64,000 nucleotides of DNA from Impatiens glandulifera (Eukaryota; Streptophyta; Magnoliopsida; Ericales; Balsaminaceae): contig NC_061862.1 of the NCBI RefSeq assembly GCF_907164915.1, positions 139,119,520-139,183,519 of the forward strand, written 5' to 3'. The position numbers were made by a program, and so were the translations under genes. The notes beneath the pieces were generated by a model that ran no database searches, was not told where the DNA came from, and was given only the letters and a program-made list of their open reading frames with translations. Positions 1 through 64,000 of this stretch are shown in pieces. Within the stretch, counting starts at the first letter, position 1. Each line of letters opens with the position of its first letter.

Positions 1-2
1 TG

Positions 3-1260
3 GGGTTGATAATGAATAGTCATCCCTCTAAGGATGCAGCAGAAGAGCACAGAGAAGATCCTCCTAATCCAAGGGATGTAGGTGGGGACACTTTAGAGAG
101 TGACGGGTTTAAAATGAATAGTCCACCCCGTGAGGAAGATGAGCACAATGAAGAATCTACTGATCCTCCCGTTGTTCAACAGAAAAATGAGGGTGAGCTA
201 ACCAAAGCTTCTGAAGCTGCTGCTGATGAATCTTCTGAATATGAAGATCATGGGGGACGCGTCAACATTAGAGACCATTCGAATAGGAAGATATCAAAAA
301 TTCCAGTGTACCTTCAATCCCCCTACATGCAAGTCATTGCGCAGAAGTTGAATAAAATAACGAACAAGGAACAGAGATTGGCCGATTATGTGTTTTATGA
401 AGACCTTGATGAAACGTAAGTGAACCATGCTTTTATAAATTTTAAATATTAAAATAGTTATGTTGTAAATGAATCTACTTTTGCAGGGAGGTACTGTACA
501 AAGGGTTTCCAGGTAATATAATCCGTGCACAATTGCGAACAATGAAAGATGAAGAAGAAGTTGCGAGCAAAGCGGTGGACGCTTGGGCCATTCATTTGCA
601 CTACAAATTCAGTAGGTTTGCAAGGAATGAAAAACGAATAATTTGTTTTTCCACAATATCATATGTAAGTTCTCTTCACTTGGTTTTGTGTTATGTATTA
701 CTCAATGTTCATGAATTTGATACTTTAGAGTTAATTTCCAGATTCACATGCAATTTGATTATGAAACGTTTGCCTGTTGCCTCAAAGAAGACATGAATAA
801 CTTCAAAATTACAGAAGAACTCATAACAAATGTTGACCTGGTATGTTATGAACCATTCCAATTAACGATTTCCGTTTATGCTTGTATATATGCAATGATA
901 TACAATAATTCATGTTTATATTCTTTTCACAGATATTCCTACCGGTCCTCCATGAAAAGCATTACTTCCTTGTATGTGTCAATATGTCTCTCTCAACAAT
1001 CTAAGTATTAGACAACGCCGGACATTCTAAGGGTGTTAAAGTTCTAGAGAAGTATACCAATTTAAGTCGACACATTATGTATTTTGGCGCTTTCTTGTTA
1101 GGTATGGGTTTATCTGGGGTAGCTGAAAAAATTAATAACATGAAAAAAAAAAACGGCTCCAAAGTTGAAGTGGGAAGATAGAATAAACAAAGACGACTGT
1201 GGTATATATTTAATGAGACATATGGAAACATATAGAGGAGAGATCAAAGGCTGAGGATAT
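3..1260 (+). pseudogene. Broken Ulp1/C48 peptidase-like gene, copy 1 (5' end outside window)
   Basis: Remnant of a plant transposon-associated Ulp1-like (C48, SUMO-protease fold) gene. Exons joined by canonical splice sites are about 3-415, 489-664, 742-840 and 933 onward. The acidic N-terminal exon leads into a conserved stretch (EVLYKGFPG, then KAVDAWAIHL). The catalytic elements are visible: His in KHYFLVCVN (exon 4), Asp in VLDNAG, and Cys in DCGIYLMRHMETYRG near 1192-1230. It is broken by an in-frame TAA at 1002-1004, by a frame change at an A-run near 1140-1150, and by a TGA right after GEIKG where copy 2 has Trp. Without these lesions the frame would run on through the Cys box. The reading frame is open to the left edge, so the start is not in the window. 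It is homologous to the gene at 5635-9265. Family membership rests on the motifs. That the gene once travelled on a Mutator-like element is inference from the known habit of this family. Confidence 0.75.
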
Positions 1261-1559
1261 TGACTTCAATAGCAATGTAAGTGTTAAAACATATGTTAGT
1301 CTATGACAATTTTTTATATGTTTTCTTATACTTTCTCTTGGGATGAAATATTTATACCGAATTCTTATATCAGACCACAATGTCAATAAGTTAAACATAA
1401 AGAAGTCAATTAGATTAAGAAATCTTTCGAGTCATATGTAAATGAATTTTAATTAGTGTACTTTCACATTAATATTATGCACTTATAATTTATTTGTGTT
1501 TATAATAGAAAACTTTAATTGATTATATTTCACATTCTGCTTTTCTTGCACCCATATTT

Positions 1560-1910
1560 TTAATCGAAATAACCGGACAAAGGTATTGAAAAATAAACAA
1601 AGCTAGCTTCAAAAGTCCCGTGATTATCAATTTATAAACGAAGAAAGCTTCACAAGTTCTGTTATTAAATTCTTAAACGAAACAAGCTTCATAAATTATG
1701 TTCTTAAATTCTTAAACGAAGCACCCATCACAAGTTCTGTTTTCAATTTTATAAACGAAGCTTGATTTTGAGTTTATAATACCATAAACGAATCTAGCTT
1801 CAAAATTTATGTTCTCAATTTCATAAACAAATCTTGCCTCACAAGGTTCAGTTTTTCATATTTTAAACGAACGAATATAGCTTCACAAGTTATGTCTGTA
1901 AGTTCACATT
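1560..1910. repeat. Degenerate tandem repeat of about 50 bp with AAACGAAG / GCTTCACAAG core
   Basis: About seven imperfect units, each with a core like ATAAACGAAG, then AGCTTCACAAGTTCTGTT and a T-rich spacer. The unit length drifts and no copy is exact. The GAAGC/GCTTC core recurs in other blocks across 1.5-9.7 kb, which suggests that one mobile unit spans them. I see no coding potential. Confidence 0.6.
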
Positions 1911-2186
1911 GGTGCTTTCATGTACCGCCCCTACCTGGGTAATGTAAAAATGTTAATGCATGAATGGAAATTCATTTATTGCTTCTTGTGAAGAGGCATT
2001 GTACTGATTCAAGTCGCCTCTTCAACTATCTCAACTAGCTATTCATCATCTATTTAGTCTCTCTATTCTCTCTATTCTCTCTTTCTGTTTCTGACACTCT
2101 CCCTCCCAAATCTCTACCGGCAAACAGGTTCTTTGTTAAAGTACCTCATTCATCTCTTCATTCATTTAGTGTAATACATCTAAGAG

Positions 2187-3325
2187 ATGTCGGTTTTATC
2201 GCAGTAATAGTTGGAGCGATACTTAAGTCTGATCAACGATGACTCTATCCCTTTTGGTGTCTATCATGTAGACGAGATTATACATATTCTACGAATAAAC
2301 GTTCACGACGGATTGATGGCCCACATGCAAAGAAAATGGAATATGGCCAGTCGTTCTTTTGTCATTGGGGACATGCACATATGCTCGTCGATTGAGGACT
2401 TCGCTTCAATCCTTAGGTGTGGTAGTCTTTCACTCATTATTTTTCCCCCCAATCCTGAACCTCTTTTTGCATTAGAAACTTTCCAGAACTTCTATGGTTG
2501 TACAGACATTGACGCCGTTTTGTTTACCCACCAATATGGATTTCTCAATATGACACACATAGACGATTACATTTGGCGTGTCTAGGGAGATAAAAGGACC
2601 ATCACCCACACACAAAAGAAACTAATCATGCTTGTGGTTCTTGCTCATTTTTTTTGTGTCCGGCTGAAGGAATACGGCCTTCTGATAGGCTCCTGGAGGT
2701 AGTTCCTGCACTGATGGGAAATGCCCCATATTTGGGTGGCCTTGTACTCGCTGAGACACTCCATGGTCTCAACAAATTTGTTCCAGACCCAAATAACTAT
2801 TCCCGTCGTGGATCACCTTTGGTTATATACCTCTGGTTGTTAGACAAATTTCATTGGTTGCCTCGTCCTTCAATTCCTTACCCTTGCTTTGCAAATCTAC
2901 AGTTGCAAAGGATCGCTGGAATCGGGATTGAGAATTATATTTCTGATATTCACCCAATTCGGTTCATTGTTCCGTGGTATCTCTTTTGTCAAAAGATGTA
3001 CAAGATGAGGGGTTCTCCATTCATCATTGTGTTGGGCCTAGAGGGATCTACCTCCTACTGCACATCTCTCATATATCGACAATTTGGCCTACGGAATCCC
3101 CTACCTTCGAATGCACTCAATCCTCCGGCGGACTTGATGCCTATTTCTCCTGATCTTTACCACGAGTATGCATCAATAGTGGATCGTTCTGTTACAGTTT
3201 TATATCCCAATCGATGGATCAATGCTGTGAACGAAGCAGTTCAGCTATACATTTCACCTGTCGTCGAACAAGAAGTCTTAGCTATGACAGGACCGAATGA
3301 CGAGTCAAGCACTGATACAGATTAG
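2187..3325 (+). pseudogene. Plant-mobile-domain / DUF7745-like gene, broken
   Basis: An ATG at 2187 opens a frame whose 7th and 8th codons are TAA and TAG (2205-2210). It then runs open to a stop at 2583-2585, with residues resembling the plant mobile domain or DUF7745 class (a segment like DGLMAHMQRKWNMASRSF, then SSIEDFASIL). The frame stays readable past that stop until a T-run near 2650. It then shifts into a second open stretch from about 2654 to 3325 (223 codons) with GGLVLAETLHGL, PLVIYLWLLDKFHWL and a polar C-terminus. The whole is about 380 residues with three stops and one frameshift, so it is non-functional. The biochemical function of the family is unknown to me; its members often sit in or next to plant transposons. 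The exact subfamily is uncertain. A CT-rich stretch (about 2050-2110) upstream could be old leader sequence. Confidence 0.55.
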
Positions 3326-3517
3326 GGCTTCTTATTTATGTACAAGTTGGAGCTTTTGAATTGTCGTTTGGTTTCTTCATCTGTATAATTTTTCTATAAC
3401 GGTTATGAAATCTTTTTGTGTTTTTGTGCAAATAAATTGTTGTGAAGTTACACTTTGAATCATTATCATTTTCTTTTCAGACTATAATGTAAAAACAATT
3501 ATACAATTCATGAAAAA

Positions 3518-4035
3518 CCTTATGCATTCATGAGAAAACACTAACGTATTCATGTAAAAACAAAGAACTAAGTTTGATTCGCTTCATAGTTACCGTTGAC
3601 AAGTCTTATAGCGAACGAAGCGTTCATCGATGTATCGCCAATTTATTACAGGGAGTATGCTTCGTTTGTACCTGAGATTTGACAATAAGAAGACAAAGAT
3701 TGCTTCCCTTATTGTGATGATTATTTTTACCTCGGAAGACGAGTAATTAGTCCGTATGGCTCTGTCGAATTGACCCAATCCCATCAACCGTCAATAATAA
3801 TTAAATTGTAATAATTATATTTTCAATTTTATTATTATTATTATTAAGTTTTAATAATAATCATAAATTTATATTATACATTTGTGTTTCTGTGTTCAAT
3901 ATATTGAAAAGGACAACCCCTTATGCATTCATGAGAAAACCCTAACGTATTCATGTAAAAACAAAGAACTAAGCTTGATTCGCTTCATAGTTACCGTTGA
4001 CAAGTCTTATAGCGAACGAAGCGTTTTATTCGCTT
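3518..4035. repeat. Direct duplication of about 108 bp (3518-3626 and 3921-4029)
   Basis: Two nearly identical segments begin CTTATGCATTCATGAGAAAA and end in AGCGAACGAAGCG, with only a couple of differences, about 403 bp apart. The intervening sequence is AT-rich and non-coding. The high identity compared with the decayed neighbouring genes suggests a recent duplication or gene-conversion event. Confidence 0.85.
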
Positions 4036-4232
4036 GTTAAATACATGCTATAATGTTTTTAGGGAACGAAGATTGCTTCACTTGTCAATTTAAAATATAT
4101 ACAGTCCTTCCTTTTTATTCATTACTTTATAATAGACACAATTAAATCCAAATTCAAATATATATGACAAATAGTATTATTATTATCGGATTGGATGAAC
4201 TCCATTCCATTACAACTACGTTTGATTAACAA

Positions 4233-4396
4233 TTCTACATTATAACAATAGTCATCTGCATTACAATGATTCATAAACACAGTTCTACATTATAACAATA
4301 GTCATTTGCATTACAACGTTTCAGAAATACACCTGTTGAGATATCTCTTGAGATGATTTCCACACCTGTTGAGATATCTCTTCAGATGTTTTCCAT
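4233..4396. repeat. Two small tandem repeats (about 50-bp and 33-bp units)
   Basis: A unit starting TTCTACATTATAACAATAGT occurs at 4233 and 4283 (period 50). A unit starting CACCTGTTGAGATATCTCTT occurs at 4330 and 4363 (period 33). From 4400 to 5150 I see no convincing gene. A short segment (CCA..AGAGAATCTCCCA) recurs near 4392 and 4552. Confidence 0.75.
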
Positions 4397-5171
4397 CCCA
4401 GAGAATCTCCCATAGTTGGCTCTTCTCACCAGCGGTGGACATGAATCATCTTCATCTGGTCGGTAGTTTTTACTTCAGGTATGAAGATTTTGTAGTAACT
4501 GAAGATGTTTTTCACCACAACTTGGCACTCTTCATCTTCATTGAAGAAGTTTTCCACCATAGAGAATCTCCCACATAGTAGATCTGAACAAAAGATATTA
4601 AGCAACACACTCACAATCTCATGCTTCATTGATTTCATTTGGGTTGGAAAGATTTGAAGCCCCTCCTTTATATTTATAATAGAAAAGAAACATACTATAT
4701 TACTTGACACCAATATCGTGATGAATTGTTACATCGGCGGACAAGTCTGCAGTCTGACTCATCTATTATCCAACTTCTACCATCCCATCAACGGTCAATT
4801 TGCATTAATGGATTATTTAATTATGTGTAATTTCATTGAAGCAATATTTCAAGGAGCGAAGTTTGCTTCAATTAATCGAGCTTCACAGTGATTCAATGGA
4901 GCGAAGCTTCATCCGCTTCTTAATGAAATTGAAATTATATTTCAACGATGTCAGTTGATAGGTAGCTGGTGAAGCGCCAAAATATTGGAGATCTCCAAAA
5001 GTTGTGTTGTCCCTTCATCATCAAACATGTGTACTGTAGTATCTGTAAGGATATACATTGATTAAAGAGAATTACATTTTTATATTATAAATGTGTACTT
5101 CATGTCAATTCCAACTGCTACCATCCAATCAATTGTCAATCCGCAATATTGAAGTATATAAAATAATACCT

Positions 5172-5475
5172 GAGCGAAGCTTGCTTTACTTAATCGAGCG
5201 GTAACAGAAGAAAATTTCTTCCCCTATTCGAGCTTCTTTTAATTTACAAATATATTTATTTTTGAGCGAAACTTGCTTCACAAAATCGAGCGGTAACAAA
5301 AGAAGCTTTCTTCCCCTATTCGAGCTTCTTTTAATTTACAAATATATTTATTCTTGAGCGAAACTTGCTTCACATTATCGAGCGGTAACAAAAGAAGATT
5401 TCTTCCCCTATTAGAGGTTCTTTTATCTTTCAAAAATAATAATACATGAGCGAAGCTTGCTTCCTTCATTCTAAA
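5172..5475. repeat. 92-bp tandem repeat, just over three copies
   Basis: Unit starts (GAGCGAARCTTGCTTC) lie at 5172, 5264, 5356 and 5448, an exact 92-bp spacing. Each complete unit contains ATCGAGCGGTAACA, an AAGAA..TTTCTTCCCCTATT segment and a T-rich end. The fourth copy is partial. The array ends about 160 bp before the ATG of the downstream Ulp1-like gene, so it lies in what would have been its promoter. Confidence 0.9.
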
Positions 5476-5634
5476 GTTTATGTAAACTCACAAACACATT
5501 ATTTTAAAAACATAAACGGTCGAACATAAATCCATTCACTCTTTTTCTTTGCTCGTTCGCCTACCTCTGTTGTCTCCGTTCGTTCTCCGCTGAAGATTTT
5601 TTCCTTTTGGATTCTAGATTCTATTGTTGCGAAA

Positions 5635-8600
5635 ATGGTAAGACGGGTTTACGGTTTCAGGTGCTGATCTTTTTCGTTTTCTTATTTTTATTCGTTTGAA
5701 TCTAAAAGTTGAATCTATCGTTTTAGATTCAGGATTCAGATAAGCAATTAGTTCCATATACTGAATCGACGACCGAAGTTAAAACAGTAAGGTAATTATA
5801 CTAATGTTATAAAATGTTCAAAATTGCTTGATTTCTGAGTATGTAGTTCATCGATTGTTTTGTCTGAACATATTACACACATGTATGTATGGTTAAACAA
5901 AAGAAAAGAAAAGTCGAGGCATCAATTACTCCCTCGACACCATTGGACATATTGGCGACAGCTGCTAATCAAGAACTTATTGAGATACAGGTTAAGAAAA
6001 AAAGAAGAAAGACTCGTGATCCTGATGTCGATTTTAAGAGCAGAATCTCTCCATCGGGCCTGCATTACCTGGTTAACAGGTTATCAAAAGAACAAAAGGA
6101 TGTTGTGAGGGACATAGGATTTGGTTCACTTCTTTCATTGGGTATATCACAATGCCCACTGGAATTCTCACGGTGCATTGTGAGTCTCTTCAATCCCAGA
6201 AGGAGGAGCATCGTCCTCTGGTAAAATTAGGATGATTCATCGCTACATAGTGGAAAGGAAATTCAGATTGATGAAGAGGATGTTCAATGTGTATTGAACA
6301 TCCCTAGAGGGGAAGTAGAAATCGTTGAGTGCGTTGGAATTCACTCGGACGACCAGGAGTACAAGGACAATCTCAGTGACTGGAGAAGGAGATGGGGATT
6401 CGAGAATAGTGGAGGTCCTTTAACCAATAAAATGTAGAAGATAATTCTACAGAATACAGCCGGAGATTGTAACTTCAAGATTGACTTCGTTGTGTTTGTT
6501 GTATCCAGTTTTTTGTGGACTTCGCAAAATCCACAGTGCAGGTATACCGAAATTACATAGCAGTAATTATGTATTCTCTTACCCTGACTGTCATCTAAAA
6601 TGATTTTATCCTCTATAATTTTTATACAGATTCAAAATATTGAAATCCCTGCAGGATGTATCTAAAATTAAAGATTACAACTGGTGCAAGTTTACTTTAG
6701 ACGGTCTTGTTGAAAGTATTTTTAAGTGGGAAGGAAAAAAGACATCATATTTCCATGGACCACTAACGTTTCTTCTGGTGAGTGTATAAAATTATATGCA
6801 GTAGGTTCTAGTTTCATAATTTTTCAGGTACTGTGTAATATATCTTTTTTAATGTTAATGTATCAGTTGTGCTACTTGAACCGGGTTGTTGAGTACAAGG
6901 TAAACAGTAAGATCTCAAGGAATTTTCCTATTTTGGGATGCTGGAACAACGAGAGAATGTATGAAAGGGTGGGTTATGAGGCTGCCCATGGGGGATTTGG
7001 ACATGGTAGGGTCATTGCTCGCATAGACATTCCGAGAGACCAAAATGTGCAGCCTCAACCACAAGAAACTAGGGTTGACAATCCAAAGACTGAGTTGCCT
7101 CATACCGAGAAGTCTCCACTAGACCAAAATGTTAACCCTCATAATGAGCATCCTCTGAATGACAAAATTGAGGAGCCTCGGACTGTGCAGTTTTAGACTG
7201 AGCATCCTACAAGTGACTACACATCCACTCTTATCTCATGTTTGAGTAAGGTTGTTGGAGCTGCAGAAGTTTTGACACAAGCAGCTAAAATTCTAAATGA
7301 GGTACACCACGTTAACCCAATAGAAATTGTACAATCTGCTTTTCAGCCTCTTTCCACGGTCGTCAACAACCATCCAATCTTGAGGAAAGGCTGGGCAAGG
7401 AGCCTAGACGAGACAAAACATCGCCAACCAAGAAAACAAGAATATCCTCCCACATCCGAAGAAAACAACAACATGAAAACTCCCACCACATTCGATGCCG
7501 ACAAGAACATCAACACTCCCACAGCCGAAGCAAACAACGACATCATCACTCCCACAGCCGAAGCAAACAACGACATCATCACTCCCACGGCCGAAGCAAA
7601 CAACAACAACATTACCACCACAGCCGATGCAAACAACAACATCATTACCACCACAGCCGATACAAACAATAACATCATTACCACCACAGCCGATGCAAAC
7701 AACAACATCATTACCACCACAGCCGATGCAAACAACAACATCATTACCACCACAGTCGATGCAAACAACAACATCATTACCACCACAGACGAAGCCGACA
7801 ACATCCCAATTACTCCAGCCTTCATTTTCCCACAAACAGATCCTGGTCTATCAAAGTCATTGAATTTGGAAGGAAAACGTCCCCGAAACCTGAAAACCGA
7901 TTGGTTAACTGGGGTTATCAAAACTGAAACCAACATTGCATCTCCTCTCTTGTCAGTAGTAAAAACTGAAGGAGAATGCATTTCTATTCTACCACCACCA
8001 CTTGAACCTACATTGCCTCTTTTACTAAATAATGATGAGCGAATGTGAGACTGGCTTCATGGAATAGAATTGCCCCCGTATTGAAAACCCCCTATTTCGA
8101 TAACTTATTTAGGAAGCTGAATAAATTCAATATATCAAACAAGCAGAAGACAATTGTGGGTTTCGTATATGATAAGGGACTAGACCAAACGTATTGATTC
8201 CTCCAAATTCTTATTTCATATTTCATTTCAACCTCATTCTCAAACATGTTTTATTGTCTTCTGCAGTGCAATGTTATTTTTTACTGATACACTAACTATC
8301 CACCTGACGCGCGCGGACATGCTTTCCTTGTCTGTTGGTCGCTGGGTAGACAATATGATTGTTGATGTTTGGTCTTATTTGTTGAACGACTTGAGCAAAA
8401 AAAAAAGTAAAAAGCACACACAATAAGTTGTTCTTCACAACCGTGATCACCGTAAGTTGTCCTAACACTATTGTTTATCAATGACGTTATTAGTGTTAGT
8501 ATAATACAGACTATGTTGTAAACAGACTTTTCATATCAATGGGAATGATTCTAAAAAAGCATTCAATTCGAGGTTCTATAATTAATGTAAGAATTTCAAG

Positions 8601-9265
8601 ATGAAAAAAGTAGACTACTTCAATGCGGACCTTGTAAGTAAATATGTTGTTGTCTTATCATTTAATAGATGTACACCTCTATGAAATCTTATATGTTTTC
8701 ATTGTATTTGCAGATGTTTTTCTCAATCATTGATGAGGGCCATTTTTACTTGGTTTGCTATAACTTCATAGAAAAGGAAATTCAAATAATTGACAACAGG
8801 GAGGTGATAGAATCGCCCTACGAGAAAAGATATAAGAATGTCCTCCTTTTGATAATACACTGAACTTTGCTTTTCATCATGTTTATTTGGAAAAAAAATT
8901 GTGTTATTGTACATTACATCATGTTGCTCATTATGTACCAGGATTAATACCTCACAAAATTTATGGACGAAGTAGACCCCGTTCTTGGTGTAAAGTTCTC
9001 CAAGATGGTAATGAAATGTTTGGAATTGTCATGGCAGTATAGCAAGAATGTCACGGATTGCGGGGTGTACTGCATGAGACACATGGAGACATATAAAGGA
9101 AAAATAAAGGGTTGGAGAACTGACTTCTGCGATAAAAACACACGGCGCTCACGCATAATATCCTTGAGGATGATGTACATGTGGAGTATCACCGGGTCGG
9201 ATCTAAATAAAATAAGGGGAACCATGTACGAGGACTGCCAGAAATGGCTCAGTGGATCAAGTTGA
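5635..9265 (+). pseudogene. Transposon-associated Ulp1/C48 peptidase-like gene, copy 2, nearly full length but broken
   Basis: ATG 5635 is followed directly by a GT donor and can splice to GATTCAGATAAG (encoding MDSDKQL). An N-terminal domain typical of plant Ulp1-transposon proteins follows (ISPSGLHYLVNRLSKEQK, GFGSLL, then VECVGIHSDDQEYKDNL). Its frame is interrupted by stops at 6222, 6228 and 6435. Further exons: about 6630-6777 (YNWCKFTLDGL, FHGPLTFLL) and 6867-8190, with stops at 7194 and 8046 plus one more TGA soon after. That exon contains an 11-residue repeat region and a conserved YFDNLFRKLNKF segment. The peptidase part follows from 8267 (LTRADMLSLSVGRWVDNM), with a frame break in an A-run near 8400. 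The catalytic residues survive: His in EGHFYLVCYN (exon from 8714), Asp in IIDNRE, and Gln and Cys in WQYSKNVTDCGVYC (near 9030-9070). The C-terminus ends at 9265. It would act as a SUMO-type protease if intact, but it cannot encode one protein now. Confidence 0.75.
7488..7817. repeat. 33-bp coding minisatellite (11-residue repeat)
   Basis: About ten units in exact 33-bp register, with starts at 7488, 7521, 7554, 7587, 7620, 7653, 7686, 7719, 7752 and 7785. In the frame of the Ulp1-like gene each reads roughly A-D/E-A-N-N-N-I-I-T-T-T. The repeat keeps the reading frame and has a first-half (TPTAEANNDII) and a second-half (TTTADANNNII) variant. Antisense open frames here are by-products of this periodicity. 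Confidence 0.95.
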
Positions 9266-9439
9266 AAATGTATACAGATTGTAAAATTAAATTTCAAAAT
9301 TTATTTAAGTTGACATTGTATAGGAATGAAAATGTGTAGAGATTGTTTCAGTATAAATGTGAGTTTTGTTACTTAATAAATGGATGTTCTGAAGGTTTTT
9401 CATGAAATATATTTACATCAACATTGTTCAGGAGAGGGA

Positions 9440-9660
9440 ATCTTCGCTCCAAATAATCCTTCACATAAATGAAGCGATTTGAAGTTCACCAAAATGAAAA
9501 ATATAATGAAGTTAGTTCGCAAGGTTGATTTTATAATTTTATAATTTTATAAACGAAGCAAGTTTCGCACGTTTGATCTTTACAAAAAACGATTCCATAA
9601 GAATAGAAGGTAATGTAAGCGAAGTATGCTTCGTTCCAGTCCCTTGCTCAGTTTGTTTTT
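9440..9660. repeat. Diffuse GAAGC/GCTTC repeat block downstream of Ulp1-like copy 2
   Basis: Shares AAACGAAGCAAG, GCGAAGTATGCTTCG and TTCACATAAATGAAGCG style motifs with the blocks at 1560-1910 and 5172-5475, but has no clean period. It may mark the right-hand side of the Ulp1/mobile-domain transposon cluster. I could not find a clean terminal repeat or target duplication. Confidence 0.4.
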
Positions 9661-9960
9661 TATTTTTTTCCTAATTTAAATATAAATAAAAATATTTTTT
9701 TATTATTCATAATAAATTCAAGCTCACATCAAATAAATATAATAAAGAAATATGATGGTTTCTTTAGAAAACTGAATTCTTAAAATACGAATTAAAATAA
9801 ATAAATGAAAAAGGGTAAATAGGAGGTTTTGTTGAGAATATATATGTATTAAATGTTTTTACACGAAAGTGGAACTGTCTTTTCATAGCTGTGTTAGGGG
9901 TTTTCCATCCGCTTGAGGGGATGAAAATACTAAGTGTTTGGTCAAATTATTTTGACTAAG

Positions 9961-11602
9961 TGTTGAAATAATTAACCACTGATATTTTGATGATGAAATA
10001 ACTTATGAGTTTTGATACAGGTGTATTGAAACAATATGTCATAAGACTTGGATCTAATGAGGGTCATTAGACCGATTTTGGCTTTCATTGCATAAAATTA
10101 GACTTACAGTCTAACTCATCGGAGTTAGACGTATAGTCTAATAGACGTGTAATTAGACGGATGGTCTAATAGATACACGGAATTAGACGTAAGTCTAATG
10201 CATAGAATTAGACGTACAATCTAACTCATCGGAGTTAGACTAGTCTAATGAATGCACGGAATTAGACGTAAGTCTAATGCATAGAATTAGACGTACAGTC
10301 TAACTCAGCGGAGTTAGACGTGTAGTCTAATGAATGCATAGAATTAGACGTACAGTCTAACTCAGCGGAGTTAGACGTGTAGTCTAATGAATGTAAAGAA
10401 TTAGACGTTAGTCTAATGAATACACAGAATTAGACGTAAGTCTAATATGTTTTTAATTAGACGGGTAGTCTAATTGATATTCGGAATTAGACGTACAGTC
10501 TAACTCATCGGAGTTAGACGTGTAGTCTAATATATTTGTAATTAGACGGGTAGTCTAATTTATGCGGAATTAGACGTGCAGTCTAACTCAGCGGAGTTAG
10601 ACGTGCAGTCTAACTCAGCGGAGTTAGACGTGCAGTCTAATAGAATGTGAAAGTTAGACATGCGTCTAACTCCTTCAGACAAGTCTGAGGTAGAACCGGA
10701 ATTAAACGTGCAGTCTAACTTAGTGGAGTTAGACGTGCAGTCCAATGGTTATTGGATAATTAGACGTGTAGTCTAATTAAGTGAAAGTTAGACGTGCGTC
10801 TAACTCCTTCAGACAAGTCTGAGGTAGAACCGGAATTAGACGTGCAGTCTAACTCAGTGGAGTTAGACGTGCAGTCTAATGGTTATTGGATAATTAGACG
10901 TGTAGTCTAATTAAGTGAAAGTTAGACGTGCGTCTAACTCCTTCAGACAAGTCTGAGGTAGAACCGGAATTAGACGTACAGTCTAACTTAGTGGAGTTAG
11001 ACGTGCAGTCTAATGGTTATTGGATAATTAGACGGGTAGTCTAATTAGTGAAAGTTAGACGTGCGTCTAACTCCTTCAGACAAGTCTGAGGTAGAACCGG
11101 AATTAGACGTGCAGTTTAACTCAGTGGAGTTAGACGTGCAGTCTAATGGTTATTGTAATTAGACGCGAGTCTAATTCTATTAGGCCAGGCGGTCTAATAG
11201 ACGTTTTTCTATTAGAAGAAGATGACTTATTTGATTAGACTGATTTTCACAATCCGTCTAACTGAAATACGTCTAATGCTCAGTTTAAGCAGTACGCTTG
11301 AATCTAGCATTTCACCTACCCACGTGCTATAGTTGTACCCTACTTCTGCTCCACTTTCTAGTGAAGATTAGTACAACAGCTATATGCATCCAATCAAGGA
11401 ATGTCACGTAAGAGAATTTTCCTCACATTACTTGTTTTGCAGGTACATCCCTGATGAAATATTCGGCGCACTACCAGTGATGTACGGCCACGATCCTTGT
11501 GCTCAGAACCTGCTGTGTACAATGGAGGCTTTCCAATGGAAGAGTGCCACGTATCATTCTTGAAGATTCGACCGTTAGCTCCTGCTCAGTATTTAACAAA
11601 TC
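9961..11602. mobile_element. Possible solo LTR (TGTTGAAATAATTAACC start) housing the hairpin array
   Basis: The sequence at 9961 starts with TG and resembles plant LTR starts (TGTTGAAATAATTAACC, then TTTTGATGATGAAATAACTT). Conserved-looking, LTR-like DNA resumes at 11250-11600 (CCACGTGCTATAGTTG, GAAGATTCGACCGTTAGC). The five bases before it (CTAAG) recur at 11603-11607, but the sequence just before that second copy does not end in CA, so the boundary is not proven. No polymerase or gag coding sequence is visible. This is inference only. Confidence 0.3.
10095..11190. repeat. Array of about 36 TTAGAC-loop-GTCTAA hairpins with a 134-bp higher-order repeat
   Basis: Short inverted repeats follow one another, each with a 6-bp perfect stem (TTAGAC/GTCTAA) and usually a 4-5-base loop (GTGCA, GTACA, GTGTA, GGGTA, GTAA). 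I count about 36 modules by eye, a few with one stem mismatch. From about 10640 the array is organised in a higher-order unit marked by GTCTGAGGTAGAACCGGAAT at 10683, 10817, 10951 and 11084, a period of 133-134 bp. Upstream the spacing is shorter and more variable. There is no open reading frame of note. Confidence 0.95.
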
Positions 11603-11639
11603 CTAAGGATAACGAGGTCTAACTCAGTTCACACATAAC

Positions 11640-12000
11640 AAGAATAATACAACTTATGATCATATCAATTATGCATAGAGATATTATGATTAGGTGCTTA
11701 GATATCGATCTAAAATTCTACTTAAAACACCCTATGTCCCAACAATATTCTATTGTCATTTCTTTTACAATTGATCATTCAAATTCATTCCCTATATATT
11801 ATTGATAAATTCTCATATTCCAAGATTAATCGAAATCAAGCCAATCAAAAAGTCCCCATTTTGATTCAAGAAAAAGTTATTTCGAATTTGTTGTTCTTGG
11901 AGATTCTTAGTTTGAATTTGGATGTTCATAATTGATTAATACCTCATAAGAAACCATAATGAACTAATCTTGATCCCACTTAATAATTTAAAATTTTTAT
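11640..12000. other. AT-rich spacer, nothing recognised
   Basis: I see no supported gene here. A short open frame at 11753-11935 has no family resemblance and is probably chance in AT-rich DNA. Confidence 0.5.
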
Positions 12001-12390
12001 TTAACTTGTGTTTTTCAAACAACCCATAAATTGGACTTTGTGCGTCAAAAATTGAAAAACGCACTCGATTGAAAGAGACTCGACTGGTTTGATCGTGCGT
12101 TTTTTTCTTTTGACAAATATTGAATTTTTAGAGTCGACACTCAATTTACTAAAATAGAAACCGTGAAAGATAAACTAGACAATCCAAACTTCAAGGAACA
12201 AATACAAAGTACTTACAAACTCAAAAAGACAAAAGTTAGTTAAAACAATCAAGACATAAAGAGAGTCAAATCATTCTTCTTAACTTCATTTTAAGACAAT
12301 TTTATAGGTATTTTCAAATTCCATTTAGAGCAACTTAGATCCCAATCTAGAAATATGATTATAATAATGAATTTGTATATAAACAAGTTA
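12000..12390 (+). repeat. Left arm of a diverged inverted repeat (partner 14715-15240)
   Basis: Read on the minus strand, this segment matches 14715-15240 over several hundred bases with clear divergence. Shared words include TACAAATTC, CTAAGTTGCTC, AAATTG.CTTAAAA.GAAGTTAA, TTTGTCAAAAGAAAAAA and TCGAGTG.GT..TTCTCAATTTTT (interrupted). The arms may be old termini or two inverted copies of one element. Confidence 0.65.
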
Positions 12391-13380
12391 ATCAATTTCA
12401 TTTCAAGAATCAAATCATTTGGATTAATATTTAAATTGATATAAATTTTATAAGAACATGCTACTAAATATTTCCTTTAGTTTATAGATCTTTAAACCAC
12501 AATTTGATATAATCACATTAAACTATATTTTGAGATATAATTAATTGGAGAAATAAAAAAATGGTAGATATATGTATTATGTGTAAAAATTCAGCTAGTT
12601 TGGATTAATATCCAATGCATGATTCATAATCTTGTCACCGTATGACTGCATTGAGAGAAATTTTCAGAGCAAATGATATTGTTATGAAGTTTCATAATTA
12701 TATCACCAAAAATGTCTGCAAAATGTCCAAAATTAATTTTTATTAAATATACATTTTCTCTTAATACATCCAAATTTCAGACAAATTAGATAGAATTTGC
12801 CTAATTCATTCGTATTCATTTTTAAGAATGGTCAATACTCATCACAATTTTATTTTATAAAGTTATTTATGGTCATCACTTTAATAAAATTATAATGAGT
12901 TTTTGACAATTCTTAACAATTGAATATTAATCAAATTATGGTGAACTTTGATGGATGATTATGATATAATCATAACTTTAATAAGTCTAAAATTTTAATG
13001 TGTTAGATCACACTTTTCTTTATAATTTTTTACTATATTATTTTTCTAAATTTGAACTCTCTCTATAGACTATTAAAAATCACAAGAAAATGTGTTTTTG
13101 ATAAAAATAATAATAATAATAATAATTTTGCTCATTTAGTCAGCATTCTCAGTGATTCATTCATGAATTCATAACACCACCAAACCCTCTTAAAATTTCA
13201 CACGAAACTATATGATTTGTATACCTACCAGTTTGTATTAGGTTTCCTTTGTTCTCTAACTCGTCATATTAAGGCAAGACAGTGAAGTTTCTAAATCTAG
13301 AATTTCTTGATTATTTGTCAACTTTTGGTAAATCATTAATCATGCATTTAATATTTTTCCAAACTCATTGAATATAATAA

Positions 13381-13423
<43 letters not shown>

Positions 13424-13477
13424 ATTTTGTTTTATATGTCCTAAATTGATTCTGCCTGAAAATGTGATTTATATATG
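12391..13477. other. AT-rich non-coding spacer with a (TA)n microsatellite
   Basis: No gene is supported. It contains a TA dinucleotide run at about 13388-13421 and a short AAT repeat near 13107. Confidence 0.6.
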
Positions 13478-13485
13478 GTCACAGA

Positions 13486-14620
13486 CAGGGGCGGAGCCAC
13501 CCATGGGTTAGGGTGGGCTCCAGCCCCACCTAAATTAAAATCTTAAAAGAAAAACTGTTATATATGTATTTGACATGTGAGTCTTAGCCCAGTTGACTAT
13601 GTTATTGAAATGTGAATTGAGGTCAAGTGATCAAACATTGGCCTCCCCTTTAACTATATGAGTTTTTTAAATAGTGTATATAAAATTTTGTAAATCATAT
13701 AATAATATTATTTATTTTAAAATTATATTTATATAATAATTATACATTATTTTTTATTTATTTCAATATAATTAATAATACAAATTATTTATAAAGGTAA
13801 AATATAAAAATTAAAATAATAATAATAGTGTTTTATATTTCTTAATTTTAAACTATTTTAAAAATTTATAAGAAAATATAAATTAATATTAATAAACAAG
13901 TTAAAATAAAGAATTTGATATCCCTACTCAAGAACTTAACAAATCTCTTAGAACTGATGTTGATGTAAGTTCTCTTAAACTTGATCCAACATTACGTATT
14001 CCGATATGGAATATCCTTTTAATCAAATGGATGAAATTAGACGAGCTTATATCAAGATATGGTCATATCAACCTATTAATGATGAGTACCCACCGACCAA
14101 ATTTGGAAATCAAAATCGACGGTTCCAAAGTCATTGGTTTAAAAAATTTACTTGGTTAGAATACTCTCCTTTGAAAGATGCTGCTTTTTGTTTTCCATGT
14201 TTCTTGTTTTAACATAAGCAACCCCAAAACCTACATTTACAATAGATGGATTCAAATATTGAAAGCGAGTTAATGATGAGGATAAATGCTCTTTTGTTAT
14301 GCATATAAGATATAATATTTCACCACATAATAAGGCAGTTGAATATCTTGATAATCTAATGAATATCCTTGTCATATTGACAAAATACTAAATGCACAGT
14401 CTTCAGATTAAAAACAAAATAACAGATTACGGCTTACAACAATTATTGAAAGCACTCGGTGTCTTACTTTGCAAGCGTGTGCATTGAGAGGGCATGACGG
14501 GTTTCCATCTTCTAATAATCGTGGAAATTTTATTGAAAAAAAAGCGAAACATAGAAAGTTAATTCTGAGATGTAAGTTGGAGTCAGCCCCAGGTAATTTT
14601 TCATCCTGGCTCCGCCCCTG
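13486..14620 (+). mobile_element. Internally deleted hAT element with TTF-type zinc-finger transposase remnants
   Basis: The terminal inverted repeats are CAGGGGCGGAGCC at 13486 and its complement GGCTCCGCCCCTG ending at 14620. The element is flanked by a perfect 8-bp target duplication, GTCACAGA, at 13478-13485 and 14621-14628, which is diagnostic of hAT elements. Inside, 14006-14212 encodes WFKKFTWLEYSPLKDAAFCF, the TTF-type zinc-finger signature of ZMYM1-like hAT transposases. A fragment near 14485-14540 encodes RGHDGFPSSNNRGNFIE, from further along the same family. The catalytic core and dimerisation regions are absent and the frames are broken, so the element is non-autonomous. The intact target duplication argues for a relatively young insertion compared with the surrounding decay. 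Confidence 0.92.
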
Positions 14621-14714
14621 GTCACAGATGTATATTTGGTGGCATGCGTGTTCTTGTAAAATTCATTTTAATTTGAATATTGCTCCAATTATTTGATTTT
14701 TAACAGTAATTCAT

Positions 14715-15240
14715 TTACTTGTTGATCTACAAATTCCTCAATGTAATCATGTTCTTAGAATCGACCTCTAAGTTGCTCAAAATCACATTCAAAATGACCT
14801 ACAAAATTGCCTTAAAACGAAGTTAAAAAGAATTATTTGAGTCTTGTTTGTTTTTACATAGGACCGAAATATTCTCAATCCTATATGCATGTAATTAATT
14901 AGATATGGATTACAAATAAAATATTTAAATATGTGTTCTTATAAGTGGTCAAGCATTCAAATTATGTATAGATAGTAGAAAGACGGGCATGAGTGACATT
15001 GTCGAGGCTCCCTCAGTGTCATCAAGCACCGAACTAAAGAAAGAATATCTTCCACTTGTGTTTCTAAAAAGAATAATTTATTTTTCATAGTTTATAGTTA
15101 ATTGAATTGAGAGACTACCAAAAAAATTCAAAGTTTGTCAAAAGAAAAAACAAACGATCGAGATTTGAGACTAAGGTAGGTTAACTATGCGGTATCTTTC
15201 GAGTGTGTGTTTCTCAATTTTTAACATAACACTTATATAT
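14715..15240 (-). repeat. Right arm of a diverged inverted repeat (partner 12000-12390)
   Basis: Reverse-complement partner of 12000-12390. It extends through TTTGTCAAAAGAAAAAAC to the segment TTTCGAGTGTGTGTTTCTC. The arms enclose about 2.3 kb that includes the hAT insertion. No coding sequence is visible in either arm. Confidence 0.65.
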
Positions 15241-15311
15241 GCATTGATTTATTATTTTGAAATTATGATGCATGATTGTAAAATATTGTCATGACACTAC
15301 TTAGTCAAAAA

Positions 15312-16330
15312 CATTAGTAGAAAAAGTGTTTTTAACGACTAACATTAACCACAACGAATATTCACCGTGATTAATAATATTTATTAGTGCCGGCGATCAA
15401 TTCGTCATGGTTAATAATATTTATTAGTGTCGGACATGTAATACTGACACTAATAAATATTATTAACCACGGGTTTCATTGTAATCGTCATGGTTAATGT
15501 TTTGGTTTTCCCGCCACACTCCCGCCATTATTATTAGTCACGTTTTGTTATTAAAGTCGTGGCTAAAAGTCACGTTTCACCGTGCTTTCCCTACTTTTTT
15601 TAGAGAATATTAATAACCACGGCGATAGCATAATTCCGTGATTAATAAAAAGTTTATTAATCATGGTTTTATGATAATGCCGTCCTTAATAATCGTCCAC
15701 CGACAACTTCCTTAATATTTATTATTAAAGACACCTATAGCATAATATTGTGGTTAATAAAAGTTTATTAATCACGGCTTTATGATAACGTCATCCTTAA
15801 TAATCGACCATTGACAAATTCCTTAATATTGATTATTAAGGATGGCGTTATCATAAAGCCGTGATTAATAAACTTTTTATTAACCACGGCATTATGATAT
15901 TGCTGTTTTTAATAATCGACCATTGACAAATTCTTTAATATTGATTATTAAGGACGACGTTATCATAAAGCCGTGATTAATAAACTTTTTATTAACCACG
16001 GCATTATGCTATCGCCGTCCTTAATAATCGACCATTGACAAATTTCTTAATATTGATTAAGGACAGCGTTATCATAAAATCGTGATTAGTAAGTCCTTAA
16101 TAATCGACCATTGACAAATTTCAGATTATTGATTATTAAGGACAACGTTATCATAAAGCCGTGATTAATAAACTATTTATTAATCACGGTTTTATGATAA
16201 CGTCGTGCTTAATAATCAATATCCAGACTATTAACGACCCACTGACAAATGTTGTCACTAATAATCTTTGTTAAATCATTTTCGAGGCCTATAAATAGAA
16301 TCTTTGTTTTCTCTCCATAAAGAATTTGAG
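15312..16330 (+). mobile_element. CACTA-like terminal region with dense alternating inverted subterminal repeats
   Basis: Starts near CATTAGTAGAAAAAGTG, one transition away from a CACTA-type end. It continues as many copies, in both orientations, of motifs such as TTAATCACGGCTTTATGATA, CCTTAATAATCGACCATTG and TTTATTAACCACGGCATTATG. Such subterminal arrays bind transposase in En/Spm (CACTA) elements. Immediately inside lies a TATA box at 16290, as expected for an element promoter. I found no transposase reading frame downstream and no opposite terminus, so only one end is assigned. Confidence 0.6.
16290..16298 (+). promoter_or_regulatory. TATA box (TATAAATAG) at the inner edge of the CACTA-like repeats
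   Basis: A canonical plant TATA sequence follows the inverted-repeat block. Downstream, 16336-16400 is imperfectly duplicated at 16640-16705 (CTCCT.AACT..C..TTCCTTCAAA type sequence), perhaps a leader. No convincing protein follows. Confidence 0.4.
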
Positions 16331-17997
16331 ATAGATTCTCCTAAACTACCGATTTCCTTCAAACCAATCTGCAATCCGTGTTCATTTGAGATATTCTTTA
16401 AATTGTTAAAAGGAAATTGAAGATTTCTAAGAACGGACACGGTTGCATATTGGTTAGAAGCTCATTGGTTAAAGATCATAAGGAGAAATCAATTCATGTA
16501 GTCACTTAGCACGTTCTATACATAATTTTTTCAATGATCATCAATCTCTTTCTCGAAATTTCCATCATCTTTAATTAGTTAAGAATATTTAATTCAAGAT
16601 GGAGATTTCGAAGAAGAGTTTGATTGTCTATAGATGAAATCACTTCTCCTATACTGATCTCCTTCAAAACAATATGTCATCTGTGTTCGATCATTTGAGA
16701 TATTCTTCAAGATGTCTGCATTTGTTACTTTCTTATCTCCATATTTTATACACAACAATAACTATTAATCATACTTGCAACATTATTTTCACTATACAAA
16801 GATTTCAGATCTCATTATCCCTCAAATCAAGCAATGTAGAATTAAACTATTATCAACTTAGATTTCAACCAGTTCTTGGAATGTCAGTGTTATATATATT
16901 TTCCCACCTATTTAGGTTTTCGATCAAACATATCTGCTTTCTCCACTTAATTGTTTTTCTACCAAATTTAACCTAATATTTATCATGATCTTCTCATTAT
17001 ATGTCAACTTCGACCTCATCATATTAACTATTTCTCAATTTTGTTAAGCATATACTTACACCACATTCCTAGCCTCAACACTTAAAAAGGTGTTGAGGTT
17101 ATAAATAGTGTTAAAGACTTAGGAGTATAGTCATCAACATGATGATAAAGCTGATATATGAGATTTAAGATCGAATATTAATATTGTTGTGTGTTAATTT
17201 GGTTGAGGGACAATAAAGTGAAGAAAGAAGATGTGTTTGAAGAAAATCTTACAAAAGTGTATTGCCTATTGAATCTTTTCTTGTTATTGCATGCTTAGTA
17301 TAGATTATACATGCTATTTAGTTTTTTTATCTTTAAAATTAGAATGAATTTCTTGAATCTTATTAAATCACTAAACCTCCTATAATAAATCTCTTTGCAT
17401 CTCAACCATAAGAATATTATTTGAAAACTATAAATGAAATTCATTATAAAAGTAGAACAATGAGCAAAACTTACCTAAGGTAGTGTTGATGAAGTTCATA
17501 GCTACTTGATTCTTAGCCCATCATCAATCAATCGCTATTTACATGCGTCTCGTTCTGTTTCCTATAGTTCTGTTACGTTAAAATGTAAGTGAGTGTCATA
17601 ATTATAGTTCTTTTTACCAATATGATTCAATAATCAACATTCATATGTAAACAAAATTAATTACATATGCGAAAAGAATCACAGGATTGATAATACTTAC
17701 CAAATTGGATGCACACAGCCAATGTCAATGTACAAATTATCGTGATAGTTCTACTTGAACTATTTGTGCCATTGTCACACAAGAAATGCATGTTTTGTGC
17801 AAAGAAAATAAAAATAAGTTGTAGAATATGAGAACTTAAAATGCATGCCATATGAACACACTCCACATGTTGACTGTCAACAAAAATGTTCACACAATCA
17901 CTATTTCATTTATTTTACTAATTGATCAAAATTGTGGGGTGCCTAAGTTGTTTTTTTAAAAAATACTAGTGTTTAATAGAGAGAATCTGAAAGGAAA
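16331..17997. other. AT-rich DNA without a recognisable gene
   Basis: Short open frames (for example 16674-16976 plus and 17657-17893 minus) have no recognisable family features. I see nothing else supportable in this stretch. Confidence 0.5.
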
Positions 17998-18129
17998 AGC
18001 AACCATGTAAGAAAGAGTAATGATAATAGTAAATAATTTTTATATATAAATTTTGTAGAGAATAGCAACCATGTAAGAAAGAGTAATGATAATAGTAAAT
18101 AATTTTTATATATAAATTTTGTAAAGAAT
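17998..18129. repeat. Near-perfect 66-bp tandem duplication
   Basis: Two adjacent 66-bp copies start AGCAACCATGTAAGAAAGAG at 17998 and 18064 and differ at about one base. This indicates a very recent event in old non-coding DNA. Confidence 0.95.
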
Positions 18130-18428
18130 GATGAGTGGAATGAAAATCTAATAAAAGATTATTTTCAAATTTTTATTACACTCATAGAATGATATATCCT
18201 TTATAAAAATAAATAAAAATACTCTATAAGAAAACACATTATTCACCATAATTTTATAATTTGGCTACAAGTAAAAATATTAATAAAAATTAGCAAGTCT
18301 AATTTGATTATAATTTGGTTCAAACTTTAATATTGTATTTTTTATTTTATTTTATTGTTTTAGGATATCTAGCTTCCATCTAAGGTTAATATAAAAGTCT
18401 CCAAGAAAATAATATAGTTTTACTTAAA

Positions 18429-18778
18429 CTAGCAAAATTTTCGTACGATGCACACGGATAAAGATAAAAATAAAATAAATTAAAAAAATTATAATAATAT
18501 TATTCAATGTTTAAAATTATTAAAATAAAAAATATAACCCTATTATCCCTCGACAAATCACATCTCAATCACATTTGGTTAAAGGGTTGTACTTGTTTTT
18601 TGTTAGGTTGCAAGTTCGAAACCTACAAATAACGTTTTTAAATTTATTTTTAACCGTTTTAAGTTTATGGGCAGATCAACCCACAATCCGACTCAAGTAT
18701 CCATTTACTCTCACATAAATATCCAAATTAACCACAGCTCTCGACCCGGCAATCCGGACACTTTAAAAATTAAGCATC

Positions 18779-18820
<42 letters not shown>

Positions 18821-19140
18821 TTAGTTAAAAATTTAAACTTTTATTATTAAAATGTCTCACGTTCATCAAATGTGGTGTTGAATCTTAAATATAAAGTGTT
18901 GTTAGCTTAGTTGGTTAAAGAGTTGTATTTGTTTTGTTAGGTTGCAAGTTCAAAACCTACAAATAATATTTTTAAATTTAATTTTGACCGTTTTAAGTTT
19001 ATGGGCGGGTCAACCCACAATCCGACCCAAGTATCCATTTACTCTCACATAAATATCTAAATTAACCACAACTCTCGACCCGGCAATCCGGACACTTTAA
19101 AAATTAAGCATCATTATATATATATATATATAACCATATA
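18429..19140 (-). mobile_element. Helitron-like element(s), minus strand, with internal duplication
   Basis: Homologous to the plus-strand Helitron at 32117-32566. On the minus strand the 3' end is CTAG (18429-18432), followed by T, with a weak stem upstream (CCGTGTGCATCGTACG). The body contains the shared words GTCCGGATTGCCGGGTCGAG and AACGGTTAAAAATAAA. The body occurs twice with a 334-bp offset (marker ACCGTTTTAAGTTTATGGGC at 18653 and 18987), each copy running into a TA run (18780-18818 and 19116-19131). This suggests two tandem or nested copies sharing one 3' end. The exact 5' boundary is unclear. No Rep/helicase sequence is present, so it is non-autonomous. It contains tRNA-like A and B box sequences. 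Confidence 0.65.
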
Positions 19141-19478
19141 TTTCAGATTTGATTCTCATTCAAAATTATTTCATTCTCATTCAGAATTAGAAGAAAATTA
19201 AAAACATGATAATTAAGGTCTTGATAATTTTTATTTTCTTTATAAATAATACTATTTCTTAATATATCGAGCAGTCCTGGATTGTTTCACTTTTTCAACA
19301 TTAGGATTAGGATTAACACTTATTTATTTGGGAAAGATATTTATTTCTTACCTAATTCAATATCCTAAATATATATATTTATATATATAATATTATCTAA
19401 TTAGAAAATACCAAAAATATAATATTAACAAATATGTCTACGTAATATATTATATTATAACAATTATATAATATATTT
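19141..19478. other. AT-rich spacer, nothing recognised
   Basis: No gene or clear repeat is supported here. Confidence 0.5.
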
Positions 19479-20345
19479 TTAGCACATCCGCAATCGAAAC
19501 GGTGGATATATTTTAGCACATCCGCAGTCGAAACGGAGGTACACGAACATTAAATTGTCCCGAAAATCTTCAAATAATACAAATAAATTGTCCCGAAAAT
19601 CTTCAAATAATACAAACGAAAGACCTTTGGTAAAGATGTCGATAATTTTAAAACGTGATGGGGATATGTAACACTTGAACTTGTCAATGAGCCACCTTTC
19701 GCGAACAAAATGAATATTCATCTCAATATGTTCATGTTGATGCTTAACTGAGTTTCCAGCAAGTTACACTGCACTACAAACAAGATTCTGAAACCCTTTG
19801 TACTCAGCCTCTACACTAGATCGGGATAAGGTTACCTGACGTTTATCATACCAAAAGATTAAATTATCCCCAAAAATACACAATAATCCGAAGTTGACCG
19901 TCTAGTGTCTTGGCATCCACCCCAATCAACATCGGTATACGAAAATAGAGTGGACATAGATGATAGATAAAGGTGAGGCCATGGTCGAGAATACCCTAAA
20001 TGTAGCGCACTATGCGCTTCAATGCATGCATGTGCACATATTTTGGGTCATGCATAAATAAACACACTTGTTACACATCATAAGTGATATCAGGTCTCGT
20101 AAAAGTAAGATAATGAAGTGTCCCTGCAAGGCCTATAGAGAGACGTATCTCCAAATGGAGTGCTAGATGTAGCACTAAGCTTTGGTTTGGTATAACAAGA
20201 GTTAGTGACAGTTTACAAGAAGACATGCCAGTCTGATCAACAATTTCTGCTGCATACTCCTTTTGTGAAAAAATAAACCATCGAAAAGTCATCGAAATGA
20301 TGGGCAACTATGATACCCAAAAAATAGCTTGCCCAAGTCCTTCAT
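19479..20345 (-). pseudogene. Ty1/copia polyprotein remnant (end of reverse transcriptase and RNase H)
   Basis: Reading the minus strand from about 20345 down to 19490 gives copia polyprotein pieces in order. SQKEYAAEIVDQTGMSSCK and LAGTLHYLTFTRPDITY are the end of the reverse transcriptase connection. HMHALKRIVRYI follows, then an RNase H segment (SRSSVEAEYKGFQNL) and the terminal EMNIHFVRERW and IIDIFTKGLSFVLFEDFRDN. The frame is interrupted by stops and shifts. The terminal VLFEDFRDN segment is tandemly duplicated. The integrase, protease and gag parts are absent, and no LTR boundary was identified. It lies just beyond the 3' end of the FDM-like gene, in the same orientation. Confidence 0.85.
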
Positions 20346-20667
20346 AGAAAATTCCCAGCTAATAAAGGTAATAATAGCTTTATGAATTTCATTCAAATAA
20401 TCAACTTAAACACTTAAATACCATATTTAATTATTTTTATAACATTTTAGTATATTAACCATGAATAACTCCAAATAACCCTAACACTTCATCAAACATG
20501 ATTCAATAAAAATAAAAAGTAATTAAACAAAGTCCAACATGGAAGGAAATTATTATTGTCACAAGAATCCCACAACTTTCATACATAAAACAACACACTT
20601 CAACTTCATCTTAAACAACTAGCAAAAAGAGATACAATTCATAATAATAATATTACTTACCTTAGAA

Positions 20668-23600
20668 TTAGAACCTTCCTCCTATTCCTCTCTTGAGCTG
20701 TGCTGCTTTGTATTTGTCAAGCAAAAATCTACTACCCTCTTTCAGTGTTGCTTTCCTTCCTTCATCATAATTCCACAGCTCTGAGACTATGTATCTTCCA
20801 CTCGGGTTATAATCATTGATTTCGGCCAAAGCTGCTTTAACCGCCAAGTAAACATCTTCCCCAAGCTCCTCCCTTACTCCTTTCAGCTTCTCATCTTCCT
20901 CGTTTATCATTTCCTGTTGTTATTTACAAACCCAACACACATTAATGCATCTTATTATTTTAAAATGGTTTCAACTCATCCAAAAAAATATACAACACCT
21001 GTGGTTTGTCGTTCACAATCACCACTTTAAAAGGATGCCATTCGGGATCTCGCAAATACTCCTCCCATAGTGAACACAGTTCTGTAGCTCTATCATCTGC
21101 TGCTTCTTCGTCTTTGTATCTCTTAAGCATTGCCTCGTGGAAAGGCTTGTTATCCAGTTCTCCCATTCTTTTTACTCCAATCTTACCCCCTTTCGACACA
21201 TCTCTCAACCCCTGCAAAATTACAACTATCATTCTCTCTCCCACAAGATTGCTACACAGGATCATCACTTTTGCAATTATGCTATGGTTGAATTGCTTAC
21301 ATAACTGGTGCAACATAACCGACTTACATTTATGAGTTCTTTGCGTGCATCCTGCAGCTCATCGTTGCTTTTCCGCTCCTTCACTATTAAATGTTGATTA
21401 AGGGACTCTAAACTTTCAAGCTCCGATTCTTTTTCTCTCAACATTGAATGCATTCCGTCAACCTTTTGTAGGACTTCCAAGTCATCATCCCCCATATGCT
21501 TCATGACATTCAATGATCCTTTCATTTGTTCAATTTCAAGCTCTAGGGCTTGTTTTGCATCCAGTTGTTTCTCCAATAGAATTATTCTTTTGTGAAGATC
21601 CTCTTTTTTCCTCTGAAATAAAATGTTGCAGCAAAGAGAACATAGAGTAAAGCTGATATTTTTCTCAAAAAAAAATAAAATAAAGTAAACCTGACACAGA
21701 AATATAAAAAGCATTAGTCTGCAACTGCTGGTAACAATTCAATCACCTTCTGTTCTTCAGCAAGTTTCAGTACATTTTCATCAGCTTTTATTTGCTCAAT
21801 GGATGCCAATTGAAGAGAACTATTTCTCAAAGCATTCTGAAAGAACAAGCATGTCAAACAAAACAAAGTCATTAGAAAAGATTTACAAGACTCTGTTGCT
21901 CGAGATTGAAATTTACCATAAAGAAACTCTCGAAAAGAACAAATAGTTTTAGAAACCCGTAAATAAATAACAGAATTGCTAATGTTGCAATATTGGACAA
22001 AGAAATAACTAAAAAGGGCATGGCTGAAGTAAAAATGAACATGAAGCACTTCTTAAACTCATGCTTACAAATCTTATTTTAAATATCAAACATTTAAAAT
22101 TTATTGACATTATATTGCGGATTAACATGTGGAAAAGAAGATCATCTTCATCCACCCTTACACATTCAGGATGAGCAACCTCTATTGTGAGTCAGCATGA
22201 GAAGAATGAATCGCTCAATCGTTAAAAGTAGGGAGCCTCCATGGAACAAACACGTAACAATATTCAACAGAACAATAGTAATATACAAATTTCTGTTTCA
22301 ACAAGTATTATCACAAGTATATGTTATATATATATTGGCATAATTAAGTAGACGATGTCGTACCTTTTCAATATCTTCAGAAAGTTTCTTCCTTTCAGTT
22401 TCATTTTTGGCCTCACGCATCTCCAGTTGTTTTCCCCGTTCATCCAGCTCATGTTTATGAGATTCTACTTGTGATTTGAGTTTCTCATGGTCATTGAAAA
22501 TCCTCAGGAAATGATCTCTTGCACTCATCTGTATTTTTTTAATCTCTGGCAAGCAAATACAAGGTCAAGCACTAAAAAATATAAGTACGAGCACAAAAAG
22601 AGGATCAATTTTCCATAGCAACTGAAGGGATAAAACAGGCACTATAACCTACAACCTTCATTGTAGGAATGATGCAATTTGTCCTTCTCTGTCATTAATT
22701 TTTCCATTGTTTCTGCAGTCTCGCTGAATTTGCCTTTTATTTCTTCCAAGTGCCTATTCTTGACCTCAATAATGTTCGTCAAATTCGATACAAGTTTATT
22801 AGTTTTGCGGTGTTCCTCATCCATTAAATCTGAAATAGTTCTAAGATCTCCAATTTTTTTAAGGTGCTCCCCGATAATTCCGTTAGAATTGTAGTCATCA
22901 GCTCGAGCAACCCAACCATAGAGATCAGATGGTCCGTTGTTCATAAATAACTTCCAGTCCCTTTTCCCGTGGTGATCTGCCTCATAAGCCTTTTCAAATG
23001 ACATTGCATTGCTGAAACCAGACCAATCTTTGTTAAACTCCACGACAGCAGTTCCTGAGTGACCACGGAAATTCCAGAGTGGATGGACTCTTGTAGGATT
23101 AAATCCTCTCTTAATGAACTGGTCCCTTAGCTTTGACCCACTTTGCCCAACATAACGACCATCCTTCCTTTCAGTGGGAATGTTAACCACAATACCAATC
23201 CATGGCCAAACAAACATCTCTTCACGGTCACAGTCGGCAAGAGTATCATCTTCGGTTTTAGCTACAGGCTCTGAAGAGCCTCCTGCATCTACCCACATGT
23301 TAGCCTCCAAATCTTTTGTCAATCCCTGGTGATTTTCATTATCCCTTGCTGTTATTTCCCCTGAATTTCCATTTCCAATCGCTGCAAGAGTATCATCTTT
23401 GGTTTTAGCTACAGGCTCTGAAGAGCCTCCTGCATCTGCCCCCATGTTAGCCTCCAAATATTTTGTCAAACCCTGGTGATTAGCCTTATCCCTCACTGTT
23501 CTTTTCGCTGAATTTCCATTGCCAATCCCACTGGCGTGCTGTAAGAGTTCCTTGTACTGGTAATCTCCTTTCCTTTTCTTCGGACAATATGGACAAGTGA

Positions 23601-23703
23601 ATGCATCATTTGATGTTCTAACACGCTTAATCCCATTATTCAGTTCTTCGTAAGTTTTAACTTGATATTCCTCCATTTCAGATTCACTTATGTCAGAGTC
23701 CAT
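20668..23703 (-). CDS. FDM/IDN2-like XS-XH domain protein (RNA-directed DNA methylation factor)
   Basis: Six coding exons on the minus strand, all with GT-AG borders and continuous phase: 23703-22656, 22545-22364, 21836-21747, 21612-21328, 21211-20999 and 20913-20668. Together they give 687 aa. Domains: a zf-XS finger (CPYC at about residues 37-40, His in LLQHASG); an internally duplicated segment (60-108 and 109-157); an XS domain at about 163-275 (MFVWPWIGIVVNIPTE, FRGHSGTAVVEFNKDW); a long coiled coil at about 285-535; and a C-terminal XH domain from about 536 (KRMGELDNKPF, LWEEYLRDPEWHPFKV, SELWNYDEGRKATL). In the family, XS binds double-stranded RNA with 5' overhangs and XH mediates dimer formation. 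IDN2 and the FDM proteins act in the nucleus downstream of siRNA production in RNA-directed DNA methylation. No internal stop is seen, so the gene looks intact. Family members are usually about 630-650 aa; the excess matches the duplication. Which paralogue it is cannot be decided here. Confidence 0.93.
23237..23530 (-). repeat. In-frame 147-bp tandem duplication inside FDM-like exon 1
   Basis: Marker GCAAGAGTATCATCTT lies at 23237 and 23384, exactly 147 bp (49 codons) apart. The copies differ at a modest number of positions, roughly one in nine by eye. Protein copies span residues 60-108 and 109-157, both containing NHQGLTK.LEANM and DAGGSSEPVAKT.DDTLA. The duplicated part covers the second half of the zf-XS finger and the linker, but not the CPYC half. 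Confidence 0.93.
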
Positions 23704-24299
23704 TGATGTCTTTGTAAACTTCCCAAATAAAATAAACAGGAATTAGGACTCAATATATAGTAATTCTTAAGACAATGGTAAATAAACTCAACAATGAAAA
23801 TGAGAAAATAATGAGCATTCTGGTGAATCTCTGCCTTATACCAAACATTTTAATCCATGAAGAGCCAAAATGCAAACTGGTATTACTATCACTAAACAAG
23901 TATGAGTTTTCAAGAAATATACACAACCCAACACATATCTCATCATTTCCCTATTTCTGAACTAAATCCATACAGAAATGCTGAAATTCGAAATTTTAAA
24001 AAATCTTCAATGGAGACTGAAGATCATACTTCCAAACTCTGCATATAATGAACAAAAATCAAAATATTGTTGCTTCTTACAACTACTCATCGAAGATCGT
24101 AAGCGGCAGAAAGAGGATGAACAAAGACAACACATGCAAACTGCATTCACAAAATCTTAAAAAAAAAAGAAAACCCACCAAATTTTCAGGCAAATGAAAC
24201 CAAACAAAAGAAGAATCCAAACCCAATACTGTAAAATGAAAATTTTGAAGACAAAAACTTGTTTCTGAAAAAACCTTGACCTAATCAAACATAGATTTC

Positions 24300-24480
24300 A
24301 TCCATATATATATATACAAAATATAGAAGGATAGAAAAGGAAACCGTTTCCTACTTCAGATCAGCTTAATTTTAAGCCCTTATCTTCACAATGTCTTCAA
24401 TCGGAAAAAGTGGTGGTGCAAAGAGAAGGGTTTTGAGGGATTCGGTAAAGAAGGAAGAAAGATATTATACAAGTGAAAAC
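24300..24480 (-). promoter_or_regulatory. Probable promoter and 5' UTR of the FDM-like gene
   Basis: On the minus strand a TATAATATC sequence near 24460 precedes a pyrimidine-rich leader (TTCTTCCTTCTTTACC), then about 750 bases without a gene before the ATG at 23703. A 5' UTR intron is possible but I could not fix its borders. Inference from position and composition. Confidence 0.35.
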
Positions 24481-26007
24481 TACAATGAATTTATTGATAC
24501 TAGTACACTTAAAGCTTTGTTTGGAATTTGTTTTCTTTTTTCTAAATAAATCATTTAAAGGGTTTAAGAAAAAAATATTTCATTGAAAAATGTGAAAATG
24601 TTGTTGAAACGATGGTGACTTTTTGCGTTTTTGTTAAAACCTTATGGATTGTTTGGAGTTTGAATTTTAAATGATATTATAGGAATTTTCAAATAAAGAA
24701 ATTTTAATAAAATATGATTTGAAATCAAACGCAAACTAACTGTCTGAACTTCTGTGAAAATCTATTTTTGGATTTTGAATATTGTCTTTCCTATTTTACC
24801 CTTAATTCAATTGTATGGATCTTCCAATATTGTTGTTTTCCTATTTTACCCTTCACTTAATTTTATAAAAGCAATCTTAAACTTTTATTTTTTTATTTCT
24901 ATTCTTATTCTTGTGTAAATATTTTTACACTATGGGTTTGATCAATTAGAATATAAGGATTCCTGTTTTTGTTATAGGAAGGACAAAATAGTAATTTTTG
25001 GATTTTTATAGAATTTTTTAAATAAATATTATTTAATAGGTAGTAGTTTATTTAAGTTTTTAATTAGCTAAATTATTATAATATTTTTTTTTGTATAAAA
25101 AAATTATATTTTAATCTTTTAGTGATAGATTTAATAATTTGATAATAAAAAATAAATATGATGAAATATATTAAATTTAAATTAAGTCAATTTTTTACTT
25201 TTATAAAATAAAATGAAAACACTTGTATCCAAATAAAGTGACATACAGTGTGAATCAAAAACAAATTTCGGTTTGAACACCAGTAAATGAGATAACACGT
25301 TTTTAACTTTTTTAATTTTATTTTCATAATTTTGATGAGAACTTACTAAAATAATTCATGTTACTTAAAATATTAAAGATTTCAAATTTAATTTATACTA
25401 AAGTTATAAATTTGACAGTGAACACAGCTTTAATATATTTTATAAATCTTGTCAATTGTGATTTTACAAAATAAAGAAAAAATATTTACTTATATTATCT
25501 TCTAACCAACCACATCCATTAAATAAACAAACCTAAATAACTATAGAGAGAGTAAAATCATTAAAGATTATATGATATAATTATTCTACCCATTTTGAAT
25601 ATTCATCAGGAATTCACATCTTAAAATTCTTCTTAAAAATATTTGTTACTAAAAAGATTGATGCACATACAAAAATCACTGGGCAGATCGTGATAATTTA
25701 TTCATTCGTTTCATATTGATATAATCAACCTTTTTTTTATCTTTTAAATTCTCTTTTCATATTTATTCTTGTACCCGTTTTATATTTTATTATCCGACTC
25801 CGACTCCAAACTTAGCGGGTAACTCTATTTTTATTCACATACTCGATTCGTCGTGTACTCGATCTCCGACATGTACACCAATATCCGATTAAATAGTAAA
25901 TTTATATATTTTGTTAAAAAAATTACAAAGTAAATATTGAAGAATAACTAAATAATAAATAACTTTAAAATAATAATATCGAAATAAAATAAAAACAAAT
26001 TGAAGTA
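24481..26007. other. AT-rich intergenic DNA
   Basis: No gene is supported. The part at 25780-25890 (TACCCGTTTTATATTTTATT, then CGACTCCGACTCC) resembles a similar fragment near 30600-30740 in inverse sense, so both are probably remnants of one small repeat family. Confidence 0.5.
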
Positions 26008-28850
26008 TGTAATTTCCGGAAAAACTCATTAGGTAAATTTCGCGAAAAAGCTCGAGGTTCGAGAATTTTAATATCGATTTGCGTGTCAGAAATCTTTTTT
26101 TAAAATAAAACATTATTTGAAAGATTTTTAAATTATTCCTAATAGGTTTTGAAATTAATTAATTCAGTGTTAAATTTTAAATAATCCAAGAATTTACAAT
26201 AATCAAATTAAAATTTGATTTTTAGAAATCCATTTGTTTACAATAATTAAACATAATTAATTTAAATGATTATTCGTTTTGAAATAGAGTCGCCAATTGA
26301 TTTTTTAAAATGAATAAAAAGTGGCATACGTGTACAAACGTATTGGCCAATGTTTCATTTAATTCGTAGTTTGGTGATACTCGGGAAAGTCTTCGTACCC
26401 ATTTTTAAAAATAATCTCTACTTATAAATTTGACTTTTGAAAATCGGTTGTATAACGTTTTATTTTACTGATTATTTTTTCGGTTCTAAACATGCATAAA
26501 ATTTGTGCGTTATTTAAAATATTGTAACAAAAATATTCAAATGCTGATACATTTTGCTGATGATGTTGACTTAGGGAGGAAACATATGAAGAACATCAGT
26601 TGTTAAAGGCATTAAAGTTTAAATATAAATCTCAAACGTGCTTTTATCAAAATATGTTTTTGTGTAATATCCCAAAAGTATTTTCTAATTTTTCGTGATT
26701 TTTAAAAATAGTTTGAGGTTCCAAAATTACAAAAATAATTTTAAAATTTTCAAATGAGAAACAAACAGGCCTTAGGACCGAAGTCCTAGGCCTTGGGTTC
26801 GTTTTCATCGGCTAGGGTCCAGGACCCATGGTCGGTCTCATTGGTTTAGGCTAACAAGCCCCAGTCGAGGTGCTAAGGACTCTCGGTCTTTGGTTGGAAT
26901 TATCGATCGGGGTGTAAAACCATCAGTCTTAAAGCTAGTTGTGGGCTAATTTCATCGATCCTAAGTTCAGGAATTCTTAGTCAAGGTCGAGATTCCTCGA
27001 TCCTAGGTTTAACCTTTAAGTCTTAGGTGGAAGACATCAGTCCTAGATTTAGGAGTTCTCGGTCCTAGGTCTAGTGTCTCGGTCGGACCTCTTGGTCTTC
27101 ATGAACACAAAAGTTACAGATTTTGCAGTTTTGATTTAAGCTTTAATTCTTTGATCCAAGAGCTTGGGTAGCTTCACAAAGCTCCTAAGAACATGTTGAT
27201 CGTCATCTCAAAGTATCAATCGACCTGGATGATGATCAAATTGTTCAAAATAGTTTATGATAAAAAGTTGGATTTTTATGTTTTAAAACTGTTATGAGGA
27301 GAAATGAGCTATCCAATAGCTTTCTTATATCTCATATACTTGATTGGTACCAAAACATGAACACTAGCTGTTCGTTTTGACCAAATCAAAAACTCAAAAT
27401 TTTCAATTATTTTGAAAGTTTTAATTTTAATCAAACATGATCCAAACAGTTTCCCAACATGATTACAATTATGTTGGAAATATTTTTGGGCTTTGATCTT
27501 CAAAGATTAGCCCAAGAACAACAAACTCATTTCTTTGATTTTAAAAATTCAAATTTGGGTTTTTTGTTGATTTCCAATAATAAAACACCATGAACACTCA
27601 GCATACAAGCTTATGCAATTTAAAATAAAAAAAAAAATCAAACGCAAACTGTAAATATGAATTAGAGTATGATTGAAATCTTACCAAGGATTGGAGAACA
27701 CTCCTAGGACCCTAAGGAAGCTTTTGGGATACTAAGATCCAAACTTTAAGGCCTTACACGAATTTTTCAAAAAATCCAAAAGCTTGAAGATTTAATGGCG
27801 AATATTTGAATTTTGTCGATTTGAAGCTAGAGAGTGGATCTATTGGCTTCAGATTTATTTAAGGAAGCTATTTATAGCTGTTTGGAGTCGATTGATCCAT
27901 CCAAATGGATCGAATCAGCCAAAAATCATTAATGGTGATTTTGTTGTTCTTGAGCCAACTAGCCGAAATAGGGATGATTCATCCCTATTTTATAGGAGAA
28001 GTGATCACCGAAGTAGGGTGATCATTTCAACTTTCGAATTAGTCGCAATGGTTGACTATGGAGGAAGTTACACTTTTGAAAAATCAAAATTGAATATATT
28101 CTAATCCTTTCGGCGATGCGTTAGAGAAGACGATCGCATGTGAAAATGACGTTGTTTTGAGGGAAAATGCGGACATGGAGCATTCCGTCCGCGTTTTGTC
28201 TAAGCGTTGTTACGTTTGGGAATTTTCGGTTAACGGAGTTGAGGCGTGTGTTAGTCGATCATGTGTGGCATGGGTGCGCGCTTCCTCGTTGTAGCGGGGT
28301 ACATGGTATGCTCTTGGGCGTTGGATAAAGATCCAGCGTCCATCCGAAGGTTGTAGTTCCTACTACAACGAATCCTTTGGTTTTGGTTGCACCGGATTAT
28401 TGATTTTATTTTTTATTTAAACCTTAAGAGTTTGTTTAAAATAGATTTTTCTTTCACCCTTTTGATTTTAATTTTGATCTTTTAAGTACACAAAATATTA
28501 AATTAAATATGACAAATATTTTACCAATTTATTTTATATTTTAATGTTAAATAAATAATTTTGTAGGTTTCATCCTTAATTAATTATTTATTCCCTTGAT
28601 TTTTTCTAAAATTATTTTAAGATAAAATGTACAACATTTATCCCAATTTTTTTTTATTTTGGTCATTTTTTTTAATTAATTAAGTTTTAATTATCACAAT
28701 AATTAATCTAATTAATTGGGTTTTGGCTGTAGGACATTTTTCGACCTTAAAATTAATTCCCCTCAAATTTGACTCGTTTTTTAAAACCTTCTTTTCTCAA
28801 ATGAGAGATCCTAGAAAAAAAAATTCAAGCTATCGACCTTGACGTAAAAA
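26008..28850 (+). mobile_element. Long non-coding LTR-like repeat, copy A
   Basis: Shares collinear, diverged sequence with 34960-40400 (copy B), and at its start with 44754-45110 (copy C). It starts TGTAATTTCCGGAAAAACTC (copy C: TGTAACTCCCGGAAAAACCC). Shared landmarks in order are GGTGATACTCGGGAAA (about 26368), a TCGGTC/CCTAGG-rich segment (26760-27110), CAATAGCTT..GTA type sequence (about 27310), TTGGAGA.CACTC (about 27690), GATCATTAATGG-like sequence (about 27925) and GTTGAGGCG.GTTAGT (about 28240). No gag or pol frame is present. It could be a long solo LTR of a Ty3/gypsy Tat/Ogre type or a LARD-type element; this is inference from structure. Confidence 0.55.
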
Positions 28851-31805
28851 ATCGATCACATAACTGAACTACTTTGCTCTCTAAATTAGGTCACAATGTG
28901 GAATGTCTCATGCTAGCTCTGTTAGCTAACAAAGCTTGTGTCATATTGGCTTTGTTAGCTTACAATGATTCATGCTAGCTCTGTTATCTCACAATGCTTC
29001 GTGACACATATGATCAAAGATTCTTTGACGATTAATTACACCGTTGAGCTTATTTGAGTGTCTACCAGGATCATAAAATCTAAAAAATAAGTGGTATACC
29101 AAGAAGAAGGTGCTGAATGATTGAGTATTTTTGAAAAATAGCTCTAAACTTAGGCATTGGTTGGAATAATTAGTAAAATACAATAATAATAACTCCAAAC
29201 TCTTGGTGAAAAATGAAGTGTAAGCTCATTATTATTTATTGATTATTTTAACATGTATTAGACTAATACATTATTTTATTTTTACTAAATTAGACACTTA
29301 GTAAGACTAAATAACTAATTTATATATTATTAGTTTATAAGATATTTGATATATATTACTAATTCATAAAACTAAATTAGACACTCTTAGATAGTTTGAT
29401 TGACTAACCTAAATATTTGAGATTAAATTTTCTAATTACTTGTTACTTTGTGTTGAAAAAAATTATGTCAAACTTTGAAAGTTTAAGCTTGGTGGAATCG
29501 AAAATGAGGATGTATATGAAAGACTTTTTAATGACATCACAATAATGTGCAATTGTGTTCACTGTTGTAGTGGATATAGACGCCGACAATAAGCATAATA
29601 TGACTGGTGAGAAAGAGAAGACAACTTAAAGACGTAAACAAGATAATAAACATATTGTATATCATCATACTCACACTGACCATTCTAGTCGTACTTCAAA
29701 CCTAATTATCGTTGACCCAACTTCACTCCAAAGTTTCATTAAAAAAGTTAACAAATATATGGGATGACTACAAGGATCAAAAATATTAATGCTTGTTGTA
29801 TTTTTATGAGTTCACCACAAGTTAGATAAGAGTTAGACGATATTTGAGTGAGATAATTCCATTGCATTGTTGAGGAATTATATGCAAGCCACACCGTGTG
29901 TTAACTAATTTATCGTCATGTAAGTCACATCATGGTTTAACTAATTAATTAACAATATTATGTTGTTATTTTTTAACTATTTGAATTTATGTAGATTTTA
30001 ACGTATTTGATAAATTTGTCTTAACTTAGAATGATTATTATTATTATATAAGTATTTGTTATGTATGTTTATTTATTTTATTTATTTTTGTATTAATATT
30101 AAATTAATGTTTATAACTAAACTCTATTAGATAGAAATTAAATGTCCGACATAGATTTTATACTGTCAACATTTTATTAGTGTGTTGAAGAAGTGGCATA
30201 AATTTTTGTAGAAAGAAGAGGCATTCTATGGGATGATACAAATATCTATGTGGAGAGAATCAGTCATAGAGCTTATATAAAAGGATTTTTTAATTGATAC
30301 AATATATTGAATGACCTGATGATAACGTGCTTATGTGAGCATCGTATGGATGTCATTGTCTTCAACGGTTTTAACTTAGCTAACTACTAAATATGGATTG
30401 TTAAATTAAAACAAAGGTCTTTTTCTTGCCGGACAACATGCACATTAACTTTGTCAAACTAGTCTTATGTTCAACTATAACACAAGATAATCAGTAGACA
30501 TTATGTTAAGATCAATAATTTTAATGATTAACAACCAAATTTTGTAAGTAGATCAAATAATTGTTATTCAAAATTAAGAGAAGAGAAATACAAATACTTA
30601 AAGGTAAAAATAATAAGACGGGGATCGGTACTCGATGAATCGAGGATGTGAATACAAATAGAGATATCCGTTAGGTTCAGAGTCATGTAGCAAAATAAAA
30701 ATTGGGTTAAGAATTTGTACTTCACTCCCAACGAGTAAGATATTTGTTTTCATCCCTACACATGATGCCGGAAATTTAAAAATTGTCTTAATTGATCCAC
30801 GTTATCATTTTACACATCCTTTATATAGTAAAAATTTAACTTAATTTAATAATGTTTGTTAATTATATATATATATATATATATCCATTTTTAAGATTAA
30901 CGGTTTATATGTTGATTATAAAAATACTTAGGTTATTTAGTTATATATAGAAAATTTCGATATCAAATGGAGGAATTTCAAAGAGGTTTACCATCAAGTT
31001 CACCATGAAATATTCAATAAGATACCTTCATTCTTGAGAACTAGGATCTAGGATCTAGGATCGAACGAACATTTTGAGTATGAAAAAAAAAGAGGAAAAT
31101 ATTAGAGAATTATAATAAACACGTATTTGTTACAATTATGTGTTTACAAGATTTTGTGAGGCGACATGTCATTAATAAGATGTGGATGATGGTGTGACAA
31201 TCAATTATAATTAAACAGTATCCTATTTTAATTAATAAATATAAATATTTTTAAAATATAAATAATATAATAAATATCAAATTAATATACATATAAATAA
31301 ACTTATAACTTAAACAATAAATGTTTAAATTAAAAAACTGTTTTCAATTATACTCATTTTAGATCAAACGTAACTAAAAATGCATTTAAAAATTAATTTT
31401 CGGTTTCTCACTCATACCCAATTTTAATTTCAGACTCAAAGCTGTTTTTAATTGGGCTGTTATAACTAACAAAAATAATATTTTATCTATATAAAAATCT
31501 ATTTTAATTAAAATGCTTTATAATATAAATAGTCGAACGGTTGAATTTTAAAAAAAAATCCAACTACCATCAAATATTATCTCAATGTATTTCTTATCAA
31601 TCACCTTACTTAATTTATTAACTAAAATATTATATATTTAAAAAATAAATAAATTATTTTATCATTAAATATTAATATTTTTAAATCTTTATATAAATAA
31701 ATATATTTATTAAAATCATTATCAACCAATATTTTTTTTAAATAACTCAGAATTCTTTTTAATAAACTCAAACCGAATAAGCTCTAATACTAAATATTTC
31801 TTTTG
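28851..31805. other. Gene-poor DNA with small repeats
   Basis: A short imperfect repeat (CATGCTAGCTCTGTTA..CTCACAATGCTTCGTG type) lies at 28895-29005. Related sentence-like fragments near 29516 and 30277 suggest old copies of an unidentified element. A TA run lies at about 30868-30885. No gene is supported. Confidence 0.45.
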
Positions 31806-31809
31806 ATTC

Positions 31810-32075
31810 GTAATATAGTAAAAACTCTTTAAATTAATATTCGATAAATTAATAAACACTCTAAAATAATAAATTTATATGATCTCAACTTAGGCTAATG
31901 TAAAAAATTGAAAAAATCGATAAAATAATAAAATAATATTTTTATAATTTTTTATCCAAAAAAAACCATAAATTAATAATTCATAAAAATTAAAAACATA
32001 TATATTATACTTTATTGAAATATAATTTTGCAACACATTTTAGATGAGAAGTCATATTGTGAGATATGGTTTGAA
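31810..32075. mobile_element. MITE-like AT-rich repeat (TAGTAAAAACTCTTTAAATTA type)
   Basis: Begins near TATAGTAAAAACTCTTTAAA and contains GATAAATTAATAA, TTTATATGATCTCAACTTAG and related phrases. I recognise these from memory as a widespread dicot short repeat. The termini and target duplication are not clean. The assignment is tentative. Confidence 0.4.
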
Positions 32076-32116
32076 TACTCTAACACATTCATGTAATTTA
32101 TACACTGTATGCCAAA

Positions 32117-32566
32117 TCTATATATATAATGATGATTAATTTTTAAAGTGTCCGGATTGCCGGGTCGAGAGCTGTGGTTAATTTGGATACTTGGGTCAGA
32201 TTGTGAGTTTACCCGTTTTTAAATTTAAAACGGTTAAAAATAAAATTAAAAACGCTAGAGGTATGTTTCGAACTTGCAACCTAACAAAACAAGTACAACT
32301 CTTTAACCAACTAGGGTACAAAGACTTTATATATTAATTTCAAACACCAAATTTGATAAATGTGGGACGTTTTAATATTAATATAAGTTCAACTTTTTAA
32401 CTAACTAATATATAATGATATTGAGTAAATAGATACTTGGGTCGGATTATGTGTTGACCTACCCATAAATTTAAAACGGTTAAAAATAAAATTAAAAATG
32501 TTATCCGTAATTTTTTTCACGGTTTTTTATATTACTACTCGTGCAAATGCACAGGCTAAATGCTAG
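32117..32566 (+). mobile_element. Non-autonomous Helitron, 450 bp
   Basis: Starts TCTATATATATAATGATG and ends CTAG. It is preceded by A (32116) and followed by T (32567), the A/T host site expected of Helitrons. Just upstream of CTAG is a short hairpin, CGTGCAAATGCAC, about ten bases from the end, matching the usual Helitron 3' structure. There are no target duplications and no Rep/helicase sequence. It shares its body with the minus-strand element at 18429-19140, including GTCCGGATTGCCGGGTCGAG. It carries an inverse tRNA-like module at 32268-32315. Confidence 0.82.
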
Positions 32567-33112
32567 TTTGCTTAATAATACGTTCACATTTGTTTCTCTT
32601 GTTTACATTTATCGTAATACTTCAAAAGTCATTTAGTATTTCAAAAATTATTAATCATTAATAATGTTAACTTGAGTCCTAATATTCGTTGCAACTTAAT
32701 TCTAAGAGACATAAACTAATTTGTTTAATATTTATAATTACTTATTTTATACTAATATATTAATTATATGTTGCCCTTCAATCGCCTTTTAAACTATCTA
32801 AATAAGGTAAAGCTTAGAAGATAAATTTTGTACTTGTCCCTCTAGCCAGTTGGGCTCCGGCCAGTCTTTCGACCAGATCCCTAAAAACTGTACCCTAAAA
32901 ACTGTACGTGCAGTCTCCCGCAGTCTCCCGCATCCTGATTTCAAGAAATAAGAAAACATATCAAATATAAATATACATATTTATGACATTGTAAATATAA
33001 ATTAATGTGATATTTTATTTTATTTTAGGTGAAATATCATTTGAAATGTTTTAACTTAGAGTAGAGATTAACGTTAACTTCTCACATTAAAAAAATAATA
33101 TAATAAATAATA
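32567..33112. other. AT-rich spacer, nothing recognised
   Basis: No supported gene. A small duplication (AAAAACTGTACC, and CAGTCTCCCG twice) occurs near 32882-32930. Confidence 0.5.
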
Positions 33113-33280
33113 GAGAAATGATTAGGTGATGAAATTTGGTGAGGGAATGACGTGGCATAATCTTATTCGCTGAAAAAATTAAATAATTTCTCTCTTTTCT
33201 CTATTTCCTCTCACTTTTACATTTTTCAACCAATGAAGGTGATGACACGTCATTCCCTCGCTCTATCACTCCTCTAAATA
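33113..33280. mobile_element. Foldback MITE with GAGGGAATGACGTG inverted ends
   Basis: The left end contains GAGGGAATGACGTGGCA and the right end contains TGACACGTCATTCCCTC, its complement with one change. Outer bases also pair (GAGAAATGATTAGGTGAT against ATCACTCCTCTAAATAAT, imperfectly). Total length is about 165 bp. The superfamily is not determined because no clean target duplication was identified. Confidence 0.75.
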
Positions 33281-34959
33281 ATATATATATATTATTTTTA
33301 GTATTCGACATGTAAGCATCTTTCTCTTATCCTATAATCAATTACTAATTAAATGAATAAATACACGTAAATAAGAAAACAATTCTCTAAAGTAGTACTA
33401 ACATAAATCAAATTATTTCTTTAAGAGATAATGGAGATTAGAACATCCTATCTACATGTCAAAAAGTAGTCATGCTAATATCACATCCCAACTTTTTCTA
33501 TCAGATAATGAGATTTGGTCGACTCACCCATAAGGAATGACGTTATATTTATAATTATAGAATAAATTAAAATAAAATCAACAATAATAATTTCAATTTC
33601 ATTCTTTATTTTAAAATAATAGTTACTTTATTTGTTATATATTGAATTATTAGGGACAGAGTTAAAAATGGAAGTATAGGGAATCGAACTTAATATAAGA
33701 AAAAAAAAGTAAAACCAAATTATGAGGACTTTTATTCTAAGAAAAAAAATAATGTATTTGAAAATAATTGAATTCACGAGAAATTATAGTTGTTTTAGAA
33801 TCGGTAATTGAATACAATTTAAGTTATTTAAATAATCAAAATTAAAAAAAAAATATTTCTTCTTACCTTCCTCACTCACATTATTTAATTTATTAATCAA
33901 AATATTGAAATACTTTTAATTTAATTTTTGTAATTTTATTATTATGTATTAATACCTTTAAATATTTTTTACTCAGAAATATTATTACTTCTCAAAATTA
34001 TTAATCATAATTCTTTTTCAAATATTCAAGATTTTTTCAAAAACTTTATCAAAATCAGGCCTATAAACTGTTTGGAAGCACTCTTAAATACATGTTAGCT
34101 ACCTAGGGGCAGTTGGGCCCAACTCCAACCCCATTCTCTCTCTGATGTACCAGGTGAATTTGTTTGATAAATGAGTAATTTCATTCTAATATAATTATTT
34201 TAAAATAATTATATTTAGGTAAAGAAATTAAAATTTTAAATATTTAAGTAAAATATATTGATACGTATAAATATATAATAAATAAAATTAATTATAAAAA
34301 AATAATAAATATTTTAATTAATAATTTAAATAATATAATTAATTAAATTATCAATTATCTAAGATTAAACAGATATATGTATATATAAATATTCTTCTCA
34401 ATTGAATGTCTTAATTGTGATTTGAAGAATTATTATTTTTTACAAAAAAATGACTTCTAAAAATATTTAATAATTTAATTTTAAATTCACAATAAATCAA
34501 GAAAACAAATCAACTACTTAAACTACACACTACCTCTACAGAAATAAATGATACTACCTCTACAGAAATAAATAAATTAAGAAATAAATGATAAACTCAT
34601 TTCAGTACTAAAATAAAACGTATATTTGGAGTGTTCTTAACATAACCATGACAATAATGACTTGTAATATTTTTTTTAAACGATTTAGTGTAATTCAATA
34701 AAAAAAAACTTAAAAGTAGGAGAATAGTTTGAGAGTTAAAGATCAAATTAAGCTAGCTTTTTAAAAAAAAAACATATAACATTTATATTATAATAAAAAA
34801 AGAAAAAAAAAATTAAAAAAATTTAACGTTATTTCATTAAAAAAAAGCTCAAAATTGAAAAAAATAGTCAAAATCAAAGCTAGGGAATTAAAACTAGACC
34901 ATCCCTAGTTTTGATTAAAAACTATATAATATCGAAACAAAAATGTATACGTAGACCAT
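33281..34959. other. AT-rich intergenic DNA
   Basis: No gene or clear element supported. A TACTACCTCTACAGAAATAAA segment is repeated once near 34528-34573. Confidence 0.5.
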
Positions 34960-36252
34960 TTATATAAAATTATTATTTTAAATAAATTTATACGTTTTTT
35001 TTGTAAAGAATTCAAGATTTGAGAAATTTTAACATCAATTTGAATGTTAAAAATATTTTAATAAAATATTATTTAAAAAATTTATAAAAAATGTATTTTA
35101 ATATTTTGAATTAATGGTAACAATAATGAACTTTTATGATAAAAAATTAAATAACATTTTAGATTTAACATATTCAAATTATAATTTAATTAAAGGAAAT
35201 CTCTATTTTAAACTAATTAAAAATAAATAATTAAAAAATTATTTATATGATTAAAGAGTGGTCACTTGATTTTTAATTTAAAATTAATAAACATCTTTAT
35301 ACGTGTATGAACGTAGTTTTATCATAGATACTGTTGAATTCGATATTTGGTGATACTCGGGAAAAATCTTTCACGCTATATTTCTGTACCCGTTAAAACA
35401 CGGTTTATTCCTTATAAAATTTTGATTATATCTTTGAAAATTTGGTTTTATTACGTTTTATTTAACCAGTTATTTTTCAAATTCTAGACATGTATATGTT
35501 TTTCTTGCATTTAAAATTATAAAATAATATTTAAATGCTACTACATACGATTGGTGTTGAGAATTATTTATGAAGGTACATTAAAAATATCGGTCTAAGG
35601 TATTATAATTTAAAAATAAATTCAAATAGACCTTTATCAAAATATATTTTATGAAAATATTCTAAAAATATTTTGAAATCGTTTTTTAAATATTTTTTCG
35701 ATTTTTATAAAAAAATAGTTAAAGGATTCTAATCGTTAAAAAATAATTAGTAATTAAAAAACCTAAATAAACAGACTCTTATGTAGGTGTCCGAGTAGAG
35801 AATCGAGTCGGACACGCAGGTCTAGAACGAATTTGGCTTGGGGTCAACTGGCTTGGGTACCCAATCAACGCGGAGGCTGAACTTTTCTGTCGCGCGCTGC
35901 TCCTCGATCACTGGTCGTTTCTAGCTGGTTTTCTCGGTCGAAAACCAAGCCAGACGAAAGTTCTTAGTCAGACGCCATGATTTCTCGGTCGGATGGCTTG
36001 TTTTCTTGGTCAAAAACTAAGCCAATGCAAAATCCCCTGTCAGACGCCAAGAACACCAACTATATGATTTGGGATTTTAATTGGAGCTTCCATCCTACTA
36101 TCTGAAGGCATGAAAAACTTCATATAATCTCAATGATCATTTTTAACATAATCCTAATATATCAATCGAACGGGAAAACGTTTAATTTGATTCGAACAGT
36201 TTTTGGGCAAAAAACAGAATTTGGGTTTTTGATATTCAATTCGATATAATGG

Positions 36253-38570
36253 TGTTGGGATCGTGATCGACGATGGAGACATGGGTCTCACAAAGTTGAA
36301 CGCTTATACACACTTCAGTTGATAATAACCCTGTTAGAGGTTGATTATCTAGTTTCTATTCTTCACAAGTCATCACAAACTCTTGAACCAAGTTCAAGTG
36401 CGGAAATTTTTGTTTCGACTTGAAGCAACACAACGAGATTAGAGTAATACAATAGGAAAGAACACACGATACAAAGGATGTTTATGGATGTTCGGAGATA
36501 AAGCTCCTATATCACCCCTTCTTTTCAACCTTGAGAAAGATATTCACTAGAAAATTTGCTTGAATACAACACTTGTACACAACCCAGTCGAAGAGGCAGG
36601 ACTTAGTTACTGCCTTCTTTCGAACTCCTAGCACACACTTTCTGTTGAACAAGAACAAATTCTGTCAACTTACAATGCTAACAAACTCGCATAGAATGGG
36701 TAGTATTGTAATACAACTTTAGAACTCTAGCACACTTGAAGGCTTTTAAGATTTGAGAGCTTGAAATAGTTGGTGGCAAAGATAAGATAGTATCTAGCTC
36801 GGTTGTCGTGTATGAGAAGATTGGCCTATGTCTTCTTAAGTAGGCAGGATATCAACAAATATATTTGATGCTCAACGGATATATTTTTGCTTCATAGAAC
36901 ATCAGTCTTGATCTTGATTGGTTGAGATTCAGAATAATACTTTAAATGAGATATCCTTTGATTTTGTCTGTACTTGGATGATAATAAGCCAAATTGTCAT
37001 TAATTAGATTATGATTTACGAGGAGCGTAAATCTCAGAAGCTTTGACTTGTTTTGATTCTTTTATCATATCTCTACTACTGTCAAAAAGGTCTTCATCAG
37101 TCATTGCACCCAAATGGAAACAAACTGCCTTGTCTATACAAAGCTGATATTTGTAGCTATCGGAAATGTGTTTATATAGTACCGAGGCTGATAGGTTTTG
37201 AGAGGCAAGAAGTGTACAGAAAACGCTTCTAAGTAAATATCGATTCTATTGAAAAACTAATTTCAATAAAATATCGGGAATTTACTTCTTATATAACCGA
37301 AGTTATATAATACCGGAAAATAAAAACCGGACACGTACTTTTCAAAATACCGATTTGTAAAAATACCGGACATGTGCTTTTCAAAATGCCGATTTGCAAA
37401 AATACCGGACGCATGCTTTGATATAATACCGATGTTAGAAAATACCAATTTGAGAAAATATTGGTTCCCGCTTCACAGAATACCGATATCGTAAAATTTT
37501 GATTCCTCTAAAATATCGATTTGGGAAAATACCAGTTTTGCTTTTGTAAAATACGCATATGTTACAAAACTGTAAGGTTTTGAAATACGCGATTGGACCG
37601 GCGGTCTAACCGGTCTGACCGCAAAACGGTGGAATAGGCGGTTCGCTTTTGACTTATATACGCTAACCTTTTGAACCGGTCATAATCCGGTCCGACCGGA
37701 CGGTTCAACTGGAAAATAGAGCTAGAAAATTCCGGTTAGAAAGGTTACCCTGTTCTGATGGATATGTGAGGAGAGGAGACTTAAGCTCCGATCTCAGCTC
37801 AAATCATTTTTCAGTAAGAGGATCAGATGTTTTCACTTCGTCTGATCAGATCAAAGTTAGTCGATCCTGTTAATCGATTCTATGTCGTCTTCCTTCGTCT
37901 GATCAGATCTGTTAAAGTTTAGTTGAACTTTGTCATTCTCCATGTGCTCCTTCGTCGGATTTTTATCTTTCCTCTAATAGATCTGTTAAGCTAAGATGGA
38001 GATTGAGCATAATCTTACCTTTGCTGGAAGATCAGACAATATAAAATCGTGAATCTTCGACCTGAATATGATATTTAGAGAGAGAGACAACAATGAGAGA
38101 GATGATAAGACAATAAATTAAAGTTAAAAAAATATAATAATGAAGACAACATTGGGGAAAGATGATAAGACAATAAATTAAAATTATAAAAATATAATAA
38201 TAGAGACAACAGTGGGAGTGGGGAAGATGATAAGACAATAAATTAAAATTAAAAAAATATAATAATGGTTAAGTTAAAAAGTAAAAGTTTAATATTTTGC
38301 AATTATAATTTATTAGTATTACTTTTAAATATTTTTTTTATTTATTGGTTTCGGTTCAACTAGTGGTTCAACCGGTTGGACCAGTCGGACCGAAGTTTGC
38401 CTAAAAAATCGGGTTGATAACCGAAACGGTTTTTAAAACCATGCAAAACTGATCTCACCTAATGTCGGTTACTTGTTTATAGAAAACCGATATTTAGAAT
38501 GCTGATTTCCTGTAAAACCGAACTTTGATACAATACCGATTTAATAAAAGGTCGAACAACTTTTTCTTCC
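36253..38570 (+). mobile_element. LTR-like insertion starting TGTTGGGATCGTGATCG, nested in copy B
   Basis: It interrupts sequence that is continuous in copy A. It starts with TGTTGGGATCG and contains TTTATGGATGTTCGGAGATA followed by GCTCCTATATCACCCC, a phrase typical of copia-type LTR regions. Its last third is rich in ATACCGATTT repeats, including a 39-bp unit repeated about three times near 37313-37420. The right border and a target duplication were not found. It is itself interrupted by the hAT element at 37573-38443. Confidence 0.45.
37573..38443. mobile_element. Non-autonomous hAT-type element, 871 bp, perfect 8-bp target duplication
   Basis: Flanked by CAAAACTG at 37565-37572 and again at 38444-38451. 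The ends are imperfect inverted repeats (TAAGGTTTTGAAATACG and, on the other strand, CATGGTTTTAAAAACCG). Subterminal GGTCTAACCGGTCTGACCG and CAACCGGTTGGACC motifs occur on both sides. Inside are a G/C-richer segment and a roughly 60-65-bp repeat (marker GATGATAAGACAATAAATTA at 38101, 38161 and 38226). No transposase frame is present. Confidence 0.85.
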
Positions 38571-40849
38571 GATTTTTTTTAATCTGCATAGGATTTAACA
38601 CAATTAAGTTCTTATTTAATAGATAATTACTACTACTAATTAATTATCTATTTTTAATTAACAATTTCTCATTTTTTGATTATTTAGAATAAATATTCAA
38701 AACTTGGTAATTTTATAACCGTTGGCTAATTATCCTAAGTTAATTAGTTAATTTTATCTAACAAAGGAACATACCAATAGCTTCCGTATACGTATTTGGA
38801 CCAAATAGAACCAAAATACGAATACTAGCTATTAGTTTTAACCAATTCAAAAACATGTGTTTTTCACATTTTTGGTTTTGGTATAAACATACTTCAAACC
38901 GATTGGAATTATCCAAAACTACTCTAACATCTTTTAAAAGGTGTTAGGAAGCTTTTTAAATTGTAATTCTTGAGTTAGAGATCAGGAAAAGAAACCCAAT
39001 TTTGAAAATTTTAAAATCAAATTTGGGTATTTTCGATTTAGCTTATTTATTCAAATTGATTTCGACAGAAACCTTTGAAATTATCTTAGGATCGAATTCA
39101 AATCAATAACACAAACAATTAATTAATATTCAAGACTAGTCGAACTGAAATGTAAACTTTTTAATTTGAATTTGTAAATTGAATTATAAAATGAATTAAA
39201 GTTTAATGTGAGTTGGAGAGCACTCATGAACTCTTTGTGAAACTTTGTGATGATCTAGAAATAAATCTTAGAGCGTTACAAAAAAATTCCAAAATTGTCA
39301 AAAGCTTGAGAAAATTTCATGTTGGATTTTATAAAGTTTGGATTGTAAATTCGGGATTTTGATCATTGCTTTCGTTTTGTCTAAGGAGAGCTATTTAAAA
39401 CCAACAAAGTCGATTGGATAATTAAGTGGTTCGAATTCAAGACAAAAGATCATTAATGGCTTTTGTCCTTATTCAATCATTCTCATCCAATTAGGGAATC
39501 ATTGCACTTATGATCATAGGTGAAATGATCACCATGTTAGGGTGATCATTTCAGCCTTTGAATCATCGAATTTGGTTGAGTATCGGTCAAGTTTTATTTT
39601 TTAAAAATCTAAAGTTTCGGTCGATTTTATCTAGTTAGTCGAAAGGAAAAATACAATCCTAAAATGTCATCATTTTAAGCCAAAGCGCAAACGCGTGTCT
39701 GGGTACAGTGTTTCGTCATTGTCTGTTGGCATTTAGGCATTTCATCTGCATTCGGGCTAACGACGTTGAGGCGCACGTTAGTTGATCCGATGATGCACGG
39801 AAGCGCTTAACTTCTATTGTAGCGGGCGACGCAATCTGTTGATATCCATTAGATAAGGCTTGGGCGCCCATCCGATGGTTGTGTGGTCTACTGTAATTGT
39901 TTCTTTTATTTCCCGTTGTACTGGATCATGACCATTTTCCAGCATTGGAACTTGTTTGAAATCAATTTTTCTTCACACTTTTTGCCTTTATTTTCATCTT
40001 ACAAAATATTTAAATAGACATACATGTTTATTTTGTCTATTTATTTTATTTTTTGTGATTTAAATGGATACAACTTTTATCTTAAATTATTTATTTAATT
40101 TATTTGAGCCCTTTTAATTAATTTGAGATAAAATTAATACAAGATTTATCTCAAATTATCTTATTTTGGTTATCTTTGCCTTTATTTTAATTAATTGGAA
40201 TTTAATTTATACAATAATTATCCAATTAATTATTTAATCTTGGTCTGGCCTTAATGTTTATTATTTTGAATTTATCTATTCAAAAATAATTATTTAATTC
40301 ATAAATTGGGTAGGTAAAATATTATTGCTTACAGAATGTCTCTCTCAAACCGAGTTTAAATACAACAAACTAGTTTTTTGAAAATGTGGGTTCGAGTCTA
40401 ACATATGGACAATATACCTTCTTGTCCAATTTTATAGCTCTACTATGAGGGTGATAGAAAGATAGAACTTGGAAGTGGTGTATGTCAGTGTCATCTTCAG
40501 GTTGATGTGTGATGTTTTTCCATGATTATAAATATTTCTTTTGGTAGTTCTCTTAACAAAGATTAACTTTTGACCAAGGATCGTCTTGATTTTTTATTCC
40601 TTTTATGGATCTTAACAAAATATCTGTATAAGTTAGCATATAGGATGATGGTACATAAATTACCATATATATTATTGAGAAATCAAATTTTATCTTGATT
40701 TTCCTTTGAATCAGATTATCTACGTCGGATGTATTATTTAGAACTTTTGGTCGATAGTATTTGATTAATGATTTATTTTTCCATTGGGATGATCATATAC
40801 AAATGGTCGTAATTAATGTCAATAAACAAAGTATGGTTTGCCATAAATA

Positions 40850-41699
40850 TCAATAAATTATGCACGTGAGTAAGTAACGTAGAGAGAGATCATGTATAGG
40901 TGATCGTAGTATCATATGTTTGATTTTAACGTGAATATTGATAAACTATTCACGTGAGTTACTAACAAGTAATGTTAATGGGAGATCGTGTATAAATGAT
41001 TAAAGTACTATCAACAAATAAGTTCAGATTTAACGTGAAAGCCGACAAACTTATGCATGTGAGTTACCAATAAGTAACGTTTAAGGCGATCATGTATAAA
41101 TGATCGTAGTTCTATCAAAATATATGTTTAACGTAAAAGTTGATAAATTTATTCACGTAAGTTACTAATAAATAACGTTGAGGGAGATCATGTATAAATG
41201 ATCATGGTATTATCAATAAATTTAACTTGAAAGTTGACAAACTTATTCACATGAGTTACTAATAAATAACGTTGTGAGTTACCAATAAGTAACGTTTAAG
41301 GCGATCATGTATAAATGATCGTAGTTCTATCAAAATATATGTTTAACGTAAAAGTTGATAAACTTATTCACGTAAGTTACTAATAAATAACGTTGAGGGA
41401 GATCATGTATAAATGATCGTGGTATTATCAATAAATTTAACGTGAAAGTTGACAAACTTATTCACATGAGTTACTAATAAATAACGTTGTGAGTTACCAA
41501 TAAGTAATGTTTAAGGCAATCATGTATAAATGATCGTAGTTCTATCAAAATATATGTTTAACATAAAAGTTGATAAACTTATTCACGTAAGTTACTAATA
41601 AATAACGTTGAGGGAAATCATGTATAAATGATCGTGGTATTATCAATAAATTTAACGTGAAAGTTGACAAACTTATTCACATGAGTTACTAACATGAAA
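40850..41699. repeat. Tandem satellite-like array with GATCAT-GTATAA-ATGATC palindromes (left part)
   Basis: The repeat contains GATCATGTATAAATGATC (6-bp stem, 6-base loop), a gap, TTAACGTGAAAGTTGACAAA, CTTATTCAC.TGAGTTACTA and AATAACGTT. Palindromes lie at 41098, 41186, 41303, 41401, about 41518 and about 41616. Alternating steps of about 98 and 117 bp give a dimeric unit of about 215 bp. The array resumes at 44241 on the other side of the CACTA-type insertion. Confidence 0.9.
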
Positions 41700-41939
41700 C
41701 ATTCACTAGTAAAAAGAGGGTCTTTCGCGACCAAAAAAATTATTGGTATAAGGATCAATTGACATTATAAATATAACACCGATTAGTTTGAAACCAATCG
41801 GTATTATATTCATAATATCGATTGTTCTTTATATCAATCGGTGAACGATTGTATATAACACTAATTGGCTTAAAAACCAGTCGGTACAACCCCATAAAAC
41901 ACCGCAAAATAAATGTCGCCATCTTTTGGCGCTTTTATG

Positions 41940-42088
41940 CAACATTATTTATGTCATACATTTATAAGGTGAAGGGGAAGAATAACGCATCTCTCTATCA
42001 TTGCATTTGGGGAAAGGTTTCAAGGCCTCATGGAAACTGCGGTATTGTTCGTGCTAAGTTCAAATCCAACATTCCCCCTAAATATATG
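41940..42088 (+). pseudogene. Captured exon of ribosomal protein eL33 (RPL35A)
   Basis: The translation includes SYIYKVKGKNNASLYHCIWG, KVSRPHGNCGIVRAKFKSN and IPPKYM. This matches the central conserved part of large-subunit protein eL33/RPL35A (family pattern: AYIYKAK, CIWGKVTRPHGNSG, VRAKFTSNLPPK). The exon ends at a perfect donor, GTAAGT, at 42089. The N-terminal third and the last few residues (the RVRVFMYPSNI end) are missing, so it cannot make a ribosomal protein. It lies inside a CACTA-type element, which indicates capture. Because a donor and intron-like DNA follow, the capture was at the DNA level rather than through spliced mRNA. Confidence 0.88.
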
Positions 42089-42485
42089 GTAAGTAATTGT
42101 ATACCTAATGAATTTTAATTTCATTAGACTTGAATATGTGAGAAAAAGAAAAGTATAATGTAATTTTTATATGAAATGAGATAAAGGGAGTACATGTTAA
42201 CACTACTGGTGTTGTCCCTCCATTGTGATGATTTCATATCAAAAACATGAAGTCAAGTTTCTCAAATGAGTTTTGGAGTCTTTTATTCTGTTTTGCAATG
42301 AAATTCCGAAATTTATTTACAATCTATTATTTTCTTATGAAGCTAGTTAATTGGTTAGTTTTCTTGTAAAAGTATGTTGTTGGGGTTAATTTGCAGTTAG
42401 GATTGAGATGGCTTATGTTCTCTCTGCAATGAGCGATAGTTTAGTTGTTACCTTGTTTCTAAACGACAAACCTTCTGTTGCATCT

Positions 42486-42880
42486 TTTGTTGCACTATTT
42501 TGATTTATTGGCATTATTTTGGGCTTGCTGCCTTATGTGAACAATGTTGGAAATATGGGCGGATTTATATCGGGTTTTCTTTTGGGATTTGTGCGGCTGT
42601 TTAAACCTCAACTTGGGGAAGTGACTTAAGGAAAAGGTGCTTTCTTTGAGTATGAAGTAAAATGTTCTTTGAGTCTTGGATCCTTTGTTTACTTTTGTTT
42701 TTGTTTTTCTATATGATTTAGGTTTGCTTGTTGTGTGCATAATGGTGGGGACTATTGTGGCTGTTTCTTGTGGTGTTAATATAAGGGAGTATTGTTGGTG
42801 GTGTAAATATTTAGAATGTGTTCCTTCCAAGTGGTGGAGATGTAATGGAGATCAAATGAAGTATGAGGTATTGATATAGT
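42486..42880 (+). pseudogene. Captured fragment of a plant rhomboid-like protein gene
   Basis: One frame reads FIGIILGLLPYVNN, GNMGGFISGFLLGFV and RLFKPQLGEV, then GAFFEYEVK. A second frame (about 42718-42862) reads VAVSCGVNIREYCWWCKYLE and CVPSKWW. This is the C-terminal third of plant rhomboid-like (RBL) membrane proteins, with the last helices and the YC.WC.Y..CVP tail. Stops at 42501-42503 and 42627-42629 and the frame difference show decay or an intron. At the position of the catalytic His motif (AHIGGF in active members) the fragment has NMGGF, as in proteins presumed inactive. It was captured in the same orientation as the eL33 piece. Confidence 0.8.
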
Positions 42881-43367
42881 GATTTTGGGATTAATAATTA
42901 ATACATGATTGAAAATGTTTATTCTAAATATGCATATGGGTGTGAGTACATGGCAATTGACACTGATTTGCATGAGTAATAGTGATAGGTATATGGACTC
43001 TCCATTCACTAATATATTGCAATCTAGAGTCTAGGATTTGTGTGATATGATATGATCCTCTCCTTGTTTAGGATTCTTCCTTTTCTTTCTTTCTTTGTAT
43101 AAGAATTTGTGACAAATGACATGCTCTTAGGTTATACAGGAGTTTAATTTGGCCATATACAACAGATTTATATAGTTAATGACATATAAATTAGACAAAA
43201 AAAAATAATATTATTTTATGATGTCTTGATTGCTTGTTCTACCTCTTCATTTGATGAAGATGATCAAAAATAAGAAGAAGATTAACCAGCCATAAGAAAA
43301 AGATTTTTTTTATTTGTAAAAAGTCTATGGTGATTGGTTAAATTACCAATCGTCATTGCCTTACTAA

Positions 43368-43943
43368 GAGCATCCCCATCCTTGTATCCATACATAGATA
43401 CAAATATGTGTCACATCAGCAGCCACATCACAAATAAATTATATCTCTCAATTTATATCTCTATTCCCCAACCATCTCAAGTACAATTGTGGTCCCACCA
43501 TCCACATCATCTAATTCATACAATATTTTTTAATTCAATAATTCAAGTAATCTTGTTTTATTTTTTATTATATTAATTTGTTTAAATTAATAAAACTAAT
43601 ATTTATAAATTATATTAAAAAATTAAAAAAAATCAATAATTTTTAAAAATAATTTAGGAAATTATCATCACAATAATACTTGAAAAAAATAGACTACTAA
43701 ATCATATTTTGTTAAATAAAAAATTAAATAAAACGGTTTATTTTTTAAAATTTTTAAATGTTTATTTTTTTTGTATAAAAAAGTGGGGGTGGGACCACTT
43801 TTTTTGACTTTTTCTCATTTGTACCCAGTAGCAAAACTTTGCTACTCAATTTTTTCTCTCCTGATTTGTACCCATCTCCCCATTAGTGTACCCAGGTACA
43901 AATTTTGTCCACATTAGATTTGTACCTACCGATGGGGATGCTC
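43368..43943. mobile_element. PIF/Harbinger-type (Tourist-like) MITE, TAA target duplication
   Basis: Starts GAGCATCCCCATCC and ends GATGGGGATGCTC. It is flanked by TAA at 43365-43367 and 43944-43946, the 3-bp TWA duplication of PIF/Harbinger elements. It is 576 bp long with no coding sequence. It is nested in the CACTA-type element, so it inserted later. Its borders are clean. Confidence 0.9.
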
Positions 43944-44240
43944 TAAGCATCACCTTTTAACCAATCGTCATAGCCTTCCTGAGCAGCACCGATTGGTTGA
44001 GTAAGCAGCACCGATTGGTTGAGTAACCAATTGTTATCACCGGTTGGTTATGAACCAATCGTTGTTACCGTAGAGGGTAACACCGAGAGAGAACTTTCCC
44101 TTGATGCCTTATAAAAGAGAATAGGATTCTACCGATTGAGACCGATTCGAGTAAAACCAATCAGTATAGGGTAATACCGACAGGTAACCATGGTAGTATT
44201 GATTGGTAAACCAGTCGGTATAGACCATTTTTTTACTAGT

Positions 44241-44753
44241 CATATAGAGCGATCATGAATACATGATCGTGGTACCATCAACAAATAAGTTTAACATGAA
44301 AATTTACAAACTTATTCACATGGGTTATTAACAAGTAACATTTAGAGCGATCGTGTATAAATGATCGTGATACTATCAATATATATATTTATTTTAACGT
44401 GAATGTTGACAAACTATTCAAATGAATTACTAACAAGTAACGCTTAGAGCGATCACGTATAAATGATCATGATACTATCAATATATAATTTTTTTTAAAA
44501 AATTAAAAAAGAACTAACATGACACCCCGCAACTATGGCCCTCCGCTTAAACTCACAATATATATGTTTATTTTAACATGAATGTTGACAAACTATTCAC
44601 GTGAGTTACTATCAAGTAGCATTTAGAGTGATAATGTATAAATGATCGTGGTACTATCAACCGATAGGTTTAACATGAAAATTAGTAAACTTGTTCACGT
44701 GAGTTATTATCAAGTAACATATGATGATCATGTATTAATGATCGGAGTACTAT
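44241..44753. repeat. Tandem satellite-like array, right part
   Basis: Continuation of the array at 40850-41699, with the same landmarks (GATCATGAATACATGATC, TTAACATGAAAATT, ATTCACRTGRGTTA and AAGTAACATTTAGAGCGATC). These units are more diverged than those on the left. A short unrelated segment (ACATGACACCCCGCAACTAT and following) interrupts it near 44515-44560. Confidence 0.85.
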
Positions 44754-45110
44754 TGTAACTCCCGGAAAAACCCCTTTGCATTGGTTTCCGTGAAAATCTC
44801 GAGATTCAAGAATTTCAACCTCGGTTTGCGTTTTAAGAATTTTTTTTAAATAAAACATTATTTTTAAAAGATTTATTGATTTCTCACAGATTTTAAAATT
44901 AATTTAAAAAATAATTAATTTTAAGATTTAATTTTAAATAATCTGAAAATTTATGATAATCAGAATACAATTTCATTTTTTTTAAAAAAAAATTAGTTTA
45001 AATTAATTAAACATAAATAATTTAAAAGATTATTTATTTTAAAATAGAGTTTTCAAAAATGTATTTTAAACATATTCCTTTTAGCTTTTTTCATTTTGTT
45101 TTTCTTTAAC
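44754..45110 (+). mobile_element. Long non-coding LTR-like repeat, copy C (start only)
   Basis: Starts TGTAACTCCCGGAAAAACCC exactly where the tandem array stops. It continues with ATCTCGAGATTCAAGAATTT and TCGGTTTGCGTTTTAAGAAT, as in copies A and B. Similarity fades after about 350 bases, so this copy is truncated. Its sharp junction with the array supports TGTAACTCCC as the true 5' end of the family. Confidence 0.6.
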
Positions 45111-48100
45111 ATATAAATAAAGATCGAACCTTTACAAATTCAACTCAACACATTATTTGATAAATTTATTTATCAGGTTACTTATTTATTTATATAATTA
45201 AAAATATATCAAATCGTCATTTTAACTTAAACTTAATTTTTTTCTATTAAATAAGACTCAAACTTTAAATTATGTTACGTGGGGTTCTAACCATCACAAT
45301 TTTAACAAATAAATAAATATTTGTCCTTTTATATTAACATAATATTTTATTTTTCTTAATTAATTTACAACACTTGAAAAACAATATAATAATTCTCTCC
45401 TTTTCAATTTTTTTAATTATTTCTACACATTACATATTTTTTAAATTATTCAAACCGTATTCGATAATTTTGAACACGTATATATTAAAAAAATACTATA
45501 TTTAAAACACAAATACGTTTAAATTAGTAAACAATCCAAAAAAAATTGTCGTTATAAAAATATTTAAAAAATAAATACAAAATATATCTATATTCAAATT
45601 TCCTCAAATTTTTTCTTAGATTACCCATTGTTTTTAGTCACATAAACTAACTTCGATAAATTATAATTTGTAATCTCGAAAACAATAATAAATTTTAAAA
45701 AGTGTGTCGTCTCTAAATATTATTTTATTTAAAAACGCGACAAATTAATTAAGAAATGATTATGATACGTTAAAATAAGACAACATTTTATTCATTAGAA
45801 AAAAGTCTCAAATAGTTAATATTTTGATAGTTTAACATAATTTAAAGTTCAAATCTCATTCCACGAAAACGACACAAATTCAACTAACGATAGCAGTGGC
45901 CATAAAAAAAATAATAATTAGGGATAGGGTAGATCAATTTTGTGGGTCTGCACTAATATGAATACGTAACGTCTCATTTCTTAGGTTGTTCCATTTTAAG
46001 AAAATAAGGTCTTATATATTAGAAAGGGTCAAGGCCAACTATAGTTGATTAACTGTGGAGCTCCACGTGTCAAAAACTAACTCGTAGTGGAGGAGTTATA
46101 TATGATTTTTATGATGTGATAATTATTTTTGATTAAAATATTTAAAGGTATTAATATATAAATAAAATAAAAAATAATAATTTAAAGTAATTTTAATATT
46201 TTAGTTAATAAATTAAGTAATGTAATAAATAAATTAAAAATTACATGTGTATGATCATTTATGCCTCCTAACACTTCTCTTCTCTTCAAGATCTAATATT
46301 ATTTGATACTTTTTGGAAAATATTTATTTTTGTCAAAATCATGTTAATTTTTAAAAATAATTAAAATAAAAATAAAATTTATTTATTTGCATTTGATATA
46401 AAAGATATAATTGAATTAAATAAAAAGTTGAAAAAGTTACTTTCTCTTCTATAAACTTTTAAATCATTCTACATAAAAACAAATAATCAAAATATGTTCT
46501 AAATAATTTTTGTGTGATTTTTTACAAAATGATAATTGTTTATTTTTAGATATTGTGAAAATCAAATTTAAGTTCAAAATAACATCTTGTAATAAAATTG
46601 ATTATAATATAAGTGTTTTCAATAATATAACATAAGAACAAGTTAATTATATGTTGAATTTACAATACTTTGTTAAAAAAAAATAAACACTATATACTAA
46701 ATTACAATAAATAGGAGACCTTAAATATTTAAAAAGATATATATAATCCAATTATTGAAATATAACACAAATTCACAATAATTAATTAAAAATTATTAGC
46801 TTAAAAATAAAAGCATAATGTTATAAACTCTAAGTATTTGTGTCTATACTATTTTAGAAAAAAAAAACAAATTATTACAAGTGTTTGATAGATTGGAGAT
46901 ATTTTAGTTTAATTTTAAATAACTCACCGAACTAATTATATATACTCAATTATTATTAATTAAAATATTATTTATTTTCTTAAATAAAAAACTAATTCTT
47001 TATCTAAATATTTTATTTTTTAATAATATATACCGAATAACTTATTTAAAAAGGACATACTAGTTACATAAATAATTCAAAACCGACACCTAAGATAACA
47101 AAGTTAAATAAAGTAATCTTAATGTGGAAAATAAGTATTAAAAAATGTGATAATAACTAATAAGACAAAAGTCTATACCAGACAAAAGAAAAAAGTAAAA
47201 GGAAGAGAGACTTGAAGGAACTATCAAAGAAGTTTTGTTTATGACTATTAAAAAATAATATTAATTTTGTATCTTCATTTAAATCAAGATATAAAAGCAA
47301 TTAAAAATTATACTTTAGTAAAAAAAAAAGCATTTTTTTATGTATCTAAATTTAATAGATAATGAAATCTAAAATGTGTTCAAAACAATTAATGTCCTTT
47401 GAGGATTTTGAGGGATTTTGTTCAAAACAAATTTGATTAAAGAAAAAGTAACTTATTTGAATTTTTTATTTATTAAATTATTATAATGTCTTTTATATTT
47501 AGAAATAATTTTTTTTAAAAGAGAAAGTAAGAATATTTTAATATTTAGTTGAAGAAATTAGTAATTTATATAGAGACTTGAAGGAACTATCAAAGAAGTT
47601 ATTGTTTATGACTATTAAAAACAATATTAATTTTTGTATATTCATTTAAATCAAATATAAAAGAAATTAAAAATTATACTTTAGTAAAACAAATCATTTT
47701 GTTTATGTATTTAAATTTAATACATAAAGAAGAAATAGACAGAATACCATCCCCATCCTTATTAAGAAGATGTGTTCACATAGGATTTGTATCAGTTGGG
47801 TTATTTAATTTGTAAAAATAAAAAAAATAAAAAAAATTGTTTAACGAGAAAGTAAGTTATTTGAGTTTGTTTTTATATTAAATTACTAATGTCATCTTAT
47901 TTAAAAATTGATTTTCATAAAGATGAAGTAATAATATTTTAATATTTTAATTAGTAAAACAAGTAATTTATATTTAAAATTAATTTTTTTAAAGATAAAA
48001 TAAGAATATTTTAATATTTTAACTGATGAAATAATTAATTTGATTGTTAAATGATAATGACGTAATAAAGAGAATTTATAAAAAAATTTGTGAAATCCAA

Positions 48101-48460
48101 AAGAACTCATATCAAACAAGCTCTTAATCTTATATAAAAGAAGGCAAATACAAAAGTACTACCATTTATATTATTTTTTATTATTGTTAAATTTTATTTT
48201 TATTTAAAAAATTAGCTAAGTTATCCTCACATTATTTCATTTAGAACCTTTTAAATAAGAGTTGATTTATTATTAGTGAGTTAATTTTTTTTACATGTTC
48301 TTTTAGTATCCATCCAAATCTAAAAAAAAAAATCAAATGACCCAAAATTATTCTGACCCTTAGTTAATTAAATAAAAATTATACAAAAAAATTAGTTACC
48401 ATTTATGTTTGTTACATGTACATTTATCTTAATAATTAACTTTTTCAAACTATGCCTACA
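45111..48460. other. AT-rich intergenic DNA with one 130-bp direct repeat
   Basis: No gene is supported. Segment 47205-47340 (GAGACTTGAAGGAACTATCA and following) is repeated at 47572-47700 with moderate divergence. The part near 47830-48125 ends in CATATCAAACAAGCTC, like the MITE-type sequence at 55731-55927. Confidence 0.5.
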
Positions 48461-48543
48461 TCATTGTATGAACCGATTTTCTCGAAGATATGGACCGAAT
48501 CGATATTCTAACCGACCAAACCGACGTGATCGAACATTCGACG

Positions 48544-48550
48544 ACCCTAA
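48544..48550 (+). promoter_or_regulatory. Telo-box-like ACCCTAA upstream of the telomere-binding gene
   Basis: ACCCTAAA lies about 200 bases upstream of the GA-rich leader of the TRP-like gene. Teloboxes (AAACCCTAA core) are common in plant promoters of growth-related genes. A single short site can occur by chance. Confidence 0.25.
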
Positions 48551-48743
48551 AATCTGGTTTAAAAATGAAAAGAATATATAATAATTTAATTTATACCGGA
48601 CAATATTGCCCTTCAACAGACTCAACCAGTTATATGTGGTGGAAACTAATAAAGAGATCCGATGCAATAGAAGAAGATTGGGGGTTTAAGGCCACAGTGT
48701 TTGTTCTTTTATTTTCATTTAAAACTGTTGAAGGGGTTTTCTA

Positions 48744-49707
48744 GAGAGAGAAAGAAAGAGAGAGAAGAGAAGACAGTTGTAAACTGTTTTCTTGACGGAG
48801 ATTCAAATTCTCTTTACAGAACTCCACCGCATTTGTACAGAAGAATCACAAATTTACATGTATAATTCTATATATATATAACGATATACACATCTAACCG
48901 AAGATCGATTTCTCACAACTGGTAAGCAAATCGATTCTCGATCGATCCGTATATTCAGAATCTCTATTTGCTTTCTATTGCTTGTTACTGATCTGGATTT
49001 TCTTTCATTTTTATTGGATTTTGATCTGATCTGATCTGATCCGATCTATGTTGATTGCTTATCGAATCCGTATCTGTAATAAAGGTTTATTTCTCTGATG
49101 ATGAATTTTACTTCTGGATTTGGAGATCTGATTAGATTTCTCTATCTACTTTTGTTTTTCGATGGACGACGATGATCGGAGGGGATTTGTGATTATATAT
49201 TATGTCATGTTTGAAGTTCTTTCCGGTTTTTTCATCTGCATGCATGATTGAAACGTAGAAATCTCCTTAGGTCAACATTCAGGATTGTGTCTGGATTGGT
49301 TCAGCTTCGGTGGAGATCTCAAGTCTCAATTCATCGTGATAATACACGGTTTAATCCTGTAGCATCTATTTGGAATGTTTTATGTTTCAGTCAATCGTGG
49401 AAGTGTTTGAGGATTTGTAATGAAAGGATAGTATGATCTTGTTATGAAATTTGATCTTCTCTGCTGTTTTGATTTCTGCATCCAAATTTGATCAAAGTAT
49501 ATTTATTAGAATATGTGTCCCTCTGATTGATAGGCTTTCCATAATAGAACTCGGAGCTTTCACTTGGATTATCTTTCTATAAGAGTCTATATGTGTTGTT
49601 GATCTAGGTTTTACATGGAAAGAAATGGGCATAAACATCTTTTTTATTTATATGTTGGTGCAGATTTATTGGATTTCCTAAAATAACTGAAACTCTTTCC
49701 TCGAGCA
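48744..49707 (+). other. 5' UTR region of the TRP-like gene, with a leader intron
   Basis: A GA-rich leader (AGAGAGAGAAAGAAAGAGAG at about 48744) continues to a donor at 48922 (CTG|GTAAGC). The intron is about 48922-49663 and the acceptor is TGGTGCAG|ATTTATTGG. A second non-coding exon leads to ATG 49708. The intron contains four GATCT-type repeats (about 49022-49046). A long leader intron is common in plant housekeeping genes. The transcription start is not determined. Confidence 0.55.
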
Positions 49708-52700
49708 ATGATGTTGAATAAGAGGCTAAATTACGAATCTCGTGGCTATCAGCTTCCTTTCATACCTCGGGCTCCAAGATCTATTAGAGTAAGTATATGT
49801 GCACAATGCTTGATTATTCTTATTAATTCATCTTTAGGTTTAATCATTTATACTTATTGCATTTCTGTATTCAGCGGAGGACTTCCCAGAAAAAGAAATT
49901 GGAGGATGGCCAAATTTGTGCATTTGAACTATTAGCAACTGTTGCTGGAGAAATGCTGCTGGAGTGTGAAAGTTCTGCATCTAGCTTTGAGAGTGTTAAA
50001 GCTAAACAGGAAGATTCTAAGCTTGGTAGACCTGAATACCTAGATCAGACTAGTTGCATAGAGAGTGGATCAGTCGAACAAAAATCTCGAAAAGGCAATA
50101 CAGAGAAAATTTCCAGTGTCATACCTAGTGCTGTGAGTCCTGAACCTTCCAATAAAGCTGTTAATTATCTGAAACTGGAGACTCTGAAAAGCCAAGTGGG
50201 AAGTAGCAGATGCTACAGTGATGCCCAATTAGGTGAAGGAACCATAGTTAATGTAATTAAGAAAGAGCATAACACTAAAGACAATAGTAAACCAGATTTC
50301 ATATTGGGTGGTACAAGTGTGAATAATAGTCCTCTGGTTAATTCTAGCAGTAATGTACAGTTTCCATCATGCTTCGATCATGTTCCTAATGCTTCTTTTC
50401 TTAAGCAAGGGAACCATGTAAAGGCAGGGCGTAGAGATGATGACGAAAACTCTGTTGGATGTAATGGGCGTAGTGTCAAGCCAAGGATTTTTCGACCACA
50501 TTCGCGGTTCGGATACAGAAGAATCCGGAGGTTACTTACATCCAAGTATTGGAAAGTGGCTCCAAAGTTGAAGGATTGTGACTTCTCCTTAACCAGTAAG
50601 TTATTGCATTTTCATTTTATGTTCTGCTGATCTTTTGCTAGGTTCTGAACTTGGTTTTATGGTTGAATATTAAGTTTTGAATGATGAATACTGAACCAAA
50701 TGAAAAGATTTAGATTTCAAGTACTTTGTATAATAAACTCTAGAACTGATGTCGGAAAAGTACTTAAAAGACTATTTTATGTTAAGTCTATCATAGCCTA
50801 CTAAATTAAGCCAGATACTTTAGCTTAATTTGAGCTGAATCTAAGTGATCAAGTGTATTCATTTTAAATTAAGTGATAAGCTGTGTTACTTAATCTTGAT
50901 GGTAGATAAGGTACTGAAGCCTATTTCAGCAAATTGGAATACTAACATGAATGTGAGAAGTAAGCTTGAAGGTCCTTCAAGAAAAAGGAAATTCTATGAC
51001 CATAGATATGAATGTGAGGGTAGCAGTGAAAGTCTTTCCAATTCAACCGAAAAGAGTATGAAGAGAAGCAGGAATAATGGGTCGCAGATAGGTTGAAACC
51101 TAATTTCCTCTCCAAGTTCAGGCTAATGCTTGTTTTCTCAGCATTATCCTGACTAGTCTTCTTTGTTCTGGCAGCAAGTGGACCATCAGCTGTTGTTAGG
51201 AGTCACCAACCATCCTTCCAGAAAAGAGATTCTCATGGTATTTCAACAAAACTTAGTAAGAATGTGCATATATTTTGGATACTCCTTAAGTTGAATAGGG
51301 TTTCTAATTTTCCTTTGAATTTTTAACCTTCATCTAGTGAAGCTTAGCATCAAGTCCTTCAGAGTACCAGATCTGTATATTGATGTCCCTGAAACTGCTA
51401 CTGTTGGCTCACTGAAGGTATGTTAGATAGACCCTTTAATTTTTTTTACATGAAAGCTTTTAGTAAACACAAAGATCACGGACACCCTTGATAAGATTCG
51501 GACAAAAAATGGATAAGGGTAGAGATAGAAACATCAAGATAGCCCTCACCCCATTTAACTGTGACAAGATTTGTCTTCTTCCCCATTTTGATTTTGATCT
51601 GGTTTTCAATTAAGAAATTTAAAATTGCCATTTGATATGATGACAGATGAAAGTAATGGAGGCAGTGAGTGCAATTCTTGAAGATGGGTTACATGTTGGT
51701 GTACTCCTCCAAGGGAAAAAGGTGAGAGATGATAATAGAACTCTACTGCAGAGTGGTATTTGTGGCAATGGTGATCTCGATGCTCTAGGTTTTATTTTGG
51801 AGCCTCTCTCTTCTTCCTTGGCACCTTCATCTGTGTCGCCCAAAGATCCACCACCAGTTCTGGTTCCATGTGGAACAACACATCATGAAATCTCTAATGC
51901 TGCGATTACTCAGGAAGATGACAAGCAGAAGAAGGTTCTGTCATCATCCTCATCATCATCTGTTATTGATGAAGTAAAGAAGATTGAGGTTTGTGAGGAT
52001 TCAAAATCATTAGTTCCTGTGGTTGCTGCTGAAATGGGAATGATGGAGGAAGCACTTGATATCACCCCCATAAACCAGAAACTTGCTAGACGATCTGAAA
52101 TAGTTCAGCCACGTAGAACTCGAAGACCTTTCACTGTCACAGAGGTAGAATCATTGGTTGAAGCTGTTGAGAAACTTGGAACTGGAAGGTTGGTTGGAAA
52201 CTTCATTAATCATTATTAAAAACACTTTTTTTTATTGTTTTTCTGTTAGATATCTCTCATTTGGAGTAGTATTTGGAATCGGTACTTAGTCAAACAAAGA
52301 TTCAACAATTTATTGAGGGTTTCTGAATCTGGATTTGAAACAGAAAGGGTCAATAACTTGTTGAATCTGTGTCTTACAAACTTTTGTATCCAAACGTGAT
52401 CTCATCTGGATGTGTTATGGATAAGATCACGTTAGGAATCAGAACTTAGTGATACACAGATTCAATAATTTGTGAAGAGGTTTCTCATCTGGATTCAGAA
52501 ACATAAAGATGTTTTTGGATATGGATTTTGAAACAGAAACTGTCAATAAATTATTGAATCTGAATTGGTGTTTGACTAAGTTTTGTTTTCAAATGTGATA
52601 TGATCTAGAGGTACTTAGTCATAGACAGATTCAACAAGGTTTCTCATTTGAAGCCGGATTCAGATCCAAATGTTTTTGGTTCTCGATTTGAAACAGAAAC

Positions 52701-53146
52701 TGTCAATAGATTGTTGAATCTGTGTTTGACTAAGTTTTGTTTTCAAATGTGATATAAGTCATATTTGAAGTTTCAGTTGCTTAATATAATGGAGTGGGGA
52801 TTGTTCTAAACTGTATTGTGGTTTATGTTGTTTTTAGGTGGCGAGATGTTAAAATGTCTGCGTTTGAGTATGCAGAATATCGAACATACGTGGATCTAAA
52901 GGTTTGTAATTATTCAATGAGAGTCGAAAACAAAACAAATATGGTTTTAAATTTGGTGTTTGTTTTCTGCAGGACAAATGGAAAACATTGGTTCACACAG
53001 CGAGCATTTCTCCGCAGCAAAGAAGAGGGGAGCCGGTTCCACAAGAGCTATTGGATAGGGTTCAAGCTGCTCATGCATATTGGTCCCTTAATCAATCTAG
53101 GCCACACATCATCAAAAACCAACAGCATTTCATCGTCGAAACCTAG
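49708..53146 (+). CDS. Telomere-repeat-binding protein (TRP/TBP1-like, ubiquitin-like plus telobox Myb)
   Basis: Eight coding exons in phase: 49708-49788, 49875-50595, 50906-51091, 51175-51237, 51338-51417, 51647-52188, 52838-52901 and 52973-53146. They encode 636 aa, normal for plant TRP/TBP1 proteins. The N-terminus (MMLNKRLNYESRGYQLPFIP) is the family's conserved start. Basic motifs (RPHSRFGYRRIRRLL, SRKRKFYDHRYECEG) follow. A ubiquitin-like fold lies at about residues 350-425 (VKLSIKSFRVPDLYIDVPET, LLQGKKVRDDNRTL). A C-terminal single Myb domain runs from RRTRRPFTVTEVESLVEAVE through GRWRDVKMSAF to VDLKDKWKTLVHTA, the telobox motif, plus the extra helix typical of the family. In known members this region binds double-stranded TTTAGGG repeats in the nucleus. 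All splice sites are GT-AG and no stop interrupts, so it looks functional. The border of exon 3 (acceptor at 50904-50905) is the least certain. Confidence 0.93.
52189..52837 (+). repeat. TRP-like gene intron 6 made largely of diverged tandem repeats
   Basis: The word GAAACAGAAA recurs near 52337, 52530 and 52690. Each copy is followed by GTCAATA..TTGTTGAATCTG, then TTTT.T.TTCAAA.GTGAT and a segment with GATTCAACAA and GGTTTCT. The units are about 160-195 bp. The intron lies exactly between the two halves of the Myb-domain coding sequence. Confidence 0.8.
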
Positions 53147-53844
53147 GAAAAAATTGATTTCAAAATCAAATTTTAATAAAAAACAGTGTTCAACTTGTAC
53201 ATGGACAATCCAAATAAAAATATTTGAGTCTTTCTAACCACCCCTTCTACTACTGGTTATGATGACTTTGACAGTTGGTGTTACATTTTTACCATTTGTT
53301 TTTTTTTTTATCACTTTTTTATGATGAAAGCTCCTTGTAAGGAGAAGAGAGGAGGGGATTGATGTTGATTTTATTTTATTTTTGTACATTTCATCATTTA
53401 TAATTCAATAAATTATTATCATTTATATTGTTCTTATTCTTTTGTTAGATTTATTGGTATTATTATATTTTTTTATGTTGTCATAACTTATTTGTACTTG
53501 TTTAGTTTTTTCTATGTTTAATATCACACTTTCAAAAGTTAATATGTTCATTCATTGAAGTAGAATGAGTATTGACTAAGAGATCAAAAATGTCGGTTTG
53601 ATTATCACTAAAAAATGCTCTAAATTAAAGTCGGGACCATGAGGTCATGATTTAAGAGATAGTGTATAAAGTCAATTTTTTTAGGCTATTGATTATAACT
53701 TCTATGTTCATCTCAACAATTTTGTAAGAAGAATATAAAGATCAACATATTAGAAGTTTATATGAACTTGTGAAAAAACATGGAATATGATTATTGAACC
53801 AAGAATTTGGTTGAGTTTTGATTTCATAAATGAAATTGAAATGA

Positions 53845-55582
53845 TCAAGAAGGTAGATTGAAGTGGAAGAGCCAAGATATTACAAAAGCAAAAACCATAC
53901 ATGCCAACAAGAAGTTAAGGAACCGATGACCTTTCCAAAAGCTTCTCCTATCGTCGGTTTGCTGACGTGGCAACATCATTGTCGAGACCTCAATTGCCAC
54001 TGCCGTCGAACTTCCCACGTCCAACTCTGCCTCGCGTCCACCACCCAAACCACCCAAGACGTTACATGCCAATGACCCGCAAATCTCACATGTCCTGCAA
54101 TACCATTTTTTACATGTTTTAAAAGATATTACATAATGGCCAATAAGCAAAAGTAGAAGTGAAAAAAATTGTGCAAGATAAAATATTGCAACAAACCAGA
54201 GAAAAAAATATATATATTTGTTGGCTTAGACATTATTTTGGATGGGGCCAAATTATATGAAAATTGAGATTATTGGACAAAAAGACTTAAAAAAAATATA
54301 TAAATAAAAATATAATATTTTAAAAAAAGAATAAAAAGTATTTTCATAGTTTGATATCATATATAATTAGTTTATTGAAAGAATATATATGATTTGGTTG
54401 ATAATGTTTGTTTCCAATTAATTAAGAATATTAAAATGATAAGTAAATTTATATTTTTATTAGAAAGTAGAACTTCTCCAGATAGTAAAAAAACAAATAA
54501 CAAAAATGTAAACAAAATAAAGGTGAAGTGGTAGTTAGTGTCAACCCTAGATTTGGTTGCCTCCGCCTTGGATAGAAAAAAATTGATATTTTTGGTGTTG
54601 CCTTAAGTCTAATTTAAAAAATGGAATAAAAAATAGTTTTGGGTGAGATTTGAATTCATGATAACTAAAATATTTAAATACTTATGTTTCACCACTAAGC
54701 TATAACAAATTTAATAAAATATCTTACTAATTTAATAATTTGGCTGCCTTTGGGAATGGGCTGCCCTAGCCCAAGTGCTTGCCGTGCTTACCCTAGGGCC
54801 GGCCCTGGTGGTAGTGTATAATCACTTTAATTGAAATTGAAAGGGAATTTATTTTATTTTGTATCTAAAACTAATCACAAATTATGATGAGTGTTTTTTT
54901 AATAATTTATTATGATAACGTTATTACCTATATTAAACTTAAAAAGAGAAACAAATTGGAGATCTTTGATATCTTAATTACCAACTCTTATTACTTAAAT
55001 TATAAATTATGGTGGAAATTGAATTTGTTTTAGTCTCTTAAACCAAACCATTTTCTTTAAACTTAATCTATTAGTGTATAGAAAGAAATCTTTATATAAT
55101 CTTTTCTATCTAATGGGGGGATAATTTCAGTCTAATTTTTGAAGGTAATAGAGTGAATTATGTAGAAGAAATAATAATAAGAAGTTAAAAGAAAGTAAGA
55201 AAGAAACAAACTTGTTGCCTCTAATGTTGAACCAAGTTTGAGCACAATGGTTGTGTGCAAGAGCCAAATCACCTTTACAAGAACAACCCAACTCAGAATT
55301 TAATCTTTCTTCATCATCATCAAAGCTCAAATGGCAAATCCTACAACCCCTTCCTTTCCCATTTGAAGAATTCACCAATTCAAGAAAATCTACCTTTCCA
55401 TCTAATTCCTCATGATCAACATCAACTAAACCACCTTCCAAATCCACTATCACCTCTAAAGATGCATACAAATCAATCCTCTTCTCCTCCTCTTCAGTTA
55501 AATCCACAATATTGGTCTCAGAGTTGTGATTAATGCCTCCTCCTTCCTCCAAATCAACATGGGTTTGGTTTGTAGTTTCCAT
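53845..55582 (-). CDS. RING-CH (RINGv/MARCH-type) zinc-finger protein with a C-terminal membrane segment
   Basis: Two exons on the minus strand, 55582-55212 and 54094-53845 (stop included), joined in phase across an 1117-bp intron, encoding 206 aa. The start chosen is ATG 55582 (METTNQTHVDLEEGGG), because no upstream in-frame ATG was found. The N-terminal half is acidic. The C4HC3 finger is complete only after splicing: CRICHLSF, then CSCKGDLALAHNHC, then exon 2 supplying TCEICGSLAC. A hydrophobic segment near the C-terminus (FLNFLLACMVFAFVISWLF) is a likely membrane anchor. Proteins of this class are E3 ubiquitin ligases on membranes; the substrate is unknown. Glycine-rich and Ser/Thr-rich linker sequence lies between finger and anchor. 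The intron holds a hAT MITE, which leaves the splice sites intact. The gene is convergent with the TRP-like gene, whose stop lies about 700 bp away. Confidence 0.88.
54536..54807. mobile_element. hAT-type MITE (272 bp) inside the RING-CH gene intron
   Basis: Perfect 8-bp flanking duplication GTGGTAGT at 54528-54535 and 54808-54815. The right end reads CAGGGCCGGCCCTAGGG on the complement. The left end, TAGTGTCAACCCTAG, is a mutated version with the same spacing. No coding sequence is present. Confidence 0.85.
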
Positions 55583-55711
55583 TTTTTCATGACCCAATGG
55601 ATGAAATTAAAGAATCTATCTCCCTTTAGTAGCCAAAATTAATCAAAAGTGTGAACTGTTGTTCTGTTTTGCAGTAGGTATGAGTTTTCAGGTGTACTTC
55701 ATTCAGTCCAT

Positions 55712-55728
55712 ATATAGATAGATATACA
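55712..55728 (-). promoter_or_regulatory. Probable TATA box of the RING-CH gene
   Basis: On the minus strand TATATCTATCTATATATG lies about 130-145 bases upstream of ATG 55582, a normal plant TATA-to-ATG distance. Simple AT composition makes it uncertain. Confidence 0.4.
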
Positions 55729-55730
55729 CA

Positions 55731-55927
55731 AAGAGTTTGTTTGATCTTGGTTATTTGAGTGTTTTTAATGGATTTAAAAAAAAACATTTCACAAAGTTTT
55801 AGATTATTTGGGTTTTTAATTAGTTATTTTATTTCAAAAATTAAATTTTAAAATAATAAAGTAAGTATATTTTAGTTGATAATTGAATTTTGGATAAAAT
55901 AAAATAAAAAACAAATCAAACAAGCTC
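55731..55927. mobile_element. MITE-like repeat with GTTTGTTTGAT inverted ends
   Basis: The left end is GAGTTTGTTTGATCTTGG and the right end is AACAAATCAAACAAGCTC, complementary over about 13 bases with a few changes. Length is about 195 bp, AT-rich, non-coding. Similar ends are seen near 48110 and 61935. It begins just upstream of the RING-CH TATA box. Confidence 0.5.
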
Positions 55928-57749
55928 CAAAGTAATGGATCAGGATGAGAGGATGTGGACCATCTTTTTTAGTTTAAACTCAATTTCTTTTTTTTATTCA
56001 ACTAAAATTCAAAATCTAAATATAACTTGTGATTCATAGTGGATTATTTATCCTATTTAAATTGTGTGGGCCTGAATTAAGAGCTTTTGTAATGTATTTA
56101 TTTATTTTACTTTTAAAGAAAAATTATTTAAGTGAAATAAATGAAATAAAAATATTTTAGTTATTATTTAAATAAATTTATCTATGATAATGAAATATAA
56201 GATAAATTCAAGGCTTACTAGTATTAATCTTAAAGTTTGAATTTGAATGAATTTTATAGTATATATTCAAACTTTAAATTGTATCATTTTATATCAAATT
56301 TTAATAATTTTTTATTTTTTTGCTAAATGAACTACTAAAGAAAATCATATATTTTTTTTAATTAATAAAACATTTGATATTAAATATATCTAGTAAAGAA
56401 AATGACATATTAGAGCCCATAGATAAATGTCATTTAAATGACTAATGTTAAATTTTGTACCACAGAAGGAATCCAAACCCAATACTAAAATATTAATTTG
56501 ACCGATATTCTTTGCAATAAATAGGTCTTTCATCTTTATTAAAGGAAAATAAACAGGGATTTCGTGTTAACCATAATCTAAGAAAATCTTATTCAAATAT
56601 CAACAAAATCAAGAAAAAAATCTATGGAAAGTTTTTGCCCAAAAGTGACATTATGGATTATAAGTATCTCAAAATTAGATTATAACATAGCTAGAGATAA
56701 TAGTAAGGATAAGTTGTTGACAAACTCTGAAAATTTTTAGAGAGACCTGGCTAATGAAATATAAGATTATACATTGTGTTTTTAACTTCTTTTTTATCTA
56801 ACAAACAATTTTAATTTGAGATAAAATACATTTCACTTGAATTACCTGATAAATTTAATAATTAATCAAAAATAATAAAACTCGCTACACTAAGTTTTGA
56901 GTAAGGACAAGAAAGTAATTGCGGTATCTTATTAGACTAACATATAATTAAATTATGAGACATGAAAGTAATTATCCTCTAAATAATAAAAAATATTACT
57001 AAAAAGTAATTGTAAAATCAGAATTGTATAACCCTTATATACATTATAATCAAAACATTTGATAGTTATGAATTTTTTTTCCACTTCAAATATCCTATAT
57101 GTTGTATTTACATTACACTATATATAGATTTAGTCCCAAATTTTAGGGTGTCCAAAGTAAAAAGAAAAACTATTCTTATATATATTTTTTAACTTATTAT
57201 ATTGAAAACATATAATAGTAAATATTAGTTTTGTATTTAGATTATCAAAATAATCTTGTCAATTTAATTAAATACAATAATAACACTATTAAGGTCACGG
57301 ATTCAAATAGAGAGTATTTTTTTTAAAAATTTAGGGGGACGAGCTAGATCCATGAAGTCTAGGCCCCCCATCCTTTATAACATCTAACTCTAATCAAATC
57401 TCATGACTCAACCCTATATCTATTGAGAATCACATATGCGTGTATCAAACATAAACAAGCTTCCAATAAAATTCACGATAATGATCATAGTAAAACAAGT
57501 TTAAGTAACATTGACGGGAAGTAATATTAATCCATGAAAGTTTTCTCACCATTAGAGAAAAATGAACAATTTGATGTACCAAACAAACAACACAAGATTC
57601 CAAACACAAAGTGACAAAGAGAGCCCACATAATAATCCATAAAGAGAATACCAAAAGATGAAGAAGATACACACAATTTCACCATATGAAGGAATGCCCA
57701 AATCATGGGAAAAAAAATCTCAATTTTCGAAATAAGAGAGAAAACCTGA
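55928..57749. other. AT-rich intergenic DNA, including the 3' flank of the LIM gene
   Basis: No gene is supported. About 57440-57749 is probably the 3' UTR of the minus-strand LIM gene; its open frames are in other registers. Confidence 0.5.
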
Positions 57750-59137
57750 TCAAGCATCTGGAACAACAGATGCAGCAGCTGTTGCTGCTGTTGCTGCTCG
57801 CTTCATGGATGCGCATTTAATAAGGTGGTTGTAGCTTCCCTTCTCCTTGAAAAGTTGAGAGAAATGATGCTTGCAGTACAATATTCCTTCAAGAGCTGCA
57901 TAGCTTGATGGAGTTATGGCACATCCACCGTGAGAGCATTTGAAGCATGACTTGTGATATGTTAGACTCTCCACGGTTACCTAATTGATCATGAAAAAAC
58001 AAACCAAGAATAAGAAAATGATTTGTGCATGAAATAACATAAACAATAGAATGTCTAGTAGTATGTTGGTTAGATGAATGAAGGAGTGAAAGATGTCTTT
58101 TGGGAGACTTCAATGCATCTTTTGGGACTTGTTGTTGAGTACAATGTAGGTGGAATGGATTGGGTTATTGATTTCAGTTATCATTTGGTGGATATCAAAG
58201 AATTTTCACAAACAAGTATTGCCCGGATAGAATTCTTCAGCATTTTTACTTGTCAATGGGAAATGAAGAACTCATAACAAAGAAAACCTTTCTGGAACAC
58301 ACCCTACTAAAGATAATATGGTCATATCATATCCATAGACGAATGACATTTCTTTAAATTTTATCAATTGTAAGATATGGTTAACTTATAATACCTTCTC
58401 CAATGGATAAGCTGTCTTAGCACAAGTAGCACATTTATCTTGAGTACCAGAAAACATGCTCGCTGCTTTGTTAGGCGACCTCGTCTGAGAAAAGATATAG
58501 CGAAAGAAATTACTAAACATTGTATTATTGAATGATCAAAGGGGAGAATGATTTCAGAAAAAAGTTATAATATACCTGTTCTAGACTTAACTTCTCAGCT
58601 GACTTTGCAGCTACAGGAAACAAAGAAAACAAAAAAGCATGAACAAGGGATTAACTAACAAAAAGAAAATCAAGAACCCCATAATAAACTAAACCAGCTA
58701 AACTGATAATACATACGTGACTGAAAATTCTTGTTGAAGTTGCCTGTCTCCTTGAAGAGCTGCTCAAAGTGAGGCTTGCAGTATAAAACACCTTCCATTG
58801 AGGAGTAATTGCTCAGCTGCAGAGAGATTTAGGTTAAATTGAACAAAATGAGATCAAATCGCCCAATCTACATCCAGATAACTCATAAAACCATCATACT
58901 TTGAGATTTATTCGAAAAAAACAACTTCTTTCACATCTGCAATTCGATCAGGATAGATTGATTCATTTACAACAAAACCATCAAAGAGATTTAACAAATT
59001 ACCACAAGAGTTCCCTTGCAATGGGTGCACTTGAAACAAGACTTATGATAAGGAATTCCATCCGCAGACAAAAGTTCAACAGGATAAACAGTCTTCTCAC
59101 AAGCCTTGCACTTCTCCTGTGTGCCGAGAAAAGACAT
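57750..59137 (-). CDS. WLIM1: Two-LIM-domain protein, WLIM1-like
   Basis: Five coding exons on the minus strand: 59137-59003, 58816-58717, 58610-58576, 58484-58395 and 57980-57750. All have GT-AG borders and continuous phase, giving 196 aa, the usual size for plant LIM proteins. LIM domain 1 starts at about residue 9 (KCKACEKTVYPVELLSADG, YHKSCFKCTHCKGTL, then LYCKPHFEQLFKETG). A linker (PAKSAEKLSLEQTRSPNKAA) and LIM domain 2 follow (KCATCAKTAYPLEKVTVES, YHKSCFKCSHGGCAITPSSY, LYCKHHFSQLFKEKG). The zinc-binding Cys/His pattern is complete in both. The Ala-rich tail ends in SVVPDA. Plant members bind and bundle actin filaments and can also enter the nucleus. The MSFLGTQEKC start and the tail favour the WLIM1 group, but the subgroup is my judgement. 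A 5' UTR intron (about 59161-59376) has clear borders. Confidence 0.92.
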
Positions 59138-59600
59138 TCTCACTTTTTTCCCCTAAAGATCTGATACAAACACAAATAAAAACACCCTTTACATCTTATG
59201 ATCCGCCTTAATAAACTGCTTAAATTCAGGAGCATTACATTTACAGCAAAAGAAACGGAAGAAGAAGTTTGTTTGACTCGTTTCTCGATCTTAAAGACGT
59301 AATGCAGAAGCAGAACAATGGGTAAATAAAGATGAGAAGATCTAAAAGACATTGGTGATTGATCAGATATGCATACCTTTGCGAGAATGGAAGATGATGA
59401 TCCGTAAAGTAGTTGAAAAGGCGACAAATGGATTACGGTTAAGGAAGCAAATAGTAGAAGGAGAGAGGTGGTGTTGTTGTCTTTGGCGATGAATGTGAGA
59501 AATGAAGGAGAGAGAAAGTAGTGCTTTTTGGGATTTTGCTGTGCAGGTGATGGAGCATAGTGGAGGATGACAGCCAGAGATGATGATCATAGAATAAAGG
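59138..59600 (-). other. 5' UTR and leader intron of the WLIM1-like gene
   Basis: A short non-coding exon (59160-59138) joins across an intron (donor CAAAG|GTATGC at 59376, acceptor TATCAG at 59161) to an upstream leader exon that starts near 59590. The leader is rich in TTCTCTC on the minus strand. The transcription start is inferred. Confidence 0.5.
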
Positions 59601-59639
59601 AACCGGAAGCGCACTTCCTTTTATTCCTTCTATTATTTT

Positions 59640-62600
59640 ATTTTCTTTCATTTTTATAACATTCTTTATATATAATACATAATGAAAATTATTATTATTA
59701 TTTTAAATATTGAAAACTAAATTATTCTATAGTTAATTATGACTCTCATTTTAATTTTAAATATTTAAAAAAAATTATACAACAAATACTTTAAAATTTA
59801 CAATTTAGAAATGTGAGAAAACTCAAATTAAAAAAATAAAATCTTATATTCAATTTCTACTTAAGAATGGTCGCCAACTTCTCATTCCAAAAGGTTACAG
59901 GGTCATCCATTAGGCACAAAGTTGTATGTCATTACTATGGTGTCGATAGATTAACTACTGTAGTGCGTACATTGGACACTAGACGTAGTATCGATCCTGA
60001 AAATTAGGTTTTCTTAGCCCATTTAGAAAAAAACGTGAAAAATAAATTAGTTGCCATAATTTTAATTATTTTTGTGTAAATTTGCAGTAGGGGTTGTCTG
60101 ACTAAATACTATAGAAAATAAGATCTTATTCACATTTTACGAATTTATTGCTTATTTATAATAAAAACAAAAATAACCAAATAAAATATTTTATTTTTCA
60201 TTCTAAACTAATATTCTACACACTTTTATACACACTTTTATGTTAAAAAAAATTAATAAATTTATCTAATATTTTTATTATTTATTTATTAAATGAGCTA
60301 GGTTTGGATAGGCTATTCTAATCGGTAGACATTAGACTTACACAGAACTGGCTCTGAATACACACGGAGCAACTATTTCTCGTATAAAGTGGAGATCTAA
60401 CATCAGAATTGACTGAAAATACGTCCTAACATATTAAATCGACCAAGAATAACTCATCGGTTAAGGTGGTTAGTATATTTCTAGAGTTCTGAACACCTTA
60501 ATTGCACGCGTTTTACTATTAAAAAAATTACATCACCTTAATTTTAGGTGTTTCACCATCCAAAAACAAACAAATCAAACTAAATTGGAGTTGAGAATTA
60601 AAACTATTGTCAATTAATGTGATGAACCATAAACCCTTAAAGTTCTTAAGCTCAATTGCTGAAAAAGTTAGCATAAATATGATCCTCATTTTAACTCTAA
60701 ATATTCTAAATAAAAATTGAACTAAATTATTAATACTTTTAGTTGAACTACTCTAAGAGTAGTGGATGATCATTAGTTTAATAAGAAACCCTTAATTAAT
60801 ATAAAAATATGAGAGTTGTTTTAAATTCAAAATTAGTTCTCAATAATTTCTCAAAAGTACATCCAAACACTAATGAATTTATTGAATAACTATGAAAATT
60901 TAAATATATAAATTTAAGATATATTATTAATGTTTTGGGTTTCATTGTTTTATTAAAAGTGCTCCATTTTGGTGGAGTTGTTGTTTAATTATTTTTTATT
61001 CAATTTTAATTTCATTTGAAAGTATATTTGAATATTAAAAACGGTGAAAATAACATTTTTTGGGGACAGAACTAAGATTTAGAGCAGAATTATTTGAATT
61101 AATCCTGAGTTTTTTTTTTTTCTAAAAAATTAGTTTTTTTTTTTAAATTTTATTCTTATTATATCCACCCCTATCTCATATCTCTCTATATATTATGATT
61201 AACAATATTTTTTAAATGAAATAATTTAATTTATATTAAATAAAATTTTAAAATATAATAAAATAAATATTATAAAAACTATAAATAAGTTAATATTAAC
61301 TTTTATTAATACATAAATAAAATTTAAATAAATAATAATTTTATAAATCACTACTATTATAATTTAAATATTACATAAAACAATATAATATATTATAATT
61401 TTATTTATATTGTGTATTTATTTTTATTTAATATAATTGATATAAAAATTTTAGATGAAATAAATGTTATAAAATAATAACCAAAATTCAAACAAGTTTA
61501 TTTGAATATACATTTAGAATAATTGTTAAAGTTATTATATAAAAAAAATTAAATAAATTTCTTTATAAATATTTAATTTAAATGAGATATATTTATAAAT
61601 TAATTAATATTTTTATTTAAATATATTTTAATTTATTTTCTAATATAATTATTTATTTAAACTATTTAAAATTTAAATGGTATATAAATTTATTTATATT
61701 TAATATAAATTTTTTAAGTGAAATAACTTATTAATTTAATTTATATGAAAATGAATTTTATAATGTAATAAAATAAATATAAGATATACATATATATTTA
61801 TTAATATAAAATAAAATATTCAAGTAAGGGTAATTTGAGTATTTTTATTAATAAAATAATTGATTTGATATATGATGGGATTGTTGGGTTTTGAGATAAA
61901 ATTTGGGTTTTATCTCAAAACCCAAAAATCAAACAAGCTTTTAGAGTTAGGGTAGGATTGAAAAAAATTTAAGATAAACTTAAAAAAAATAATAAGAAAA
62001 TTTTGAAAAAAATAAATAGATAAATATAAGTTTTACCTTTTGTAATAAGATGAGTGATATGGAGAGGAAATAAGAGAGAGAATATGAGGAAATAACTTAT
62101 CGGTTATCATCGCATCACTGGTTCAATAAATATATATATATATTTCAATAAATAGATTGCTCGTAGTACATAATCCGTCATGGGGCATGTTCATACCAAT
62201 AAAGTAAGAAATACATTTTATAAGATTGTACAAAATATTCATTTTATTTATCTTTTAAAAGTGACAATAAACATTTTATTTTGGGTTAAAAGTTTAAATA
62301 AAACTATCATCCACTTTCTTTATCATCCTCCATCTCTATCATTATATTTTAACTATTTTTCTTAAATATATAATAATACATATTATAAATATTATCAAAT
62401 ATTATTAAGCATTTTAAATATATATAATTTTATATATCATTCAATATAACATTTATCTCATTTTCTTTAAATTCTAGCATGATATAATGTTAACTTATAT
62501 AATATTATATATTATAAATATTATCATAATATTGATGCATATATTATCACAATATTTATTAAGAATCTTAATAATATTATTATCATATTAATTAATTTAA

Positions 62601-62790
62601 TTTGTATAAATTAAAATGAACATATATAATCCCATATGATTTTAATACATTACTATTTTCTGTTTTTCTAAATTTTATCCCTTAAATTAAAATTTTGAAT
62701 AATTTTATAAGATAGTTTAAATAAAAAAATAATCTTACAAAATTCTCCTATTAAATTATCCCTATAAAACATTTTAAGTTTGAATTGAGT
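59640..62790. other. AT-rich intergenic DNA
   Basis: A less AT-rich patch at 59860-60560 (GGTCGCCAACTTCTCATTCC and following) may be an old retroelement fragment, but I cannot name it. The rest is very AT-rich without genes; a perfect hairpin lies at 61884-61925. Confidence 0.5.
61884..61925. repeat. Perfect 18-bp stem hairpin
   Basis: TTGGGTTTTGAGATAAAA is followed by a 6-base spacer (TTTGGG) and its exact complement. It sits in a segment with MITE-like ends (GATTTGATATATGATGGGAT and AAATCAAACAAGCTTTTAGA), so it may be a very short foldback element. Confidence 0.85.
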
Positions 62791-62794
62791 TGTA

Positions 62795-64000
62795 CTACAT
62801 TTTTTTTATGAAAACGATTTATCGTCATTTTATTAAAAAAACTTCTCAAAAAGAAAAAAATTTACATGAGTTTAGGCAAAACAAACATTTGCTTTAATTT
62901 CAGAATCAAACAACAAATGAATAATCCAAGCATGAAAAAAAAGAAATGAATACAACATTGAAACATCCAAACAACAATTAGTTTATCATCTCGCCTTGAA
63001 ATTGTTAGGTTACGTGGCTTTATCATAATCAATGTTTCAATTTTGACATAAACACCAATTTGCTCATTCTTAAGTATTCGCCTTCAAATACAGATAATGG
63101 AATTGCAATCAAACATAATGCTCCTCCAAACTTTATTAACATCACATCGCACCCTAGAAAACGCTCTTGAATTTCATTCCGCCCAAACATAATAAACAAT
63201 ATAAGCAAATCAACATTTAAACACATTCGAATGAAATTGGTCACCCTTTGCTTTCCTAATAACAACTTCCTTTATGTACATCCACTTCTTAGGAAAATTG
63301 AGAGAACCATGAACTTAGCAAATTTACCTCACAAATTCAAAGAAAATGGACAGCCCCAAGCTTATAATTCAAAGTATCCTCATTACTATCACATAAAAGG
63401 TACTTTGTATCCGAAATGTTCATAAATCCTTTAAGTCTATCACGAGTAGAAAGTCTTTTCCGAAAGGCCAACCAAAAACTGAATTGGTGCCTAAGATAAA
63501 TCTTGGAGGACCATACATCATGAAACCATCGAACAATATCCCACTTATCCCGAATAAGATCCCAAGACAAACTCACAACAAACTTTCCATCATACACAAC
63601 CGTCCATCTATGAGAATTCCCACGATCACTAAAATGTAAAGCTTGTATAAATTCAAGGATTCTTATACTTTTGAAATTCTCCTTAGAAGGGTATTCCATT
63701 CATCATCTTTGATTTCACACACAGTAGCAACTTGACATTCATGTCTTATCCGTGTTCTTTCAAACTTCTCCTTAAGAACAATTAGATTTTTCTTACACCA
63801 ATGATCATGCCAAAATAAAGTTCCACAACCATCACCCATTTGTATTTTAAATATGAACCCAGCCCTTTCTTTAAGGTTTAAGATTTTCTTGAGCGACCAT
63901 GCCATATTTATTTTGATCTTATAAGTTCAAATACTTGTTTCATTTCTCATGAATCTCGAGTGAACCCAACGAACCTATAGTGAATCCTATTTCTTTTCAA
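62795..64000 (-). pseudogene. LINE (non-LTR retrotransposon) 3' part, reverse-transcriptase zinc-binding region
   Basis: Read on the minus strand from the window edge: LWVRWVHSRFM-like sequence, MAWSLKKILNLKERAGFIFK, MGDGCGTLFWHDHWCKKN, then a zf-RVT segment (HDVWSSKIYLRHQFSFWLAF, RKRLSTRDRLKGFMNISDTK, YLLCDSNEDTLN) and a tail (LILFIMFGRNEIQERFLGCD). These are the parts of plant LINE ORF2 that follow the reverse transcriptase. Stops and frame changes (for example within 63337-63420 and near 63905-63930) make it inactive. A poly-A-like run (T-run on the plus strand at about 62800-62808) marks the likely 3' end. The 5' portion lies outside the window. Confidence 0.85.

Follow-up and report, generated by a model that had tools for sequence, protein, structure and literature searches.

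The Tpn1 family of the Japanese morning glory is a CACTA family with captured host sequence. In the Pack-CACTA elements several donor loci per element are known, and neighbouring insertions that have compatible ends and fuse are the explanation given for the capture (PMC8903248). The soybean CACTA element Tgm-Express1 sits in a host intron, contains pieces of five genes and yields chimeric transcripts (PMC1947982). Here we describe an element in a window of Impatiens glandulifera DNA (the whole stretch of 64,000 nucleotides that was analysed; C1:139119520-139183519, contig NC_061862.1 of assembly GCF_907164915.1), which shares with Pack-CACTA the CACTA ends, the lack of a transposase, the internal host-gene DNA and the several donors. 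The difference is that the fusion in Pack-CACTA takes place between compatible ends, whereas here one cargo is found in two families with dissimilar ends and the window copy is a singleton. In common with Tgm-Express1, the element is of the CACTA type and has exons and introns of several unrelated genes; the genes are other ones, and Tgm-Express1 lies in a host intron, with its chimeric transcripts shown. Pack-CACTA elements with multi-gene cargo are already known, and the notable part of the present case is the sharing of cargo between families. In most accounts every Pack-type family has captured gene fragments for itself, and here the cargo appears to have changed or outlived its vehicle. 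No report of cargo shared between transposon families was found in the open-licence literature, nor was any description of a CACTA element with rhomboid cargo found there.

Anatomy and insertion site of the element

The element spans 41704-44241 and is a decayed non-autonomous Pack-CACTA element inside a tandem array with a unit of about 98 bp, which repeat search and empty-site alignment placed at 40871-41692 on the left and 44245-44498 on the right. It is bounded by the target-site duplications ATT (41701-41703) and ATA (44242-44244), which are equal in two of three bases. When one 3-bp copy is removed, the flanks align across the join to the array units with scores of 112 (left) and 115 (right), which gives the empty site. 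The left terminus is CACTAGTAAAAA and the right terminus is ...TTTTTTTACTAGTC; the terminal letters of the span are 5' CACTAGTAAAAAGAGGGTC and 3' GACCATTTTTTTACTAGTC, and the terminal inverted repeat matches in 22 of 27 bases. The outermost right base is C, whereas it is G in all six distinct loci with an intact right end (nine relatives, representing eight distinct loci, were retrieved).

The left CACTA terminal region (41704-41947, forward strand) comprises the CACTAGTAAAAA end and ACCGATTGGT-type motifs. The right one, also in forward orientation, starts at 43186-43364, where related sequence is found from about 43204 at C3:50245455, and continues with subterminal motifs at 43947-44241. Between its two parts a nested MITE with GAGCATCC ends (43368-43943) was recognized by genome search and flank alignment, together with its TAA duplications at 43365-43367 and 43944-43946. 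The subterminal motif ACCAATCGGT/ACCGATTGGT, counted with at most one mismatch, occurs four times in the left 237 bp, six times in the right 340 bp and not at all in the core, in both orientations and in clusters, as compared with shuffle means of 0.00 for the left terminal part and 0.03 for the right one. A chance resemblance is ruled out by these shuffles and the empty site. A six-frame Pfam scan found no transposase family inside the element, and an Rfam search of the window gave no match. Two further observations concern the surroundings: the nested MITE (ends GAGCATCCCCATC) is very abundant, with 330 candidates in the genome and 92–99% identity for the copies listed among the 40 scored, and the array has a higher-order unit of 215 bp (98% matches) as well as a palindromic motif, GATCATGTATAAATGATC.

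In the genome searched (653.9 Mb, 1110 contigs), the query 41704-43364 detected at least 15 other loci with similarity to parts of the left 244 bp, none of them extending beyond 41947, where the cargo starts (40 of 117 candidates scored). For the right 295 bp there are at least 53 matches, the window itself counted (40 of 55 candidates scored). Among the same 40 of 117 candidates there was neither a second copy of the whole element nor another locus joining these ends to this cargo, that is, the ends are multi-copy and the whole element is single-copy, with its empty site deduced from the array units. One pair of such ends on C4 (L054) bounds 8.7 kb holding a TNP2 piece (PF02992, E 5.4e-32); its left end is 84% identical to that of the window element over 242 columns and its right end 64% over 333, and its outermost bases are decayed. 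A second long relative of the ends (L055) contains ORFs. The first-pass annotation had proposed a member of a Pack-CACTA family at 41703-44240. The element is real and lies one base further on; its CACTA ends, the motifs in both orientations and the lack of a transposase are borne out. The annotation would have been refuted had its ends had no second genomic copy, which is not the case. The Pack-CACTA type holds as well, but among the 40 candidates scored the element itself has no second copy and so does not form a multi-copy family.

Cargo pieces and their donor genes

The cargo begins with a piece of the gene for ribosomal protein eL33 (RPL35A) at 41950-42104 on the forward strand, identified by Pfam, PDB and host-gene alignment. 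It consists of the 3' portion of an exon (46 codons, 41951-42088), the donor GTAAGT (42089-42094), which is the host's own donor, and about 10 bp of further intron. The exon matches PF01247 (E 5.5e-15) and corresponds to residues 54-99 of eL33 in PDB 8azw, and a protein search with the piece returned no candidate. Over 41950-42104, 137 of 154 bases agree with the host gene L039, one of the eL33 host loci L039-L043. An additional eL33-like exon fragment, 83% identical, lies at C4:5981870-5981963 and could be another captured piece or a pseudogene.

The next part of the cargo (42092-42301, forward strand) was traced by genome search and alignment to a single locus on C9 (L064), from which the pieces 42092-42169, 42167-42199 and 42225-42301 derive with internal jumps, plus a 27-base stretch between the last two (about 42206-42232). 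This host gene, which we take to be ERMP1-like from its M28 domain and from what ERMP1 proteins are like, shows an M28 peptidase domain with E 2.9e-12 when three exons are joined; seven of eight single host frames had no Pfam match and the eighth gave M28 below the cut-off. A PDB search with one of its exons and an NCBIfam search with the joined exons had no matches. Between the eL33 match and the ERMP1 match there is an overlap of 13 bp, possibly a microhomology.

Alignment further identified a piece of RHOMBOID-like 8 (RBL8) at 42359-43115, also on the forward strand, which begins within a host intron, retains the acceptor TTTGCAG (42390-42396) and, interrupted by stops and deletions, covers the exons as far as the 3' end. 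In Pfam the rhomboid match is below the curated cut-off (E 0.0038), while the match to the RHOMBOID-like 8 protein P0121 of Impatiens glandulifera has E 1.2e-30. The host gene is L020 on C2 (673 of 727 ungapped bases); it matches P0121, with identity by eye over the stretch compared, and aligns to residues 1-386 of Actinidia RBL8 in three blocks. Another ERMP1-like piece in the same orientation follows at 43144-43185 (34 of 42 bases). Since the ERMP1 sequence before RBL8 ends at host coordinates 5387-5389 and resumes at 5401 after it, RBL8 sits inside ERMP1 sequence. No donor was assigned to 85 bp of forward-strand cargo (42302-42358 and 43116-43143), which alignment also finds in the second CACTA family described below.

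The cargo is thus one composite of three genes, namely an eL33 exon, the ERMP1-like gene for an M28 metallopeptidase and RHOMBOID-like 8 within ERMP1, with all pieces in the sense orientation. As intron sequence is included, the cargo was copied as DNA. Both pieces named by the first-pass annotation, eL33 and a rhomboid, are real, and their alignment to the parental genes with introns agrees with the intron-like flanks that it had described; the third gene and the nested MITE had escaped it.

A second CACTA family with the same cargo

The ERMP1 part with its neighbour (42105-42358) was found in the window, in 16 other loci and in the C9 host gene (19 of 19 candidates scored), and the RBL8 part (42359-43185) in the window, in ten other loci and in its host gene (12 of 12 scored). 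Because nine loci are common to both lists, there are 17 other non-host cargo loci. The ten RBL8-bearing loci (L010-L019) belong to a second CACTA family of about 3.2 kb with the ends CACTACAAC.../...GTTGTAGTG (in fuller form CACTACAACAAAATATA...TTTTTTGTTGTAGTG; length 3114–3318 bp). Both ends are present in eight of the ten, seven of which have a perfect 3-bp duplication, and the remaining one has an altered right end. The other two, C1:133273 and C1:143905, show the right end only, and the compared sequence of C1:143905 stops short of the left end. Seven loci, called A-type, have the ERMP1 part and no RBL8 match; the CACTACAAC left end is present in three of them and the ends of the other four were not reached. 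Altogether at least one CACTACAAC-type end occurs at 13 of the 17 loci, the rest being these four, and no composite without CACTA ends was seen among the loci whose ends were reached. The first-pass annotation had regarded adjacency of the two gene pieces in a context without CACTA ends as contrary to its reading; they do stand together elsewhere, but in a CACTA family with different ends.

The second family is multi-copy, has the subterminal motif GCGTTGGCAA and carries extra sequence on both sides of the composite. Its eL33 piece was found at C1:133274081-133274147 (86% identity to the eL33 query; eight of eight candidates scored), and eL33 remnants are visible in the alignments of six copies. 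The six frames of one CACTACAAC copy gave nothing above the Pfam cut-off. The composite without RBL8 occurs in the A-type members L029, L030, L036-L038 and L065, and six of seven A-type frames had no Pfam match. In L065 (C8:15357600-15364600) the ERMP1 sequence is followed by other cargo and then by the GTTGTAGTG end. This other cargo, which begins where RBL8 stands in the other subtype, includes SWI3A-like pieces, as judged by eye, and a RING finger (E 1.7e-7 for zf-RING_4 in Pfam) whose sequence resembles cellulose synthase-like D. The growth of a composite is illustrated here, with RBL8 inside older ERMP1 sequence and the sister subtype having other cargo at the same point. Furthermore, the young CACTACAAC copies (L010-L015, L017 and partner loci) are about 92–99% identical and most have intact ends and duplications, which points to recent movement of this multi-gene Pack-CACTA family; its young copies are better suited to transcript work than the window copy.

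The joins were compared in L024, L010 and L016 and, for the composite without RBL8, in L029 and L038. The ERMP1 jumps 3907->4080 and 4257->5312 recur in the compared copies (L029 has an internal gap there, and L016 jumps from 3884), and both RBL8/ERMP1 joins (5387-5389 to RBL8, and RBL8 to 5401) recur in L024, L010 and L016. The eL33/ERMP1 join is also present in the second family, where it is shorter by about 11 bases than its counterpart in the window element; in C3:61951 no ERMP1 stretch adjoining this join could be found. The ends of the two families are unrelated in spite of the same composite and joins: in the comparison with one CACTACAAC copy, the best match between the ends had E 0.21, and neither family's motif occurred in the ends of the other at up to one mismatch.

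History of the composite and its coding potential

The same order and joins in both families mean that the composite was formed once. With high confidence we therefore regard the window element as a decayed Pack-CACTA whose single composite, formed once, now occurs in two CACTA families that are unrelated in their ends, and its pieces probably arrived ready-made. This replaces the capture of two unrelated gene pieces by the element itself that had been put forward at first. Separate captures of the eL33 exon and the rhomboid piece would explain that two gene pieces are readily recognized; they are contradicted by the same order and joins in the second family and by a third gene between and around the pieces, and we give them next to no credence.

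A tree rooted on the host genes places the window copy as the sister of the CACTACAAC copies as a whole (ultrafast bootstrap 83%, and 77% with RBL8 alone). In the alignment used, the window cargo is 87–89% identical to the copies that bear RBL8, and its identity to the host segments is 88%. The window copy retains RBL8 sequence absent from four aligned copies and eL33 sequence absent from six, and the aligned CACTACAAC copies retain RBL8 sequence absent from the window copy. The tree and these private segments rule out that the window copy is the direct parent or the direct offspring of the examined CACTACAAC copies. Passage between elements, with a stem CACTACAAC element as the source or in the reverse direction, is most likely, and it is favoured by the fact that, among the loci whose ends were reached, the composite was confined to CACTA-type DNA; a lost third source of the composite is possible. 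One form of such a source would be a chromosomal eL33-ERMP1-RBL8 locus, later lost, from which both families captured independently. The sister position of the window copy would fit it, and so would the private donor pieces on both sides, which look like two samples, but the ERMP1 and RBL8 searches, with all candidates scored, gave only host genes, CACTA-type loci and the four loci with unreached ends, and we consider such a locus rather doubtful. It is also conceivable, with a slightly better claim though still tentatively, that a plain CACTAGT-type element was first in the array and that its inside was replaced on site by interrupted gap repair copying a CACTACAAC element, the hybrid having never moved. 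The hybrid is indeed single-copy, the target duplication belongs to the ends only and replacement cargo is plentiful elsewhere in the genome; nothing specific speaks against such a replacement, except that at the identities given above there is no copying tract from a present-day copy.

We lean towards the view that the cargo was handed between CACTA families as a unit, cargo and terminal-repeat lineages evolving as separable modules. The eL33-ERMP1-RBL8 composite would have been assembled within one CACTA element and have entered another later, either when neighbouring insertions fused or when gap repair switched templates, and the transposase may have been supplied in trans by a TNP2 relative. 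Several points tell against the carriage of a single composite by two families as set out above: the two copies of the target duplication are not identical and the element's last base is not that of its relatives; there is a single full copy, so that the case for its moving as a unit comes from one site; the window cargo stands beside, not within, the CACTACAAC copies in the tree, each side with private sequence; two of the ten RBL8-bearing loci have the right end only; and the ERMP1 piece at 43144-43185 is short and weak, in addition to the 85 bp of cargo without a donor.

A functional chimeric gene or a source of regulatory RNA under selection, for which the retained splice signals, the sense orientation of every piece and, for each of the three host genes, identical runs longer than 24 bases could be adduced, seems very improbable from the sequence. 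Against it, 14 of 46 codons of the eL33 exon differ from the host gene L039, 11 of them changing the residue, and the dN/dS of 0.70 (NG86) would indicate little sign of constraint on this very short piece, while the RBL8 part is broken by stops and deletions. Splicing from the eL33 donor to the RBL8 acceptor is predicted to reach a stop after 11 codons; given this early stop and the broken RBL8, a chimeric protein is unlikely. Small RNAs matching the three host genes are possible in view of the identical runs. The cargo probably has no effect on the host as protein, and chimeric or small RNA is the most that it would supply.

Two other features were observed in the window. On the minus strand at 20960-23742 there is an IDN2-like host gene with an XS domain, whose closest named proteins are from Nyssa, Cornus and other asterids (about 60%) and which has a 147-bp tandem duplication at 23237-23527 within the open frame; IDN2 acts in RNA-directed DNA methylation. 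A dense TTAGACGTGCAGTCTAA-type repeat array with a 134-bp unit occupies 10096-11176.
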